Positions 1-64,000 of a stretch of DNA of 64,000 bases are shown piece after piece. This stretch comes from Atopobium deltae (GTDB lineage: Bacteria; Actinomycetota; Coriobacteriia; Coriobacteriales; Atopobiaceae): assembly GCF_001552785.1 (NCBI RefSeq), contig NZ_KQ959486.1:1-64000 (forward strand). The letters run 5' to 3'. Within the stretch, counting starts at the first letter, position 1; every line of letters begins with the position of its first letter. Both the position numbers and the translations under genes were made by a program. The notes below the pieces were generated by a model. The model did not search any database and had not been told where the DNA came from. It saw only the letters and a program-made list of their open reading frames with translations.

Positions 1-147
1 AATTTGATCTAAATTCATATTTCAAACACATACAAGGTCTTCTCTATATGCGCGCTCTATTTGCTGTAGCTGAGCTTTTGCTCGCTTACGGACAAATGGA
101 GCGGGCTCGCGGGCAGATGGGGCGGACGAGAAAAACCGTGTAGATAT

Positions 148-600
148 ATAAAGCGGCCCGTGCGGTTGTCGATGGCACAAAAAACTCCAGAATAAAGTTG
201 ACCACCACAAGCACGAAAAGTGTTCGTTTTGGCGTTTTGCCGAATTTGGTGACCAGCGTCAGCGCGATGCGCTTTCCCAAGTTGGAAGCGCTCATTGCCG
301 AGGCCAGCACAAAGGCGGCGCCCATGGGCCAAATAATGCCGTAGCCCAACGTTCCAAAAGAAACCTTTTGCGACTCGACCACTTTGAGCAGCGGCAACAA
401 CACCACTGCTATGAGCGAGGTCAGATAAATGGGAAACGGCTTGGTAATCCATAAAATGAGAGACGCCACAAACATTGCGAGGCTGCGCTGCCCACAACAT
501 CCAGCCCTTCTGATTGTGGCATAAAAAAGAGTCCTAAAAATGCAATCATCGCGGCGAGAAGACCGACGCTTTCGAGAGCTATGCCATTGAATGTGCAGAT
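148..600 (-). pseudogene. Remnant of a DASS-family (SLC13/CitT-like) anion symporter
   Basis: A reading frame from about 490 down to 150 carries hydrophobic segments typical of divalent anion:sodium symporters, including FVASLILWITKPFPIYLTS, GTLGYGIIWPMGAAFVLASA and FFVPSTTARAA. The preceding piece (VGLLAAMIAFLGLFF, PQSEGLDVVG) lies in another frame, so one base seems lost near 493. The N-terminus is cut off next to the galU stop, and after ARAA at about 150 the sequence no longer resembles the family. Only about 150 of the usual 450-500 residues remain. The family imports citrate, succinate or related dicarboxylates with sodium; this copy cannot. It looks like a decayed gene left downstream of galU. 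Confidence 0.75.
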
Positions 601-612
601 GGGAAGGCCAGC

Positions 613-1521
613 TTAGCCTTGACACAGAGCCGTGACAAAGTCTTCGCCAAGCGCCTCTTTAAATGCCTGCGCACCATCGGAGGCAAGCGCCAAACGCGCA
701 TTGGTTGCCGCCCATGCTGCGGGAGTGCCCGTATCGCAACCCTCTTGTGGGTCAATAACGACGGCATACATCTCTTCCTCAGCAAGCAGGCGCTCCATGG
801 CATCTGTGAGCTGAATTTCGTTACCCGCGCCAGGGGTTTGGTCGGCCAACAAATCCATAATGCGCGGCGAAAGCAAATAGCGCCCCACAATAAACAGATG
901 AGAAGGAGCTTCTTCAACGGAGGGTTTCTCGACAAGCCCTGTAACCTTCCAAATGGCGCCATTTTCCTCGCCCGTTGCGTTATATCCGTCAAGGCTGCCC
1001 ACACATTCGCCTGCGATGATGCCGTAACGGCTTACCTGATCAGCGGGAACGGGGGCCACAGCAATGACGGAAGCATTGTTGTGCGCCGCAGAAACGGTCG
1101 CCATCTTGATGTTCATCTGCTTGTTGAGAACAAAATAATCGCCCAAAAGGACAAAAAATGGCTCGCCGTCGATCTTATTGGCAGCACAATGCACGGCATG
1201 GCCTAAGCCGAGCGGTTTCTCCTGGTAGACAAACGAAACGGAAAGGTTGCGCGCATCGGTAACCTTTTGAAGCTCGGCGTCCTTTCCGCGAATCGCGAGG
1301 AGCTGCTCGAAGGCGGAATCTTCCGAAAAATAGGCTTCGATCTGGGGTTTTTCGTGCGAATTGATAATGATGCACTCGTCGACGCCAGCGGGCGCCAGCG
1401 CTTCTTCGACGACATATTGGATGACAGGCTTATCAATAACGGGCAGGAGCTCCTTGGGAGTGCACTTAGTAGCAGGTAAGAAACGGGTCCCCAATCCAGC
1501 CGCAGGAATAAGAGCCTTCAT
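613..1521 (-). CDS. galU: UTP--glucose-1-phosphate uridylyltransferase
   Basis: The 302-residue protein makes UDP-glucose from UTP and glucose-1-phosphate for cell-envelope sugars. The N-terminus has the nucleotidyltransferase signature GLGTRFLPATKCTPKELLP at residues 9-27, followed by VIDKPVIQYVVEEA; VEKP occurs in the middle. The length fits bacterial GalU (about 290-305). An upstream in-frame start exists, but the ATG at 1521 is preceded by GAAAGGATCGACAC and gives the canonical MKALIPAAGLG start. It appears monocistronic; the next sequence downstream is a transporter remnant. Confidence 0.95.
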   Translation of the reverse strand: MKALIPAAGLGTRFLPATKCTPKELLPVIDKPVIQYVVEEALAPAGVDECIIINSHEKPQIEAYFSEDSAFEQLLAIRGKDAELQKVTDARNLSVSFVYQEKPLGLGHAVHCAANKIDGEPFFVLLGDYFVLNKQMNIKMATVSAAHNNASVIAVAPVPADQVSRYGIIAGECVGSLDGYNATGEENGAIWKVTGLVEKPSVEEAPSHLFIVGRYLLSPRIMDLLADQTPGAGNEIQLTDAMERLLAEEEMYAVVIDPQEGCDTGTPAAWAATNARLALASDGAQAFKEALGEDFVTALCQG

Positions 1522-1652
1522 GTGTCGATCCTTTCGTAGGTTTACAAAGTGTAAGTGCGCGCGACAGGTGCAAACACGTGCGGTGTCGAGGCGCAAGCAC
1601 TCGAACATACTCTAAACCATTTATCTCGAATCTAAAAAGGCTTCACAGTAAT

Positions 1653-1680
1653 AGCGTTTGCACACAGAGCGTTTGCACAC
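1653..1680. repeat. Two direct copies of a 13-bp repeat
   Basis: AGCGTTTGCACAC occurs twice with a period of 15 bp just downstream of the methyltransferase-like gene. No hairpin or T-run accompanies it, so a terminator role is not supported. Confidence 0.7.
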
Positions 1681-1683
1681 GCG

Positions 1684-2643
1684 TTAGGCGTCGTTCATGC
1701 AGCGAGCAATGTCTGCAACAAGATTGATATTTGAGGTATTGCCAACGCCAATAATGCGAACACCGCTATCGAGAAGAGCATTAATATCCTGCGGAAATAC
1801 TTCGTTCGCGGGAATTGTGTCTGTCACAACAAAAAGACAGCCGCAGCCACACTGCTCGGCCGCAGCCACAGAATCTTTGCACACGGATCGAGCAAAGCTT
1901 GTCGAAACATTGCTAAATCCTACGGCGTCGGCGCCCAGCTCGACTAAGCGCTGATATACGTGCTGCAACGAGCGTTGTTGTACTTGTTTTGGTGTGAGTG
2001 GAACTTGCTCGGGTGTTTGCGGCGACTGCGGCGTTTGACACATCTCATCTACCAACGCTTGTTGAGACAAGCAACACATCAGCGGACGAGAAAACACAGG
2101 TCGTATGGCGCACAGTGCCTGTGTTGCAGCCTCAACGGAAGGCATATCGTAAAGCACAATTCCATGCGCTGCAGCCTTCGCAAATGCTTGCGCCTGCTGA
2201 GCATACAGCCGTGCATCTTCTGCAGAATCGGCATCTTCTACATGATCGATAAGCCCGAGCACAAAGCGCGGAGCTGCCTTATACGCAGCGCGGGTAGCCT
2301 GAAAACACAGGCTTTCGACCCGCAACGATTCGTCGAGCTTGCGGAGTTTATCAACAGAGCACTGGCGTGTTTGCGTAACCAACGCCGCGGCACCTGCCCC
2401 CATCTGCATGTTGTAGAGTTGCGTTAAGGTTTCGGGCTCCTCAGTTACCCACAAGGCATCGCACATGGTTTCGGCGAACGGCAGTTCAGCTAAAAATCCC
2501 GACAAGCCTGCCGAGAAGACCAAGCACTGGGGGATTTGCCCCGTCAGTATCTGTCCCAGGTCATTAGATGCCTCTTCGGTAGCGCCATCATGCGTGGGAC
2601 GGTTCCACAACGAACAAGCGTAATGCCCATCCGCGCTCATCAT
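1684..2643 (-). CDS. Homocysteine S-methyltransferase-like protein lacking the zinc cysteines
   Basis: The 319-residue protein follows the layout of the Met-H/homocysteine S-methyltransferase TIM barrel: LVFSAGLSGFL near the start, LYNMQMGAGAAALVTQT (family: raYleAGAdiitTnT), IVLYDMPSVEAATQAL, GADAVGFSNVS and a terminal GVRIIGVGNTSN. The last two normally read GxNC and GGCCGTTP and hold the three zinc-binding cysteines; here they are replaced. Methyl transfer to homocysteine is therefore doubtful, and a regulatory or new catalytic role is possible. Its ATG overlaps the stop of the DtxR-type gene (ATGATGA), indicating translational coupling. A low-complexity insert rich in TPQ and TPKQ lies near residues 200-220. 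The family call rests on motif order only. Confidence 0.55.
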   Translation of the reverse strand: MMSADGHYACSLWNRPTHDGATEEASNDLGQILTGQIPQCLVFSAGLSGFLAELPFAETMCDALWVTEEPETLTQLYNMQMGAGAAALVTQTRQCSVDKLRKLDESLRVESLCFQATRAAYKAAPRFVLGLIDHVEDADSAEDARLYAQQAQAFAKAAAHGIVLYDMPSVEAATQALCAIRPVFSRPLMCCLSQQALVDEMCQTPQSPQTPEQVPLTPKQVQQRSLQHVYQRLVELGADAVGFSNVSTSFARSVCKDSVAAAEQCGCGCLFVVTDTIPANEVFPQDINALLDSGVRIIGVGNTSNINLVADIARCMNDA

Positions 2644-3185
2644 GCTGTGACGGGCTTCTCGTCAGTAGACCGCGTGTCCGCGCCCTGTTTTTTCGGATGC
2701 TTGGGAGTGGTATCAAAAACAGGTTTTACCGTGACGTTACCGACGAACTGCTCGTCATCCTCATCATCAATCGAAAAGCCCTGATTTTCCAGGAAGGCAA
2801 GCCAGCGGCGGATTGTATCGCGAGAAAGCGCATGCTCCATAAGGCAGGCCTCTTCGTTGGCGACCTCGGGATTGACATCCAAGTCTTTGATGAGAAAGGC
2901 GCGCAAAACCTTGTGCGTTCTCCAGACCTCCGAGCCGTACTCGCGACCATAGTCGGTCAACACAATGCGACCGTAGCGAGTTTGTTCGACGCAGCCCGCT
3001 TCTTTGAGGGTATTTATGGCTTTGTTAACACTTGCTTTTGAAACATTGAGCTGCTCTGCCACATCCACAGAGCGAATGCCCATGGGATTGTCACCATCGG
3101 CAATGGTAAGGCGATACATAGCTTCAAGATAATCTTCACTTGCCATCGAAAGGCGATGCTCATCAAAAGATTCAGTCGCGGACAT
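2640..3185 (-). CDS. DtxR/MntR-family metal-dependent transcriptional regulator
   Basis: The 181-residue protein has an N-terminal winged helix (SEDYLEAMYRL, VDVAEQLNVSKASVNKAI, RYGRIVLTDYGREYG) and the dimerisation/metal domain (THKVLRAFLI, NEEACLMEHALS) with the His, Glu, Cys and His residues used as metal ligands in DtxR/MntR. The C-terminus after residue 140 is acidic and then basic, and does not look like the SH3-like domain of long DtxR proteins. The start follows a strong AGGAGGTCAAG site. Family members repress metal uptake genes when Fe or Mn is replete. Co-translation with the methyltransferase-like gene suggests a shared function; targets are unknown. Confidence 0.85.
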   Translation of the reverse strand: MSATESFDEHRLSMASEDYLEAMYRLTIADGDNPMGIRSVDVAEQLNVSKASVNKAINTLKEAGCVEQTRYGRIVLTDYGREYGSEVWRTHKVLRAFLIKDLDVNPEVANEEACLMEHALSRDTIRRWLAFLENQGFSIDDEDDEQFVGNVTVKPVFDTTPKHPKKQGADTRSTDEKPVTA

Positions 3186-3238
3186 CTTGACCTCCTGGCT
3201 ATTCTTTTGCTATTCAGGCGGCGGGGACTACAGCGACG

Positions 3239-3302
3239 GTGCGCTGCCCGCAGAAGCGCTGCGTTAGACCTTCCGCTGTGCGCTGCCCGCAGGAGCGCTG
3301 CG
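3239..3302. repeat. Two near-identical 25-bp repeats in the dtxR upstream region
   Basis: GTGCGCTGCCCGCAGAAGCG and its continuation CTGCG (3239-3263) recur at 3278-3302 with one change (A to G), period 39 bp. Each copy contains a small CGCAG/CTGCG dyad. They lie between the dtxR-like start and the murA stop, where the dtxR promoter should be. Confidence 0.7.
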
Positions 3303-3368
3303 CACAGGTGTGCTGCTACAGCGTTTTACCGTTTTTTCAGTTTCCCGCTCGCTTTCAGTTTACCACCC

Positions 3369-4640
3369 TTATTCTTCAATTTCCAACGAGCAGCGACGAG
3401 CGTCCGCGCCGAGCGAGACCAGTTTGTCGACAAAGCCCTCATAGCCGCGGTCGATGTGATGAATCGCGCTGATAGTCGTAGTGCCATCGGCAACAAGGCC
3501 CGCCATAGCAAGAGCTGCACCACCACGAAGATCAGGGGCCTTAACCTGCGCTCCCGATAGACACTTCACGCCATGCACAATGGCGTGATGCCCCTCGATG
3601 GTAATATCGGCACCCATACGCGAGAGCTCACTGGCAAAAATAAAGCGATTCTCAAAAACGTTTTCGGTAATGACGCAGTTACCATTTGCAAGTGCCAACA
3701 CGCACATGGCCTGCGCTTGCACGTCAGTAGGAAATCCTGGGAACGGCAGTGTTTGAATATCGACAGGCTGCAGCGGACGCGTACGACTTGCCACGACTTC
3801 ATGATCGCCGCGGTCGATCGTAATGCCCATGGCCTCGAATTTTTTGAGGACCATACCCAAATGAACAGGCTCAAAACCCGAAACACGCACGGGGCCGCCC
3901 GTCAAACCACCAATTGCCAAAAACGTTGCGGCCTCGACGCGGTCGCCCACCACGCGGTGCTCCACGGGATGCAGCTCATCAACGCCTTCGATTTCGATCA
4001 GTGGGGTTCCAGCGCCTCTAATATGCGCGCCCATCTCGTTAAGCATGTTAGCAAGGTCAACAATCTCGGGCTCACGCGCGGCATTGTCAATAATGGTCGT
4101 ACCCTTCGCATGAACGGAGGCCATCATAAGATTTTCGGTTGCGCCCACGCTGGCAAATTCAAGCGTCACCGAGGCTCCTTTAATGCCATGCGGCGCCGAT
4201 GCATGAATATTTCCGTGCGAGACATCGAACTCAACACCCAAAGCCTCGAGCCCCAAAATATGCATGTCGATTTTGCGAGCGCCAATATTACACCCGCCTG
4301 GCATAGCGACAACAGCCTTGCCAAAGCGCGCGAGCAGTGGCCCCAGCACAGCTGTTGATGCGCGCATTTGCACAACAAGCTCGTACGGGGTCCTCCACTT
4401 GTCAACCTGTGTGGTATCGATGATAAGTTCGTGCTTGCCAGCAACGGTAATCTGCGCACCAAGGCGCTTTAGCACCTTGCCCATGATATGAACGTCAGAA
4501 ATGTCGGGGACGTTGGTAAGGGTTGTTTTTCCGCAGGTCATGACTGTTGCAGCCATCAATTTAAGGGCTGAATTTTTGGCTCCGTAGACGCTTACCTCGC
4601 CAGAAATGGGGCGTCCCCCTTCAATCTGAATAACGTCCAT
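3369..4640 (-). CDS. murA: UDP-N-acetylglucosamine 1-carboxyvinyltransferase
   Basis: The 423-residue enzyme carries out the first committed step of peptidoglycan synthesis, adding enolpyruvate from PEP to UDP-GlcNAc. Visible are the substrate Lys-Asn at residues 22-23 ([12 protein letters not shown]), the loop [14 protein letters not shown] with the catalytic, fosfomycin-sensitive Cys117, and [19 protein letters not shown] near the end. The ATG at 4640 follows GGAGGATCG; upstream in-frame codons add only non-homologous sequence. It is transcribed in the same direction as the atp operon just upstream but is separated from atpC by 123 bp containing GC-rich inverted repeats, so it is probably a separate unit. 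Confidence 0.95.
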
Positions 4641-4763
4641 CGATCCTCCTGATACATGACGCGCATGGCGCATATGGCGCGCCAGCACTGTACGCACGCA
4701 CGGCGCACCAGCAACAGGCGACATGCGTGCGCGACGCGCCAATAAACGTTTTACTGCTTTCTT

Positions 4764-5177
4764 TTATTGCTTTCCATAGTGTAGCAGGAGATCACACCAA
4801 TGAATCTTGTTCTCATAATATGCACGGCGATGGTCGCCCTCGGGAAACTCGTCGCGGGCACGAATGGCCTTCTGACGCGTTTCTTCGGCAGCCACGATGT
4901 CAATGTCGTTCGTATTACGCGCATGATCAGCGATAATGACCACCATGTCGTCAACAACCTCGGCGTAACCCCCTGATACAAGCACGGTATGGAGCTCGCC
5001 ACCGTCTTCCTCAAGACCGTTTAAGCGAACGACACCATCTCCCAAAGCACAGATCTCGGGAGCGTGCGACGGCCAAATGCCCATCTCACCGCTGTGGGTA
5101 ATAAGGACGACCGAAGCCACACGCCCCTCATAGAGCTGTTTATCGGGACGTACAAACTTGCAGGTCAGGTACGCCAT
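4764..5177 (-). CDS. atpC: F1 ATP synthase epsilon subunit
   Basis: The 137-residue protein begins MAYLTCKFVRPDKQLYEG, as expected for the beta-sandwich domain of epsilon, with GEMGIWPSHAPE and VLVSGGYAEVVDD typical of the family. The C-terminal helical pair that can inhibit hydrolysis is present (AEETRQKAIRARDEF). It is the last gene of the operon, starting two bases after the atpD stop. Confidence 0.92.
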   Translation of the reverse strand: MAYLTCKFVRPDKQLYEGRVASVVLITHSGEMGIWPSHAPEICALGDGVVRLNGLEEDGGELHTVLVSGGYAEVVDDMVVIIADHARNTNDIDIVAAEETRQKAIRARDEFPEGDHRRAYYENKIHWCDLLLHYGKQ

Positions 5178-5179
5178 GA

Positions 5180-7573
<2,394 letters not shown>

Positions 7574-7581
<8 letters not shown>

Positions 7582-9169
7582 TGCTTGTGTCACCACTCAT
7601 TGTGTCACCGCTCAAAAAGAGCGCTTTAAACTTGGTGATAATGCGATTGATCTTCTCGGCAAGCTCATCGGTAATGCGTCCACCACGAAGCTGCTCGCGG
7701 ATCTCGGGATAGCGCTCGATCATATACTGCGTGAGTTCGTCACGGAACGGTACCACCTGCTCGACCTGCAAGTCGTCCAGATAGCCCTCTTTACCTGCGA
7801 ACAAAACGATGATCTGGTCGGCAACATCCAGTGCCGCATAGCGACCCTGCTTCAGAAGCTCCATCATGCGCTCGCCGTGGCTAAGCTGATACTGCGTTGT
7901 GGCATCCAGGTCGCTGCCGAACTGCGCAAATGCCTGCTTCTCGCGGAAGGCCGCCAGATCCAAACGCAGGGTACCAGCGACTTGCTTCATGGCCTTGAGC
8001 TGTGCCGATCCACCAACACGCGAAACGGAAATACCAACGTCAATAGCGGGGCGCTGTCCTTGGAAGAACAGGCTCGGCACGAGGTAAATCTGTCCGTCGG
8101 TAATGGAGATGACGTTTGTGGGAATGTAGGCCGAAACGTCGCCTTCCTGCGTCTCGATAATAGGAAGCGCCGTCATAGAGCCCGCGCCGTGTTCGTCGTT
8201 CATCTTGACCGCACGCTCAAGCAAACGTGAGTGCAAATAGAAGATGTCGCCAGGGTACGCTTCGCGCCCTGGTGGACGATGCAAGGTCAACGACATCTGA
8301 CGATATGCAACAGCCTGCTTGGAGAGGTCATCATAGACGATCAAAACATGTCCGCCGGGGTGGTCCTTATCGGCAGGATTGCCGTCCTTATCGTTATACA
8401 TAAAGTACTCACCGATAGCAGCGCCCGCCATAGGAGCGATGTACTGCATAGGCGCGGAGTCGGATGCCGAAGCCAGCACGATGATGGTCTTATCCAAAAT
8501 GCCGTGCTTCGCAAAGGTCTCGCGAATGGCTGCCACCTTGGAAGCCTTCTGACCCACCGCAACGTAGATGCAGATAATATCGGAATTGCGCTGGTTAATA
8601 ATGGTGTCGATAGCGATAGCCGTCTTACCCGTTTTGCGGTCTCCGATGATGAGCTCACGCTGACCACGGCCAATGGGCACCATAGCGTCAATGGCGATAA
8701 GACCAGTCTGGACCGGCTCGCACACTGGTTGGCGTGCCATAATGCCAGGCGCCTTAAACTCAATGGGGCGACGCGCGGTGGCATTAATGGTGCCCTTGCC
8801 ATCAATGGGCTGGCCCAGGGAATTTACGACACGACCAAGCATCTCACGGCCGACAGGAATATCCATAATGCGGCCCAAAGCTCGCACTTCGTCTCCCTCT
8901 TTAATGGCTCCCGCATCACCAAAAAGAACAGCACCAACGCGGTCCTCCTCAAGGTTTTGCACCAAGCCATACGAGGTGTGCCCCGTAGACGTGCTTGTGA
9001 ACTGCAAGAGTTCGCCAGCCATGGCAGCTTGTAGACCAGACACCATAGCAATACCGTCGCCAACTGACAAAACGACTGATGCCTCGCACTGGTCGACAGT
9101 AGTGCTGATGGTAGAAAGCTGATCGCGCAGGGCCTTCATGATATCAGCAGAACTGAACGTATCTGTCAT
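7574..9169 (-). CDS. atpA: F1 ATP synthase alpha subunit
   Basis: The 531-residue non-catalytic nucleotide-binding subunit has GDRKTGKT at 176-183, the alpha signature [17 protein letters not shown] and the arginine-finger region in it. The C-terminus carries a short duplicated SGDTMSGDT caused by a small DNA repeat overlapping the atpG start. It starts with TAATG overlapping the atpH stop; GGAAGTGA lies upstream. Confidence 0.97.
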
Positions 9170-9639
9170 TAAACATCACTTCCGAAATACGTAGCATACA
9201 AAGCTTCTTTAACATTCATGAGCTGAGCACGAATAGAAGCATCGTATCTATCGCCTCGAATCTCAAGGACAATACCGCCCAAGATCGATGGATCCACGTT
9301 TTCTACGAGCGAAACTGCTGTATTCAGTTCCTTCTCGAGCTTGACGCGCACCGCCTGACGAAGTTGATCGTCCATCGAAACCGCAGTAGTGCACTTTACT
9401 TGAATAACGTCAGTTTTGGAATCCAAAATGTTTTTATACTCGCTGACCACCTGGTCGAGAAGACCGAGGTCGTTGTTACTACGCATGGTCACAAGTGTTT
9501 CGAATACCTCTGACAAAAATTTGATCGCTTGGTCCAACTGAGCGGGATCTTTAGGCGGGAGCTTTGTCTTTTGCTCCTCTGCAATCAAAGAGCGTGCATA
9601 GATCTCTGCCCGAGTTGGGTCTTTAGGACTGTTGCTCAT
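9169..9639 (-). CDS. atpH: F1 ATP synthase delta subunit (short form)
   Basis: The 156-residue peripheral-stalk subunit has a recognisable C-terminal half ([34 protein letters not shown]). The N-terminal six-helix domain is shorter than in usual 175-180-residue delta subunits: after [11 protein letters not shown] the sequence passes quickly to the last helices, so roughly 20-25 residues seem missing. The ATG at 9639 was preferred over a GTG nine bases upstream. The start overlaps the end of atpF. Confidence 0.85.
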
Positions 9640-10231
9640 GGCTTGCACTCACTTCGTGTAGATATTTTTCTGCAAGTCGACGTTGCTGCTCATCGGACAG
9701 AGAACCCCCGATGATCTTTCCAGCAATTTCGACCGACAAATCAACCACTGACTCAGAAAGCTCAACCATTGCTTTTTTGCGCTCGACTGCCGCAGCATCA
9801 CGAGCTTTGGCAATAGTTGCCGAAGCATCCTCTTGGGCTTTTTCCAGGATCTGGGTGCGCAGAGACTCTGCGTCCTTCTTCGCTTCGGTGATAATAGCGT
9901 CCGCTTGCTTTTGTGCTTCGGCAATGTTTGCTTTGCACTGTTCGCGGATCTTCTCGCCAGCGAGCTTGGACTGCTCTGCCGCATCAAGATCGTCCTGAAT
10001 TTTTTGTTGGCGATTTTCCATCGCCTTTAAGACTGGGGGCCAAATGAACTTGGCCATGATAATCCAGATCACCAAAAAGGCAGCAAGTGCTGGGATGAAC
10101 TCTGCAGGCTTTGGAAGCAAAACATCTGCGCCGCTAATGCCTTCAGCACGTGCGATCGATGGTACTAAAAAAACACCACCAACTATTCCTATAACAAGAG
10201 GCGCCCTTGCCCATTCTTTCCTAAAGCTCAT
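9623..10231 (-). CDS. atpF: Fo ATP synthase b subunit
   Basis: The 202-residue b subunit has an N-terminal hydrophobic, signal-like stretch ending PSIARAEG, then the usual membrane anchor IPALAAFLVIWIIMAKFIWP and a long charged, Ala/Lys/Glu-rich coiled coil that forms the peripheral stalk. E. coli AtpF (156 aa) lacks the leader. TTGGAGGAACAAT precedes the ATG. Confidence 0.93.
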   Translation of the reverse strand: MSFRKEWARAPLVIGIVGGVFLVPSIARAEGISGADVLLPKPAEFIPALAAFLVIWIIMAKFIWPPVLKAMENRQQKIQDDLDAAEQSKLAGEKIREQCKANIAEAQKQADAIITEAKKDAESLRTQILEKAQEDASATIAKARDAAAVERKKAMVELSESVVDLSVEIAGKIIGGSLSDEQQRRLAEKYLHEVSASHEQQS

Positions 10232-10271
10232 ATTGTTCCTCCAAGTTGGAAACGGATTCTCTCGTAGAGTC

Positions 10272-10466
10272 TTATTTCACCATGAGCGTAACTACGAAGC
10301 CGATAAGCGCCAGTGCTTCAATAAAAGCGGATGCCAAAATAAAGACCGTAAACAGACGACCTTGTACCTCTGGCTGACGTGCCATTGAGGTAGCAGCACT
10401 ATAGGCTGCAACAGCAATACCAAAAGCTGCAGCGGCTACACAAAGGGCGTATCCAAAAACTCCCAC
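10272..10466 (-). CDS. atpE: Fo ATP synthase c subunit
   Basis: A 64-residue two-helix hairpin with the ARQPE polar loop and the ion-binding glutamate in ASAFIEALALIGF (Glu50 in this numbering). The residue after the Glu is Ala, and the helix-1 position that is Gln in sodium c-rings is not Gln, so proton coupling is predicted. A GTG at 10487 would give seven more residues, but those codons form the ribosome site AAAGGAGGAATT in front of the GTG at 10466, which I chose. Start uncertain. Confidence 0.9.
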   Translation of the reverse strand: MGVFGYALCVAAAAFGIAVAAYSAATSMARQPEVQGRLFTVFILASAFIEALALIGFVVTLMVK

Positions 10467-10606
10467 AATTCCTCCTTTGTCGTTCACTTCTCCTTTTGAA
10501 GTGACTTAAAGACAATAATGTATATGCTCAGCAGACGCTCGTAAAGATGTATCTGCTCGAAGCTCCTTGCGCGCTAAGGTTTTGCACCTTGCGCACGTGT
10601 TCGCGC

Positions 10607-10640
10607 ATCGCGCGCCTGCTAGCGCGCCTGCTAGTGCGCC
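10607..10640. repeat. Short GC-rich tandem repeat at the atpB end
   Basis: GCGCGCCTGCTA is repeated about three times with small changes across the atpB stop codon, in the 164-bp gap before atpE. It may fold in the mRNA and help set the different expression of atpB and atpE; this is inference. Confidence 0.5.
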
Positions 10641-11431
10641 TGCTCAACAAGCTGAATATAGACGCTCGAAAGAAGCGTGAATACGTAAGCCTGAATGACC
10701 GCTACCATAATTTCTACGAGGTAGATAGCAATAAGCATGAGCACCCAAAAGATGGAGGCACTTGCCTGCCCCAAAGCCATCATCGAAAAATTATGGAGCA
10801 TGGGCTCGACAAACAGGGCTGCAAGAATCGCAAACATGCCCATGACGATGTGCCCTGCAAACATGTTACAGAACAAACGCACGGAAAGCGTGATCAAGCG
10901 CAAGAATGTCGAGAAGACCTCAATGAGCCAAACCAAAACATTAATCGGGAATGCAACTCCTTTGGGGGCAAGGCTTTTGACATAGCCAAAGACACCCATC
11001 TTTTTGCATCCTACAAGCACAAAGTAGACGAATGACCACACGGCTAATGCGCCAGTGACGCCAATAGTACCCGTTCCGGGATGTGCTCCTGGAACAAGAC
11101 CCACAATGTTGTTAATAAGGATGAAGAAGAAAAGAGCTGCCAAGAAAGGAAAATGCTGCTTCCACGAATCACCAAGGACATTTTTGCAGATGTCATCTTT
11201 GACAAAATCAATGGCTGACTCCATCGTGTTTACAAACACGCCCTGAGGAACGAGGCTTTGTGCTTGCTTCTTTTTGAATACAAAGAAAAGGGCAAACAAG
11301 CACGTCATCGCCACAATCATCCAAAAGATGTAGTTCGTAAAACCTACAACCAAATTGCCTTTGATAGGCTGGGACAGGAAGCCATTCAGCAGTTCTTCCA
11401 TCTCACCCGGTAGGTTGGAGAGAGGATTCAC
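10631..11431 (-). CDS. atpB: Fo ATP synthase a subunit
   Basis: The 266-residue membrane subunit forms the two ion half-channels. The essential arginine is Arg185 in LSVRLFCNMFAGHIV; helices such as FLAALFFFILINNIVGLVPG and FWVLMLIAIYLVEIMVAVIQ flank it. The start is a GTG that overlaps the stop of the upstream atpI-like gene (GTGA), with AAGGGACGAATT as ribosome site. Confidence 0.95.
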   Translation of the reverse strand: MNPLSNLPGEMEELLNGFLSQPIKGNLVVGFTNYIFWMIVAMTCLFALFFVFKKKQAQSLVPQGVFVNTMESAIDFVKDDICKNVLGDSWKQHFPFLAALFFFILINNIVGLVPGAHPGTGTIGVTGALAVWSFVYFVLVGCKKMGVFGYVKSLAPKGVAFPINVLVWLIEVFSTFLRLITLSVRLFCNMFAGHIVMGMFAILAALFVEPMLHNFSMMALGQASASIFWVLMLIAIYLVEIMVAVIQAYVFTLLSSVYIQLVEQAH

Positions 11432-11739
11432 AATTCGTCCCTTCCTTCTGAGACGCCGCGCGTGTTACGAGAATAAAATTGCGTGACGCTCGCTGTCTCG
11501 ATTCCCCAAAACGCAAGGAATGTTACCACTACTGCCATCGAAAATACAAACGCATACATCTTTGTCACAATTATCACTATGACCATCGATGCTGCCAAAA
11601 AAACGTACGATCCAACAATACCCACAAGCGCTGCTATGAATGAGGGACACCGGTCAGATACCTTTGTCTTTTCCAAAAGGTACACATTAGGCAAGCACGC
11701 AATAATTGCACAGAGTATGCCACCTATAATATAAGGCAC
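11428..11739 (-). CDS. atpI: AtpI-like small membrane protein, first gene of the atp operon
   Basis: A 103-residue protein with four hydrophobic segments (IIGGILCAIIACL, FIAALVGIVGSYVFLAASMV, VIIVTKMYAFVFSM, AVVVTFLAFWGIE). Position, size and overlap with atpB match AtpI, thought to help c-ring assembly; similarity itself is weak. In-frame ATGs 24 and 33 bases upstream lack ribosome sites, while AGGAGG followed by six bases precedes the GTG at 11739, so that start was chosen. Confidence 0.7.
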   Translation of the reverse strand: MPYIIGGILCAIIACLPNVYLLEKTKVSDRCPSFIAALVGIVGSYVFLAASMVIVIIVTKMYAFVFSMAVVVTFLAFWGIETASVTQFYSRNTRGVSEGRDEL

Positions 11740-11898
11740 CTTGCACCTCCTGCGCACCCTCATCACATTCATTTACGAAAACGAAATCTTCAATTTCGAA
11801 ATCTCGCACGCATCACCGCGTACACCGCAGCGCCAAATCTGCCGCATCTTGCTGCGCACCACTGGCTAAACCTGCTACACAACACGCACGATGTTGCC
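11740..11898 (-). promoter_or_regulatory. Leader/promoter region of the atp operon
   Basis: This stretch lies between the upstream permease terminator and atpI and must hold the atp operon promoter. A dyad made of GAAATCTTCAATTTC and the adjoining GAAATC lies about 11783-11804. I see no convincing -35/-10 pair. Confidence 0.35.
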
Positions 11899-11936
11899 GA
11901 AAAAACCCGGCGCCACAATGCTTGCGACGCCGGGTT
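11899..11936 (-). terminator. Rho-independent terminator after the APC permease
   Basis: On the minus strand AACCCGGCG and CGCCGGGTT form a 9-bp stem around a 15-base loop, followed directly by a run of Ts. It lies 78-115 bp downstream of the permease stop and insulates it from the atp operon. Confidence 0.9.
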
Positions 11937-12013
11937 GAAAGCGACGCTGTATTTTACTTACTCGAGTAGCCTACAGATCGTTTTTGCTTTATAAAACTGT
12001 GCGTATATTTAGC

Positions 12014-13465
12014 CTATTGTTTCTGTGGCTCCTTAGCACCGCCAAAAGCGAAGAGGATAACAAATCCGATAACGATCCACGAGCAGGTAATAATCCACTC
12101 AATAGGCTTTAAGGCTGCAGGGCTGAAGGGCATAACCATCAAACCGATGATGATAAGACCAGCAAGAATTGCAGCACCAATACCCGCCATGCCACCGTTG
12201 ACCTTGTACGGACGAGGCAGCTCGGGCTCGGTCTTGCGGAGCTTAAAGCACGCAAAACCAGCCATGGTGCAGGCAAAGATGAAGCCAAGAGCGGCAACGT
12301 TGGTCAGAGGAACCAACATGTTGCGTCCCAAGAACGGTCCAATAAGGGTCAGGCCTGCCAAGACATAGTTTGCTGTCTTGGGTGCACCAGACTTGGGGTC
12401 AATTTCGGCGAAGGACTCGGGAAGCATCTTCTTACGACCTAGGGCAAGCATTAGGCGCGTGGAGGCACCAAAGAATGCATTCATGGGGCCTAAGGGGCCA
12501 AGAGTTGCAATAATGAGCATGGCAAGGTAGAACCACAGGTTAATGTGCTCAAGTACTGCCAGGGCAGGTACGGCAGGAATAACAAACTGGTGCCAGTCGG
12601 TAATGGAACCAAAGGCGTAGATACAAATCAGATAGAATCCACCAGATGCCATCAAGGCAAGCGCGGGGATAATACCGAATTTCTTCCAGTCAAGACCCTC
12701 GGAAGCCTCTTCCGCCTGCTGAGGAATAGTGTCAAAGCCAGCATAGAAGAAGGGGGTCATAACAAGAACTGCCATAACGCCGCCGATAAGGCTTGTCGCC
12801 TCGGTAGAACCAACAGCGGTGTCCTTGACCTGCGAGAAGGCGGGCATCGCATTGCTGGGAGATCCAGTCATAAAGGAAATGCCCATGGCCAAAATCATAC
12901 CCGTGAGAAGGGCCTTGGTAAGGAAGGACGAAAGCTTGGCAGCAGCACCAGCACCGCGGAAGTTCAAAAAGATAACAAACGCTGCGGCAGCAAGCGCAAT
13001 AACGGTGGGCCACAGATATACGTCTGCACCCAAAAGCGTATACATCTTTATGGAACGAAGCCACGCAAGCGCAGGAAACTCTGCAAAGCGGTCCGTCAAC
13101 AGGGTGGAAATAGCAATGGCTTCCCAGGGGCACAGCGGAGCGTTGCCCAACAGAAGCATCCAACCTGTTAAGAATCCCATCGTACGGCCGTAGGTACGAT
13201 CTACGTACTCAATAATGCCGCCCGAAATGGGAATTGCGGCGGTAAGTTCACCAAAGACCATGCCAATGGGAACAAGAAAGATAGCTCCAAGGGCAAAGGC
13301 AATCATAGCTGGAATAGGACCGCCGCCCATAACCATCCAGTTACCTACAAGCAGAACCCAGCCTGTGCCAATAATTGCGCCAAAACCGATGGTAAAGAAG
13401 TTAAAGAGTGACAACTCCTTTTTCATGCCACCAGCAGCCTCGGCACTTACATTTTTGTCTGACAT
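12014..13465 (-). CDS. APC-superfamily amino acid permease
   Basis: The 483-residue protein has about 12 hydrophobic segments and the APC helix-1 signature FFTIGFGAIIGTGWV, followed by GELTAAIPISGGIIEYVDR and FFYAGFDTIPQQAEEASEGL, the last matching the helix-6 region. Substrate cannot be read from the sequence. The ATG at 13465 follows GGGAGGGATTG. It diverges from a paralogue at 13730 (shared motifs GFDTI.xxAEEAxxGL and GPLGPMNAF versus GSLGPMNAF), so the two arose by duplication. It ends in a clear terminator. Confidence 0.9.
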   Translation of the reverse strand: MSDKNVSAEAAGGMKKELSLFNFFTIGFGAIIGTGWVLLVGNWMVMGGGPIPAMIAFALGAIFLVPIGMVFGELTAAIPISGGIIEYVDRTYGRTMGFLTGWMLLLGNAPLCPWEAIAISTLLTDRFAEFPALAWLRSIKMYTLLGADVYLWPTVIALAAAAFVIFLNFRGAGAAAKLSSFLTKALLTGMILAMGISFMTGSPSNAMPAFSQVKDTAVGSTEATSLIGGVMAVLVMTPFFYAGFDTIPQQAEEASEGLDWKKFGIIPALALMASGGFYLICIYAFGSITDWHQFVIPAVPALAVLEHINLWFYLAMLIIATLGPLGPMNAFFGASTRLMLALGRKKMLPESFAEIDPKSGAPKTANYVLAGLTLIGPFLGRNMLVPLTNVAALGFIFACTMAGFACFKLRKTEPELPRPYKVNGGMAGIGAAILAGLIIIGLMVMPFSPAALKPIEWIITCSWIVIGFVILFAFGGAKEPQKQ

Positions 13466-13489
13466 CAATCCCTCCCATGACGTTTGTGG

Positions 13490-13506
13490 AGTAATTAACT
13501 ATTACT
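13490..13506. promoter_or_regulatory. 17-bp palindrome between the divergent permease genes
   Basis: AGTAATTAACTATTACT has perfect 6-bp arms (AGTAAT/ATTACT) and lies 25 bp upstream of the minus-strand permease start, inside the 264-bp shared promoter region. A repressor site is plausible; the binding protein is unknown. Confidence 0.4.
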
Positions 13507-13729
13507 TGATGGTGCACCTTACGATGAACACTTTCGTGCCATCTATAGAGTACTAAGGAGTTCTTATGTGTTTTGAAACTATCCTATAAGCGCTTAGAAC
13601 AAACCGATTATCGGGAACGGGCTAGCGATTAACGGATAAAAGCTACCAGCGAAGGTTTGCTGTGCTCATGGGGTGCAAAAGAGGCGCATTAGCTGCTATG
13701 CTTCAAGGAAGTCTTTTAAAGGAAATGGT

Positions 13730-15262
13730 ATGACAGGTAGTTCTTCTCAACATAGTGGTGATGCTTCCGCACATGCTGCCGCGCACGCCGAGAAAGCGAG
13801 TTTTAAAAGCGATAAGCCCAGCTTAAAAAAGGTGCTCTCGCTCTGGGATCTTTTTATCATCGCGTTTGGCGCCACCATTGGCACCAGTTGGGCGCTGCTG
13901 GTAGGCACCTGGATCATGCATGGTGGAGGACCGCTTCCTACCATGTATGCCTTTTTACTTGTTACGCTTATTCTGATTCCCGTGGGTGCGGCCTTCAGCG
14001 AGCTCACGGCCGCCATGCCCGTGGCGGGCGGCATTGTGGAGCACGTACATCGCGCGTTTGGTGAGCTGCCCTCATTTATTTGTGGATGGTTTTTGCTTTT
14101 GAGCAACGCCATTATTTGCCCGTGGGAAGCGATCGTCATTTCGAGGCTCTTATCGACACAGCTGTCGCAATTCCCTATTTTTTCGTGGCTGACCAGCATC
14201 AAGCTGTATACCATTTTGAACACCGACATCTATTTGTGGCCCGTGCTCATTTCAGTGGGCTGCTGTCTTTTTGTCCTCAATAGAAATTTGCGCGGTGTTA
14301 TCCCCGAAGCACGCCTCTCTTCATTTTTATCGAAGACGCTGCTCATTGGTATGGCTATCGTCATTATTTCGACCTTATCGGTTGGATCCGAAACCAATGC
14401 GCTGCCCACCTTCGCTAGCGTTCCCGACATTGCGAGCCATACCCCCGTGGCGCTCTCGTTGCCGCACGGCATTGTCGCCGTCTTGGCGCTTGCGCCCTTT
14501 TATTATGCGGGCTTCGATACGATCACCATGCACGCCGAAGAGGCAGCTCAAGGACTGAATTGGTCAAAATTTGGTAAGGTCATCTCGCTCGCGATTATTG
14601 CGACCGGTTGTTTTTACCTCGTGTGCATTTATTCATTTGGCACGATCCTGCCATGGCGAGAATTTATTCAGCATGCCGATCCCGCCTTTCACGCGCTGAA
14701 GCATTTCAATATTCACGTGTACACCGTCATGCTTTTTATTGTTATTTTTGGTTCGCTTGGACCCATGAATGCCTTTTTAGCGGCATCAGCGCGTATCGCC
14801 TATGCCTTAGCGAAACGCCACCAACTTCCCGCTCTTCTCGCCCATATTGACGATGAGGGTCATGTTCCAAACGTGGCCTACTACCTGCTCATACTTTTAA
14901 CGCTCATAGGACCGTTTTTAGGACATGTACTCCTTACACCGCTGACGAGCATCGCCTCGGCGGGATTTATTTTTTCGTGTTTGATGTCGTCCTACGCCTG
15001 TTTGTATTTGCGCTTTAAGGAGCCCGATCTCGCGCGCCCGTATCGCGTGCCTGCCGGAAAAATCGGCATCACGATCTCGTGCATCAACTCTACGCTGCTC
15101 TTCATTTTTATTGCTTTGCCGCTCGTGTCGAGCAGTCTTTCGGCGCTCGATTGGCTCTTCGTGCTGTTTTGGACGTTCGTTGGCTTTGGTCTGCGCAAGC
15201 TGGCGCAAAATGCGTATTACGACCCTCTTCCACCAGACGGCAGAGGCATAAACGGACGATAA
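13730..15262 (+). CDS. APC-superfamily amino acid permease (second paralogue)
   Basis: The 510-residue transporter has a 35-residue polar N-terminus, then LFIIAFGATIGTSWALLVGT (helix 1), ELTAAMPVAGGIVEHVHR and APFYYAGFDTITMHAEEAAQ. About 12 membrane segments are visible. It is clearly related to the divergent neighbour, but the coding sequence is less strongly codon-biased. The ATG at 13730 follows AAAGGAAATGGT. The LytS/LytTR pair is convergent with it; whether that system senses or regulates the transported substrate is open. Confidence 0.9.
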   Translation: MTGSSSQHSGDASAHAAAHAEKASFKSDKPSLKKVLSLWDLFIIAFGATIGTSWALLVGTWIMHGGGPLPTMYAFLLVTLILIPVGAAFSELTAAMPVAGGIVEHVHRAFGELPSFICGWFLLLSNAIICPWEAIVISRLLSTQLSQFPIFSWLTSIKLYTILNTDIYLWPVLISVGCCLFVLNRNLRGVIPEARLSSFLSKTLLIGMAIVIISTLSVGSETNALPTFASVPDIASHTPVALSLPHGIVAVLALAPFYYAGFDTITMHAEEAAQGLNWSKFGKVISLAIIATGCFYLVCIYSFGTILPWREFIQHADPAFHALKHFNIHVYTVMLFIVIFGSLGPMNAFLAASARIAYALAKRHQLPALLAHIDDEGHVPNVAYYLLILLTLIGPFLGHVLLTPLTSIASAGFIFSCLMSSYACLYLRFKEPDLARPYRVPAGKIGITISCINSTLLFIFIALPLVSSSLSALDWLFVLFWTFVGFGLRKLAQNAYYDPLPPDGRGINGR

Positions 15263-15285
15263 GACCGTCGGATCGCGTCATTGTG

Positions 15286-15314
15286 TTGGCGCGCGTCAGA
15301 CTGCAGCGCGCCAA
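15286..15314. terminator. GC-rich inverted repeat between convergent genes
   Basis: TTGGCGCGC and GCGCGCCAA form a perfect 9-bp stem with an 11-base loop between the permease and the LytTR regulator ends. There is no T-run, so termination would be weak or factor-dependent. Confidence 0.45.
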
Positions 15315-15347
15315 GCTACGGCGTGTCAGGCTGCGCCGGCGGCGATG

Positions 15348-16085
15348 CTATAGTCGCTGGTCACTCAGCCCCAATGCACGCTTAACAAGCATCGCTTTTC
15401 TTCTCGACACGGGAAGCACCTGCTGATCATCAAAAAGCACCAGCTCAAGTAAGCCGTGACCGACGCTGCGCACCGTATCAATCTGGCTCATGTTGACGAT
15501 AAAACTTTTGTGTATGCGCATAAAGCCTTCGGGCTCCAAACGCTCCTCCAAAGCCGAAAGCGTACTTTTGATGAGATACTCATGATCTTTAGTAAAAATA
15601 CTCGCGTAGTCACCCCGTGCTTCAATATAACAAATGTCGCGCACCAAAATGTAAGATTGAAGACCGTGGTTATCAACCTGAATACGCGCGGGCCTTTTTG
15701 TAACGCGCTTGTGTTTTTGCTTGAGCAACTCGACCTTATCAAGAGCTCGAACCACGCGATCGAGCTCGACTGGTTTGAGCAGGTAATCGGCCACATCCAA
15801 GTCATAGGCATCGGCCGCATATTCGGAATAGGCCGTCACAAACACCACCGTAGGCGGCTCGTTTAAGTCCTGAAGAAACTCCGCCAACTTCATGCCGCTC
15901 ACGCCTGGCATCGAAATATCAAGAAACACCACGTCGATGTCCTGCTCCATAATGGCCGCCATCGCCGCCGAGACACTGCCCGCTTCAAGCACTTCGTCGA
16001 CTCGCGGATCCTGTTCGAGCAGGTAGCGAATCTCTGCGCGAATAGGTGGCTCATCATCAACCGAAAGTACCTTCCAAGCACTCAT
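15348..16085 (-). CDS. LytTR-family response regulator
   Basis: The 245-residue protein has a receiver domain with acidic pocket VDDEPP, phosphoacceptor Asp56 (VVFLDISMPG), conserved Thr/Lys (VFVTAYSEYA, ADYLLKPVE), and a C-terminal LytTR DNA-binding domain (ICYIEARGDYASIFTK, EGFMRIHKSFIVN, LPVSRRKAMLVK). Its start overlaps the kinase stop by 4 bp (ATGA). LytTR regulators bind direct repeats upstream of target genes; none was identified here. Confidence 0.95.
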   Translation of the reverse strand: MSAWKVLSVDDEPPIRAEIRYLLEQDPRVDEVLEAGSVSAAMAAIMEQDIDVVFLDISMPGVSGMKLAEFLQDLNEPPTVVFVTAYSEYAADAYDLDVADYLLKPVELDRVVRALDKVELLKQKHKRVTKRPARIQVDNHGLQSYILVRDICYIEARGDYASIFTKDHEYLIKSTLSALEERLEPEGFMRIHKSFIVNMSQIDTVRSVGHGLLELVLFDDQQVLPVSRRKAMLVKRALGLSDQRL

Positions 16086-17458
16086 GCATTCTCCTTAATC
16101 GTCGTATTGCTAGCCGTAGCATCATCGGATGCAGCGCGCGGGGTGCCTACCAACTTGAAACACACCGTAGTGCCAACGCCCTCCTTTGAATAAATATCAA
16201 TCCCCGAATTGGTGTCGAAGAAATAACGTACACGCGATAAAACATTGCACAACGCCAGGCCGCAACCCTTGCCAGTGTGGTGCTCGGGGTGCGGATCAAT
16301 GTCAAATACCGTGCTTCGTACCTCTTCCGACATGCCCAATCCATCATCCTGAACAATAATTTGCAAGCCATCTTTAATGCGCTTGCTCGCAAAGTAAATG
16401 TGCAGCGGATCCTCCTCACGCATCGCATGCTTAATGCAGTTCTCCAAAATGGGCTGCACGATAAAGGGCGGTACGAGCAAATCCATTGTTTGAGGATCCA
16501 AATCAATATCAACAAGGAGGCGCTCGTTTCCGTATCGTGCCTGCATAAGATTAATATAACGAATGCCTTGATCAAATTCACGCGAAAGCGTAATTAAACT
16601 CTCGGAATTGCCGAGTGTCTGACGATAATAGCTCGAAAAGTCGATGAGCAACGAGCGCGCCCGATCGGGATCGGTGCGCACCACCGATACAATGGTGCCG
16701 ATCGTATTAAACAAAAAGTGCGGGTCTACCTGCGATTGCAGCGCCCGTAATTCAATCTGAGAAGATCGTTTGAACTGCTCTTCCAACTCATGGGTCACGA
16801 GCTGGGACGATAAGAGCTCACCAAAACCCGTCGACAACGCAATCTGGCGACGATCGATTTGACTGGCATTTGAGTAATACAATTCAATGGTGCCGACGAC
16901 ATTCTCGTGCACCTTAAGTGGAACTACGACGCCCGCACGAAGTGGGAAGTGATCGGCCTCGGGCAACACGCTGCGATGGAAAATCTGTACCGTGCCCGTC
17001 AGGACCGAGTCGAGCGTCGCCTGGTTAACGGAGCTTCCAAAGGGATAATGCGCTGCATTTTTACCCGCCGCAGCAAGCATCTGCTTGCCATCGGTAATAG
17101 AGATGGCCGACGCAAGCGTCTCGGGCAAAATAATGTCGCAGACGCCACGCGCCATGTTTGACGACAAGCCATGCGAGGTATATTCCAGCAGTTGAGAAGC
17201 GATTTGCAAGGTGCGGTCGGTTGCCTTCAGGGTAAGGTCGTCGGGCAAAACCATGACGTAGGCATACAAGAAGCATAGCAGCACGTAGGCCGAGATGATG
17301 ACCAGCGCTGGCGCGGGACTGGGATGCGTCTGCAAAAGTGCAAACAACAGCACGAGTAACACCAATGATGTTACTACCAGCAAGACACCAACTATCTTAC
17401 TCCAGGTATGCGCCCACTTTGTTTTGTTTCGCTGCACGCCGCTCATTACCTGAGGCAT
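16082..17458 (-). CDS. LytS-like sensor histidine kinase
   Basis: The 458-residue protein has two membrane segments (about 22-43 and 50-70), a GAF-like central domain (100-215) and a His_kinase/HATPase region. The phosphoacceptor His247 sits in QSQVDPHFLFNTIGTI, and the ATP-binding residues in VQPILENCIKHAM and DDGLGM...GLALCNV. The five-helix 5TM-LYT sensor of true LytS is absent. It is cotranscribed with the LytTR regulator. Confidence 0.93.
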   Translation of the reverse strand: MPQVMSGVQRNKTKWAHTWSKIVGVLLVVTSLVLLVLLFALLQTHPSPAPALVIISAYVLLCFLYAYVMVLPDDLTLKATDRTLQIASQLLEYTSHGLSSNMARGVCDIILPETLASAISITDGKQMLAAAGKNAAHYPFGSSVNQATLDSVLTGTVQIFHRSVLPEADHFPLRAGVVVPLKVHENVVGTIELYYSNASQIDRRQIALSTGFGELLSSQLVTHELEEQFKRSSQIELRALQSQVDPHFLFNTIGTIVSVVRTDPDRARSLLIDFSSYYRQTLGNSESLITLSREFDQGIRYINLMQARYGNERLLVDIDLDPQTMDLLVPPFIVQPILENCIKHAMREEDPLHIYFASKRIKDGLQIIVQDDGLGMSEEVRSTVFDIDPHPEHHTGKGCGLALCNVLSRVRYFFDTNSGIDIYSKEGVGTTVCFKLVGTPRAASDDATASNTTIKENA

Positions 17459-17589
17459 GGTATGTGTTCCTTTACTTTCTCTGTGCTGTTGCTACCCTAC
17501 TTAGCCTAGCCCCTCATAAAACTTTGTTTTGCCTTACGCACCACGCCGAGAAGACCGTGCGCTTGCAGCAAACGTCCAGTTACGTCAAA

Positions 17590-17607
17590 CGTGCGGCTGC
17601 ACGCACG
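17590..17607. terminator. Hairpin downstream of upp
   Basis: CGTGCG TGCAGC CGCACG forms a 6-bp stem on the minus strand, followed by only TTTGA. A weak terminator for rpiB-upp is possible. A copy of CGAGAAGACC lies just beyond it at 17547. Confidence 0.4.
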
Positions 17608-17625
17608 GCCTCGCGCTTGCCCGTG

Positions 17626-18270
17626 CTACTTGGTGCCGTAAATGCGATCGCCTGCATCGCCCAAACCTGGCAAGATGTAGGCATGATTGTTAAGGCAGCG
17701 ATCAAGCGCACAGGTGTAAAGATGCAAGCCCTTATCAAAATCAAGCGCTGCTTTTACACCCTCGGGTGCCGCCACTAGCACTAACGCACGAATGTCGCTG
17801 ACACCCGCATCACGCAAGAACTGAATGGCTGCCGTCAACGAGCCGCCCGTGGCAAGCATGGGATCGACGATAAGGCAGGTACGATCCTGCACGTCAGATG
17901 GAAGTTTGCAGTAGTACTGATGCGGCTCATGTGTCTCGGGATCGCGATACATGCCCACGTGACCCACTCGAGCGGATGGAACAAGACTGAGCATGCCATC
18001 GACCATGCCCATGCCAGCGCGCAAGATGGGGATGATTGCAACCTTTTTACCAGCGATTCGCTTGCAGTACGTCTCCTCCAAGGGCGTCTTGACGACAACG
18101 TCTTCCAGAGGCAGGTCGCGCATAGCTTCGTAACCCTCAAAAATAGCAAGCTCGGTGACAAGCTCGCGGAACTGCTTGGTGCCTGTCTCTTCATTACGCA
18201 AAATATGAAGCTTATGCTGCACCAAGGGGTGATCAACAATGGTCAAACGAGAAGTATCAAAATCGAGCAT
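17626..18270 (-). CDS. upp: Uracil phosphoribosyltransferase
   Basis: The 214-residue enzyme salvages uracil to UMP with PRPP. The PRPP-binding signature LIVDPMLATGGSLTAAI is intact, and MVDGMLSLVPSARVGHVGMYRD and the terminal PGLGDAGDRIYGTK match the family. Length matches the usual 208-215. AGGAAAGAAT precedes the ATG. It follows rpiB by 71 bp in the same direction, and the two probably form an operon linking ribose phosphate to nucleotide salvage. Confidence 0.96.
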   Translation of the reverse strand: MLDFDTSRLTIVDHPLVQHKLHILRNEETGTKQFRELVTELAIFEGYEAMRDLPLEDVVVKTPLEETYCKRIAGKKVAIIPILRAGMGMVDGMLSLVPSARVGHVGMYRDPETHEPHQYYCKLPSDVQDRTCLIVDPMLATGGSLTAAIQFLRDAGVSDIRALVLVAAPEGVKAALDFDKGLHLYTCALDRCLNNHAYILPGLGDAGDRIYGTK

Positions 18271-18341
18271 ATTCTTTCCTTTTCTGTTGTGTGCCGCGCG
18301 TACAACATTTCGCGAAGCACGTACGTACCTTGTTGATCGGA

Positions 18342-18797
18342 TTACAGGTTGTTAAACAAGCCGTTGTCCTCACGCATGATCTTATTGACGCGACCCGTGT
18401 GACGACCACCGGCAAATTTGGTGTTCAAAAACTCATCGATAATCTTTTTATTGGTATCGAGATCGACAAAGCGACCCGAAATGCACAGGACGTTGCCGTC
18501 ATTGTGCTCTCTAAAGAGGTGCGCGAACTGCGGCGTTTGAATGACCGAGGCGCGAATTCCAGGGAACTTATCGGCCGTGAGTGCCATGCCAATGCCCGTG
18601 CCACAAATCAAAACGCCACGCTCGGCTTCTTTAGAAGCGACGCTACGCGCGACCTTATCGGCAAAATCGGGGTAATCTACCCTCTCTTCATTTTGAGGCC
18701 CCAAGTCGACAACCTCGTGACCCAGCTGCTGCAAATACTCAATGAGCAGCTCTTTTTGACCAAACCCTGCGTGGTCGGATGCAATAGCGATGCGCAT
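18342..18797 (-). CDS. rpiB: Ribose-5-phosphate isomerase B
   Basis: The 151-residue RpiB/LacAB-family protein has the catalytic cysteine in GVLICGTGIGM, ASDHAGF at the N-terminus and RHTGRV near the C-terminus. It interconverts ribose-5-phosphate and ribulose-5-phosphate. GGAGACTGT precedes the ATG. Confidence 0.93.
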   Translation of the reverse strand: MRIAIASDHAGFGQKELLIEYLQQLGHEVVDLGPQNEERVDYPDFADKVARSVASKEAERGVLICGTGIGMALTADKFPGIRASVIQTPQFAHLFREHNDGNVLCISGRFVDLDTNKKIIDEFLNTKFAGGRHTGRVNKIMREDNGLFNNL

Positions 18798-18986
18798 ACA
18801 GTCTCCTTACCAGCTTTTACTTGCGTACCAACGCCTACCTGAGTTTATGCTCCACTTGCGTTTCTATCCTTGCTGACGTATATACCCGCGCCAGCGTATG
18901 TAGCTCGCGTCTTCAGTATATAAGTTTAAAACTTCCGTGTTAATGCTTCTTGCGGCATTCTCGCGTTTATCACATGCACGTACGAC

Positions 18987-20564
18987 TTACGAAATCGTGC
19001 GCCTGACGGCCACGCGCCAACCCGCAAGCAACTGCTCGCGCTGCTGCCCCGAAATCTGTGAGCGGAAGGTATCTCCCGCCGGCACCAGCGAGGAAACCTC
19101 CTGCTTGTCCTCCCAAAAGCCGCAGGAGATGCCCGCCAAATAGGCAGCGCCCAAAGCCGTGACCTCAGATTGCGCCGTGCGAATGACCTCAATATCCAAA
19201 AGATCGCTCTGGAATTGCATAATGAAGTTGTTCACCGAAGCGCCGCCATCGACCTTCAGCGAGCTCAAAGTTTGCCCCGAGTCCGCCTCCATCGCATGCA
19301 GCACATCGTAGGTCTGATACGCCATCGACTCACAAGCCGCGCGCACCAAACGCGCTCGATCGCAGCTGCGCGTAATGCCGCAAATCACGCCACGAGCATC
19401 CGCATCCCACCACGGCGCGCCCAGCCCGCTAAAGGCGGGAACGATGTAGCAGCCGCCCGTATCGGGTACCGAGCGGGCGATCTTCTCGGTCTGATACGGA
19501 TGCTCGATAAGACCGAGCCCGTCGCGCAGCCACTGCACTACAGAGCCCGCCTGGAAGACTGAGCCCTCGAAGGCGTAGTTGATGTTGCCGTCCTCACCGA
19601 TGCCGATGGTGGTAACCAGGCCGTTAGTGGACAAGGTCGCGGCGTCTCCCAGATTCATGAGCATGAAGCAGCCCGTTCCGTAGGTGTTTTTGACGCTTCC
19701 CGCATCGAAACAGCAGTGACCGTACAGGGATGCCTGCTGGTCGCCCGCGACACCGCAAATGGGCGGCTGATGAGGCATGATGTCGGCATGCACCTTACCA
19801 AAAAAGGCGTCAGAAGGCAGTGCTTCGGGGAGCATGACCTGCGGAATGCCCAAAATGTCGCAGAGCTCGTCGTCCCAGGCGAGTTTGTGGATGTCAAAAA
19901 GCATAGTACGGCTCGCGTTGGTGTAATCGGTGGCATGCACTCTGCCGCGAGTCAGGTTATACATCAGCCAACTATCGATAGTGCCGCAGAGCAAATCGCC
20001 AGCTTTAGCGGCCTCGGACGCACCGTCGACATTCTCTAAAATCCACTTGATTTTGGTGCCCGAAAAGTAAGCGTCGGGGATAAGCCCCGTGCGCATGCGG
20101 ATAAGCTCTTCGTAACCATCGGCGATAAGAGCTTCGACAATGGGCGCGGTGCGCCGGCACTGCCACACGACCGCATTGTAGATCGGCTGACCCGTGCGGC
20201 GGTCCCACACCACCACGGTTTCGCGCTGGTTGGTAATGCCAATCGCCTTGATCTGATCGGCTCGAATGCCGCTTTTGAACTGGACTTCTGCCATACACGC
20301 AATCTGCGCCGATAAGATCTCGATGGGGTCTTGCTCCACCCATCCGGGATGCGGGTAGCTGATAGAAATATGGTGTTGCGCGATCGCGGCCTCCATGCCG
20401 TACTCGTCAAACAGGATAGCGCGCACGCTCGTTGTGCCTGCGTCGAGGCTCATAATATAGCCCTGCGACGTGGTTTCGGCGCGCGGGGCGAACTTGCGAC
20501 GCGTTGAGAAGTGCGCCACATACGTCGGCTTTACCCCACGAGAAGACATATCGAGCATGTTCAT
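18987..20564 (-). CDS. glpK: Glycerol kinase
   Basis: The protein (about 525 residues) phosphorylates glycerol. FGGY-family motifs are intact: SLDAGTTSVRAILFDEYG, GWVEQDP, TNQRETVVVWDRRTG, and GVAGDQQASLYGH. The N-terminal extension before YIMSLDAGTTS is about 35 residues longer than usual, and the start is uncertain: an ATG at 20564 is used here, with further ATGs at 20558 and 20549. No glpF or glpD is adjacent. A CGAGAAGATC copy lies inside the gene at 19479. Confidence 0.9.
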   Translation of the reverse strand: MNMLDMSSRGVKPTYVAHFSTRRKFAPRAETTSQGYIMSLDAGTTSVRAILFDEYGMEAAIAQHHISISYPHPGWVEQDPIEILSAQIACMAEVQFKSGIRADQIKAIGITNQRETVVVWDRRTGQPIYNAVVWQCRRTAPIVEALIADGYEELIRMRTGLIPDAYFSGTKIKWILENVDGASEAAKAGDLLCGTIDSWLMYNLTRGRVHATDYTNASRTMLFDIHKLAWDDELCDILGIPQVMLPEALPSDAFFGKVHADIMPHQPPICGVAGDQQASLYGHCCFDAGSVKNTYGTGCFMLMNLGDAATLSTNGLVTTIGIGEDGNINYAFEGSVFQAGSVVQWLRDGLGLIEHPYQTEKIARSVPDTGGCYIVPAFSGLGAPWWDADARGVICGITRSCDRARLVRAACESMAYQTYDVLHAMEADSGQTLSSLKVDGGASVNNFIMQFQSDLLDIEVIRTAQSEVTALGAAYLAGISCGFWEDKQEVSSLVPAGDTFRSQISGQQREQLLAGWRVAVRRTIS

Positions 20565-20646
20565 ATCTTTGTTACCAACCTTTGCTATGTTTTGTTCGAT
20601 TCGGTCGCTACCCACTTACGCTGGTCACTACCCGCTGATTCGGTCG

Positions 20647-21423
20647 TTAGCTGCTGGCGATGCGGTGACCGATGGCCTTTTCTATACGTGCTACAGGTGT
20701 GCAGCCGTGGCGCACCACCCGCGTTTCTCCCTCAGTGCAATCGATGATGGTGCTGATGCCCTGACAGGCATCGGGAATGCCCTCGTACACAATATCAGCC
20801 GACTGCATAATCGTAGGGTTTATCTGCGAGAAATTCTCAGGAATGGTTCTTAAGTGCTGGTTAGCGCTGCTCACGATCAGCGACGAGTCGCACGCCTGCA
20901 AAATGCCCGCCACAAATGGATGCGAGCTCATGCGTAGCGCGATGGTCTGATCGGGGCGGGTCAGCACTTTGGGTACCGCCGAGGACGCGCGCACGACAAG
21001 CGTGACGGGCGCAGGCCAGATGTGCCTTGCAATCTGGCGAGCATCCCACGAAAGTTCGCAGCCAAAGACCTCTAGGTCCGAGGGTGCCTTGACAATCCAG
21101 GGGAACGCTTGATGGCGTTTTCGTTTTTTAAGCGAGAAGAGCGCCGCCACGCCTTCCGAGAGCTGCTTGTTGTTCAGAAGCATGGTCGCCAAAATGTAGG
21201 TCGTATCGGAAGGAATGAGCACAAGGCCGCCGCTACGCAAAACAGCAGCCACATCATCAATATCGTAAGCACTCGGATGGATGCTGTTGCAGACGCGCGT
21301 TTGGCGTGGGACGCGGGTGGCGGTGCGCTCGGTGTGGGCAGCGCTCTCGGCACTCGAGGTGCGCTCACCTGCTCTGCGTTCGCGACCGCCTATAAAACTA
21401 TGTGCGTTCCTTCCAGCATCCAT
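20647..21423 (-). CDS. YrdC/Sua5-domain protein, divergent paralogue
   Basis: The 258-residue protein has a polar, Arg/Ser-rich N-terminus (about 60 residues), then a YrdC-like fold: VLRSGGLVLIPSDTTYIL, FSLKKRKRHQAFPWIV, HIWPAPVTLVVRA, TIALRMSSHPF, SLIVSSANQHL. The substrate loop reads SDTTYILAT instead of the family TDTVYGLG, and the region after it diverges. It may still bind ATP/threonine, but TsaC activity is better assigned to the canonical gene at 22956. AAGGAGCAACGCC precedes the ATG at 21423, rejecting a longer start. Confidence 0.75.
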   Translation of the reverse strand: MDAGRNAHSFIGGRERRAGERTSSAESAAHTERTATRVPRQTRVCNSIHPSAYDIDDVAAVLRSGGLVLIPSDTTYILATMLLNNKQLSEGVAALFSLKKRKRHQAFPWIVKAPSDLEVFGCELSWDARQIARHIWPAPVTLVVRASSAVPKVLTRPDQTIALRMSSHPFVAGILQACDSSLIVSSANQHLRTIPENFSQINPTIMQSADIVYEGIPDACQGISTIIDCTEGETRVVRHGCTPVARIEKAIGHRIASS

Positions 21424-21788
21424 GGCGTTGCTCCTTATGGCACTACATCCACTCGTATGCAAACACAAACCCACGTTGACACTTAGCCTCGTGTAAACGT
21501 ATGGCCTGCTCAAAAGAAAAAGCTAGAAGAAAAATCTACGCATATACAAGACTCTCGCAAGACTACTCGCAACGTTCAACCACTTTCAGCTTAGAGAAAA
21601 TGCACGTTGCGCGGGCCTTTTTTGAGGAAAGATTCGCTAGACGTTGTTTTATTTCGGTGTAAGTGGTAGCCGCACGTCTACCGCGTTCGATATTTTCGTT
21701 TATCGGTGGTGCGGACGGGTTTATCGGCACGCGGCGCACGACTTGGCGCTACCGGCGGACGAGAAGATCAGCGTTGCGCGCGATCACC
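21424..21788. other. 365-bp gap without a recognised gene
   Basis: The stretch must hold the YrdC-paralogue promoter and the end of the prfA-prmC-tsaC-hydrolase operon. I see no convincing terminator, promoter or small gene. It contains a CGAGAAGATC copy at 21760-21769. Confidence 0.6.
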
Positions 21789-22955
21789 TTACTGCTCCTG
21801 CGCGACGGGCTTCTTAATAACCCCATCGATCCAGTCGATAAGTTCGGCGGTGGTCGAGGCGGCTGTCGTTTCGTGCAACAACTCGTGGCGTGCGTGGGCA
21901 ATGATTTGCAACTCGGTGTGATCGAGGCCAGCCTTTCGATACGCGCGGAAGGTTTGCACGGGGCCCGAGCCCGCTCTTCCCACGGGATCCTCTTCGCCCG
22001 AAATAATGTATATGGGCAGTTTGTGGGGTATGTTTTGTATATTTTGCGAGCGCTGGGCGCACTGGACCAAATCTAACACCATCTTGTAGCCGCTGAGCGA
22101 AAACATCCATCCACAGGCGGGATCATCCGCATAGGCTTGCACCTCGCGGGCGTCATGCGAGAGCCACTCATATCCTGTGAGCGTGCCTTGCTGCTGGAGG
22201 AGTTTCTCGTCAGGCGTGAGCGAAATCTGAGCGTTGTATCCGCCCGTACCAAGATTGTTCACAAACGAGCTGCGGTGCGACCAACCCTTGACGGCTGCAA
22301 TCATGCTGATAAGGGCTTTCGAAACCTCGGGTGCAGGCTGCCAAGCGGTGCCCATAATAATGGCCGCCGCAAGGCCTTTTCCGTAGCGCGTAAGGTAGGC
22401 TCGCACCACAAACGAACCCATCGAATGGCCGAAGAGCACGTACGGGATGGTCTCATGTTGGCCGCCTACGGGGTTCTGTGAGTCGAACTCCAGGCCGAAC
22501 TTTGATGTAAGGCGCTGCTGCATGAGTTTGCGCAAACTCTGCTGATCCTCTACGATCTGCGTTGCCGCAGTTTGGGGATCATAAACGCCGCGCTGGCTTG
22601 GATCGGGGGTTGTTTGCCCGTGACCGATGTGATCGATACCGCACACCACAAAGCCGTGCGCACATAAGGCATGCGCGAAGCGCTCATAGCGAGCAATGTG
22701 CTCAGTCATGCCATGCATGAGTTGGATACAGGCTTTTGGACGTGGGCCCGCAACGTGCTCTGAGCTGCTATATTCTGAGCTGCGATGTGTAGCGTGACTC
22801 GTCTGGGTGGGTTGTGTGGGTTGTGTGGGCCACCAGATGAAACCTCGGCAGGTGCTTTTCTTATCAGCCGAAGCAAAGCTAATGCCTTCGCGCGTTACTT
22901 CGCTCTTGTCGTCGGGCGTGATCTCGCATGTAGCGTTCGTATCTGCAGAACTCAT
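21789..22955 (-). CDS. Alpha/beta hydrolase, monoacylglycerol lipase/lysophospholipase-like
   Basis: The 388-residue serine hydrolase (Hydrolase_4 type) has LMHGMTEHIARYERFA (oxyanion region), VVCGIDHIGHGQT, the nucleophile Ser178 in FGHSMGSF, an Asp in ISGEEDPVG and a His in IAHARHELLHE. No signal peptide is visible, so it should be cytoplasmic. The N-terminus has a TQP/TQS-rich low-complexity segment (43-65). Its ATG directly abuts the tsaC stop (TAAATG). The natural substrate is unknown. Confidence 0.85.
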   Translation of the reverse strand: MSSADTNATCEITPDDKSEVTREGISFASADKKSTCRGFIWWPTQPTQPTQTSHATHRSSEYSSSEHVAGPRPKACIQLMHGMTEHIARYERFAHALCAHGFVVCGIDHIGHGQTTPDPSQRGVYDPQTAATQIVEDQQSLRKLMQQRLTSKFGLEFDSQNPVGGQHETIPYVLFGHSMGSFVVRAYLTRYGKGLAAAIIMGTAWQPAPEVSKALISMIAAVKGWSHRSSFVNNLGTGGYNAQISLTPDEKLLQQQGTLTGYEWLSHDAREVQAYADDPACGWMFSLSGYKMVLDLVQCAQRSQNIQNIPHKLPIYIISGEEDPVGRAGSGPVQTFRAYRKAGLDHTELQIIAHARHELLHETTAASTTAELIDWIDGVIKKPVAQEQ

Positions 22956-23609
22956 TTAACAACCTATCGCATCGTATATTTGTTGCACGCTCAATGCGGC
23001 TTCTCGATAAATCACGGGCTCTAACTCGCCCGAAGTCGCCAGGCGCACACCCACAATCGTGGAGGCAATCGCAATAGGGGCAGGGCCCGCGTCGATGACA
23101 AGATCCACCTGCTCGCACAGCTGCTGATCCAGAGAAGATCCCGAGGTCGCAGCAGGAATTCCGTGAATGTTGGCGCTCGTCGTCGCAAGAGGTGTGCCCA
23201 ATTTTGCGGCAAGTGCACGCACCAAATTGGAATTAGGAACGCGCAGCGCAATGGTACCGTCAGCTTTTACATATTCGGCAGGGAGCTGCTCGGAGGCCTT
23301 CACTACCACCGTGAGGGCGCCAGGCCAAAACGTCTTGACGAGCTTTTCCATCCACTGAGGGACATCGCGACCGTACACAAACAAATCGTCGGGGCTCGCC
23401 AAAAGCAGCGGCAACGTCTGCGCACGATCGCGCTTCTTGGCAATAAAAATACGCTCGTGAGCAGGGTTATCCGCATACGCCGCGCAGCCAATGCCGTAAA
23501 CGCTATCGGTTGGCATGATGCACACGCCGTCGTGATTCAGCACCTGCACAGCACGGTCGAGAACTTCGTCGGATGGATTATTTTGATCTGCTTTAATAAG
23601 GCATGCCAT
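22956..23609 (-). CDS. tsaC: Threonylcarbamoyl-AMP synthase (TsaC/Sua5)
   Basis: The 217-residue protein makes threonylcarbamoyl-AMP for tRNA t6A37. Canonical motifs are present: VCIMPTDSVYGIGCAAY, IAKKRDRAQTLPLLLAS, FWPGALTVVVKA, TIALRVPNSNLV, PLATTSANIHG. The length fits TsaC with a short C-terminal tail. AAGGAGCATCT precedes the ATG. Its place after prmC and prfA is a common bacterial order. Confidence 0.93.
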   Translation of the reverse strand: MACLIKADQNNPSDEVLDRAVQVLNHDGVCIMPTDSVYGIGCAAYADNPAHERIFIAKKRDRAQTLPLLLASPDDLFVYGRDVPQWMEKLVKTFWPGALTVVVKASEQLPAEYVKADGTIALRVPNSNLVRALAAKLGTPLATTSANIHGIPAATSGSSLDQQLCEQVDLVIDAGPAPIAIASTIVGVRLATSGELEPVIYREAALSVQQIYDAIGC

Positions 23610-23627
23610 AGATGCTCCTTAGGATGG

Positions 23628-24635
23628 TTACGGCTGCGCGGGATGTGTTGGCTGCGAGGATTTTGTTGCACCTTGAACATTAAGTTGCGGTCCGCGCTTG
23701 CAGAATAAAATGCGCGGACGATGTGTATAGTCCTCAATAATGCGGATGTCCTGGTAGATTTGCTGTTCTGAAGCAAGTTGTGCTGCCTGCTGCAGCGTCG
23801 TTTCGTGCAGCTCGACACACAAAACGCCTGTTGAAGCAAGAGCCTTCGCAGCAAGTTTAAGCAAGCGCCTAAACACATCCAACCCATCAGCGCCGCCGTC
23901 GAGGGCAAGCTCTGGTTCAAAATCACGTACTTCTGCGGGAATATCGTCGTGAAGCACCTTCGTGGGGATGTAGGGTGGGTTCGAAACTAACACATCAAAG
24001 GTTCCCATGAGAGTTGGGTCCACGTCAGCTGCTAGGTCAGTTTGACAGAGGTCCACGCGGTCTTGCAGCGATAACGCATCTCTGTTTCGGGTGGCAAGCG
24101 CAATAGCGCGCGGTGATATATCGGTAGCAACTACCTGCGCCTGCGGATGCTCGTGGGCAATGCTTAAGGCGATGCATCCCGTACCTGTTCCAACCTCGAG
24201 CACGAGCGGGTGGCTGCCAGCAGACTGCGGGCTGTCGGACTGCGGGCCGTCAGGCTTCTCGGCAGCCGCATCGGGCTGCGAGCCGTCGGTCTTCTCATCA
24301 AGTGCTGCAAGCACCTCATCGACCAGCACTTCTGTTTCGGGACGTGGGATGAGCACGCCCTTTTCGCAGCGCAAAACAATGTGCCGAAAGGGCATTTCAC
24401 CCGTGATGTATTGCAGGGGCTCGCCCGAAGCGCGGCGCTCGACCGCTTTGTGCATGAGGTCGAGCTCGTGGGCCGTAAGGGGCTGGTCAAAATGCATGTA
24501 GATTTCGACGCGCGACAAGTTGGTCACCGAATTGATGAGCCATTCCGCCGAAAGGCGCGGGTGTTCGTCGCCTTTACGCTGCAAATACCCCGTTGTCCAC
24601 GAGAGGACTTTTCCTATTGTCCAACATGATTCCAT
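23628..24635 (-). CDS. prmC: Release-factor glutamine methyltransferase
   Basis: The protein (about 335 residues) methylates the GGQ glutamine of release factors; prfA is the next gene upstream. It has the helical N-domain (PRLSAEWLINSVTNLSRVE), IPRPETEVLVDEVLAAL, SAM motif LEVGTGTGCIALSIA and catalytic NPPY (VSNPPYIPTK). Between the N-domain and the SAM motif is a non-conserved insert (about 110-140) containing EKTDG, AAAEKPDG and PQS runs, encoded by motif-like CGAGAAG DNA. ATG at 24635 chosen; a GTG at 24662 is possible. Confidence 0.92.
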   Translation of the reverse strand: MESCWTIGKVLSWTTGYLQRKGDEHPRLSAEWLINSVTNLSRVEIYMHFDQPLTAHELDLMHKAVERRASGEPLQYITGEMPFRHIVLRCEKGVLIPRPETEVLVDEVLAALDEKTDGSQPDAAAEKPDGPQSDSPQSAGSHPLVLEVGTGTGCIALSIAHEHPQAQVVATDISPRAIALATRNRDALSLQDRVDLCQTDLAADVDPTLMGTFDVLVSNPPYIPTKVLHDDIPAEVRDFEPELALDGGADGLDVFRRLLKLAAKALASTGVLCVELHETTLQQAAQLASEQQIYQDIRIIEDYTHRPRILFCKRGPQLNVQGATKSSQPTHPAQP

Positions 24636-24679
24636 AAATGCTGTGCTATACCTCAGCGACACTCATCATGTCGCTCAAC

Positions 24680-25744
24680 CTACACTGCCTGTGCGAGTTT
24701 CTCGGCACGGTCCGCCGCAGCCAGAGCCTCAATAATGCTAGGAAGCGTATCGCCCAAAAGCACCCCGTTGTAGGTCGCATTAAAGCCGATGCGGTGATCG
24801 GTAACGCGGTCCTGCGGCTGGTTGTAGGTGCGGATTTTTTCGGAACGATTGCCGTGGCCGATCTGGCTCATGCGCTCAGCGCCCTGCTCGGCCTGCTGAC
24901 GCTCGAGCTCCATCTCGTAAAGGCGGGCGCGGAGCATTTGCATGCAGACTTCGCGGTTTTGAATTTGCGAGCGCTGATCCTGCGATTGGACCACCGTATT
25001 AGTAGGCAGGTGCGTGATACGCACGGCCGAATAGGTAGTGTTAACGCACTGTCCACCAGGGCCAGAGGCGCAGTAGGTGTCAATGCGCAGCTCTTCGGGC
25101 GCGATTTGAATGTCGATCTCGTCGGCCTCGGGAAGCACAGCCACCGTTGCGGTCGAGGTCTGAATGCGACCCTGCGACTCCGTCTTGGGAACTCGCTGAA
25201 TGCGATGTACACCGCTCTCGTATTTCATGACCGAATAGACTTTGTCGCCCGAGACCTTAAACTCGATGGTCTTGAAGCCGCCCGAGTCGGAGGGGCTGGA
25301 CGATAAGACCTCGATCTTCCACTTTCGTGCGGAAGCGAAGCGCTCGTACATGTGGAAAAGGTCGCCAGCAAAGATGCCCGCCTCGTCGCCGCCGACGCCC
25401 GCACGGATCTCGACAATGGTGTCCTTCTCGTCGTTGGGGTCGCCTGGGATGAGCATAATCTTGATGTCCTCTTCGAGCGCGGGGAGACGCTGCTCGTTTG
25501 CGGCAATATCTTCCTGCAGCATGGTCTTCTCGTCAGCGTCGGCCTCGTGCAGCATTTCCTTGGCGGCCTCGATGTCGTCGAGCGCCTGGATGTATTCGTT
25601 TGCCTTGGTCACAAGCGGTGTTTGCGAGGCATGCTCCTTCGCGATGCGAGCATATTCCTTGGGATCCGAGGCGATGGCGGGATCCACCATCTTCTTCTCG
25701 AGCTCCTCGTAGGCTTTGATGAGTTTTTCTAGTTTGTCGCGCAT
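24680..25744 (-). CDS. prfA: Peptide chain release factor 1
   Basis: The 354-residue class-I release factor ends translation at UAA and UAG. The peptidyl-hydrolysis motif GGQ is in [20 protein letters not shown], with Cys and Tyr at positions that are often His/Ser and Asp. The decoding loop reads [11 protein letters not shown], giving PKT for the PxT triplet. Helical domain 1 is complete. GAGGAGCTACGC precedes the ATG. First gene of the prfA-prmC-tsaC-hydrolase operon. Confidence 0.96.
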
Positions 25745-26057
25745 GCGTAGCTCCTCAAACTATGCGATACAAGCGTGCATCTTTGTTGCGTCCGCATGCA
25801 ACCGCGTGTAGGCCACGCGCAGGTCGCGTGCGGGCGAGCAGACCATGTATGATTTTACGGTAGTTTTGTTTGTCGTATCCATGGTACCACCTGCGCTGTT
25901 TTCTATTCATCAGGTAGGCCAAGCATTTATAATACCAAAAATATCTTTATACTAGTGTTGCTGGCGCGCTCTGGGTCGCGATGGCGAGAAGATCGCCGCA
26001 CCCGCGCCGCGCCGCTCGCTACGCGCGCGTGCAGATCGTTTGTCGAAAGGAGTTCCT
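25745..26057. other. Divergent promoter region between prfA and the TPR genes
   Basis: About 313 bp without a gene. It holds a CGCGTG/CACGCG hairpin near 25803-25819, a TATACT -10 candidate for the rightward genes, and a CGAGAAGATC copy at 25985-25994 that sits in the small dyad GGCGAGAAGATCGCC. Confidence 0.55.
25948..25953 (+). promoter_or_regulatory. -10 element (TATACT) upstream of the TPR genes
   Basis: TATACT lies in an AT-rich stretch about 105 bp upstream of the first TPR-like gene. The -35 region (around CATTTA) is poor, so the assignment is tentative. Confidence 0.35.
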
Positions 26058-27167
26058 ATGGCGTTTGATCCCGCTGCCGAAGATTATCAGCGCCTGGGAC
26101 TTACCTTTGCAAAAACGCTCCCCACGGGCGACATCTCGCAGGTAGCGCAAACATCCAAGCGCATCGAGGAGTTCAGAACGCAGTATCGCGAGAACCCCGA
26201 CTCGTTGGCGCAGACTGATCAAGATCGCGCGTTTCACCTGACGGCAAAGGCAGCCATCCTTGTTGACTACATGCTGCCGTTTGAAGAGGACGAGATCGCA
26301 AATAGCATCATTACTAAGGCTACGACGCTTTTGTCGGAGGCCATAGAGCTCGACCCCGCTTGTCACGATGCCCACCGCATGCTGGCGGCGTCGATGTATA
26401 CGAGCTTCAACGGCTACTACGAATACCTGCGTGACGAGACCGATAAGGTCAAAGCTGATTGCGAGAAGACCCGCGATACAGCGCAAGGCACTACGCCGCT
26501 CGACATCCAGCTGGCACGAGATATTGCTATGCGCCCCTATCTGCGCTGGCTTTTTACGCTTGCCAGCCGCGCCCTTATCTGCGGAAAATATCGTGTAGCA
26601 GCAAAGACGTGCGAGAAGCTCCTTGAGCTCGACCCCCAAGACACGTCAGGTGCACGCTTTACGGCAGCGCTGAGCTACGCCAAACTCGAAGACGCCGACG
26701 GCCTGACGGCACTTGCTCGCGCTACCAAACAACTGCGGCGACGCAACAAAGAGGATGCCTGGATGCTGTTGGCGCGCCTGTCGCTCGCATTTAAAGCTGG
26801 TGACGAGGCCGCCTGCAATGTCTATTTCAACCGTTTGGTGCGTTACTATCCGCATGCCCCCGAAATTTTACACAATCAAAATGAGCTGCCCGACAGCGTG
26901 TTTGGACGCATTTTGCTTGTCGATTTTAGCGAGGACGAACTGGTTATCGCCACCTCCGAGGCGACGGTGCTTTTGGAGGAGGGCTACGATAACGAAAAGC
27001 ACGGTCCTTTGGGCAACTGGTTGCAGGCAAAAACCGAAGAGCTCGTTTCTGAGCAGGACGCCGGAGCCGATGACGACAATGCCGACGGTGAAGCCGACGA
27101 GAAGCCCGACGCCCCCGACGGCGGAGCCAGCGACCCCAACACCCCCGATGACGAACCGCAGAAGTGA
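26058..27167 (+). CDS. TPR-like hypothetical protein with acidic tail
   Basis: The 369-residue soluble protein has helical repeat-like segments: LLSEAIELDPACHDAHRMLA, RVAAKTCEKLLELDPQD, GARFTAALSYAKLED. These resemble tetratricopeptide units but are degenerate. The last 35 residues are Asp/Glu/Pro-rich. The ATG at 26058 follows AAAGGAGTTCCT. The next gene is a paralogue. No catalytic motif or export signal is seen; a scaffold or protein-interaction role is a guess. Confidence 0.75.
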   Translation: MAFDPAAEDYQRLGLTFAKTLPTGDISQVAQTSKRIEEFRTQYRENPDSLAQTDQDRAFHLTAKAAILVDYMLPFEEDEIANSIITKATTLLSEAIELDPACHDAHRMLAASMYTSFNGYYEYLRDETDKVKADCEKTRDTAQGTTPLDIQLARDIAMRPYLRWLFTLASRALICGKYRVAAKTCEKLLELDPQDTSGARFTAALSYAKLEDADGLTALARATKQLRRRNKEDAWMLLARLSLAFKAGDEAACNVYFNRLVRYYPHAPEILHNQNELPDSVFGRILLVDFSEDELVIATSEATVLLEEGYDNEKHGPLGNWLQAKTEELVSEQDAGADDDNADGEADEKPDAPDGGASDPNTPDDEPQK

Positions 27168-27175
27168 AGGCAGCC

Positions 27176-28132
27176 ATGGATTTTTGGAAGGAATACTTTG
27201 AGCGCGTTCAGCTCGACCACGCCCTGCACGTGATTCCTCTTTCGAAAAAGGGAAACCTCGCACTTGCCGATGAGGTGCGCAATAATCCCGACGCCTATGC
27301 CACCACGCCCGAAAACAAGGCTTTTTTGGCGCTCGTCCGCCTGCTCGACCGCTGCCGAGAAGAGCACACACAGTTTGAAGCCGCCGACGAAGAAGAATTT
27401 ACTAAACGCCGTCGACGCTGGCTCTACGACACCTACCAAGAGTGCCAACGAATTTTGCAAATAGATCCCCAGTGTACCGATGCCAAAACCCTGGCGCTGC
27501 TCATGGCAGACGGAGACGGCGAGGATCTCTTTAAGCGCATGCAGCTTCATGCCATTTCGACCGTAACGCGCACGAACGTCGAAGACGGGTGGAGTAACGT
27601 CTGTGACCGACCTTCTCTGCGGGCGCGGGCATGTACAGCGCGAGCCATGTTTAACACCGCTCGATACAGCCAGGCACAGGCTTGTTGCGAAGCGCTCATT
27701 AGAAGCGATCCAGCCGATCATCTGGGTGCGCGCTATACCTTGGCGCTGTGCTATGCACGTCTTGAGCTGGAAGAGAAGCTCGAGCAACTCGAAGAACAAT
27801 TTATGCATGCGGGTAATGCCTGGTTTAGCTTGGCGAGGTTGCTTCTGTTCTACAAGCTCGACCGTATGCGCGCTGCGCGTCGTGCCCTCTTGAGTTTTAT
27901 GCACACCTACGAGGCAGGTCCGTTTTTGCTCTTTACCCCTATTTTTGTGGATACCTATCTTTTGGACAGACCTTCGTTTGAGCAGCAGAGCTTTGAGGAG
28001 GTGGCTATAGCCATACACGAGGCCGAAAGCATGCTGGCCGACACACCAGATCTGGTGGTATGGGCTCAGCAACACGAAGATTTTATGCAGCAGGCCAAAA
28101 AGTTTGCACAAAATGAGGGCTTTGATGACTAG
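27176..28132 (+). CDS. TPR-like hypothetical protein, paralogue of the preceding gene
   Basis: The 318-residue protein shares segments with its neighbour: YSQAQACCEALIRSDPADH and GARYTLALCYARLELEEKL correspond to RVAAKTCEKLLELDPQD and GARFTAALSYAKLED. It begins MDFWKEYFERVQLDHAL. The ATG at 27176 follows GAAGG; a GTG overlapping the previous stop is possible. The gap to the previous stop is only 8 bp, so the two are translated together. Function unknown. Confidence 0.75.
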   Translation: MDFWKEYFERVQLDHALHVIPLSKKGNLALADEVRNNPDAYATTPENKAFLALVRLLDRCREEHTQFEAADEEEFTKRRRRWLYDTYQECQRILQIDPQCTDAKTLALLMADGDGEDLFKRMQLHAISTVTRTNVEDGWSNVCDRPSLRARACTARAMFNTARYSQAQACCEALIRSDPADHLGARYTLALCYARLELEEKLEQLEEQFMHAGNAWFSLARLLLFYKLDRMRAARRALLSFMHTYEAGPFLLFTPIFVDTYLLDRPSFEQQSFEEVAIAIHEAESMLADTPDLVVWAQQHEDFMQQAKKFAQNEGFDD

Positions 28133-28163
28133 CACGGCTTTTTGCGTGCTGCACTACCTTTTT
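28131..28163 (+). terminator. Terminator-like hairpin after the TPR genes
   Basis: AGCACG/CGTGCT forms a 6-bp stem overlapping the stop codon, with TTTTT about 8 bases after the stem. It is weak, but placed correctly before the tRNA promoter. Confidence 0.45.
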
Positions 28164-28177
28164 AAAAGATTATTTGT

Positions 28178-28183
28178 TATACT
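28178..28183 (+). promoter_or_regulatory. -10 element (TATACT) of tRNA-Glu
   Basis: TATACT sits 27 bp upstream of the tRNA 5' end in an AT-rich stretch. No good -35 box is visible. Confidence 0.4.
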
Positions 28184-28210
28184 CATTCGTGCAAAATTCA
28201 TTCATGTTTG

Positions 28211-28285
28211 GTCCCCATCGTCTAGTGGTTAGGACATCGCCCTTTCAAGGCGGAAACACGGGTTCGAGTCCCGTTGGGGGCACCA
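28211..28285 (+). tRNA. tRNA-Glu (UUC)
   Basis: A cloverleaf can be drawn with acceptor GTCCCCA/TGGGGGC, anticodon stem TCGCC/GGCGG around loop CTTTCAA (anticodon TTC), T arm GGTTCGAGTC, discriminator A and an encoded CCA. The AT-rich sequence directly after it holds a gene remnant, as is common at tRNA integration sites. Confidence 0.95.
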
Positions 28286-28296
28286 TTTTTTTGCCA

Positions 28297-28695
28297 TCAA
28301 GGATTTTCTTTTTCCAGAAGCCAGTTAGCAATATCAATAATTGGTATCCCCTCTTTAAGAACCTTTGGATGTTTGGTACGAGTCAAAAGCATTTTAGGAT
28401 ACCCATCCTTTATTTTTAGCAAAGGATCTATTTCTCGAGATAAGGTTTTTTGCTCCGAAATATCATTGCTTACCTGGATATAGAGCTTCTCATTACTTTT
28501 AAGGGCAATAAAATCAATCTCGTTTTCATAAAGCTTTCCAACGTAAACTTCATACCCACGACGATACAATTCAATAGCCACTATGTTTTCGTATATGCGA
28601 CCATAATCCATATCCTTTGTGCCTAAAATTGCAGAGCGCAAAGCGTGATCGACAAGATAATACTTTTCAGATTTCTTATAAAAATCCTCCATCAT
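28297..28695 (-). pseudogene. C-terminal fragment of a DUF4143 ATPase
   Basis: The 132 codons match the C-terminal part of AAA ATPases with a DUF4143 domain: [38 protein letters not shown], and the nuclease-like [18 protein letters not shown]. The intact family is about 400-450 residues; the ATPase domain with Walker motifs is missing. The start is occupied by the ribosome site of a gene on the other strand. Base composition is clearly more AT-rich than the surroundings. It is most likely a remnant of a transferred gene. Confidence 0.75.
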
Positions 28696-28715
28696 TAGGT
28701 GAAGGAGGTATTGTC

Positions 28716-29117
28716 ATGGACGTCACAGAAGAGATTTCAAATGAGCAGACACGAGCTTTCCTGCAGGAATACGAAGAATTCAAAAAACATCCAGGAGCAT
28801 ATAAGCGCTACGAAAACTTTAAAGACGCACTGGAAGATGTCTTAGGCGAGCCTGAGCATCACCAGCCCTCTCAACACCAGAAAAGCGGCTCTCGCTTTAA
28901 GCGAAAGCCACTTTTATTCACGTTGCGTGCGATACTGCGTGCAAGCCTGTGCGCGATGTCGTGCCAAAACGTCTTACTCAACGTTGGCGTAACGCTTGAA
29001 GCACTCCACCATGCCCTCGGGCGTGGTTTGCGCCTGTACTTCCTTGACGGCATCCTCATTCATAAACATGCCCATCATAGCTTGCAGCACCTCAACCTGA
29101 CCTTCGGCGTGCTTTAG
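28716..29117 (+). CDS. Small hypothetical ORF, probably truncated
   Basis: A good ribosome site (AAGGAGGTATTGTC) precedes this ATG. The first 48 residues (FLQEYEEFKKHPGAYKRYEN, FKDALEDVLGEPE) look like real protein and loosely resemble the C-terminal part of small antitoxins, which I cannot confirm. Beyond 28880 the frame runs through a terminator and into the antisense of the PTS IIA gene, so the 3' half is probably not native. The true gene is likely a truncated start fused to unrelated DNA. Confidence 0.35.
   Translation: MDVTEEISNEQTRAFLQEYEEFKKHPGAYKRYENFKDALEDVLGEPEHHQPSQHQKSGSRFKRKPLLFTLRAILRASLCAMSCQNVLLNVGVTLEALHHALGRGLRLYFLDGILIHKHAHHSLQHLNLTFGVL
28881..28915. terminator. Bidirectional terminator after the PTS operon
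   Basis: GCGGCTCTCGC and GCGAAAGCCAC form an imperfect stem (two mismatches) with AAAA on the left and TTTT on the right, so it can act in both directions. It lies 60 bp downstream of the PTS IIA stop. Confidence 0.8.
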
Positions 29118-29492
29118 CAGACCGAGATTCACCACGAGGCTCGCATCGATAGCATGATCCACCATACCCGCCATCGGCTCAAAACTCACTGTGGTCTTGG
29201 GCTTAATAATGGCAATGTAGGGCTTCACAATATGCTGCGGGTCAACGTGAGGAATAGCCACGCCAATAGTCTCGAACATAAGGCCAGTTGGGAAATCACG
29301 CTCGCGATCGGTAATAGCCTTAAGCCAACCCTCTTTTACATAGCACTTCTCCAGCAAAATGGCCGAAAGTTTCTCAAAAAAGTCGACGTACGTGTCGGCC
29401 TCAAAATCAAAGAATACGAGCTCTGGCCTGTAGAGGCAGGCTCCGTCTGCGGTGCTGTCGACGGCGGTATCAGTCGTATTGTTTTCGCTCAC
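28974..29492 (-). CDS. PTS system IIA component (fructose/galactitol type)
   Basis: The 172-residue PTS_EIIA_2 protein carries the phosphate acceptor His82 in GVAIPHVDPQHI. The start is a GTG with GGGAAGGAGCT four bases upstream; longer frames upstream have no site. It passes phosphate from HPr to the IIB subunit encoded in the same operon. It is the last gene of the GntR-linked sugar operon and is followed by the bidirectional terminator. Confidence 0.88.
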   Translation of the reverse strand: MSENNTTDTAVDSTADGACLYRPELVFFDFEADTYVDFFEKLSAILLEKCYVKEGWLKAITDRERDFPTGLMFETIGVAIPHVDPQHIVKPYIAIIKPKTTVSFEPMAGMVDHAIDASLVVNLGLLKHAEGQVEVLQAMMGMFMNEDAVKEVQAQTTPEGMVECFKRYANVE

Positions 29493-29541
29493 GTGTAGCT
29501 CCTTCCCGTTGTGTATGGTGCGATCAGCTGATGAGACCTGT

Positions 29542-30429
29542 CTATGCCAGGGGCTTGGCGCCGTTAGCAAAGACCTTAATGACCTGCGTAAAGTCCTCAA
29601 GCATGCGCTCGTAAGCCGCAGGCGTCATATCGTGCCAGTACACGATGGCATTCTTGTGATCGCGGCGGCGCTCGGCGATAAGATCGCACACGGCTTCTCC
29701 CGCAAACTTCACGCCATAGGTATAGTAGTTAATTTTGCGAATGCCCGCATCAATGGATTTGTGGTAATCCTCATCCGAGACACCCGAGCCACCATGCATG
29801 ACCAGCGGCAACTTAATGCGAGAGCGAATGTCACGAAGGACGTCCAAATTCAGATGTGGTTCTCCCTTGTAAATGCCGTGCACGGTACCAAAGGAGCAGG
29901 CCAAAATATCCAAACCCGTACGCTTGATAAACTCTTCGGCCTGTTGTGGATCGGTGTACACTGCACCCGACTCTTCGGCGGTACCACCCTCATCACGAGA
30001 GCCCGCCTCGCGAGAACCCATGCTTCCAAGCTCACACTCAAGACCAGCATCAAACGAAGCGCAGATCTCGGCAGCACGTGCGGAATTCTCGACATTTACC
30101 TCGTAGGGCATGTAGGAGCCGTCGAACATAGCACCTGTAAAGCCCATATCGAGCGCGCGACGCAAATACGAAAGGTGCTCGCAGTGGTCCAGATGCACGC
30201 ACACCATCGCGCTGGAGCGCTCGGCCAGCGCAACCATGGCGGGACCAATGTACTTCAAAGGAGCCGTGTGCTCGTGGCCTTCCGCGTGGGCCAAAATAAC
30301 GGGGTAGCCCGTCTGCTCGGCAGCGTCGAGCGCCGCACGCACAGCCTCGAGGCTTGGTGCATTAAACGCCGCGATCGCCATAGTATTTTGCTCGGCAATC
30401 GCACAGATATCACGAAGATTTACCAGCAT
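29542..30429 (-). CDS. Class II fructose/tagatose-bisphosphate aldolase family protein
   Basis: The 295-residue zinc aldolase has the ligands His82 (VHLDHCEH), His184 (FGTVHGIYKG) and His212 (MHGGSGVSD), and the phosphate site KINYYTYG. It resembles GatY/KbaY/FbaA and would cleave a sugar bisphosphate into dihydroxyacetone phosphate plus an aldehyde. A 15-residue Gly/Ser/Glu insert (MGSREAGSRDEGGTAEES) lies in the loop after the first ligands. AAAAAGGAGAGCAT precedes the ATG. The substrate depends on the PTS. Confidence 0.9.
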   Translation of the reverse strand: MLVNLRDICAIAEQNTMAIAAFNAPSLEAVRAALDAAEQTGYPVILAHAEGHEHTAPLKYIGPAMVALAERSSAMVCVHLDHCEHLSYLRRALDMGFTGAMFDGSYMPYEVNVENSARAAEICASFDAGLECELGSMGSREAGSRDEGGTAEESGAVYTDPQQAEEFIKRTGLDILACSFGTVHGIYKGEPHLNLDVLRDIRSRIKLPLVMHGGSGVSDEDYHKSIDAGIRKINYYTYGVKFAGEAVCDLIAERRRDHKNAIVYWHDMTPAAYERMLEDFTQVIKVFANGAKPLA

Positions 30430-30468
30430 ATGCTCTCCTTTTTGTCGCTTGTTTGTCGTTTTGTCGTC

Positions 30469-30993
30469 TTATTTGTCAATCGTATCGTCTCGTTGCTGTT
30501 TGTTAGGTCGCTTGTCTGACGTGCGCGTATGATACGGTCGACGAGCTTGCGACTTAAGCGAATGGGGATCGACACGGTATTCAAAGTCAGCCAGCCATGC
30601 TTCGAGCTCATCGCCATTCTCGATACACGCCGTTTGAAGCCAGTATCGGCCTTGGAACAAGCTGCCACCGTTGATGCGCACGTAACGCTTTCCCGAAAAT
30701 TCTCGTACCGAGAAGGTCGTGATGTCTGCAAGTGCAAAGCTGTCCGTGCGACCGTAAGCGCTAAAACGGATAGTTTTATCGTCAATGGTCACAACCTGGG
30801 GATTTGCAAGGGCAATAAAGGTGTTCCACACCTGATACGTAGCCACAATCCCCGCAATCGCCGCAATGCCGCGCGGCAGAGGCACGAGGTCAAAAAACGC
30901 TCCGATGCACGCTACGCAAATGACAATGCAAAACAGGCCCGTAAAGGTCACCGAGACAAAAAATCGTTTTGGTTCATATACATACTGCTTCAT
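30469..30993 (-). CDS. Hypothetical membrane protein in the PTS operon
   Basis: The 174-residue protein has two N-terminal membrane segments (FFVSVTFTGLFCIVICVACIG and an adjacent one) and a soluble domain with VVTIDDKTIRFSAYGRTDSF, similar in layout to small bacterial PH-like domain proteins. The C-terminus is Arg/Lys-rich. The ATG at 30993 follows GGAGGTTTTA. It lies between the aldolase and IIC genes and shares their direction. Function unknown. Confidence 0.7.
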   Translation of the reverse strand: MKQYVYEPKRFFVSVTFTGLFCIVICVACIGAFFDLVPLPRGIAAIAGIVATYQVWNTFIALANPQVVTIDDKTIRFSAYGRTDSFALADITTFSVREFSGKRYVRINGGSLFQGRYWLQTACIENGDELEAWLADFEYRVDPHSLKSQARRPYHTRTSDKRPNKQQRDDTIDK

Positions 30994-31147
30994 TAAAACC
31001 TCCAGAGGCGGAACCTCCTTGCGAAAGTCCCGCCTCCACATGGAGTCTGTAATTTACGTACACGCGCGCTTGAGTGTGTTCGTGTCCTCGCGCGATCTAG
31101 GGGTGCACGCATGTCGGAACGCAACCTGCGTGCGTATCAGCGTAAGC

Positions 31148-32548
31148 TTACTCGTTCTCGTTGTGCAAAGCTTTTGCCTCATTAAGGATGCGCATGCGGT
31201 TCCAGAAGGCCAGCGCCAAAGCAGCGGCAGCAGGAACAGTAAGGCCAATGCCGCCACCAAGAGCGCCCAAGCGAACAATAACCCAGGTCAGAGGGTTAGC
31301 GCCATCGCAGATGGACGAAATAGCAGCAGCGCCGTTCATGTCAAAGTTAACATTCGCAGCAGCGGTAGTGATAAGCGGAGCAAGGTCGGTTGCAATGTAC
31401 AGACCAACAGCCAGCACGACAATACCAGTCAAGATGCCGCGGAAGCCGTTTTGACGAACGATGGGGGTAACCAAAACCAGCATGTAAGGAATGCAGGCAA
31501 GGTCAACCAAAGGCATAACTTTGTTGCCAGGAAGAATGAAGGCAAGAAGAATGGCGAAGGGCACCAAAATAAGAGCCATCGTCAGGGTAACGGGGTGACC
31601 AGTACCCACAGCGGAGTCAAGACCGATGTAGATCTTGCCACGGCTTTGGAAGTGCTTCTGAATGAAGGCAGAAGCGGCGTCCGAAATAGGCAGCAAGCCT
31701 TCCATCAGAAGAGCAGCCATCTTTGGAATCAAGACCATGACAGCACCCATCGAAACAGCGGTTGCCAAGAAGCTCGGCGTGGCCTTGCCATCGGCACCCA
31801 TCGCAGGAAGGAAGCCATATCCTGCCAAAACACCAATAACTAAACCAATAATGGAGCCAAGAAGCACGGGGTCACCAAAGACACCAAAACGCTTTTGGAG
31901 GCTCTCGACGTTTATGTCAATTTTGTTCAAGCCAGGGATCTTATCGATAAGCCAGTCCATGGCAAAAGCAATGGGTGCATAGGCGCCCGCAAAGCCGTGA
32001 GGAATGGAAACGCCAGGCAGGCCAAGGGACTGCTCGACCATGGGGGCGGTTACATCGCCGATGATAAGAACGACGACCTCGTTAATCACGGCGGCAGCAA
32101 TACCATAGGCAACGTTACCCGTCACGATGGCAACAAGAGCACCCGTGAAGGCAAAGTGCCAGTAGTTCCAAATGTCAACGTCTGCCGTCTGGGTGGTGTT
32201 GGTAAGCAACATCACAACGTTGACGAGCAGCGACAACGGAATGATGATGGTTCCAACGATGGAGCCCATGGCGATGGCCGAAGCTGCAGGCCAGCCAACA
32301 TCCATAACCGAAAGGGACAGACCAAAGCGGTGCACCATAGCGGTTACAGCGCCAGCAAAGTCGGTACCCATGAGCTGGTTAATAACAAGATTTAGGCCAA
32401 TGAAGCCGATGCCGACCGTAAGACCTGCTTTAAGAGATTTACCAAAGCCTGCGCCAAAGGCCATGCCAATAATAGTAAGTACAATAGGCATTACCACCGA
32501 GACGCCAAGGCTTGACAAACCCGAGAAGAAGCTAATGACTGCGTCCAT
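31148..32548 (-). CDS. PTS system IIC component, galactitol type
   Basis: The 466-residue permease has about nine to eleven membrane helices and GatC-family segments such as SLKAGLTVGIGFIGLNLVIN, VMDVGWPAASAIAMGSIVGT and SIPHGFAGAYAPIAF. Members import galactitol or related polyols and sugars with phosphorylation through IIB. AGAGAGACACAT precedes the ATG. The sugar cannot be deduced. Confidence 0.92.
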   Translation of the reverse strand: MDAVISFFSGLSSLGVSVVMPIVLTIIGMAFGAGFGKSLKAGLTVGIGFIGLNLVINQLMGTDFAGAVTAMVHRFGLSLSVMDVGWPAASAIAMGSIVGTIIIPLSLLVNVVMLLTNTTQTADVDIWNYWHFAFTGALVAIVTGNVAYGIAAAVINEVVVLIIGDVTAPMVEQSLGLPGVSIPHGFAGAYAPIAFAMDWLIDKIPGLNKIDINVESLQKRFGVFGDPVLLGSIIGLVIGVLAGYGFLPAMGADGKATPSFLATAVSMGAVMVLIPKMAALLMEGLLPISDAASAFIQKHFQSRGKIYIGLDSAVGTGHPVTLTMALILVPFAILLAFILPGNKVMPLVDLACIPYMLVLVTPIVRQNGFRGILTGIVVLAVGLYIATDLAPLITTAAANVNFDMNGAAAISSICDGANPLTWVIVRLGALGGGIGLTVPAAAALALAFWNRMRILNEAKALHNENE

Positions 32549-32680
32549 ATGTGTCTCTCTTCTAATAACACTTCTACTACATACATCGTTGGGTTACGAG
32601 CTGGGCTGCAAATGCAGCAAATTGGTTGCGAGGCAACGGACTAAGTTGCGAACGCAACAAACGTAGCAAACAAGCAAACT

Positions 32681-32965
32681 TTAGGCCTTCATGAAATCAA
32701 GGACCTGCTGTTCTGCAGCAGCGCGACCCATACCAGTCAAGAAAGGAATGCCCGAGATAAATGGGCACTCAATGCCAGCTGGCTTGACTGTGGTTGCGAT
32801 CACAAGATCAGCGTCCTTGGACTTATCGACAGCCTCGGCGATGGAACACGTCGTGATGTTGAATGTTCCAGCAAGGCCATTAGCATCGAGCAAATCTTTA
32901 ATCTTCGCAGCGACCGCTGTTGATGTTGCAATTCCCGAACCACAAGCCAAAATAATGTTTTTCAT
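32681..32965 (-). CDS. PTS system IIB component, galactitol type
   Basis: The 94-residue protein has the phosphocysteine Cys8 in LACGSGIATST, typical of GatB-type IIB proteins that pass phosphate from IIA to the sugar. GGAGGAAGC precedes the ATG at 32965. Confidence 0.9.
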   Translation of the reverse strand: MKNIILACGSGIATSTAVAAKIKDLLDANGLAGTFNITTCSIAEAVDKSKDADLVIATTVKPAGIECPFISGIPFLTGMGRAAAEQQVLDFMKA

Positions 32966-33079
32966 GCTTCCTCCCTTCAGCGTTGTTTGAAGCACTGGTT
33001 TACTATACGATTTTTGCCTAAAAACTACAATAAAACGGAGTTACTCATAGCGGAGAAGATGGCGGAGAAGCTACTTGCC

Positions 33080-33601
33080 CTACTCACCTATGACGATGAC
33101 TTTTGCCTTACGCGTGCGCTCGCGCGTGCGGTCATAGTCCACAAAAAATATGGACGCCAAGCCATTCATCTGAAGCTTCCCGCCGGCAACTTCAAAGACG
33201 CACGAGCCACCAAGCAGGGTCGCGCGCAGATGAGCATCGCCGTTCCACAAAAGCGTGCGATCGCCACCTGGCAAATAGCTTGCGGCATCGGGCCAGCTCT
33301 CTACGGCCTCGAAATGCTTCTCGCCAGGATAACGATAGGTCGACCAATTTTTTTGCTCGGGGAAAATCTTTTGCAAGCCATCGTTAAGATCGGCGTGCAA
33401 GAACAAATCTCCCGAACCCGTGCGATCGTGATCATGCTCATCCGAGAAGAGCGCGCAGGTGGTGTGACACGAAATAACCGTGACGGTTCCTTCCTTAATG
33501 CCAGAGGCAGCTACGATCTCGCCGACCTTCTTTGTAATGTCTAAATACGTGGGTTTATCTGCAAGAGTTTGCACCGTTACTAAGCCCTTATACACAGTCA
33601 T
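33080..33601 (-). CDS. YjbQ/UPF0047-family protein
   Basis: The 173-residue protein has YjbQ motifs: ISCHTTCALF (family: PHTTaaL), the central EHDHDRTGSGDLF, NGDAHLRATLLGGS and the terminal VDYDRTRERTRKAKVIV. Conserved His and Asp residues are retained, though NGDAH replaces the more usual DNAxAH. The family forms trimers and has been linked to thiamine-phosphate synthase-like activity. Here it sits between a triosephosphate isomerase paralogue and PTS genes. AAAGGAATGTAGTC precedes the ATG. Confidence 0.85.
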   Translation of the reverse strand: MTVYKGLVTVQTLADKPTYLDITKKVGEIVAASGIKEGTVTVISCHTTCALFSDEHDHDRTGSGDLFLHADLNDGLQKIFPEQKNWSTYRYPGEKHFEAVESWPDAASYLPGGDRTLLWNGDAHLRATLLGGSCVFEVAGGKLQMNGLASIFFVDYDRTRERTRKAKVIVIGE

Positions 33602-33603
33602 GA

Positions 33604-34308
33604 CTACATTCCTTTCTTGAGGTCGCAACGGGCGCGGTCCAGCGCTTCGAACATCTCGTCGAGCGTGGCGAAGGGATCCTTTGCCGCCACGATTCCCGAG
33701 GTTCCGCCCGTAGCATCGCCGCCGTACATAATGGCGTCATACACGTCTTGTCCCGTCGAAATTCCCGCCGCTTGCAACACCATCGTGTCGGGAGAAACCT
33801 CCTTGACGGCCTGCGTCGACGCACGCATGTAATCCTGCGAAGCGATTTGCCCCGTTCCGATAAGGCTCGTGAGCTCGCAGGTCATAATATCGGGCTTGAA
33901 CTGCGCAATAGCGCGAGCTTCTTCCACCGAGTCGGCGCAGACGCAGGTGAGAATACCGACCTCTTTGGCACGCATAATCGTAGATGCAAGTTCGTGAATC
34001 GTCATGGGGTTCTCGGCGTGATTTAAAAAGGTTGCTTGCACGCCCGCTGCTGCCAAGGCTTCTGGCAAGACATGGCCCATGCCACGGCCTGGTTTGAGCG
34101 ACTCCATCGTCTGGGCGCAAGGGATGAGATGGGGGCAATTCTGAATAACCCAAGGTAAATCAATGAGTTGTGCGGTAAATAGCGACTGGAAATGGTAGTG
34201 CTCGCAGAGCTCATCAACTTTTTTTGCGAGCTTGTAGAGCTCTTGCCCATACAAATACGACTTAGGGTTGACGACAAAAAATGGACGCTGCAAAATTACG
34301 TTTCCCAT
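33604..34308 (-). CDS. Triosephosphate isomerase-like protein
   Basis: The 234-residue TIM-barrel enzyme retains the catalytic set: Asn14/Lys16 (VVNPKSY), His97 (ATFLNHAEN) and Glu145 (MTCELTSLIGTG). The short length and GGDATGGTSGIVAAKDP phosphate loop resemble the archaeal-type TIM subfamily. It lies in an operon with a PTS, aldolase and YjbQ, so its substrate is more likely a pathway sugar phosphate than glycolytic triose phosphate, but this is inference. GGAGTCGGT precedes the ATG; the stop is two bases before the YjbQ start. Confidence 0.85.
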   Translation of the reverse strand: MGNVILQRPFFVVNPKSYLYGQELYKLAKKVDELCEHYHFQSLFTAQLIDLPWVIQNCPHLIPCAQTMESLKPGRGMGHVLPEALAAAGVQATFLNHAENPMTIHELASTIMRAKEVGILTCVCADSVEEARAIAQFKPDIMTCELTSLIGTGQIASQDYMRASTQAVKEVSPDTMVLQAAGISTGQDVYDAIMYGGDATGGTSGIVAAKDPFATLDEMFEALDRARCDLKKGM

Positions 34309-34365
34309 ACCGACTCCTTCAACTGCCAGCTATTACTATTCACTGCGTTATGCCTGTTAAAGCGC

Positions 34366-34393
34366 AACTTGTTCATACTTTTATAAACAAGTT
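34366..34393. promoter_or_regulatory. Inverted repeat upstream of the PTS operon, possible GntR operator
   Basis: AACTTGTT and AACAAGTT form perfect 8-bp arms with a 12-bp spacer in the 185-bp gap between the TIM-like gene and the GntR regulator. Position and shape fit an operator of a GntR/UTRA repressor; no binding evidence exists. Confidence 0.55.
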
Positions 34394-34493
34394 TATGCAC
34401 AAACTGTGAATAAAGCAAATACTTTATCGTGAGGTTTTAGAAAAACCGCTCGGCGGAAGTTTGGCAACGTTTAACGGTTTTGGTCTTGCGAAA

Positions 34494-35321
34494 TTATTCC
34501 TGTGTGGCAGTGCCAAGAATTTCTTGTCCAGCCTTGAGCCAAGTGAGGCTCCACTCAATAATGGCCCCATCTTCAAGAAAAATAGTTTGAATAAGCAGGA
34601 GCACGGGCGCGGTCTCGTCAACGGCTAAATATTCTCCGTGCTGGCGGCCAGCAACACGCGCCACATAGCGCATCTGCGCTGTCTTAATGCGACGACCCGA
34701 GCATTGCTCGACTGCATCGAAAGCAGCTACCTGCGTAAAATCGACCTCGTCGATACCAGGGCATTCGCGCAGCGGGCACCAGCTTTCCTGACACATCACA
34801 GGCTGTCCGTCCACACTGCGCACACGGCGCATAAACATGACGTTCTCGCTAGGATGAATATTCAAATGTTGGGCCACCTCGCGAGGCGCAAGCAAAACCT
34901 CTTTTGCGAGGAGGTGGGTCTGAAACTCTTTGCCCTGTTGATGCAAGGATGCCGCAAACGATAAGGGGCGCACGCCCGCGGGATGCGAAAGAGCGTGATC
35001 CGCAACAAAGGTACCGCTACCCTGCACAGTTTTGAGCAGGCCTTCTTCAATGAGAGCCGAAATTGCCTTACGTACCGTTCCGCGTGACAAGCTGTATCGC
35101 TTGGCGAGCTTGTGCTCGGAAGCAATTCGCTGTCCGGAAACCAATTCGTGTCGATAAATTTTTTCGCGCAGATCGCTTGCCAACTGAGCATGCAGCGACG
35201 TTTTGCCTGCCGCTGTTGCGGGCTTGTTTGGCGCCGCGACTGCGGACTTGTTTGGCACCGCTGTTGCGGGCTTGTTTGGCAGTGCGGGTTTATTCGATGT
35301 TGAAGGCTTGTGATCTGACAT
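34494..35321 (-). CDS. GntR-family (HutC/UTRA) transcriptional regulator
   Basis: The 275-residue protein has a winged-helix domain (SLHAQLASDLREKIYRHEL, LAKRYSLSRGTVRKAISALI, GSGTFVADH) and a UTRA effector domain (PLSFAASLHQQGKEFQTHL, ...FLEDGAIIEWSLTW). The first 40 residues are NKPA/NKSA repeats created by a 24-bp tandem repeat. It probably represses the downstream PTS operon in the absence of a sugar phosphate, a typical role for the family. Confidence 0.88.
   Translation of the reverse strand: MSDHKPSTSNKPALPNKPATAVPNKSAVAAPNKPATAAGKTSLHAQLASDLREKIYRHELVSGQRIASEHKLAKRYSLSRGTVRKAISALIEEGLLKTVQGSGTFVADHALSHPAGVRPLSFAASLHQQGKEFQTHLLAKEVLLAPREVAQHLNIHPSENVMFMRRVRSVDGQPVMCQESWCPLRECPGIDEVDFTQVAAFDAVEQCSGRRIKTAQMRYVARVAGRQHGEYLAVDETAPVLLLIQTIFLEDGAIIEWSLTWLKAGQEILGTATQE
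35209..35280. repeat. Three 24-bp tandem repeats in the GntR gene start
   Basis: Units at 35209-35232, 35233-35256 and 35257-35280 (each near GCCGCTGTTGCGGGCTTGTT plus TGGC) encode repeated NKPATA-like residues in the disordered N-terminus. A fourth partial copy follows. Copy number could vary by slippage. Confidence 0.85.
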
Positions 35322-35408
35322 ATCTATGCGGCCTGCGTCTTCTGCAAAAAGCTTTTAAGCGGCGAGGTAAATGAACGCGAAAGCGGAGTATGCTGGTAGG
35401 TGTGGGGC

Positions 35409-35493
35409 TGGTAGGGGCGGCGGGACTCGAACCCGCAAGCCTCACGGCCGAGGATTTTAAGTCCTCTGCGTATGCCAATTCCGCCACGCCCCC
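35409..35493 (-). tRNA. tRNA-Leu (UAA)
   Basis: A class-II tRNA with long variable arm. Acceptor GGGGGCG pairs with CGCCCCT (G-U at the end), anticodon stem GAGGA/TCCTC encloses CTTAAAA (anticodon TAA), T arm is GGTTCGAGTC, discriminator A and CCA are encoded. It starts 20 bp after the ppx-like stop. Confidence 0.95.
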
Positions 35494-35512
35494 ACATAAG
35501 CACGCAATTATC

Positions 35513-36748
35513 CTACAACAGTTGTGCTTTTTGTTCTAGCCATTCCACAAAACTTTGGTTTTCTCGGCAGGCCTGATGAACAGCACAGGCCACACCCTGC
35601 AGCAAATCATGCTCGCTGACCTGCATAACGTTGATTTCTGCTATCGATAAGATCGCGTCGAGTATCATCGTGCCACCAAAGATGACGGGGGCACGCTGCG
35701 GCTGCAGGCCTACGATCTTCTCGCGCTGCTCCTCGGTCTTATCGCCCAGCTCCTCGAGCCAGGCGCGCACATGAAAGTTATCCAATTTTGCCAAGTGCAC
35801 ACGGCTTGCGTCATAAGGCACGAGTTTATTTTCCATCGCAACCAACGAGGTAGCTGTGCCTCCGACGGCGACAAAGTGCAGATTATCAGGCTTGGACGCA
35901 ACCCTAAGGTAGCTCGGCGGCACTCGCTCAGGCAGCGTGTCGTCGTACAGCCACGAAGCGCGTTTGTAGACCACGTCACAGCAATAGTCGTACGCTTCCT
36001 GAATCTCATCTACCGATAACGAATCTTGGCCCAGTAAAAAGGTATCGGTTAGGCGCCGCGCGCCCAGCTGCATGGAGCACAGTTTGTGAATCGTGATCGT
36101 GTGGTCTGCGTGTTGTGTGCCGTAGATAAGTTCGGTCGAACCGCCACCGCAGTCGCACACCAGCAGGGGCTTGTCGATAAAATCGCGCGAAACAGCCGAA
36201 AACGTAAGGTAGGCCTCGAGCTCGCCCGAAAGTATCTGCGGGTCTAAACCGAGCTCACGAAGTGCATCGAGGAGCTCATCGGCGTTTTGCGCATCGCGCG
36301 CGGCGCTCGTCAGCGTGCAGACGAAGCGGAGTTCAGGCTGAGGTTGAGGCTGGTTTTGCGTTTGGCTTTGCGGTTGGTTTTGCGCCCAGTCGCGCGCTTG
36401 TTGCACAAAGTTCTTAACAGCAGCAATCGTACGCTGCATTGCCTTACCCGAAAGCAAGTTCTGGTGCTCTTCGTTCTGGTAGCCTTCGACGAGCTCACCC
36501 AACACACCTAAGTTCCACTCGTTCTGAAGCTCTACGCTCTCATCCTGCTGACCCTCGCCCTCGTCCTGCTCACAGGAGTCCTCAAACGAGGGATCCCAAA
36601 ACTCAGGCACGATCGTCGAAAGCCCCTCGCCAAGATTACAAATGACCGAAGAAACCTTTTCAAAGGTGCAGAGTTTCTCGTCATCAAACTGCGCAAGCGC
36701 CAAACGCGCCGTAACGGTTCCAATATCGATACATGCGATGTTATACAT
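35513..36748 (-). CDS. Exopolyphosphatase/guanosine pentaphosphatase family protein
   Basis: The 411-residue Ppx/GppA (ASKHA fold) protein has ACIDIGTVTARLALAQF, VCTLTSAARDAQNA, phosphate-2 loop VCDCGGGSTELIYG and FVAVGGTATSLVAM. It would hydrolyse polyphosphate or pppGpp. Two inserts not typical of the family are present: an acidic, Gln-rich one (about 50-75) and a QPQSQTQNQPQPQPE run (about 122-140). CGGAGAATACTC precedes the ATG. It is followed by tRNA-Leu. Confidence 0.88.
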   Translation of the reverse strand: MYNIACIDIGTVTARLALAQFDDEKLCTFEKVSSVICNLGEGLSTIVPEFWDPSFEDSCEQDEGEGQQDESVELQNEWNLGVLGELVEGYQNEEHQNLLSGKAMQRTIAAVKNFVQQARDWAQNQPQSQTQNQPQPQPELRFVCTLTSAARDAQNADELLDALRELGLDPQILSGELEAYLTFSAVSRDFIDKPLLVCDCGGGSTELIYGTQHADHTITIHKLCSMQLGARRLTDTFLLGQDSLSVDEIQEAYDYCCDVVYKRASWLYDDTLPERVPPSYLRVASKPDNLHFVAVGGTATSLVAMENKLVPYDASRVHLAKLDNFHVRAWLEELGDKTEEQREKIVGLQPQRAPVIFGGTMILDAILSIAEINVMQVSEHDLLQGVACAVHQACRENQSFVEWLEQKAQLL

Positions 36749-36806
36749 GAGTATTCTCCGACCTACGCGAGGGGTACTCCCAACCTATATATGGGCGTGT
36801 CCTGGC

Positions 36807-37454
36807 TTATACATGGGTCTTGCTCGGCTTGTACATGAAGAATTTATCCAGCACATTTATGTACCACGGATTTTTTGTTTTAACCTCTTCCAGCTCGTCC
36901 TTAGAGGCGCCCGCGTCGGCCTCGCCGTTGGTGGTCGTCTTGCCTTTGATGGTCACCGAGGTCTCATTGGCCTTGACGTAGCCGCGCTTTCGAGCCTCAT
37001 CCTCGATGCCCTCTTGGCTCTGCAGACGGTCGACCTCGCTTTGCAGCTTCTTGTTTTGCTCGGCGAGCACCTGGAGCTGCAAAGCGTACAGCTGCTTGTC
37101 CCGATAGGCCGTGTACCACACCTTCACGGGGCTATAAAATGCGATGACGAGAAGACCGAGCGTGATGGCTGCCACCACCAAAACGCGAAGGTGGCCAAGC
37201 GAGGCGTACCAGTTGCCTATGCGCTGCAAAAGCGTTGGCTTTTTGTCCTGCGGGCGTACGATGCGATTTTTTTGCTGTGGGCGTTCGGTGACAGGGCGGG
37301 AGCTTGCGGAACGAGTGTTAGAGGGAAGCGTACTGCTGAGGCGCTCGCCGATACCGCGACCAGCGCGGCTTGAGCGCACAGCTCCGCGGCCACCGCGGAC
37401 AGCTCGGCCTTTAAACAGGCTCTCTAAAAAAGGTATGTAGTCAGTCAATGCCAT
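36807..37454 (-). CDS. DivIC/FtsL-type septum formation initiator
   Basis: The 215-residue protein has a basic N-terminus, one membrane segment (VLVVAAITLGLLVIAFYSPV) and a coiled coil (LYALQLQVLAEQNKKLQSEV) ending in DEARKRGYVKANET, the DivIC pattern. It is a bitopic membrane protein of the divisome. The ATG at 37454 was chosen over a longer start. It lies just downstream of mazG and mfd in one direction. Confidence 0.88.
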   Translation of the reverse strand: MALTDYIPFLESLFKGRAVRGGRGAVRSSRAGRGIGERLSSTLPSNTRSASSRPVTERPQQKNRIVRPQDKKPTLLQRIGNWYASLGHLRVLVVAAITLGLLVIAFYSPVKVWYTAYRDKQLYALQLQVLAEQNKKLQSEVDRLQSQEGIEDEARKRGYVKANETSVTIKGKTTTNGEADAGASKDELEEVKTKNPWYINVLDKFFMYKPSKTHV

Positions 37455-37499
37455 GGTTGTTTCGTTTCTGCTTCGATGTGGCATGCGGGTGCGTACATA

Positions 37500-38660
37500 T
37501 TAGCGTGTATCTTCTGCTTTCCCTATTATAGCCTTAGATTCGCACCACCATTGTTTGCAAGATTCGCCAGCGGTGGCGGATATGGAAGAGCTGGCGGGTG
37601 CGTCGGGCACGTCATGCTCGTTGACCTTGGCTTTCCATGCCTTGTGTTCAACGTATGCCCAACGCTGCATAAGCTTGGTGGTATACGCTCGCAGCGCCGT
37701 CTCGGCATCTATCCCCTGCTGTTGAGCTTGCTGCGTCAACAAAAACAACAGCTCGCCAAGAGACTCTGGATTTAGCGGTGTGCCGAGCGAAACTGTAGTG
37801 TACTCACCCGCCGGAGCGTTTGACCCCGCGACGATTTGCTCGGAGCACAACTCCTCCATCAAAAGTCCAGCTTTACGCAGGCGTTTTCCCACTTTTTGCG
37901 CCTGCATAAGTGCGGGAAACGTCTTAGGGATGCTGGCGAGAAGACCTTCGGGCTTGGGCGCGACGGCTCGAACCGTGGCTTGATTCGCGCCTTGCTCCGC
38001 AGCTTGGATTGAACGCTCGCGCTCTTCATCTTTGACCTTCTCCCAGAGCGCAAGAACATCATCGATACTGTGCGCATGCTGGTCGGCAAAAATGTGGGGG
38101 TGACGTCGCACGAGTTTCTCGTTAAGCTGCTCGCAAATATCATCGATGGTAAACTCATCGGTATCAGAGGCGATTTGTGCATGTATCACTACCTGCATGA
38201 GTACGTCGCCGAGCTCCTCTTGCAGATGCTCAATGGCATCAGTTGACGCGCTGCGGTCTGCTTCTGCGCTGGCATCCGTCACACTGGGGATCGATGCATC
38301 AAGCTCACTCAGCGCATCGAAGGCCTCGTAAGCTTCTTCGATCATATTTTTTGCAATCGATTGGTGAGTTTGCTCTTTGTCCCAGGGACATCCGTCGCTC
38401 TGGCGCAAGCGCCAAATGGTCCGAACCAGGCGGTCAAACGATGCATGGGCACCAGGGGCACCTGCGCGCTTTTGCGTTTGCTCGTCGGCATACTGTACGA
38501 GCTCGCGGGTATCGCCAGCCTTCTCGCTAGCAGCATCGCCAGCCTTCTCGGCGGCAGTACCGCTGGTCTTCTCGGCAGGCGTCTCGCACTGCTGATCGCG
38601 TGTCTCGCACTGCTGATCGGGCAGCTCGCTCAGCTCACGCACCTCATTATTCTTCATCAT
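37500..38660 (-). CDS. mazG: MazG-family nucleotide pyrophosphohydrolase
   Basis: The protein (about 386 residues) cleaves dNTP/NTP to monophosphate and PPi. MazG motifs: GCPWDKEQTHQSI, the metal site NMIEEAYEAFDAL...HLQEELGDVLMQVVIHA, and RRHPHIFAD, KPEGLL. The N-terminus (20-60) contains the repeats PAEKTSGT, AAEKAGDA, ASEKAGDT, encoded by three CGAGAAG motif copies. The C-terminal half after the second domain is unusual. The start overlaps the end of mfd; ATG 38660 chosen. Housecleaning role is inferred. Confidence 0.88.
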   Translation of the reverse strand: MMKNNEVRELSELPDQQCETRDQQCETPAEKTSGTAAEKAGDAASEKAGDTRELVQYADEQTQKRAGAPGAHASFDRLVRTIWRLRQSDGCPWDKEQTHQSIAKNMIEEAYEAFDALSELDASIPSVTDASAEADRSASTDAIEHLQEELGDVLMQVVIHAQIASDTDEFTIDDICEQLNEKLVRRHPHIFADQHAHSIDDVLALWEKVKDEERERSIQAAEQGANQATVRAVAPKPEGLLASIPKTFPALMQAQKVGKRLRKAGLLMEELCSEQIVAGSNAPAGEYTTVSLGTPLNPESLGELLFLLTQQAQQQGIDAETALRAYTTKLMQRWAYVEHKAWKAKVNEHDVPDAPASSSISATAGESCKQWWCESKAIIGKAEDTR

Positions 38661-41600
38661 CGCCACCTATTTCCTCAAGCAACCCTAGGGCCGCGGGAAC
38701 AATATCTTCGTCCGCCCGATGCAATGGATACGTCAGCTTTTTTGACTTCACAAACACGCGCGCCCCGCGCTTTTGCAACGCGGCGGCTGTTACACGTGAA
38801 ACCTCGAGCCCCAGATACACGAGGCGACCCTCACTCAACGAGATCGCCGTCGCGCCCAAGCGCTGCGCGCGAATGCGAAGACGCGCACGATCAAAGAGGT
38901 TGCGCCCCGCTTCCAAAAGCTCGCCATAACGCTGCTCGGTTGCGGCTTCCAGCTCATTAATCTGCTGCAGACTCGTGAAGGACGCGAGCTGCCTATACAA
39001 TACGACGCGCTTATCGACATCGGGAATGTAATCCGCGTCAAGGTAAAAATCAGCGGGTAGATTGATGCTTACCTCGGTCGGCGCCAGCAAGGGCTGCTCG
39101 CCGTGCGCCTCGCTTACGGCCTCGCTCAGCATCTGCGTAAACAGATCGAAGCCAACACTCGACAAATTGCCGTGCTGCTCGGCGCCCATCAGCGAACCAG
39201 CGCCGCGAATCTCTAGGTCACGCATGGCAATGCGCATGCCACTTCCCAGCTCCTGATACTCGTTAATGGCCGTCAAACGGTCGATCGCCTCGGGTGTGAG
39301 CACCGACGCCGCTGGGAACATAAAGTACGCGTACGCCTGAATGCGCCCGCGACCCACGCGCCCCTTGAGCTGGTACAGCTGCGCCAAACCCAGACGCTGC
39401 GAGTCCTCAATAATCAGCGTGTTGGTGTGGGGGTTATCGATACCGCTTTCGATAATCGTCGTGGCGATAAGAACGTCGATTTCGTGCGCCTCAAAGCGCA
39501 TCATCACATCTTCCGTCTCGCGCGCGCTCATCTTGCCGTGGGCCACACCGATGCGCGCCTCGGGTGCTGCTTGCATAACGCGTTCGACTGCCTCGTCGAT
39601 GGTGTTGACGCGGTTGGACACGTAGTAGACCTGCCCCTTGCGCGCCAGCTCAGCGCGAATCGCCGATGAAACCGTATCCAAATTGTACTCACTGACCTGC
39701 ACTTTTACGGGAATTCGCCCTGGCGGAGGCGTCAAAATCAGTGACATATCGCGCACGCCACTCATCGCCATTTGCATCGTTCGCGGAATGGGCGTCGCCG
39801 AAAGCGTGAGCACGTCAACCTGTTCGCGCATGTTTTTGAGCTGCTCTTTGTGTTGCACGCCAAAGCGCTGCTCTTCGTCGATGATGATAAGCCCTAGGTC
39901 GCGCGGATTCACATCGCTGGAAAGCAGACGATGCGTACCCACGAGCACCTTGACCTCGCCCGAGGCAAAGCCCTCAAGTGCACGGCGCTGCTTGGCGGGC
40001 GTTACAAAACGCGAAAGCACACGAACGTCCACGTCAAAAGGCACAAAGCGATTAAAGAAGGTCTGAAAATGCTGCTCGGCCAAAATGGTGGTCGGGCACA
40101 AAATCATGACCTGTCGCCCATCCGTCACCGTCTTAAATGCCGCACGCAGCGCCACCTCGGTTTTGCCAAAGCCAACGTCACCGCACAGCAAACGATCCGT
40201 GGGGCGAGTTGATTCCATGTCGGCCTTGATATCCAGAAGCGCACGCGTTTGGTCGGCCGTCAGCTCGTAGGGGAAGCTCGCTTCCATCTCGTGCTGGGCA
40301 GGTGTGTCGGGTGCGCAGGCGTGTCCTGCAACCGAAGCGCGTCTCGTATACAGATCCACCAGGTCAAAGGCCAATTTTTTGGCACTCTTGCGGGCCTTGC
40401 TCGTCGCGAGAGACCAGTCCGCCGTATTCAGACGTGTCAGGCGCGGGCTCGCCCCATCGGGACCAACATAGCGAGAAAGGCGATTGACCTGCTCAAGCGG
40501 CACGAAGAGTTTATCGTCATGCGCATATTCCAGCAAAAAATAATCGCGCATTCGCCCCGCGACCTCTTGACGCACAATGTCCTTAAACAGCGCGATGCCG
40601 TGCGTGGCGTGCACCACGTAATCGCCCGGCTTAAACGGGAAGGTCACGGTGGTGGGATCGATTTGTTTGTGCGTCGCATGTTTGGCCATACGCTGCGTTA
40701 AATCAGCTACCGAGAAGACCGCGAGCTTTGCCTCAGGAAACACGCTTCCCGCAGGAAGCGGCAGGTCAACAAAGGTGACAACGCCGCGCTGCAGGGGTTT
40801 TTCGTCGGAGGCACCACTCGAACCCAGCGCGCCACCTGAAGCACCGCTCGCACGTCGCTCACAAAACAGAATGTGCTCGTCGTTAAACGAAAGCTCCAGC
40901 GACTCGCGAGCCGAGCGCTCGGGAACAGCAAACACGACCTGCATGTTATTCTCGACACACTGTCGAACACGATTGATGAGCTTGGCGTGACTTCCCGCAA
41001 CGGCGGGCTGGCGAGCCTCGAGCTTTTGCACAGAGTTGTCTTGCGTGCGCAGGATGGACGATAAGGATAGGCGCTGCTGCATGCCAAAATCCATCTGACG
41101 CGCGTCACTAAACAGCCCCTTGGTCGAGGCGCGAGCCGCAGACGCCGCAGCTAGAAGTTCGTCTTCTTTGCGCTGGCAATCATCAAACAGGGCGCGCGGT
41201 TCCGAAAGAATAACGAGCGTCTCCTGGCTCATGTGCTCAAAAACGCTCGCCGAGCCGCCATACAACTCGGGCAGGTACTTATCCAGATGCGGAGCGCTTG
41301 AACGAGCCTCAATAAGCTCTAGATCCGCAGCTATTTGACTATCTTCCTGCGCGTCGTTGTACAGGGCATGCCGTGCGCGGGTGATGGTCTTATCGGTAAG
41401 GGCAATTTCGCGACAGGCGGCAACCGTTACCGAATCGACATCGGCAATCGTTTGCCTGGTCGAGGCCACCATTTTGCGGATGCGGTCGATTTGATCGCCA
41501 AAAAATTCGATGCGGACGGGTGAGGTGTGCTGCGCGGGAAACACGTCCACCGCGTCCCCACGAATGTGAAACGTGCCTGGGGTTGCCACGTCTTGATCAT

Positions 41601-42171
41601 CGGCATAACCCAGGCCAACAAGCAACTCGCCCATTTCTTCGAAGGGAACCTCGTCGCCCACGTCGAAGCGCGATGGCGCCCACCAATCCACCCCCACGGG
41701 CGGCACGCGACGCATGAGTGCATGGGCACTTGCGACCACTACGCAGGGTTTTGCCTGCGCAAGCAACCACAGAGCTTCAGCGCGCGCTCCCACAACGGCG
41801 CTGTCAATGGGAGTATCTGACCAGGGAAAATCTGTGCACGCAGGAAAATGGCGTACGTTTTCTACCCCGAGCCAGCTGCTCAGGGCACGCGTGGCACGCT
41901 GTGCGGTTTCCTCGCCAGGGACAATAAAAAGCATGGGACGGGGGTCGTGCGCCCACACCGATGCCACCACCAGCGGGCGCGCCGACTGCACGACAGCGAG
42001 CGTCGCATCGTTTTGTGCCGCAAGCTGGCGCATGGTTTGCGCCATCGCGGGTGCTTGCAAAAGGCTTTGAGCAATAGTTTGTATCAGCACACGATCTCCG
42101 AACACGATCTTGGGGCGCGACTTGGGACGCAACATCCCGAGCGCGGTTAGTCCCACTTGGTCTGCAAACAC
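38647..42171 (-). CDS. mfd: Transcription-repair coupling factor
   Basis: The 1174-residue translocase releases stalled RNA polymerase and recruits UvrA. It has the UvrB-like N-domain (SAHALMRRVPPV), the CarD-like RNA-polymerase-interacting domain (FKPGDYVVHATHGIALFKDI), Walker A CGDVGFGKTEVALRAAF, DEEQ (LIIDEEQRFGVQHKEQL), SATPIPRTMQ, and the C-terminal TRCF domain. The start is GTG after GGGAGATC. The stop overlaps mazG. Confidence 0.95.
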   Translation of the reverse strand: MFADQVGLTALGMLRPKSRPKIVFGDRVLIQTIAQSLLQAPAMAQTMRQLAAQNDATLAVVQSARPLVVASVWAHDPRPMLFIVPGEETAQRATRALSSWLGVENVRHFPACTDFPWSDTPIDSAVVGARAEALWLLAQAKPCVVVASAHALMRRVPPVGVDWWAPSRFDVGDEVPFEEMGELLVGLGYADDQDVATPGTFHIRGDAVDVFPAQHTSPVRIEFFGDQIDRIRKMVASTRQTIADVDSVTVAACREIALTDKTITRARHALYNDAQEDSQIAADLELIEARSSAPHLDKYLPELYGGSASVFEHMSQETLVILSEPRALFDDCQRKEDELLAAASAARASTKGLFSDARQMDFGMQQRLSLSSILRTQDNSVQKLEARQPAVAGSHAKLINRVRQCVENNMQVVFAVPERSARESLELSFNDEHILFCERRASGASGGALGSSGASDEKPLQRGVVTFVDLPLPAGSVFPEAKLAVFSVADLTQRMAKHATHKQIDPTTVTFPFKPGDYVVHATHGIALFKDIVRQEVAGRMRDYFLLEYAHDDKLFVPLEQVNRLSRYVGPDGASPRLTRLNTADWSLATSKARKSAKKLAFDLVDLYTRRASVAGHACAPDTPAQHEMEASFPYELTADQTRALLDIKADMESTRPTDRLLCGDVGFGKTEVALRAAFKTVTDGRQVMILCPTTILAEQHFQTFFNRFVPFDVDVRVLSRFVTPAKQRRALEGFASGEVKVLVGTHRLLSSDVNPRDLGLIIIDEEQRFGVQHKEQLKNMREQVDVLTLSATPIPRTMQMAMSGVRDMSLILTPPPGRIPVKVQVSEYNLDTVSSAIRAELARKGQVYYVSNRVNTIDEAVERVMQAAPEARIGVAHGKMSARETEDVMMRFEAHEIDVLIATTIIESGIDNPHTNTLIIEDSQRLGLAQLYQLKGRVGRGRIQAYAYFMFPAASVLTPEAIDRLTAINEYQELGSGMRIAMRDLEIRGAGSLMGAEQHGNLSSVGFDLFTQMLSEAVSEAHGEQPLLAPTEVSINLPADFYLDADYIPDVDKRVVLYRQLASFTSLQQINELEAATEQRYGELLEAGRNLFDRARLRIRAQRLGATAISLSEGRLVYLGLEVSRVTAAALQKRGARVFVKSKKLTYPLHRADEDIVPAALGLLEEIGGDDEE

Positions 42172-42219
42172 GATCTCCCGAGAAGTTCACTCTACCGACT
42201 ACAATTATAAAGCGAGGGA

Positions 42220-42232
42220 ATAGTATTACTAT
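42220..42232. promoter_or_regulatory. 13-bp palindrome between divergent mfd and nth
   Basis: ATAGTATTACTAT has perfect 6-bp arms and lies between divergent DNA-repair genes, 31 bp upstream of the nth TTG start. TACTAT could also serve as a -10 element, so a regulatory role is only a possibility. Confidence 0.35.
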
Positions 42233-42262
42233 ACGGTACGAGCGGCAAAAGAGGGTGGCGCT

Positions 42263-43048
42263 TTGACACAAGAATCAAAAAAGGCAAAACGCGAGCGTGT
42301 GCTTGCCATATGCCAGCGCATGAACCAGCGCTACCCCGCCGCCGAATGCGCGCTGCACTACACCGACCCCTTTACCCTGGTCATCGCGGTGCTTTTATCG
42401 GCACAAACGACCGATAAGGCCGTCAACTTGGTGACCCCCACTTTGTTTGAGCGCTGGCCAACACCCGCGGACATGGCCGCAGCGCCCGTCGCAGAAGTCG
42501 CCGAGATTATCCACCGACTGGGATTTTACAAAACCAAGTCCCGCCACGTCGTCGAATGCGCGCAAAAAATCGTTGCGGATTTTGACGGCAGCGTCCCCCG
42601 CACGATGGATGAGCTCACAACCCTGCCAGGCGTGGGCCGAAAAACGGCCAATATCGTGCTCAATAATGCGTTTGGTATCGTCGAGGGCATTGCGGTCGAT
42701 ACCCACGTGTTTCGCATTGCCACGCGCTTGGGTCTTACCCGCGCCGCGACACCCGCGGCTGCCGAGAAGGACCTGCTCGAGATCATCCCCCATGAATTGT
42801 GGGGTCCCGTCAATCATCAGTGGGTGTTATTCGGTCGAGAAATTTGCGACGCACGCAAGCCGCACTGCGACGAGTGCCCTTTGCTTGATTTGTGTCCTAG
42901 TGCATTTAAGGTCAGCGGCAATCCTAAACCTCATCGGTCGAGAAAATCGACGGGGTCCGCAGCGTCCACAGCGAGAAAATCATCCGCGTCGAGAAAATCG
43001 TCGAAACGAGCAGCGTCGACGAAGTCCGCGCCAAAATCGCAAGTCTAA
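42263..43048 (+). CDS. nth: Endonuclease III
   Basis: The 261-residue glycosylase/AP lyase removes oxidised pyrimidines. The helix-hairpin-helix LPGVGRKTANIVL carries catalytic Lys127; Asp146 is in AVDTHVFRIATRL; the [4Fe-4S] cysteines are 195, 202, 205 and 211. Start TTG at 42263 after GAGGGTGG. A 45-residue Ser/Lys/Arg-rich tail (SRKSTGSAAST, SRKSSKRAAS) is not part of the family; its DNA has three CGAGAAAATC near-copies of the dispersed motif. Confidence 0.94.
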   Translation: MTQESKKAKRERVLAICQRMNQRYPAAECALHYTDPFTLVIAVLLSAQTTDKAVNLVTPTLFERWPTPADMAAAPVAEVAEIIHRLGFYKTKSRHVVECAQKIVADFDGSVPRTMDELTTLPGVGRKTANIVLNNAFGIVEGIAVDTHVFRIATRLGLTRAATPAAAEKDLLEIIPHELWGPVNHQWVLFGREICDARKPHCDECPLLDLCPSAFKVSGNPKPHRSRKSTGSAASTARKSSASRKSSKRAASTKSAPKSQV

Positions 43049-43090
43049 GCGCGCGCAACTTAAGCGCGCACAACTTAAACGCGCACAACT
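43046..43090. repeat. Three 15-bp tandem repeats between convergent nth and mutY-like genes
   Basis: TAAGCGCGCGCAACT, TAAGCGCGCACAACT and TAAACGCGCACAACT follow head to tail, beginning with the nth stop codon and ending at the mutY-like stop. The unit carries an in-frame TAA on one strand. Confidence 0.85.
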
Positions 43091-44013
43091 TAAGCTTGCC
43101 AACCTGCGGCCGTTTTGTGGCAAAATCCCTCTTTTTGAAGCTCAGATAAAATCTGTGAGAACTCGCCCTTCTCGACATCGGGGCGACCCGCTTTGTGCTC
43201 ATGCTCATTGAGCAACAACGCAAGACTTAGCTCGTCAAGCGCCTGTTTATCGCGACGTACCTGCAACAAAATACGCACCAACGCTGCTCGTTTTTGACGA
43301 TGAGAGCCCTCAAACTGCGATTGCTTCGCGTGCGTCGCCGAACGCCTCGAGGGGTTCGGCAGCGTCTTCTTCAGGTAGGCGCCGTAGTCCAAAAGCGCAT
43401 AATACCAACTCCGCGGATCGTCGGCGGGGTTTGACGCATCCGCAGGACAGGTCTTCTCGACAAGGGCAATCAGTTGCGCGTCGCTTACCTTGTGCTGCTC
43501 GGGAAAAAATTCGTGCAAAAAGACGGTACGGACGTTGGTCTCCACGTATATGCTCGGTAAATTAAAGGCAAACGCGCGAATGCCCGCCGCAGTTGCCGCT
43601 CCAATACCTGGCAAACTCACCAGATCTGCGATCTCTCGTGGGAAGTGGCTATCGAGAAACTCGGCGGACTCGAAGGCATGCTCGACGCTGCGCTCGGAAT
43701 CGCTGTGTGCGCGATCCATCAGTTGCTGTGCCGCTCGATGAAGCGAAAGTGCGCGGCGGTTATAGCCGAGTCCCTGCCACTCATCCAATACATCGGCAGA
43801 ATCGGCCGCGGCAAGTGTTGGCACGTTGGGAAAGCGCTGCATCCAGTGCTGCCAACGGCCATCCACACGTGAAACTTGCGTTTGCTGCAGCATGACTTCG
43901 CTTATCCAGATGGCATAGGGATCGCGCGTGTTTCGCCAGGGTAGGTCTCGATACAGGAGTTTTCCCTGTTCAAGGACACGTTTTCGGAATGCTGCGAGTT
44001 TCTCGCTATTCAT
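43090..44013 (-). CDS. MutY-like A/G-specific adenine glycosylase without Fe-S cluster
   Basis: The 307-residue HhH-GPD protein has the MutY features WISEVMLQQTQVSRV (Glu39) and GLGYNRRALSLH, and the helix-hairpin-helix SLPGIGAATAAGIRAF. The position of the usual catalytic Asp reads VETNVRTVF (Glu158). No Cys cluster follows; instead there is WYYALLDYGAYLKKT and a QSQFEGSHRQKRAALVRIL C-domain. This places it in a clusterless subgroup. The ATG at 44013 overlaps the Rrf2 stop by 8 bp. Confidence 0.82.
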   Translation of the reverse strand: MNSEKLAAFRKRVLEQGKLLYRDLPWRNTRDPYAIWISEVMLQQTQVSRVDGRWQHWMQRFPNVPTLAAADSADVLDEWQGLGYNRRALSLHRAAQQLMDRAHSDSERSVEHAFESAEFLDSHFPREIADLVSLPGIGAATAAGIRAFAFNLPSIYVETNVRTVFLHEFFPEQHKVSDAQLIALVEKTCPADASNPADDPRSWYYALLDYGAYLKKTLPNPSRRSATHAKQSQFEGSHRQKRAALVRILLQVRRDKQALDELSLALLLNEHEHKAGRPDVEKGEFSQILSELQKEGFCHKTAAGWQA

Positions 44014-44578
44014 TGCTCGCGGCCTCGTCGGTCTTCTCGGCAGCGCGCGCTTTTTCGAGCTCGCGCTTCTCGAATGCCGCCTCGACATTGCGCTCCATGC
44101 CGCGGATGCCGCGCACACTCGCAAAGGCATCGGCGTTCCAATACCCTTCAGGCAGACTCGGCGCCTTTGTGGCAAAAACGGCCTCGTACAGGGTGATGGA
44201 ATCCAAATAATCGCGCAGCATACGAGAAGCGCCGCACCAGATGGAATAAAACGAACAATGCAGGTGACGCGGACAGGGCGTACCGTCTGGTCCGTTCCAA
44301 CCGCAATCCGAAATAGCAACGGGACCCTGGCAGGCCTCGACCACCGTCAAAAGCGAGGTCGTCTTGGGATCAATGGTCAGCTTCATGCCGCCCTGAGCGC
44401 CGCGGGTACTCGTAATAATTCCCGCGAGTGTCAAGTCATGCTGAATGGAGCGCGCAAATGAGTAGGGTACATCATTCTTTTTTGCGGCAGTTCTTACCGA
44501 GAGTACATTGTTGTTGTCGTGACGCATGAGCTCCGCCAAAATGCGCAGGGCATAATCTGTTTTACGAGATATATCCAT
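44006..44578 (-). CDS. Rrf2-family transcriptional regulator
   Basis: The 190-residue protein has the Rrf2 winged helix (MDISRKTDYALRILAEL, VPYSFARSIQHDLTLAGII, TRGAQGGMKL). Cysteines at 92, 102 and 108, with a fourth at 83, could bind an Fe-S cluster as in IscR/NsrR. The C-terminus carries EKRELEKARAAEKTDEA. AAAGGAGGCAGC precedes the ATG at 44578. It heads a unit with the MutY-like gene, so redox or nitrosative control of repair is conceivable. Confidence 0.88.
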   Translation of the reverse strand: MDISRKTDYALRILAELMRHDNNNVLSVRTAAKKNDVPYSFARSIQHDLTLAGIITSTRGAQGGMKLTIDPKTTSLLTVVEACQGPVAISDCGWNGPDGTPCPRHLHCSFYSIWCGASRMLRDYLDSITLYEAVFATKAPSLPEGYWNADAFASVRGIRGMERNVEAAFEKRELEKARAAEKTDEAASNE

Positions 44579-44598
44579 GCTGCCTCCTTTTGGCGAAA

Positions 44599-44632
44599 TG
44601 TGCGGTCGCACACACAAACGTGCGGTCGAACA
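44599..44632. promoter_or_regulatory. Palindromic repeats upstream of the Rrf2 gene
   Basis: TGTGCGGTCGCACA (44599-44612) has perfect 6-bp arms and lies 21 bp upstream of the rrf2 start; a related GTGCGGTCG copy follows about 20 bp later. Autoregulation by the encoded regulator would fit, but is untested. Confidence 0.45.
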
Positions 44633-44660
44633 CGCACAAATGTGCAGGTCACAAGCTAAT

Positions 44661-44687
44661 AAAAAAGGCTCTTAAACAAGAGCCTTT
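44661..44687 (-). terminator. Rho-independent terminator after tRNA-Asp
   Basis: On the minus strand AAAGGCTCTT and AAGAGCCTTT form a 10-bp stem with a 4-base loop, followed by a T-run. It ends the tRNA transcript. Confidence 0.92.
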
Positions 44688-44697
44688 AGAATGCAAA

Positions 44698-44774
44698 TGG
44701 CGGGATGTAAGGGACTTGAACCCTCGACCTCCGACGTGACAGGCCGGCGCTCTAACCAGCTGAGCTAACACCCC
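44698..44774 (-). tRNA. tRNA-Asp (GUC)
   Basis: Acceptor GGGGTGT pairs with ACATCCC (one G-U), D arm TAGCTCAGCTGG, anticodon stem CCGGC/GTCGG around CTGTCAC (anticodon GTC), T arm GGTTCAAGTC, discriminator G, CCA encoded. A promoter and a terminator flank it. Confidence 0.95.
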
Positions 44775-44793
44775 ATGCTTTGACGCGTAGTAG

Positions 44794-44823
44794 ATTATAT
44801 CTACAGAAGCTTAGATATGTCTA
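44794..44823 (-). promoter_or_regulatory. Promoter of tRNA-Asp
   Basis: On the minus strand TAGACA (-35, 44818-44823) and TATAAT (-10, 44794-44799) are separated by 18 bp. The -10 lies 20 bp before the tRNA 5' end. Confidence 0.7.
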
Positions 44824-44894
44824 GTGCTTTTGACAAAAAGTTTGGAAAATTATTTTGCGCACATGTTTGTTCACAACTTCCCCGCAAACTCCAC

Positions 44895-45809
44895 TTACTG
44901 CGAAAGCGGAATTTTCTTAGTTTGGTTATCGGCGTCGGTCAGCACCAAGGACTTCTCTTTAAGCTCCACCTTTTTGATCGTTCCGCGACCTGCGACAGGC
45001 TTGCCGTCGCTACCCACTAGCTGCGTGGCAACCGAGCCGTCGCCCATGGTCCACGCCATAATATCCCAAGTGCCGTCAGGCAAGTTTTCTGGGATGATCA
45101 GCGCGCCGTCATACAGCACAAAGCCCGCGGGCGTTCCAGGAAGTTTTGCCAGCTCAAGGGCTTCAGACGAACCCTTGGTCGACTGCGCTAACGAGTAGGT
45201 CCCGTCGGAATTCTTTTTGAGGAAGTACGAGCGACCATCATACGAAATGCTATTCTCGGCCTTCGTTTGCGTGCGCTCAACGCGGGTCGAACCACCCGTT
45301 TGTAGCGCAGGCTTATTGAGGAGATGCATAATAAAGAATCCCGCAATGACAGCGATCAGCAGTACAGCAGCGCTGATAATGGCAATCTGCCTTTTGGACA
45401 TCACAACGCGCGTTTCGCGCGAGGTCATGTTTTTTTGCGCTGAGCGCTTCAGGCGCATGGACGACTTTTGGCCGTGTCGATTGGCGCGTGCGGCTGCAAC
45501 GCTTTGCGACGCGTTCGAACGATCCGAGATAAACGCACCTTCTCCGCCACCTAAGGTCTTAAACGACGAGGTGTCATCCAAAGGCGCTGGCCTAGGAGCG
45601 TCGTCTGAGGTGCTTGCGGGTCCTACCGAGAAGTTCGTCGAAGCAGGCACGCTGCCTGGATAAGCAGGCACACCAGCAGGCACGCGAGGGCTCGAAGGCT
45701 CTCCACCCATAGCAGCAGGTGCAGCATTCTTGTCGATATTCTCTTTAAAATGACTTCCCCTGCGTCTTGGCGCACGCCTTGGTGCGTTTTTTTCATCTGA
45801 AGAAAACAT
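44895..45809 (-). CDS. Hypothetical single-pass membrane protein
   Basis: The 304-residue protein has a basic, Pro/Ser-rich cytoplasmic N-terminus (about 140 residues), one membrane helix (IAIISAAVLLIAVIAGFFIM), and an outside domain of beta-rich pieces (NSISYDGRSYFLKKNSDGTY, GTPAGFVLYDGALIIPENLP). It is about 120 bp downstream of recR in the same direction and may be cotranscribed. No known domain was recognised. The ATG at 45809 follows AAGGGCACTC. Confidence 0.7.
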   Translation of the reverse strand: MFSSDEKNAPRRAPRRRGSHFKENIDKNAAPAAMGGEPSSPRVPAGVPAYPGSVPASTNFSVGPASTSDDAPRPAPLDDTSSFKTLGGGEGAFISDRSNASQSVAAARANRHGQKSSMRLKRSAQKNMTSRETRVVMSKRQIAIISAAVLLIAVIAGFFIMHLLNKPALQTGGSTRVERTQTKAENSISYDGRSYFLKKNSDGTYSLAQSTKGSSEALELAKLPGTPAGFVLYDGALIIPENLPDGTWDIMAWTMGDGSVATQLVGSDGKPVAGRGTIKKVELKEKSLVLTDADNQTKKIPLSQ

Positions 45810-45926
45810 GAGTGCCCTTCCAGCTACTTCCAGCTTCAAATCTTACAGTTACTTCCAACCGCAATCCAGCTACAACTTCCAGCCACGTAGAACCACAGAT
45901 GAGCTATACGCTATACAAAGCAAATA

Positions 45927-46535
45927 TTATACTTCACGGCGAGCCTCAATGGCGCGTCCTAGAGTAAGCTCGTCGGCATATTCCAAATCTCCACCGATGG
46001 GCAAACCGCTTGCTAGCCGAGAAACCCGAACGCCCAGCGTCTTCATCGTGCGAGCCAAATAGCTGGCCGTCGTTTCGCCCTCGACATCGGGATTGGTTGC
46101 AAGAATCACTTCTTGCACGACATCGTCCGACAGACGCGAAAGCAGCTCATGAACATGCAGCTGATCAGGCCCGATCTTATCCATAGGCGAAATGACGCCG
46201 CCCAACACGTGATACAACCCGTGATATGTTCCTGTACGCTCGATGGCCGAAACGTCACGCGGCTCCGACACCACGCAAATCGTGCTCTTATCGCGACGAA
46301 TATCCTCGCAAATATCGCAGTGCTCGCGCGTCGCATAGCTAAAGCACACGGGGCAAAAATGGATCTGGCGCTTGGCGTCGAGAAGCACGGTCGCAAGACG
46401 CCTCACCTCTTCGGTATCCGTCTCTAAAATATGATATGCAATGCGCTGCGCCGACTTTGGTCCAATGCCTGGCAGGCGCCCCAGCTCATCGAGCAAACGC
46501 TGCAGCGTATGCCCTTGTGAAGCAATATCATCCAC
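45927..46535 (-). CDS. recR: Recombination protein RecR
   Basis: The 202-residue protein works with RecF and RecO in gap repair. It has helix-hairpin-helix LPGIGPKSAQRIAYH, zinc finger Cys61, Cys64, Cys73, Cys76 (CPVCFSYA...CDIC), and a Toprim domain (ICVVSEPRDVSAIERTG, LATNPDVEGETTASYLAR). The start is GTG two bases after the ybaB stop. Confidence 0.95.
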   Translation of the reverse strand: MDDIASQGHTLQRLLDELGRLPGIGPKSAQRIAYHILETDTEEVRRLATVLLDAKRQIHFCPVCFSYATREHCDICEDIRRDKSTICVVSEPRDVSAIERTGTYHGLYHVLGGVISPMDKIGPDQLHVHELLSRLSDDVVQEVILATNPDVEGETTASYLARTMKTLGVRVSRLASGLPIGGDLEYADELTLGRAIEARREV

Positions 46536-46537
46536 GC

Positions 46538-46852
46538 CTACATCAATCCCGGAATATTAAGACCGCCCGTCACGGCACTCATCTGCTGACTCGCAAGATC
46601 CTGCGCAGAATTCAGCGCATCGTTAACGGCAGCTAAAATCATGTCTTGCAGCAAATCGGTGTCCTCGGGATTAACCGCCTCGGGGTCAATCTGAATGGAC
46701 GTGATGCGCATGCCACCAGTCGCAGTCACCTTGACCATGCCGCCGCCCGCCGAAGACGAGACTTCCATGTCGCGGAGTTTCTCTTCCGTCTGCGCGAGCT
46801 GCTCCTGCATCTTGCGAGCCTGCTTCATCATTTGTGCCATATTCATGCCCAT
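46538..46852 (-). CDS. YbaB/EbfC nucleoid-associated protein
   Basis: The 104-residue DNA-binding protein starts MGMNMAQMMKQARKMQEQL and has the family GMVKVTATGGMRI and DLLQDMILAAVNDAL. It lies between dnaX and recR as in many bacteria. GGAAGGTTTTACC precedes the ATG. Confidence 0.93.
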   Translation of the reverse strand: MGMNMAQMMKQARKMQEQLAQTEEKLRDMEVSSSAGGGMVKVTATGGMRITSIQIDPEAVNPEDTDLLQDMILAAVNDALNSAQDLASQQMSAVTGGLNIPGLM

Positions 46853-47107
46853 GGTAAAACCTTCCTTACCGTTTTTTGTCAGTTATCACGCGCCACGCGG
46901 GCGCGCTTAATCTTTCGGCGCGCGCAACACTTCGTCCGTGCCGAGCGCAATCTTCATGCGATCGAATCACATGTTAGTGTACAAAATCGCAACAGCCAAC
47001 GTGCCCACAAAACCTTAGGCCCACGCAGATAGCACTCCAGCGGTGCAAAACACCCGTCTGCTGCACAACAGTCGTCTTCTGCGGAGGCTGCCCTTTGCAC
47101 TGCTTTA

Positions 47108-49357
47108 CTATGCCTGTTCACCTGCGGTTTCGCTTGTGCCCGCGCTTGCTGCTGATTGCTCGTCTGTATCAGCCATCTCATCATCATCGCTGGCCTGTTC
47201 GGGAGCTGTGCTCGTAAGCTTTACGCCAGGGCCAAAGACCTCTTCGAGCATGCTGAGAAGATCCTCGGGAACTTCACTTCTTACCGATGCTGCCGAGAAG
47301 GCCGATTCAGCAGAAACATTTCCTTTGGTGCTGCGCGTTGTACGCTTTTTCTTAACGGAAGCCTTTTGTGGTGCTTGTGGCACTCGCGCAGGTTCTGACT
47401 GCAACTGGGATGCGGGGTGTGAGGTTGGTGCGGCCACAGACATGGGAGCTGCTTCCGGCTCAGGCACTGGTTCCAGCTCAGGCGTTGATGCAGGAGCAGA
47501 AACCACATCTGGCTGCGAAGCCACAACTGGTTCTGGAGTCACGTTTACTTGCGGAGTTACTTCTAAGACGGGAGTTGATGGCACTGGAGCTACTGCCACC
47601 GCAGGCTGTGGAGTTGGAGCTGCATTAGCTTGTGGTGCCACTTGCGCCTGGGGAGCCTTGTTATCTTTTGAAATCTCCGTATATTCAAGACGGCGTTCCC
47701 CAACAATATCTCTTACAACTGTGCGTATTTGAGTCATGATCTCGGGTCGAGCAAGCATATTCATAGCAAAACGAGATCCTACAGGAAGACCAATATGCAG
47801 GGTTTCTCCATCATCAGATAAAAGCTGCGCATGCATAAGCAGAGAACTTCTTGCTGCTTGAGATTGACGCAAAGCATCCATGATGGTTTGCCAGGTTTGG
47901 CTTAATTTTTCTGAGGGCGCTGCAGGCGCTGGTATAGATACTGCAGGCGCAGGTACATGCATTGGAGCTTCCGTTGGAGCTGGAACTGTAGGCCTAGCCG
48001 CAAGAGCTGGGACGGAGCCCGCCTTTGGTGCCGTCGCTGCAGGCGCCTCCATAGTCGTAACCGCAGACGTTACAGGCGCTTCCATAGTCGTAACCGCAGA
48101 CGTTACAGGCGCGGACTCCGTGGTCGCAGACGCCACCGTAACCCCCGCAGCAAGTTTTTGCTCCAGCTGCGTCACGCGCTCAGCCAAGGCTTCAAGCGTA
48201 AGGTCCGTCTCGGGGCGCGACAAACGGGTAAACGTGGTTTCAAGCACGAGGCGCGGGTAAGTTGACGTACGCATTTGTGCCATTGCGCTGCCTAGCTCAT
48301 CCAAAATGCGTGCAATGCGATCACTGGTAGCAGCACTGGCACTCGCGCTCTGGTCGCCACCGCTGTCGCCGCCTCCACAACCGTTGATCTTCTCGAAAGC
48401 AGCAACTTCCTCCGAAAGCTTTGCCAACTCATCCTGCGTCAAGGGTACAAATTCACTCGGATTGGCGCCAAGCGCGCAAATATACAAATCGCGCATGTGC
48501 GCCGCAAGATCCTTGGTAAATTGCGTGATGTCGCAGCCATCTTCCACCGCCTGTGCTATGAAAGAAAAGAGTTTCACTACGTCACGCTGTGCCAACGCGA
48601 GCGTTGCCTGCGAAAGTTGCGTGGACGCCGTAGCGCCAAGCATATCTTGGGCATTCTCGGCAGAAATACTTCCTGCACCAAAGACCGAAAGCTGCTCGAG
48701 CATCGAAACAGCATCGCGCAAGCCACCGTGGGCATACTGCGCCACCAGCTCAAGGGCCTGCTGAGTGTAGCTAAAATGCTCAGCATCGCAAATCTGAGCG
48801 AGGCGCTTGACGATGTCCTCGGCCGCGATGGAGCGAAAATCAAAACGCTGGACGCGCGACAAAACCGTCGCAAGAATTTTTTGTGGATCGGTTGTACACA
48901 AAATAAAAATAACGTGCGCAGGTGGCTCTTCGAGGGTCTTGAGCAGGGCATTAAAGGCCTGCGTAGTGAGCATGTGAACTTCATCGATGATGTATACCTT
49001 GTAGCGGCCCTTAATGGGGGCATAGCTCACGTTGTTAATAATTTCGTCGCGAATGGCGTCAACACCCGTGCGCGATGCAGCGTCGAGCTCATACACATCG
49101 GGGTGATTGCCTGCAGCAACAAGCTGACACTCCTTGCACGCGCCATCAGGAAGGCCCTCGTGCGGGGTCGAGCAGAGCAACGCTTTTGCTAAAATGCGGG
49201 CGAGGGTGGTTTTACCCGTACCGCGCGGGCCACAAAAAAGATAGGCATGTCCCACATGATGATCGCGGACAGCCTGCGTCAGGGTAGTAACAACGTGATG
49301 TTGGCCAACAACATCATCAAATGTTTGCGGACGATACTTGGTATATAACGATTCCAT
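47108..49357 (-). CDS. dnaX: DNA polymerase III gamma/tau subunit
   Basis: The 749-residue clamp-loader subunit has Walker A CGPRGTGKTTLAR, a zinc-binding module (CKECQLV), Walker B YIIDEVHMLTTQAFNALLKT and EEPPAHVIFILCTTD. After about residue 370 a long Pro/Ala/Val-rich linker (MEAPVTSAVTT repeats, APVPSTPVLEV) separates the ATPase core from tau-like C-terminal domains. A short frameshift signal for a gamma form was not clear. The gene heads dnaX-ybaB-recR. Confidence 0.95.
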   Translation of the reverse strand: MESLYTKYRPQTFDDVVGQHHVVTTLTQAVRDHHVGHAYLFCGPRGTGKTTLARILAKALLCSTPHEGLPDGACKECQLVAAGNHPDVYELDAASRTGVDAIRDEIINNVSYAPIKGRYKVYIIDEVHMLTTQAFNALLKTLEEPPAHVIFILCTTDPQKILATVLSRVQRFDFRSIAAEDIVKRLAQICDAEHFSYTQQALELVAQYAHGGLRDAVSMLEQLSVFGAGSISAENAQDMLGATASTQLSQATLALAQRDVVKLFSFIAQAVEDGCDITQFTKDLAAHMRDLYICALGANPSEFVPLTQDELAKLSEEVAAFEKINGCGGGDSGGDQSASASAATSDRIARILDELGSAMAQMRTSTYPRLVLETTFTRLSRPETDLTLEALAERVTQLEQKLAAGVTVASATTESAPVTSAVTTMEAPVTSAVTTMEAPAATAPKAGSVPALAARPTVPAPTEAPMHVPAPAVSIPAPAAPSEKLSQTWQTIMDALRQSQAARSSLLMHAQLLSDDGETLHIGLPVGSRFAMNMLARPEIMTQIRTVVRDIVGERRLEYTEISKDNKAPQAQVAPQANAAPTPQPAVAVAPVPSTPVLEVTPQVNVTPEPVVASQPDVVSAPASTPELEPVPEPEAAPMSVAAPTSHPASQLQSEPARVPQAPQKASVKKKRTTRSTKGNVSAESAFSAASVRSEVPEDLLSMLEEVFGPGVKLTSTAPEQASDDDEMADTDEQSAASAGTSETAGEQA
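48048..48113. repeat. Two 33-bp tandem repeats in the dnaX linker
   Basis: 48048-48080 and 48081-48113 are almost identical and encode MEAPVTSAVTT twice. The repeat lengthens the flexible linker without shifting frame. Confidence 0.9.
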
Positions 49358-49393
49358 ACGCCTATTCCTTCAAGCTTGCATAAGATGTCCTCA

Positions 49394-50254
49394 TTATACC
49401 CGCTTGTCGGTGGCCTCGCCTTGTGACGTCTGCGCTGCTTGCTGTTGCTTGCGCTGAGCTCTAACGCGAGCGCGCTCTTTTAAAATGATGCGACGCAGCT
49501 CAGGCGCGCGCTTGGGATCCATCGCAGGAACGCCTTCCAAGCGATTGGGCAAACCCATGCTCAGATACTTTGCCAAACCCATTGTGTGATACGGCAACAC
49601 ATCCAAGCCGACGACATTATCCCACGCCGCAATAATGCGCCCAATGCCTTTCAGCTCTTCTTCCTGATCGGTAATACCTGGCACCGAAACGTGGCGAATA
49701 AGCACAGGAATACCACGGCGCGCCAGCTCATCGCCAAAGGCCAGAGGATCCTCTTGAGGCTGCAAACATAAGTCGTAATGCCCTTTTGGATCGGAATGCT
49801 TAATATCTAACAGCACCAGATCGCAATTATCGAGTAAACGAGCAATGCTCGCCTGACGAGAAGGGCTCCCTTTCCCAAAGGTAATCCCCGAGCTATCAAG
49901 ACAGGTGTGAATACACCCTTTTGGGTCGTTATGCGCCGCCCAAAACAAATCCGCGACAAAATCAGCCTGCATCAGTGGCTCACCACCACTGACAGTAATG
50001 CCGCCCGACGCATAAAAGGGACGGTTGCGGTTGAACTTCTTTATAAGCTCCCCCACCGTCACCTGGGTTCCAGCATTATACGCCCAGGTATCGGGATTAT
50101 GACAGTATGCACAACGCATAGGACAGCCCTGTGTAAAGACCACCATACGGCAGCCAGGACCATCTACCGTGCCAAATGACTCGATAGAATGGACCCGCCC
50201 ACGATGTGTGAGCGGGTCTGCTACTTGTGCTGCGCCTGGTTTCTCAGACATCAT
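49394..50254 (-). CDS. pflA: Pyruvate formate-lyase activating enzyme
   Basis: The 286-residue radical SAM enzyme installs the glycyl radical on PFL. It has the cluster motif with Cys44, Cys48, Cys51 (GCPMRCAYCHNPDTW), the SAM-site GGITVSGGEPLMQ and GTVDGPGCRMVVFTQGC. The C-terminus is longer and Lys/Arg/Gln-rich. It is downstream of the split PFL genes in the same direction. Confidence 0.94.
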   Translation of the reverse strand: MMSEKPGAAQVADPLTHRGRVHSIESFGTVDGPGCRMVVFTQGCPMRCAYCHNPDTWAYNAGTQVTVGELIKKFNRNRPFYASGGITVSGGEPLMQADFVADLFWAAHNDPKGCIHTCLDSSGITFGKGSPSRQASIARLLDNCDLVLLDIKHSDPKGHYDLCLQPQEDPLAFGDELARRGIPVLIRHVSVPGITDQEEELKGIGRIIAAWDNVVGLDVLPYHTMGLAKYLSMGLPNRLEGVPAMDPKRAPELRRIILKERARVRAQRKQQQAAQTSQGEATDKRV

Positions 50255-50361
50255 TCACAAATTCTTTCTTACAAGATTACGAGATCTTTTTTACACTCAC
50301 AAAATCTTTCGCGTAAGCTTGTACGCGCATGCTTGCAAGCTACAAGATTACGAGATCTGCT

Positions 50362-50613
50362 CTACATGCCTTCGTGGAAGGTACGGGAGATAACGTCGTC
50401 CTGCTGCTTCTTGGTCAGCGAGTTAAACTTCACGGCATAACCCGAAACACGGATGGTGAGCTGTGGGTACTTCTCGGGGTGAGCCTGAGCGTCAAGCAGG
50501 GTGTCCTTGGTAAAGACGTTGACGTTGAGGTGATGTCCGCCCTCGGCAGCATAACCGTCGAGCATATTCACGAGATTATCTACCTGCGTGGGGGCAATTT
50601 CGGATGTCTTCAT
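50362..50613 (-). CDS. grcA: Stand-alone glycyl-radical domain of PFL
   Basis: The 83-residue protein contains [20 protein letters not shown] and the radical loop [13 protein letters not shown] with radical Gly58, matching the last 75 residues of E. coli PflB and GrcA/YfiD. The neighbouring pflB lacks this region, so the two proteins must combine to give an active enzyme; PflA would activate Gly58. Downstream of pflB by 139 bp, with GAAGGGATTAACC before the ATG. Confidence 0.93.
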
Positions 50614-50636
50614 GGTTAATCCCTTCTAGAACACAC

Positions 50637-50697
50637 TACGTACTTTTACTACTACGTGCTTTTACACTGTGCACTTTTGTACTTACGTGCTTTTATT
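50637..50697. repeat. Short ACGTGCTTTTA repeats between pflB and grcA
   Basis: ACGTACTTTTACT, ACGTGCTTTTACA, GTGCACTTTTGTA and ACGTGCTTTTATT follow each other. They lie directly downstream of the GC-rich hairpin in the message. Confidence 0.55.
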
Positions 50698-50700
50698 ACT

Positions 50701-50745
50701 GCGCACGGCGCGGCGCCTAGCGAGCGCCGCAACCGCGCCATGCGC
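50701..50745 (-). promoter_or_regulatory. Strong hairpin in the pflB-grcA intercistronic region
   Basis: GCGCA-x-GGCGCGG pairs with CCGCGCC-x-TGCGC, about 12 bp with one interior mismatch and an inner GCGC stem. There is no T-run, so it may stabilise or process the mRNA or partly terminate it and so set the pflB:grcA ratio. It begins a few bases after the pflB stop. Confidence 0.6.
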
Positions 50746-50752
50746 CTTATTG

Positions 50753-52879
<2,127 letters not shown>

Positions 52880-52936
52880 TACGTCACTCTCCTTTAAAGG
52901 GTATCGCTCGGTATCTTAAGGATATCCGAGTTGCCT

Positions 52937-52989
52937 TGTATGTATACAGGAGAATCGTATTATTTTGGGTAAATGTTACTAAATTAGTA
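52937..52989. promoter_or_regulatory. Palindromes in the pflB upstream region
   Basis: TGTATGTATACA (52937-52948) and TACTAAATTAGTA (52977-52989) lie 58 and 98 bp upstream of pflB. Neither matches an FNR (TTGAT-N4-ATCAA) or Rex site. A regulator is unknown. The rest of the 296-bp gap shows no gene. Confidence 0.4.
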
Positions 52990-53175
52990 GGATATGACTA
53001 TCAAAGCATGGTCATTTTTGCGCGGCACATAAGGCGCGGCTGGTTTTTTTGTAGCGACAGCACCGAGAGCAACTGGTTTTACACGCACCGTTTACGGATG
53101 CCGCCACCTTTTTTTGTAGCACACAGTGAGGCGGCTAGACAGTAAAATGTGTAAAAAACAGAGATTGGAAAAGTA

Positions 53176-53406
53176 ATGGTAATGAATGCCGATAAGAACA
53201 ACACAATGGACAACAACACGGCCACCAAAATGAACGCCGATATGTGCAGCGACATAACTACCGAGAATTTCATGAAGAAGCACGGCATTTCTGACGCTGA
53301 TCTTGAGCGGATGGCAGCTCCTTATGAAGAAGGGGAGGGGGTTGATCTTGATCCAGAAGGCGTGGTATATGTCGGATCGCATCTTGAGACCGTAGAAAAA
53401 CAGTAG
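53176..53406 (+). CDS. Small hypothetical acidic protein
   Basis: The 76-residue protein begins MVMNADKNNTMDNN and has HGISDADLERMAAPYEEGEG and EGVVYVGSHLETVEK. GGAAAAG lies close to the ATG; ATG 53182 is possible. The sequence resembles the N-terminal part of some small antitoxin-like proteins, but the DNA-binding part is missing, so the match is not secure. Confidence 0.45.
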   Translation: MVMNADKNNTMDNNTATKMNADMCSDITTENFMKKHGISDADLERMAAPYEEGEGVDLDPEGVVYVGSHLETVEKQ

Positions 53407-53493
53407 TGCAGCAAAACCAATTCTGGCTGAAGCTAATCTTGGCTGATACCAGCTCGGGCTGAGGCCAATCTCGCAGCCAGCCCCTAACTAAGT

Positions 53494-54150
53494 CTACTCC
53501 TGTGAAACCTTCTTTTTATTGAGGTACGAACGAAGGATTCCCACAGCCGTCGGCACCAACGAGACCAACACAATGCCAATGATCAAAAACTCAAAATGTT
53601 GCTGCACAAAGGGAATGCCTCCGAAGAAGTATCCTAGCAAAATGAAGATCGTTGACCAGGTAATACCACCCAAAATGTTGTAGATCACAAAGCTGCGCCA
53701 GTGCATACCACCCATGCCTGCAATAAAGGGCACAAAGGTGCGGATAAAGGGGAAGAAACGTCCCAAAAAGATGGCGAGATGCCCCCACTTTTCCAAAAAT
53801 GCTTCGCTCTTTTGAATGTGCTCGGGCGTCATCGCTTTGACTTTGCCCGACTCAACAATTTTGCGTCCAAAAAAGTGACCAATCATAAAGTTGCATTGGT
53901 CACCTACAATGGCAGCAATCCACACCAGCGCCAGCAACACGATGATGTTAAACCCACCATCAGCTGCAAAAAACCCTGCTGCAAAGAGCAGTGAGTCGCC
54001 TGGCAAAAAGGGAAAGAATACAACCGCTGTCTCGATAAAGACAATGAGAAAGACGAAGCCATATGCAAATAACGGACCTGCTGCAATAGCGCCTGCAATA
54101 GCAGAGCGAGGATCTTTGAGCAGGTGGATTATGTACTCTACAAAATTCAA
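53494..54150 (-). CDS. DedA-family membrane protein
   Basis: The protein (about 218 residues) has four to six membrane segments and DedA motifs FLPGDSLLFAAGFFAA, GDQCNFMIGHFFGRK, EKWGHLAIFLGRFFPFIRTF. The family works in lipid turnover and envelope homeostasis, probably as a lipid flippase. The ATG at 54159 has AAAGG directly against it; a TTG nine bases later has better spacing and was chosen. Longer starts read through unrelated sequence. Confidence 0.88.
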   Translation of the reverse strand: MNFVEYIIHLLKDPRSAIAGAIAAGPLFAYGFVFLIVFIETAVVFFPFLPGDSLLFAAGFFAADGGFNIIVLLALVWIAAIVGDQCNFMIGHFFGRKIVESGKVKAMTPEHIQKSEAFLEKWGHLAIFLGRFFPFIRTFVPFIAGMGGMHWRSFVIYNILGGITWSTIFILLGYFFGGIPFVQQHFEFLIIGIVLVSLVPTAVGILRSYLNKKKVSQE

Positions 54151-54262
54151 GGTAAACATCCTTTGCGTGTTTAAAGTGCATGCTAGTAGCCAGCCATGCC
54201 TATGCACGCTGACGTGTGCCAGCTCACGCAAAAGCCCCTAGCACATACACTCGCATATACAT

Positions 54263-54371
54263 AAGTGCACCCAGTGGGAACGGACGCCCGCCAGAGGCTC
54301 CTTATGGCTGCTGCCTCCCGGCCCTGACCAGGTTCGGAACATGTCGTCGCCCGCACCCACTGGGTGCACTT
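54263..54371 (-). ncRNA. ffs: Signal recognition particle RNA (small 4.5S type)
   Basis: On the minus strand AAGTGCACCCAGTGGG and CCCACTGGGTGCACTT close a long stem, and the tip holds CCTGGTCAGGGCCGGGAGGC AGCAGCC with the asymmetric SRP54-binding loop and a GNRA (GGGA) tetraloop. About 109 nt, with no Alu domain. Confidence 0.95.
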
Positions 54372-54379
54372 GCCTTAGT

Positions 54380-54385
54380 AGTATA
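54380..54385 (-). promoter_or_regulatory. -10 element (TATACT) of the SRP RNA
   Basis: TATACT on the minus strand lies 9 bp before the RNA 5' end, as expected for a start at 54371. The -35 region (around GACGAA) is poor. Confidence 0.55.
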
Positions 54386-54512
54386 TGTGCTTCGTCGTAA
54401 GAACGCGGCGAGGCGCTTAAAAAATTCCGTATTTTATAAAAACTCCTATAAAGGCGTACAGGATGACCACATTACCAAAGGATCATCACGCTTGACAGGT
54501 ACGTCATCACAA

Positions 54513-54539
54513 AGAAGAGGGTCGATTGCTCGACCCTCT
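54513..54539 (-). terminator. Terminator after the surface-protein remnant
   Basis: AGAGGGTCGA and TCGACCCTCT form a perfect 10-bp stem with a 4-base loop, followed by TCTTTG on the minus strand. The T-run is short. Confidence 0.75.
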
Positions 54540-54608
54540 TCCCTATTCACATAAGGCGTCATGTAACTACCCCATGTTGCATTCAAGTATTGTTTGCTCA
54601 AGTGTTGT

Positions 54609-55668
54609 TTACTCAGCGCGCTTGGTGCACTTGGTTATCCGTGCTGCCAGTGTGGCAACAATACCAGTGAGGCCAAAATCGAATCCAGCAACAGAAGTAA
54701 CATCTGCAGTCCTTGGAAGCGTCTTTGGCGCAACCTTGGGGACTACTGGCTTGATTGGCGTCGTTTGACCAGGCTTTTCTGGAACAGACGGCGTCTGAGA
54801 ACCAGGCTGCTCAGGTACAGGAGTCTTCACTACAGACAGCTTTTTGTTATAGGAGCAGGCAGCAGCTTGTCGGTAGTCGTTACGGTAATGGGGCCTACAA
54901 CATCTTTGTCAGGAGTGAGGAAGATGCTACCCGTCTTGTCGTTGAACTCCGCAGGGATGTCCTTACCATTTTTGTCTTTGGCAGTAACCTTCGTGTCGGA
55001 ATTCTTATTTGCAACGATAATACCAGTGTCTTGTTTGCCTTCGCCAGGAACAATCTCTTTGGGCGTGCCCGAGAAGGTCGGCTGAGCAGGGACAGGAGCT
55101 ACAGGCACAAAGTTTGCTTGTGCTTGCAAGTCAGCAGAAACCGTGCAGGTCTTCGGGTCAATAGCTGCGCCGTCTGCCTTGTTGGTCCAACCAGATGCTG
55201 TGTGCTTAGCGTCTGCGGTAGCGGCCACAAGATCGGTGACAGCAGATAACTTGTGCCTTTCTTTACCCAGAACGAAAGTCCTTGTCCTGCTGTTTTGTTT
55301 TCGAGCTTACCGTTTTTGCCAGCAGAAAGTACGACAGATACGTGCTTGTCAGAAGGCTTGTTAGGAGAGTCTTTCTTGTCGACGATGGTCTCATCTGCCC
55401 AGTTCACGAAGATTGCATTAGCGGCAAGTGCTTCCGTAATAACCAGGTCATCGGAAATCTTTGCTCCCGTGGCGTTGTTCGCCCAATTTTTGAGCACATA
55501 TTTTTCGTTTGGAGTGACTTTCACTTTTGCCGCAACCTCAGAAAACTTAATATTTTTATCCTTGCGGACCCAGTACTCAGTCGTTGGGCTTGCAGCATCC
55601 TTGCTGGTTACTGTTCCGTTTGCATCTTTTGCACGAAGGGTGACAAGAACGTGCTTGGTGCTAATCAT
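54609..55668 (-). pseudogene. Frameshifted LPXTG-type surface protein
   Basis: Three minus-strand frames join into one decayed gene. The first (55668 down to about 55240) holds two beta-rich repeats (KHVLVTLRAKDANGTVTSKD; WVRKDKNIKFSEVAAKVKV). The second (to about 54840) continues with AATADAKHTASGWTNKADGA and DKNGKDIPAEFNDKTG. The third carries a Pro-rich stalk (PVPEQPGSQTPSVPEKPG) and the sortase signal LPRTAD, a hydrophobic segment and a basic tail. Indels lie near 55240 and in an A-run near 54843. The N-terminus and signal peptide are missing, replaced by transposase DNA. Confidence 0.85.
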
Positions 55669-55689
55669 ATTGGAAATGTTGATTGAATC

Positions 55690-56102
55690 TGTTCTTAACG
55701 AGATTATGGATAGTCAAACTCAAGAGATCTGCAAGCGTAACAAGACCGTTAGAAATGGCTACAGGCAACGCAGGCTTATAACGACTGCTGGAAATATAAC
55801 CTTGCGTGTCCCAAGGCTCAGACAAGGCAACTTTTCCCACAAGGCATCTTTGCGCGCTACAGCAAAGTAAATAAAGCTGTTGTGGCTGCAGTAAGCGAGA
55901 TGTATGAGAAGGGCTTGTCAACACGAAAGATCAAAAAGGTAGCTCAAAAACTTGGTATAGAAGTCTTTGTGATATTGAGTACCCATATTTGTTTTTAGAT
56001 GAAGCAAAGAAAGAACAACAAATGAAGAGACTTACAAGCAAGCTCGATTGCTCGTACAAACAGCACTCAGTCTAGCAGACGCAGAAGAAAAGGCGGCATA
56101 AT
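55690..56102 (+). pseudogene. Remnant of an IS256-family (Mutator) transposase
   Basis: Plus-strand pieces in several frames match IS256 transposases: NKTVRNGYRQRRLITTAGNI and LRVPRLRQG, then FPQGIFARYSKVNKAVVAAV and SEMYEKGLSTRKIKKVAQKL one frame over (shift near 55833), then DIEYPYLFLDEAKKEQQ in a third. Catalytic residues and most of the protein are missing. Terminal inverted repeats are not evident. It abuts the truncated start of the surface-protein pseudogene. Confidence 0.8.
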
Positions 56103-56203
56103 GGTATAATGCAGAAAAATAAATTCAGGCATTTGGCTGTGCCGAATAGGGCCAAACACCAACTTTTTCTACACTACCGTTAGTTTCATATCGCAGAGGA
56201 TTC

Positions 56204-56875
56204 ATGATGAGTCAAGCACGCATTACCAGCACCACGCACTTTGATGAGCGCCTTTTTGAAGAGTACTTCGCCGCAAAAGATCGCCCTCTTAATCGGCGCG
56301 ATGCATTGGTATTTGGCATAGGCGTAGGAATACTTTTTGGTATTTGGTTTTGGGCCGCTGTGCTCTATAACTTCAATCTGAATGCGCTTGGCTGGGTTTT
56401 TGGTATTATCTGCGGAGCCTTTTTTGTAGTAAGCCTCGTTGAGGCATGGACGGGCGCCACCATCTTTTGGCCCCGCCGCCTGTGGACAAAGACGTACCAG
56501 CGCTTTTTTATGCGCCATGGTGCTGACTGCTCTTTGCCACGCCCTTGGTCATGCACGCTACGTAGCTATGTCGCACCGAATTCGGTTGAGATGAGCTATC
56601 TTGCTGGCGATGCTAGCCATGTCGTGCTTTCGCAATCCTATAAAAAATTTGAGCGCATTATGGTGACCAAACACCTGATCGTTTTGATCACGCGTTTTGA
56701 TCTGGGGAACCCTTTTTCCTTGCGGAGCCGCAGCCCCTACCCCGACAAACTTATGGATCGAGAACTCACTGAGGATGCTATTTTTTGTCGTGGCAATATC
56801 ACCGATATGCAGGGCAAACCTATGAGTGATGAAGACTTCATCAACTATGTGGGGCGCAAGATTATGCGACGTTAA
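56204..56875 (+). CDS. Hypothetical membrane protein, YcxB-like
   Basis: The 223-residue protein has two adjacent membrane segments (VFGIGVGILFGIWFWAAVLY and LGWVFGIICGAFFVVSLV) near residues 38-85, then a soluble domain with VEMSYLAGDASHVVLSQSYK, ERIMVTKHLIVLITRF. The layout fits YcxB-like proteins, but the similarity is general. AGAGGATTC precedes ATGATG. Function unknown. Confidence 0.7.
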   Translation: MMSQARITSTTHFDERLFEEYFAAKDRPLNRRDALVFGIGVGILFGIWFWAAVLYNFNLNALGWVFGIICGAFFVVSLVEAWTGATIFWPRRLWTKTYQRFFMRHGADCSLPRPWSCTLRSYVAPNSVEMSYLAGDASHVVLSQSYKKFERIMVTKHLIVLITRFDLGNPFSLRSRSPYPDKLMDRELTEDAIFCRGNITDMQGKPMSDEDFINYVGRKIMRR

Positions 56876-56960
56876 TTGCTAGTGTTGGCGCTAGTGGCGG
56901 CGCAGCAATGCGCGAGCGCGGCACGACAATGATATCAAGCCGCGCCCAGTGGACCAACTA

Positions 56961-58727
56961 TTAGTGGCGGCGCTTTTCTCGATAGAACATAATAAGCGAT
57001 TGCGTTGATTGATCTTGTTGCTTTAAGGCCGTATCGTCATGAAATGCAGGCGTGATTTCGTGTGCAAGCTGTTTGCCCAGCTCAACACCCCACTGATCGT
57101 AAGAATTAATATCCCAGATGCTTCCTTCAACAAAAGTAATATGCTCATAGAGGCTCACGAGCTCGCCGAGCGCAAAAGGCGTAAGCTTCTCGCCAAAAAT
57201 GGAAGTCGTGGGACGGTCTCCTTCGAAGACGCGGGCAGCGACCATCCATTCAGCCGTGCCTTCGGCGCGTACTTCGTCGGGGGTTTTACCAAACGCGAGC
57301 GCCTTAGTTTGTGCAAGGAAGTTTCCGAGGAGGAGCTCGTGTACGTCCTGCAATGTGTCTTGCGTAGGGTGAACGGGGTTGGCAAAAGCAATAAAGTCGC
57401 AGGGAATTTTTCGTGTTCCTTGGTGAATAAGCTGGTAAAATGCATGCTGGCCGTTGGTTCCTGGCTCGCCCCAAAACAGCTCACCCGTCTGCGTGGTAAC
57501 GGACGTGCCGTCCCAACGAACAGATTTTCCGTTTGACTCCATTGTCAGTTGTTGCAAATAGGCTGGAAAGCGATGAAGGTGCTGATCGTAAGGCAATACA
57601 GCATGCGAGCCCATGCCAAAGAAGTTTACGTACCAAATATTGAGGAGCCCCATGAGGACGGGGACATTTTGTTGCAATGGTGTATTGAGAAAATGCTGGT
57701 CCATAGCATAAAATCCGCGGAGCAGCTCTTCAAAACGCTCAGGCCCGAAAGCTATGATGAGTGCAAGACCCACGGCTGAATCGACGGAATAGCGTCCTCC
57801 AACCCAATCCCAGAAGCCAAAGGCGTTGTCGGGGTTGATGCCAAACTCGCGCACGAGCTCTAGGTTGGTGGAGACCGCGACGAAGTGGTGTTCGATGGCA
57901 TCGGCGGCGGTTGGGAACGTAGCAGGGGCGGTTGCGGTTGCGGCGCTGGCTGCAGATACTGCGTTTGCTGGGGCGTCGTCTTGCGCAATCACGCCAGCCT
58001 TACGTAGCTCATCGAGCAGCCACGTTTTTGCACAACGGGCATTCGTTAAAGTTTCTAGCGTGGTAAAGGTTTTGGATACCACAATAAACAGCGTTGTTTG
58101 CGGATCAAGATCGGCGGTTTTCTCAGCAAGATCCGTTGGATCGATGTTAGAGACAAAGCGACACTGAATGCCTACGTCGGCATAGGATTTGAGCGCCTCG
58201 TACATCATGAAGGGACCCAGGTCGGAGCCGCCAATGCCGATCGAGACGACCGTTTTGATGCGCTTGCCCGTCACGCCGCACCAACGACCCGCGCGAACGT
58301 CCTCGGCAAAACGATACATGCGCTGCAAAACCTCACGCACGTCGGCGACGACATCCTGACCGTCTACCAGTAGTTTTCCTGCCTGATCTGCGGGGCGGCG
58401 AAGCGCGGTATGCAACACGGCGCGATTCTCGGTAGTGTTGAGGTGCTCTCCCGCAAACATTGCGTCGCGACGAGACTCAATGCCCATCTCGCGCGCCAGA
58501 TCACACAAAAGCTCGACCGTCGTGGGTGTCATAAGGTTCTTTGAGAGGTCAAACAGCAGGTCATTTACTTTAAAACTAAAGCGGGCTGTTCTGTTGGGGT
58601 CCTGAGAAAACCACGCCTTGAGCAGGTGCTTATTGTTGAAGACTTCCTGCTTGTGCTCCTGCAAGCGAGCCCACGCTTGTGTGGTGGTTGGATCTTTGGG
58701 CGTGTGCATGGTGGGTTTCTCGGACAT
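56961..58727 (-). CDS. pgi: Glucose-6-phosphate isomerase
   Basis: The 588-residue glycolytic enzyme has [59 protein letters not shown] and the active-site region [20 protein letters not shown]. It converts glucose-6-P to fructose-6-P. An Ala/Thr/Pro-rich insert (about 30 residues, [19 protein letters not shown]) lies in the middle and accounts for the extra length over E. coli Pgi (549). GAGAGGAACC precedes the ATG. Confidence 0.96.
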
Positions 58728-58819
58728 GATGGTTCCTCTCCTGCTATGGTTCGTGACAACGGCGTGTGACGGCAGCTTTTTGTGCCGACGGATTTGTGCT
58801 GATGGATTGCGGCGATGGA

Positions 58820-59365
58820 TTAAAACGGCTCGCCCAAAGGAGCAAGCTGCTTAAGATACTGCCAGACCTCGCGTTTCTTATCTTCCTGCACAAGCACAGC
58901 CTCGAAGTTGCCCAGATTCATGATGCGAATGCCCAACAAGTAGGCAACTACGCCAGCGTCGAGCATGGCGGCCTCAAGTTTTTCGAGGCTTGCTAACTCG
59001 TCTGCATACGACTCGCACACCACGTCACGCGCTTGCGGATCGCACACGATAATCGTTTCGGGGTCAAAGCTCGCGATGGCTTGACGCAGCAGGTCTGGTG
59101 ACAGGACTTGCCCAGTGCGTGCGCAGGTAGCAAGTCCTGCCCATGCCTGCGGCGCATAGCCCAAACGGTCGAGGGCTGCACGCAACGCTTTTCCGTCCTG
59201 TCCAGAAAAAAGACTTACTTGGTCAGCCTCGTTAAGACTGCCTTTTACAAAAAGCACCTGGGCGGCCGAGTTGCCCGACATATAAACACCCTGTTCAGAA
59301 AGATCCATAAACTCTTCCTTTGTCTTCTCGATATATGCGCGTTTATAGCGATCTCGTAAGGTCAT
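58820..59365 (-). CDS. Hypothetical protein, uracil-DNA-glycosylase-fold-like
   Basis: The 181-residue protein has [20 protein letters not shown] and [30 protein letters not shown], and [17 protein letters not shown], matching the order of motifs in family-4 UDGs (GEaPG..., Gk.LdraL, l.P..iv.lG..A). The catalytic GE[A/P]PG and HPS-type residues and the Fe-S cysteines are absent, so glycosylase activity is unlikely. It could be a degenerate relative. The ribosome site is weak. Confidence 0.5.
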
Positions 59366-59547
59366 AGCTGTTCTTTCGCGTCTACACGGCTGGACGAAGG
59401 GCTGAGCTTGCGAGTCGAGTTGCTGCTGGCTACTGCTGGCTGTCTTTAACCGAACCGTGTCTACAATTCACTCATATTCGTATAAAACAAATTGTACCGT
59501 GCGATTCAATTATGTGAAGCTGGGTACAAAAAATGTAAGTGAGAATA

Positions 59548-59561
59548 CTGTACCAGTACAG
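59548..59561. promoter_or_regulatory. Palindrome CTGTACCAGTACAG upstream of trxA
   Basis: Perfect 6-bp arms (CTGTAC/GTACAG) separated by CA, about 80 bp before the thioredoxin ATG, in a 275-bp gap. Could be a regulatory site. Confidence 0.35.
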
Positions 59562-59640
59562 CATCATGGGTGGCGCATCATTTTTTACGCGCTGGGCACA
59601 GAGTGTGCAGGGGTGCTGGGGCTGGGCGAATGGAGGAATT

Positions 59641-59961
59641 ATGGCAACGCAACGCTTGACGAGCGCAGCTTTTGAGGCATCGGTCGTCAACAACACCAAA
59701 CCAGTACTTGTTGATTTTTGGGCTTCTTGGTGCGGTCCCTGCCGTGCGCTTGGTCCTGTCATCGAGGAAGTTTCCGACGAGCTGAGCGACCTTATTGACG
59801 TGTACAAATGCAACGTCGATGACGAGGCCGACCTTGCCACCAAATTCCACATCGTTTCGATCCCCACGCTTATCCTTTTTAAGGATGGTCAAGCGATTCA
59901 CACCATGGTTGGCAATATGCCTAAGGCGGATCTCATTAAAGAGATTAAGCAGCAGCTGTAA
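59641..59961 (+). CDS. trxA: Thioredoxin
   Basis: The 106-residue protein has the redox site WASWCGPCRALGP (Cys31, Cys34), the cis-Pro loop VSIPTLILFKDG and VGNMPKADLIKEI. GGAGGAATT precedes the ATG at 59641; upstream in-frame ATGs have no site. Confidence 0.96.
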   Translation: MATQRLTSAAFEASVVNNTKPVLVDFWASWCGPCRALGPVIEEVSDELSDLIDVYKCNVDDEADLATKFHIVSIPTLILFKDGQAIHTMVGNMPKADLIKEIKQQL

Positions 59962-60175
59962 GTTGTACGCGAGCGCGTTGTAAACTGAAGGCTGTGCGCG
60001 GCTGCCGTGGGCTGTAAGCTGTGCGCGGCTGCCGCGCTCGGTAGCAACGCACATATGGCTGATTGTTAAACTGCTCGACGAGAAGTTCATCTGAACTGGT
60101 CGCCGAGTAGTTTTTTGTTGTTGATGAGGCTTGTTGCAAGAGCTTGCTGTGACGAGTGCTTGCCGTGCGATTTTG

Positions 60176-60670
60176 TTATTCGTCGAGCAAGATGATATCG
60201 GACGAGATAATCTTTTTGCCGCGCAACACGATTCTGCCGCAACTCGGACCCATGGCTGTACGCGGATAGGTTGGGCTTCCTGGGTTCATAATGAGACAGC
60301 CCGAGGGATCGTTCTCGATATACGGACGATGCGTGTGTCCGCAAATAGCAACGTCGCAAGTCTCGGGCTCAAGCATTTCACGATAATGGCACACCATCCA
60401 GCGCAGCCCGCCAATACTAAAGCGAGTGATTTTTTTCACCTGTGGGCCGTAGGTGTAGCAGTAGTCATTGTTGCCCAAGCAGGCGTAGATGGGTGCCAAG
60501 CGGTTGAGCTCGTCCAAGTTGCTCGGAGAACAGATATCTCCCGCGTGCACGAGGTAGTCGTTTTTCTTGAGCTCGGCTAAAAGTGCCTCGGAGAGAAACC
60601 CATGCGTGTCGCTTACGATGCCGACCGAAATTTCTTGTTCGAGCTGATCGTCGGCTTGCTGCATATCCAT
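60176..60670 (-). CDS. YfcE/MJ0936-family metallophosphodiesterase
   Basis: The 164-residue calcineurin-like protein has metal-binding motifs SDTHG, HAGD, LGNND, and CGHTHRPYI. The residue after the second motif reads MVCHYREM. It hydrolyses phosphodiesters; the cellular substrate is unknown. It is monocistronic, convergent with trxA. Confidence 0.9.
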   Translation of the reverse strand: MDMQQADDQLEQEISVGIVSDTHGFLSEALLAELKKNDYLVHAGDICSPSNLDELNRLAPIYACLGNNDYCYTYGPQVKKITRFSIGGLRWMVCHYREMLEPETCDVAICGHTHRPYIENDPSGCLIMNPGSPTYPRTAMGPSCGRIVLRGKKIISSDIILLDE

Positions 60671-60758
60671 TGTTCTCGCCCCTACTCTTTATACTGGCGC
60701 CGACTGAGGCACTGGCGCCACTCCAAACGTTGACACTACCTGGACGCTGGCGTCTCTA

Positions 60759-61484
60759 CTAAATACCAAGCGCACGCTTCAACGCCACAACCCGTCTGCG
60801 CGAAACGGAAATCTTTTTGTCGGGAATACCGCTGAGACCAAGCTGCAAAATACCGCTCGCAACCCCCTCGACATTCTCGACATACTCAAGATTAACAATG
60901 TAGCCCCGATGCACGCGGAAAAATCCGTGCTCGGTGAGCTTATCTTCGAGCTGCGCCAACGACGTCGTCGACAAATAGCGGTCCACATCGGTGTAGATGC
61001 AGGAATAATCATCCTTGGCTTCGATAAAACGAATGGAATCGATGGGGACGAGTACTTTGCGGCCGGCCTTCTCGACAGGAATACGCTCCACGGCGCCGCG
61101 GCTGTCCGTCGTCTCAAGAGGAAGCATGCGATTTTGCACCTTGTTGAGGGCTTGGATCAGACGCTCGCTTTCGACCGGCTTCATCAAATAATCAACCGCG
61201 TTGACGTCGAAGGCGTCCAGGGCGTACTCGCTGTGTGCTGTTACAAAAACAATGGCGGGAGGATTTTTGAGCTTGTGCATGGCCTCTGCCAGCTGCATAC
61301 CAGTGGTTTTGGGCATCGAGATGTCCATAAATAGAATATCTGGACGACCTTCCATGAGCTTCTCGACAGCTTGGCGTGCGTTCGAAGCCTCGACGATCTG
61401 GTTGATGCGTCCTGTCTCTTTGAGCAAAAAGATCAACTCAGAACGTGCCGGTGCTTCATCATCAACAATCATCGCTGAAAGCAT
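60759..61484 (-). CDS. LytTR-family response regulator (second system)
   Basis: The 241-residue protein has a receiver domain (VDDEAPARSELIF, Asp54 in ILFMDISMPKT, VDYLMKPVE) and a LytTR domain (IRFIEAKDDYSCIYTD, HGFFRVHRGYIVN, KISVSRRRVVALK). GGAGTGTTGCAC precedes the ATG. It is 201 bp downstream of its kinase. Confidence 0.95.
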   Translation of the reverse strand: MLSAMIVDDEAPARSELIFLLKETGRINQIVEASNARQAVEKLMEGRPDILFMDISMPKTTGMQLAEAMHKLKNPPAIVFVTAHSEYALDAFDVNAVDYLMKPVESERLIQALNKVQNRMLPLETTDSRGAVERIPVEKAGRKVLVPIDSIRFIEAKDDYSCIYTDVDRYLSTTSLAQLEDKLTEHGFFRVHRGYIVNLEYVENVEGVASGILQLGLSGIPDKKISVSRRRVVALKRALGI

Positions 61485-61685
61485 GTGCAACACTCCGTTC
61501 TTCAATGCGATAAACACATCTAATAATAGCAAAAAGCGGACGTTGTTTGCAGTTTTCGAATATACCGAGGTCAGGTGGGCGCTCGCGGCAGACTGATGCA
61601 GGATACGCGATGTGGCGTGTGGCGATGGCGCTGCGGGAGTGCGTGGCAACAAGTGCGACAGGCGGAGGCGTGCGCGGCGCACGTC

Positions 61686-62987
61686 TTAGCTCGCGGCGTT
61701 CGCCAAACGAATGGTGACTGACGTGCCCTCGTCAGGACGAGACATAATTTCGATCCCCGATTCGGCGCCAAAAATGTGCTCGATACGCTCGCGCACGTTA
61801 TACAGTGCAATGCCCGTGCCCTTATCGCCCGACGAAACCGTCGTGCCTTGCGCGTGGGCCACAAGGCGTGCAGCGTCGTCTTCGTCCATGCCAAGACCAT
61901 CGTCCGTAACAGAAATAAGCACGTCATCGCCCTCGGTTGTCACATGAATGTCAATGTGCAGGGGCCGATCGTCGCGCATGGCATGACGCACGGCATTCTC
62001 GACAATGGGCTGAATAATAAACGCGGGTACCAAAATTTCCTCGCAGCCCGCCTCCACATACTCGTGCTCGATAATGCGGTCGGCGCCAAAGCGCGCGTGC
62101 TCAAAGCCCAGATAGCGCTTTGTTTGCTCCAGCTCTTTGGCGATCGCGATAAGCGCTTCCGAATTCTCGAGCGTCTGACGATAAAACGACGCGAACTCGC
62201 GCAGCAGCTCGCGGGCGCGCATAGGATCGGTGCGCGTCAGCGCCGCAATCGTGTTGATTGTATTAAATAAAAAGTGCGGATTGATTTGCGCCTGCAACGC
62301 CTTGACCTCGGCCTTTGCCGTAAGCTCAGCCTGGCGCTCCAGCTCCCCCGCCGAAAGCTGAATAGACAGCAACTTTGACAAGCCTTTTACCAACTCAAAC
62401 TGCGGGCGATTCGCCTTGTGTGGATTGCGATAGTAAAACTTCACGACCCCGATGGTCTTATCGCGAACACGAAGTGGACCGAGAATACTCGCAGGAATGA
62501 TGTATTCGCCATTTTGTGCACGGACCGCAATCTGCTTGAAGATCGCCGTTTTGCCAGACTGCAGCACGCTTTTGGTCGCGTTGGTGTAGATGGGCGTTCC
62601 TGGCGGGCACAGCGCCATGTCGGCACCCTCGTAGCCCAGCACAAACTTTGTGTTGGTAACCACCACGGCATCGGCATCGGTATATTTCAGCATTATTTTG
62701 CAGATGGTGGCCGCATTTTGATAGTTGATGCCGCCCTGTAAGGTTTCGGACAGATGTGATGCAGCATGCAGCACGCGCCGAATGGCATTGGCACGAATCT
62801 CTTGCGGATAAAAAACACCGCCGAGCACCAGCACAAAGACAAATACCAATGCCGACGGCATGACAATTTCGAGCGCGAGGGTGTCGTTTTGGATAAGCAC
62901 GACCAACAGCAAACCAATCGCAATAATCCCGCAAACGCTACCAGCAATGCATATAATCTGATAGCCGCGTTCGTCGAGACGTTTCAT
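61686..62987 (-). CDS. LytS-like sensor histidine kinase (second system)
   Basis: The 433-residue protein has two membrane helices (residues 10-32 and 40-60), a GAF-like domain (90-210) and phosphoacceptor His238 in QAQINPHFLFNTINTI, then IVENAVRHAMRDD and DDGLGMDEDD with ATP-binding residues. It resembles the kinase at 16082 in layout. AGGAACAGCT precedes the ATG. Confidence 0.93.
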   Translation of the reverse strand: MKRLDERGYQIICIAGSVCGIIAIGLLLVVLIQNDTLALEIVMPSALVFVFVLVLGGVFYPQEIRANAIRRVLHAASHLSETLQGGINYQNAATICKIMLKYTDADAVVVTNTKFVLGYEGADMALCPPGTPIYTNATKSVLQSGKTAIFKQIAVRAQNGEYIIPASILGPLRVRDKTIGVVKFYYRNPHKANRPQFELVKGLSKLLSIQLSAGELERQAELTAKAEVKALQAQINPHFLFNTINTIAALTRTDPMRARELLREFASFYRQTLENSEALIAIAKELEQTKRYLGFEHARFGADRIIEHEYVEAGCEEILVPAFIIQPIVENAVRHAMRDDRPLHIDIHVTTEGDDVLISVTDDGLGMDEDDAARLVAHAQGTTVSSGDKGTGIALYNVRERIEHIFGAESGIEIMSRPDEGTSVTIRLANAAS

Positions 62988-63001
62988 AGCTGTTCCTAAC
63001 C

Positions 63002-63646
63002 CTATTTTCCTGCGATTCCCTGCGAGGCATCAAATTCTTGCGAGGCATTAAACTCCTGCGAGATCTTTTGCATAAACGGTACTCTCGCAAGGGCCGCTGC
63101 CAATGGTAAGCCTACTACATAAAGTACTACAGCTTCGCCTAATCCTGTAGTAATAAAACCAAACAAGTACATAAAAATGTAGGAACCCTCGAGCGAAATA
63201 GAGGTGAAGGGAATGGTATAAAATCCGAGCCCTGACAAAATGATGGGCAAATACGCAGGGACGATAATGGCATTAGCCAGCACGGGTCCTGAAAACGCGC
63301 AAAGACGGTTCTTGCGAAGTCTCCAGGTAAACCATGCCGCCAACAAGGTGGCAAGCGAACCAAAGATGACGTCTAGCAGACCGAGAACCCCAGAGCCGCT
63401 CGCAATGATGTTATATACATTAGCGATGATGCAACCAAGGGTGAGCCCTGGGATTGCCTCGGGCGTAAACAACGCTAAAACACACAGCGCCTCGGAAACC
63501 CTAAATTGAATGGGTCCCCATGCAAGACCACTTAATGCGGTAAGCGTCACAATGGATGCAGCTGCATATACGGCGGCGATAACACCAATACGTGCGATGT
63601 TTTGTTCCTTCAGTTCCTTTATCAGGCCTGTTTTTGTATTTGACAC
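63002..63646 (-). CDS. queT: QueT-family ECF transporter S component
   Basis: The 214-residue protein has five to six membrane segments and the QueT motifs AWGPIQFRVSEALCVLALF, PGLTLGCIIANVYN, and DVIFGSLATLLAAWFTW. It would bind a queuosine precursor and use a shared ECF module encoded elsewhere. The GTG at 63646 has GAGGAG seven bases upstream; an earlier TTG is less likely. The C-terminus has two EFNASQ/EFDASQ repeats. Confidence 0.88.
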   Translation of the reverse strand: MSNTKTGLIKELKEQNIARIGVIAAVYAAASIVTLTALSGLAWGPIQFRVSEALCVLALFTPEAIPGLTLGCIIANVYNIIASGSGVLGLLDVIFGSLATLLAAWFTWRLRKNRLCAFSGPVLANAIIVPAYLPIILSGLGFYTIPFTSISLEGSYIFMYLFGFITTGLGEAVVLYVVGLPLAAALARVPFMQKISQEFNASQEFDASQGIAGK

Positions 63647-63666
63647 TCGTATACTCCTCACAACCA

Positions 63667-63680
63667 AAAACAGTTGTTTT
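63667..63680. promoter_or_regulatory. Dyad AAAACAGTTGTTTT upstream of queT
   Basis: Arms AAAACA/TGTTTT are perfect and lie 21 bp before the GTG start, where a promoter or operator is expected. A preQ1 riboswitch signature was not recognised. Confidence 0.35.
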
Positions 63681-63817
63681 AGTCTAGCGCATTTCGCGCG
63701 GGTCGCTTTGCAAAGTTTTGGCGCCTTCCTAAGCTTCTACAGATTTTTTAAGCTTTTTGAAGGGTTGCGGACTTGTTTGTATGTCTTTAGCCTTGCTGCA
63801 CAGTCAGACGCATGCAT

Positions 63818-64000
63818 CTACTGCGCAGCTTGCTTGTGCGACTTTTTGTGCGGGAGCTCCAACAGTGCCTGATAGCTGTCATACATCTTTTGTGCCACTC
63901 TTGACTGAGTTTTTGTGTCATTCTTTTTTTGCCCAAGCGCAATGCCGTATTCGTCTGATGCCAAAAACAGCTGGTCATAGGCTATTTGCTGAACGCTCAC
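63818..64000 (-). CDS. C-terminal end of a hypothetical protein (partial)
   Basis: A 60-residue reading frame (QQIAYDQLFLASDEYGIALG, VAQKMYDSYQALLELPHKK) enters from beyond the right edge. It has normal codon use and no known domain. Its stop lies at 63818. Only the end of the gene is visible. Confidence 0.5.
   Translation of the reverse strand: MSVQQIAYDQLFLASDEYGIALGQKKNDTKTQSRVAQKMYDSYQALLELPHKKSHKQAAQ

Follow-up and report, generated by a model that had tools for sequence, protein, structure and literature searches.

The closest described relatives of the protein analysed here are the homocysteine domain of the methionine synthase MetH and the methyltransferases MmuM and BHMT, and those of the regulator encoded next to it are MntR and DtxR. 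In MetH, three cysteines are presumably the zinc ligands and DGAMGT, NTF and ETF the substrate motifs; we take MmuM and BHMT to be zinc enzymes with an intact triad. An SH3-like third domain is presumably a feature of DtxR. The gene of Atopobium deltae described here, hereafter the barrel gene, encodes a protein predicted to have the methyltransferase fold, in which the zinc cysteines are replaced. The window, i.e. the whole stretch of DNA analysed (64,000 nucleotides), contains the following features at this locus.

1684..2643, minus strand: zinc-less homocysteine-methyltransferase-fold protein, 319 aa (exact ORF; Pfam, AlphaFold2 model, fold match)
1903..1920, minus strand: GFSNVS, residues 242-247, replacing GxNC, with N245 at the first zinc-cysteine position (alignment)
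1732..1749, minus strand: GVGNTS, residues 299-304, replacing GGCCGT, with G301 and N302 at the other two zinc-cysteine positions (alignment)
2545..2586, minus strand: N-terminal stretch, residues 20-33, with a helix at 21-33; Atopobiaceae pattern D20-A21-L29-L33 (model and conservation)
2359..2361, minus strand: Cys95, on the loop that follows strand 2, at the former catalytic face (residue conservation)
2640..3185, minus strand: DtxR/MntR-type metalloregulator, 181 aa (Pfam domains, alignments)
2640..2753, minus strand: C-terminal extension of the DtxR, about 37 aa (comparison with A. minutum and A. fossor)
2640..2643, minus strand: stop/start overlap ATGA, 4 nt (sequence)
613..1521, minus strand: galU, downstream neighbour (ATG picked from sequence)
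3369..4640, minus strand: murA, upstream neighbour (start placed by likeness to A. fossor)

The minus-strand order is atpA, atpG, atpD, atpC, murA, dtxR, barrel gene and galU. We assigned the atp, mur and gal housekeeping names from the translations, and on this basis take 613..1521 to encode the UTP-glucose-1-phosphate uridylyltransferase and 3369..4640 to be murA; the ortholog of the window galU at locus L168 matches Pfam NTP_transferase. Between murA and dtxR lies a G+C-rich 23-base unit in two copies (3241-3263 and 3280-3302), and a search allowing up to 3 mismatches found no further copy in the window.

The initial annotation had proposed a homocysteine methyltransferase fold, and the structure prediction bears this out. 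By sequence, the protein falls above the Pfam cut-off for PF02574: S-methyl_trans is its sole Pfam match (28.6 bits for a cut-off of 22, E 1.6e-6, residues 60-195). The window protein alone retrieved no methyltransferase in a sequence search of the PDB, and a profile of 24 relatives, which takes in intact members, matched 1q7m (E 9e-41). The AlphaFold2 model, built for the window protein alone from 20 sequences (its own and 19 from named records), has a mean pLDDT of 88.6 and a pTM of 0.88. Its top structural match is the homocysteine barrel of MetH (Z 30.8), the MetH, BHMT and MmuM barrels all score between Z 24.7 and 30.8, and the next solved chain after them scores Z 18.7. The model thus points to the homocysteine-barrel fold of PF02574 and not to a different one. 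Matches to a Methanosarcina mazei methyltransferase, uroporphyrinogen decarboxylase and others (Z about 16-19, VIA-align) were set aside as general barrel likeness.

The replacement of GxNC and GGCCGTTP by GFSNVS and GVGNTS also held when the protein was aligned with its relatives. With 57 barrels aligned, N245, G301 and N302 occupy the zinc-cysteine columns; none of these is a substitute metal ligand, and the window protein has no cysteine within 4 residues of either zinc site. The Asp, Asn and Glu columns of DGAMGT, NTF and ETF hold S44, Q91 and Y165. Hence, the protein has neither the zinc triad nor the conserved substrate motifs of PF02574. An active methyltransferase with substituted zinc ligands is conceivable in this group, since one other family has His-Cys-Cys at these positions (L124, L125), but we regard it as very improbable here: the three positions read N, G, N in the window and N, G, K in both congeners, A. 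minutum and A. fossor, which are the other two Atopobium genomes compared. A compensating site built from the CGCGC run (residues 265-269) or the CC pair (190-191) was rejected, as both are absent from A. minutum and A. fossor.

The metabolic setting also speaks against such an activity. Each of the three Atopobium genomes has a single PF02574 match, to the zinc-less gene, and in none of them did we find MTHFR or detect MetH; at 97-99% completeness, these absences are likely rather than certain. Meth_synt_2 (MetE) had no match in the window genome. Weak matches to PF01053 in Atopobium, at most 27.9 bits, were not accepted as true MetB or MetC. LuxS, a source of homocysteine, is present in all three genomes. 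Since LuxS is present while MTHFR and MetH were not found, homocysteine is probably made in Atopobium but not remethylated from folate. A disguised methionine synthase was rejected on the lost zinc site and the missing MTHFR, together with the failure to detect MetH in the genus and MetE in the window genome.

We then asked how widespread the altered barrel is. PF02574 matches are present in 79 of 100 related genomes; many of these contain a long MetH frame, to which members of several of the order's families add a second, short frame. Of a 59-genome sample of the class, 34 genomes belong to other orders: a single match was obtained in 32 of these, two in G290 and none in the remaining one. 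These matches lie nearly all in MetH-length frames, and a few are shorter, possibly because of cuts at contig ends. Among the genomes searched, this order was the only one in which we found an extra homocysteine barrel beside MetH. We assigned the relatives to families and orders ourselves: Atopobiaceae (f1) and Coriobacteriaceae (f10) were identified through named records, and f2 is taken to be Eggerthellaceae.

The tree of these barrels (57 sequences, 302 columns) is unrooted and has some long branches. It recovered Atopobiaceae (22 sequences), Coriobacteriaceae (12) and Eggerthellaceae (6) as clades, each at 100/100. The Atopobiaceae clade comprises the copies from 21 genomes of the family and L063, a named record placed by the tree. 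None of its 22 members has the CC pair or even two of the three cysteines, and L014 has a cysteine at the first position. This is the pattern of a pseudoenzyme, with catalytic residues lost clade-wide (22 of 22 without the triad) on a retained fold, the latter modelled for the window protein only. The triad is intact in all 12 Coriobacteriaceae (Collinsella), where QGPMG or a close form replaces DGAMG. The QGPMG-type motif in these intact, dtxR-linked enzymes (L020, L022, L085 and others), at the place of the DGAMG of MetH, hints at a different substrate geometry. Other families are mixed, with intact (L117, L119, L123) and altered copies (L019, L120, L121, L122, L126). The His-Cys-Cys orphans of family f4 (L124:424-1377 and L125:1613-2593) may form a zinc site in which one ligand is exchanged. 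In family f9 (L126:2955-4739), an altered barrel is fused to the pterin-binding domain PF00809, like half a MetH minus the zinc site. The zinc state requires at least five changes on the tree when His-Cys-Cys is scored as lost. If the ancestor had an intact site, as MetH does, repeated loss is the simplest reading of these sequences.

Eggerthellaceae lack the triad as well, as read in their best 30 loci and in 6 more that are partly the same genes. None of the best 30 has the triad; Thr (28 loci) or Ser (2) occupies the first zinc position, and Gly invariably the third. The profile of this orphan matched 103 of the 109 Eggerthellaceae genomes searched with an E-value of at most 3.3e-39, three weakly and three not at all. 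Such fixation and spread, together with several nearly invariant positions at the barrel top, would be expected if the barrel were a repurposed enzyme or small-molecule receptor, holding a zinc-free ligand at its top via newly fixed residues (the Eggerthellaceae Thr, or Cys95 in Atopobiaceae). Position 95 is Cys in 14 of the 22 Atopobiaceae and Ala in all 12 intact Coriobacteriaceae, and this cysteine could join a new active site. We consider this alternative unlikely. The two zinc-less families form separate clades with intact ones between them, so a single shared new chemistry is not required.

Conservation of the catalytic face provides a further argument against a repurposed enzyme or receptor. 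We compared the catalytic-face loops, with regions set by hand from DSSP, with the positions elsewhere in the protein. In zinc-less Atopobiaceae the loops average 1.94 bits vs 2.13 elsewhere (permutation P for a lower value 0.057, and 0.044 in a thinned set, i.e. marginal), whereas they are the more conserved part in intact Coriobacteriaceae (3.54 vs 3.21, P for a higher value 0.007) and in a diverse intact set (3.16 vs 2.70, P 0.0003), in groups that differ in divergence (mean pairwise identity 0.27 in zinc-less Atopobiaceae, 0.54 and 0.39 in the intact sets). The 30 Eggerthellaceae loci do not show extra conservation either (3.11 vs 3.30, P for a lower value 0.10). The extra conservation of the catalytic face thus seems to be gone in the zinc-less Atopobiaceae clade, albeit on marginal values. 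What is conserved lies elsewhere: L33, W65, G84 and A120 are kept in all 22 Atopobiaceae, and Asp20 of the first-helix pattern D20-A21-L29-L33 in 21 of them, the window protein having G20. The pattern is kept even in L006, which has no dtxR.

The barrel gene could also be a slowly decaying relic, i.e. a methyltransferase that became superfluous, lost its zinc site and is disappearing from one lineage after another. This is possible in Atopobiaceae, if rather improbable. The gene was found in just 21 of the 122 Atopobiaceae genomes that are at least 85% complete, and it lies behind dtxR in 20 of these. Two further matches were left out of this count: that in G033, judged by sequence to be an unrelated frame, and that in G104, which is another methyltransferase, its motifs intact, in a 7-kb locus without DtxR. 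We examined 80 named dtxR loci, which are the best 80 of 402 confirmed matches and thus biased to close relatives. In 57 of them galU follows dtxR with no barrel match between or near. Twelve have the order dtxR, gene, galU, seven have dtxR and the gene without galU in the locus, two have other arrangements, and two end with the contig.

Rates of evolution bear on the same question. We estimated dN/dS by the Nei-Gojobori method, and the values are rough because several dS exceed 1. In Atopobiaceae, the barrel gene gave 0.18 (L015/L016), 0.305 (L007/L011), 0.14 (L004/L010) and 0.16 (A. minutum/A. fossor). Constraint is weaker in two of the six usable pairs (L007/L090, 0.49; L009/L036, 0.55), and L004/L008 and L008/L010 are saturated. 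Elsewhere, the values are 0.10-0.20 in four intact Coriobacteriaceae pairs, 0.21 in the Eggerthellaceae pair L112/L114 (L111/L116 being saturated) and 0.21 in L124/L125. The neighbours dtxR, galU and murA have lower values than the barrel gene in 17 of 18 comparisons across the six usable Atopobiaceae pairs, the exception being dtxR in L004/L010 (0.195), where the N-terminal starts of the frames are uncertain. This faster evolution, like the long tree branches, would suit a relic. However, the gene has no in-frame stop in the 21 Atopobiaceae carriers despite deep divergence, dN/dS is 0.14-0.31 in four of the six usable pairs, as expected of a pseudoenzyme kept under selection, and the related orphan is matched in nearly all Eggerthellaceae genomes.

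We next turned to the regulator. The ORF at 2640..3185 matches Fe_dep_repress and Fe_dep_repr_C (36.4 and 53.9 bits, both over the cut-off) and aligns with MntR of E. coli and others, including a solved MntR; it stays under the cut-offs of all the MntR/DtxR equivalog models listed. In 22 aligned sequences, C114, E117 and H118 are invariant and D18, E21 and H91 nearly so. These are presumably the primary metal ligands, by analogy with MntR and DtxR, and the full set of candidate ligands is retained in these sequences. The barrel gene was described from the start as overlapping the end of a metal-dependent repressor. This is correct, as the TGA stop of dtxR overlaps the ATG of the barrel gene by 4 nt and both DtxR domains are present, but the overlap is local to the window species: the spacer is 77 nt in A. 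fossor and 124 nt in A. minutum. The C-terminus of the window DtxR is about 37 residues longer than in these two species, and its stop thereby meets the next start. To judge from the sequences, this extension looks like read-through into a former spacer between dtxR and the barrel gene.

Tight coupling is nonetheless usual in Atopobiaceae. In 17 of 21 pairs, a possible start falls within -17 to +15 nt of the stop codon of dtxR, and the other four spacers measure 48, 48, 77 and 124 nt. The search for conserved dtxR-methyltransferase pairs showed that dtxR immediately precedes the barrel gene, in the same orientation, in 21 of the 22 Atopobiaceae sequences and in all 12 from Coriobacteriaceae. 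Chance is excluded, because relatives keep both the gene pair and the altered motifs. This gene order suggests that most species having the barrel gene produce the barrel and the metalloregulator from one messenger.

An inverted repeat, GGTAAA-N12-TTTACC, precedes dtxR in A. fossor and A. minutum (L031, L032) and was considered as a candidate operator. It occurs in 4 of 81 dtxR upstream stretches, i.e. those of A. fossor and A. minutum, each counted twice; another 26 dtxR loci were left out of this count because the anchor pattern failed. The exact repeat was found nowhere else across all loci examined. The window has no exact copy, and its two 2-mismatch copies are at chance level and away from dtxR. 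We therefore dropped this repeat as a DtxR operator.

The conserved position behind dtxR, mostly with little or no spacer, and the complete set of candidate metal ligands of the regulator would both fit a dedicated sensor subunit that binds DtxR and tunes its metal response. This is a special case of an adaptor role and overlaps with it; we hold it to be unlikely. The initial annotation had suggested a regulator-plus-sensor pair or a new enzyme, and the gene contents speak against the former in its strict form. An obligate unit is unlikely, judging from the gene contents, because dtxR stands without the barrel gene in the 57 loci mentioned above. Conversely, the genome G023 keeps the barrel gene (murA, LCP-like gene, barrel gene, nrdD; the LCP-like name is our assignment) and no dtxR was found in it, at 85% completeness. 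In the best 30 Eggerthellaceae loci (L174-L203), DtxR is absent from all 30 in the roughly 1.5 kb viewed on each side. Finally, the intact Coriobacteriaceae enzyme holds the same position behind dtxR, so loss of zinc is not necessarily the reason for the linkage to dtxR.

Other neighbours recur around the gene. In G013 and G041 the order is dtxR, barrel gene, nrdD, and in family f3 (L019) dtxR lies about 0.6 kb off on the opposite strand. In the best 30 Eggerthellaceae loci, nrdD is found downstream on the same strand in 20 (gaps of 179-1117 nt); galU is present in 6 loci and rarA in 2. The three NrdD neighbours that we checked have NRDD and ATP-cone domains. The zinc-less barrel lies likewise upstream of nrdD in L112, L113, L114 and L115. 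Gene adjacency may reflect an old housekeeping cluster instead of a working unit.

The most likely reading of these results is a neofunctionalised, non-catalytic barrel. We favour, with a little better than even confidence, the view that the window gene is the Atopobiaceae branch of the extra homocysteine barrel and encodes a pseudoenzyme serving as a non-catalytic binding or adaptor module. Once zinc was lost, the thiol would no longer be activated and homocysteine would not be methylated. The constraint left would bear on the barrel core and on the N-terminal D-A...L...L helix, the latter being the likely contact surface of the binding or adaptor module. Production from one messenger with the metalloregulator, as the gene order suggests, would make metal- or redox-responsive control the likeliest setting for this module, possibly control of neighbours such as nrdD. 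A more specific scenario, which we put forward as speculation and think quite improbable, is that the metal-free barrel is a thiol or redox receptor made with the metalloregulator. In Atopobium, it would read unused homocysteine or a related thiol via Cys95 and alter DtxR; its Eggerthellaceae relative would serve NrdD.

The comparison with known systems shows what was kept and what was lost. The homocysteine domain of MetH (Thermotoga maritima 1q7m/3bof, Thermus thermophilus 9cbp) has the same barrel as the model (Z 30.0-30.8 over 266-275 residues, rmsd 2.3-2.4 Å). Yet the window protein is only 14-17% identical to it, is devoid of the zinc cysteines and of DGAMGT, NTF and ETF, and carries no folate, B12 or reactivation domains. 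MmuM (5dmm, Z 27.8) and BHMT (1lt8, Z 28.1) also share its fold. The NCBIfam methyltransferase models match far under their cut-offs, e.g. 25.2 bits where PRK08645 requires 453. The window regulator shares both DtxR domains with MntR and DtxR, and differs by its C-terminal extension and the lack of a third, SH3-like domain. Searches of the open-licence PMC literature turned up no description, for these bacteria, of either a zinc-less homocysteine barrel or a pairing of dtxR with a methyltransferase gene.

The closest comparisons are within the order, among related gut and mouth bacteria. The intact Coriobacteriaceae orphan (Collinsella; L020, L099) occupies the same slot directly behind dtxR, but unlike the window protein it keeps GVNCC, the CC pair, NTF and ETF, with the QGPMG-type motif for DGAMG, and its next neighbour in L085 is phosphoglucomutase instead of galU. 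The Eggerthellaceae orphan is, like the window protein, an extra homocysteine barrel without the triad (30 of 30 loci read), but it forms a separate clade with its own fixed residues and lies beside nrdD or galU instead of dtxR. This copy is widespread, often next to nrdD, in medically visible gut bacteria. As far as sequences can tell, the clade-wide zinc-less derivative of a known enzyme is real. Because these proteins match a homocysteine methyltransferase family in Pfam, bacteria without methionine pathways, such as Atopobium, may be wrongly credited with them. From the intact Collinsella enzyme to the zinc-less copies of several families, a single order offers a natural series of a metalloenzyme becoming a non-enzyme.
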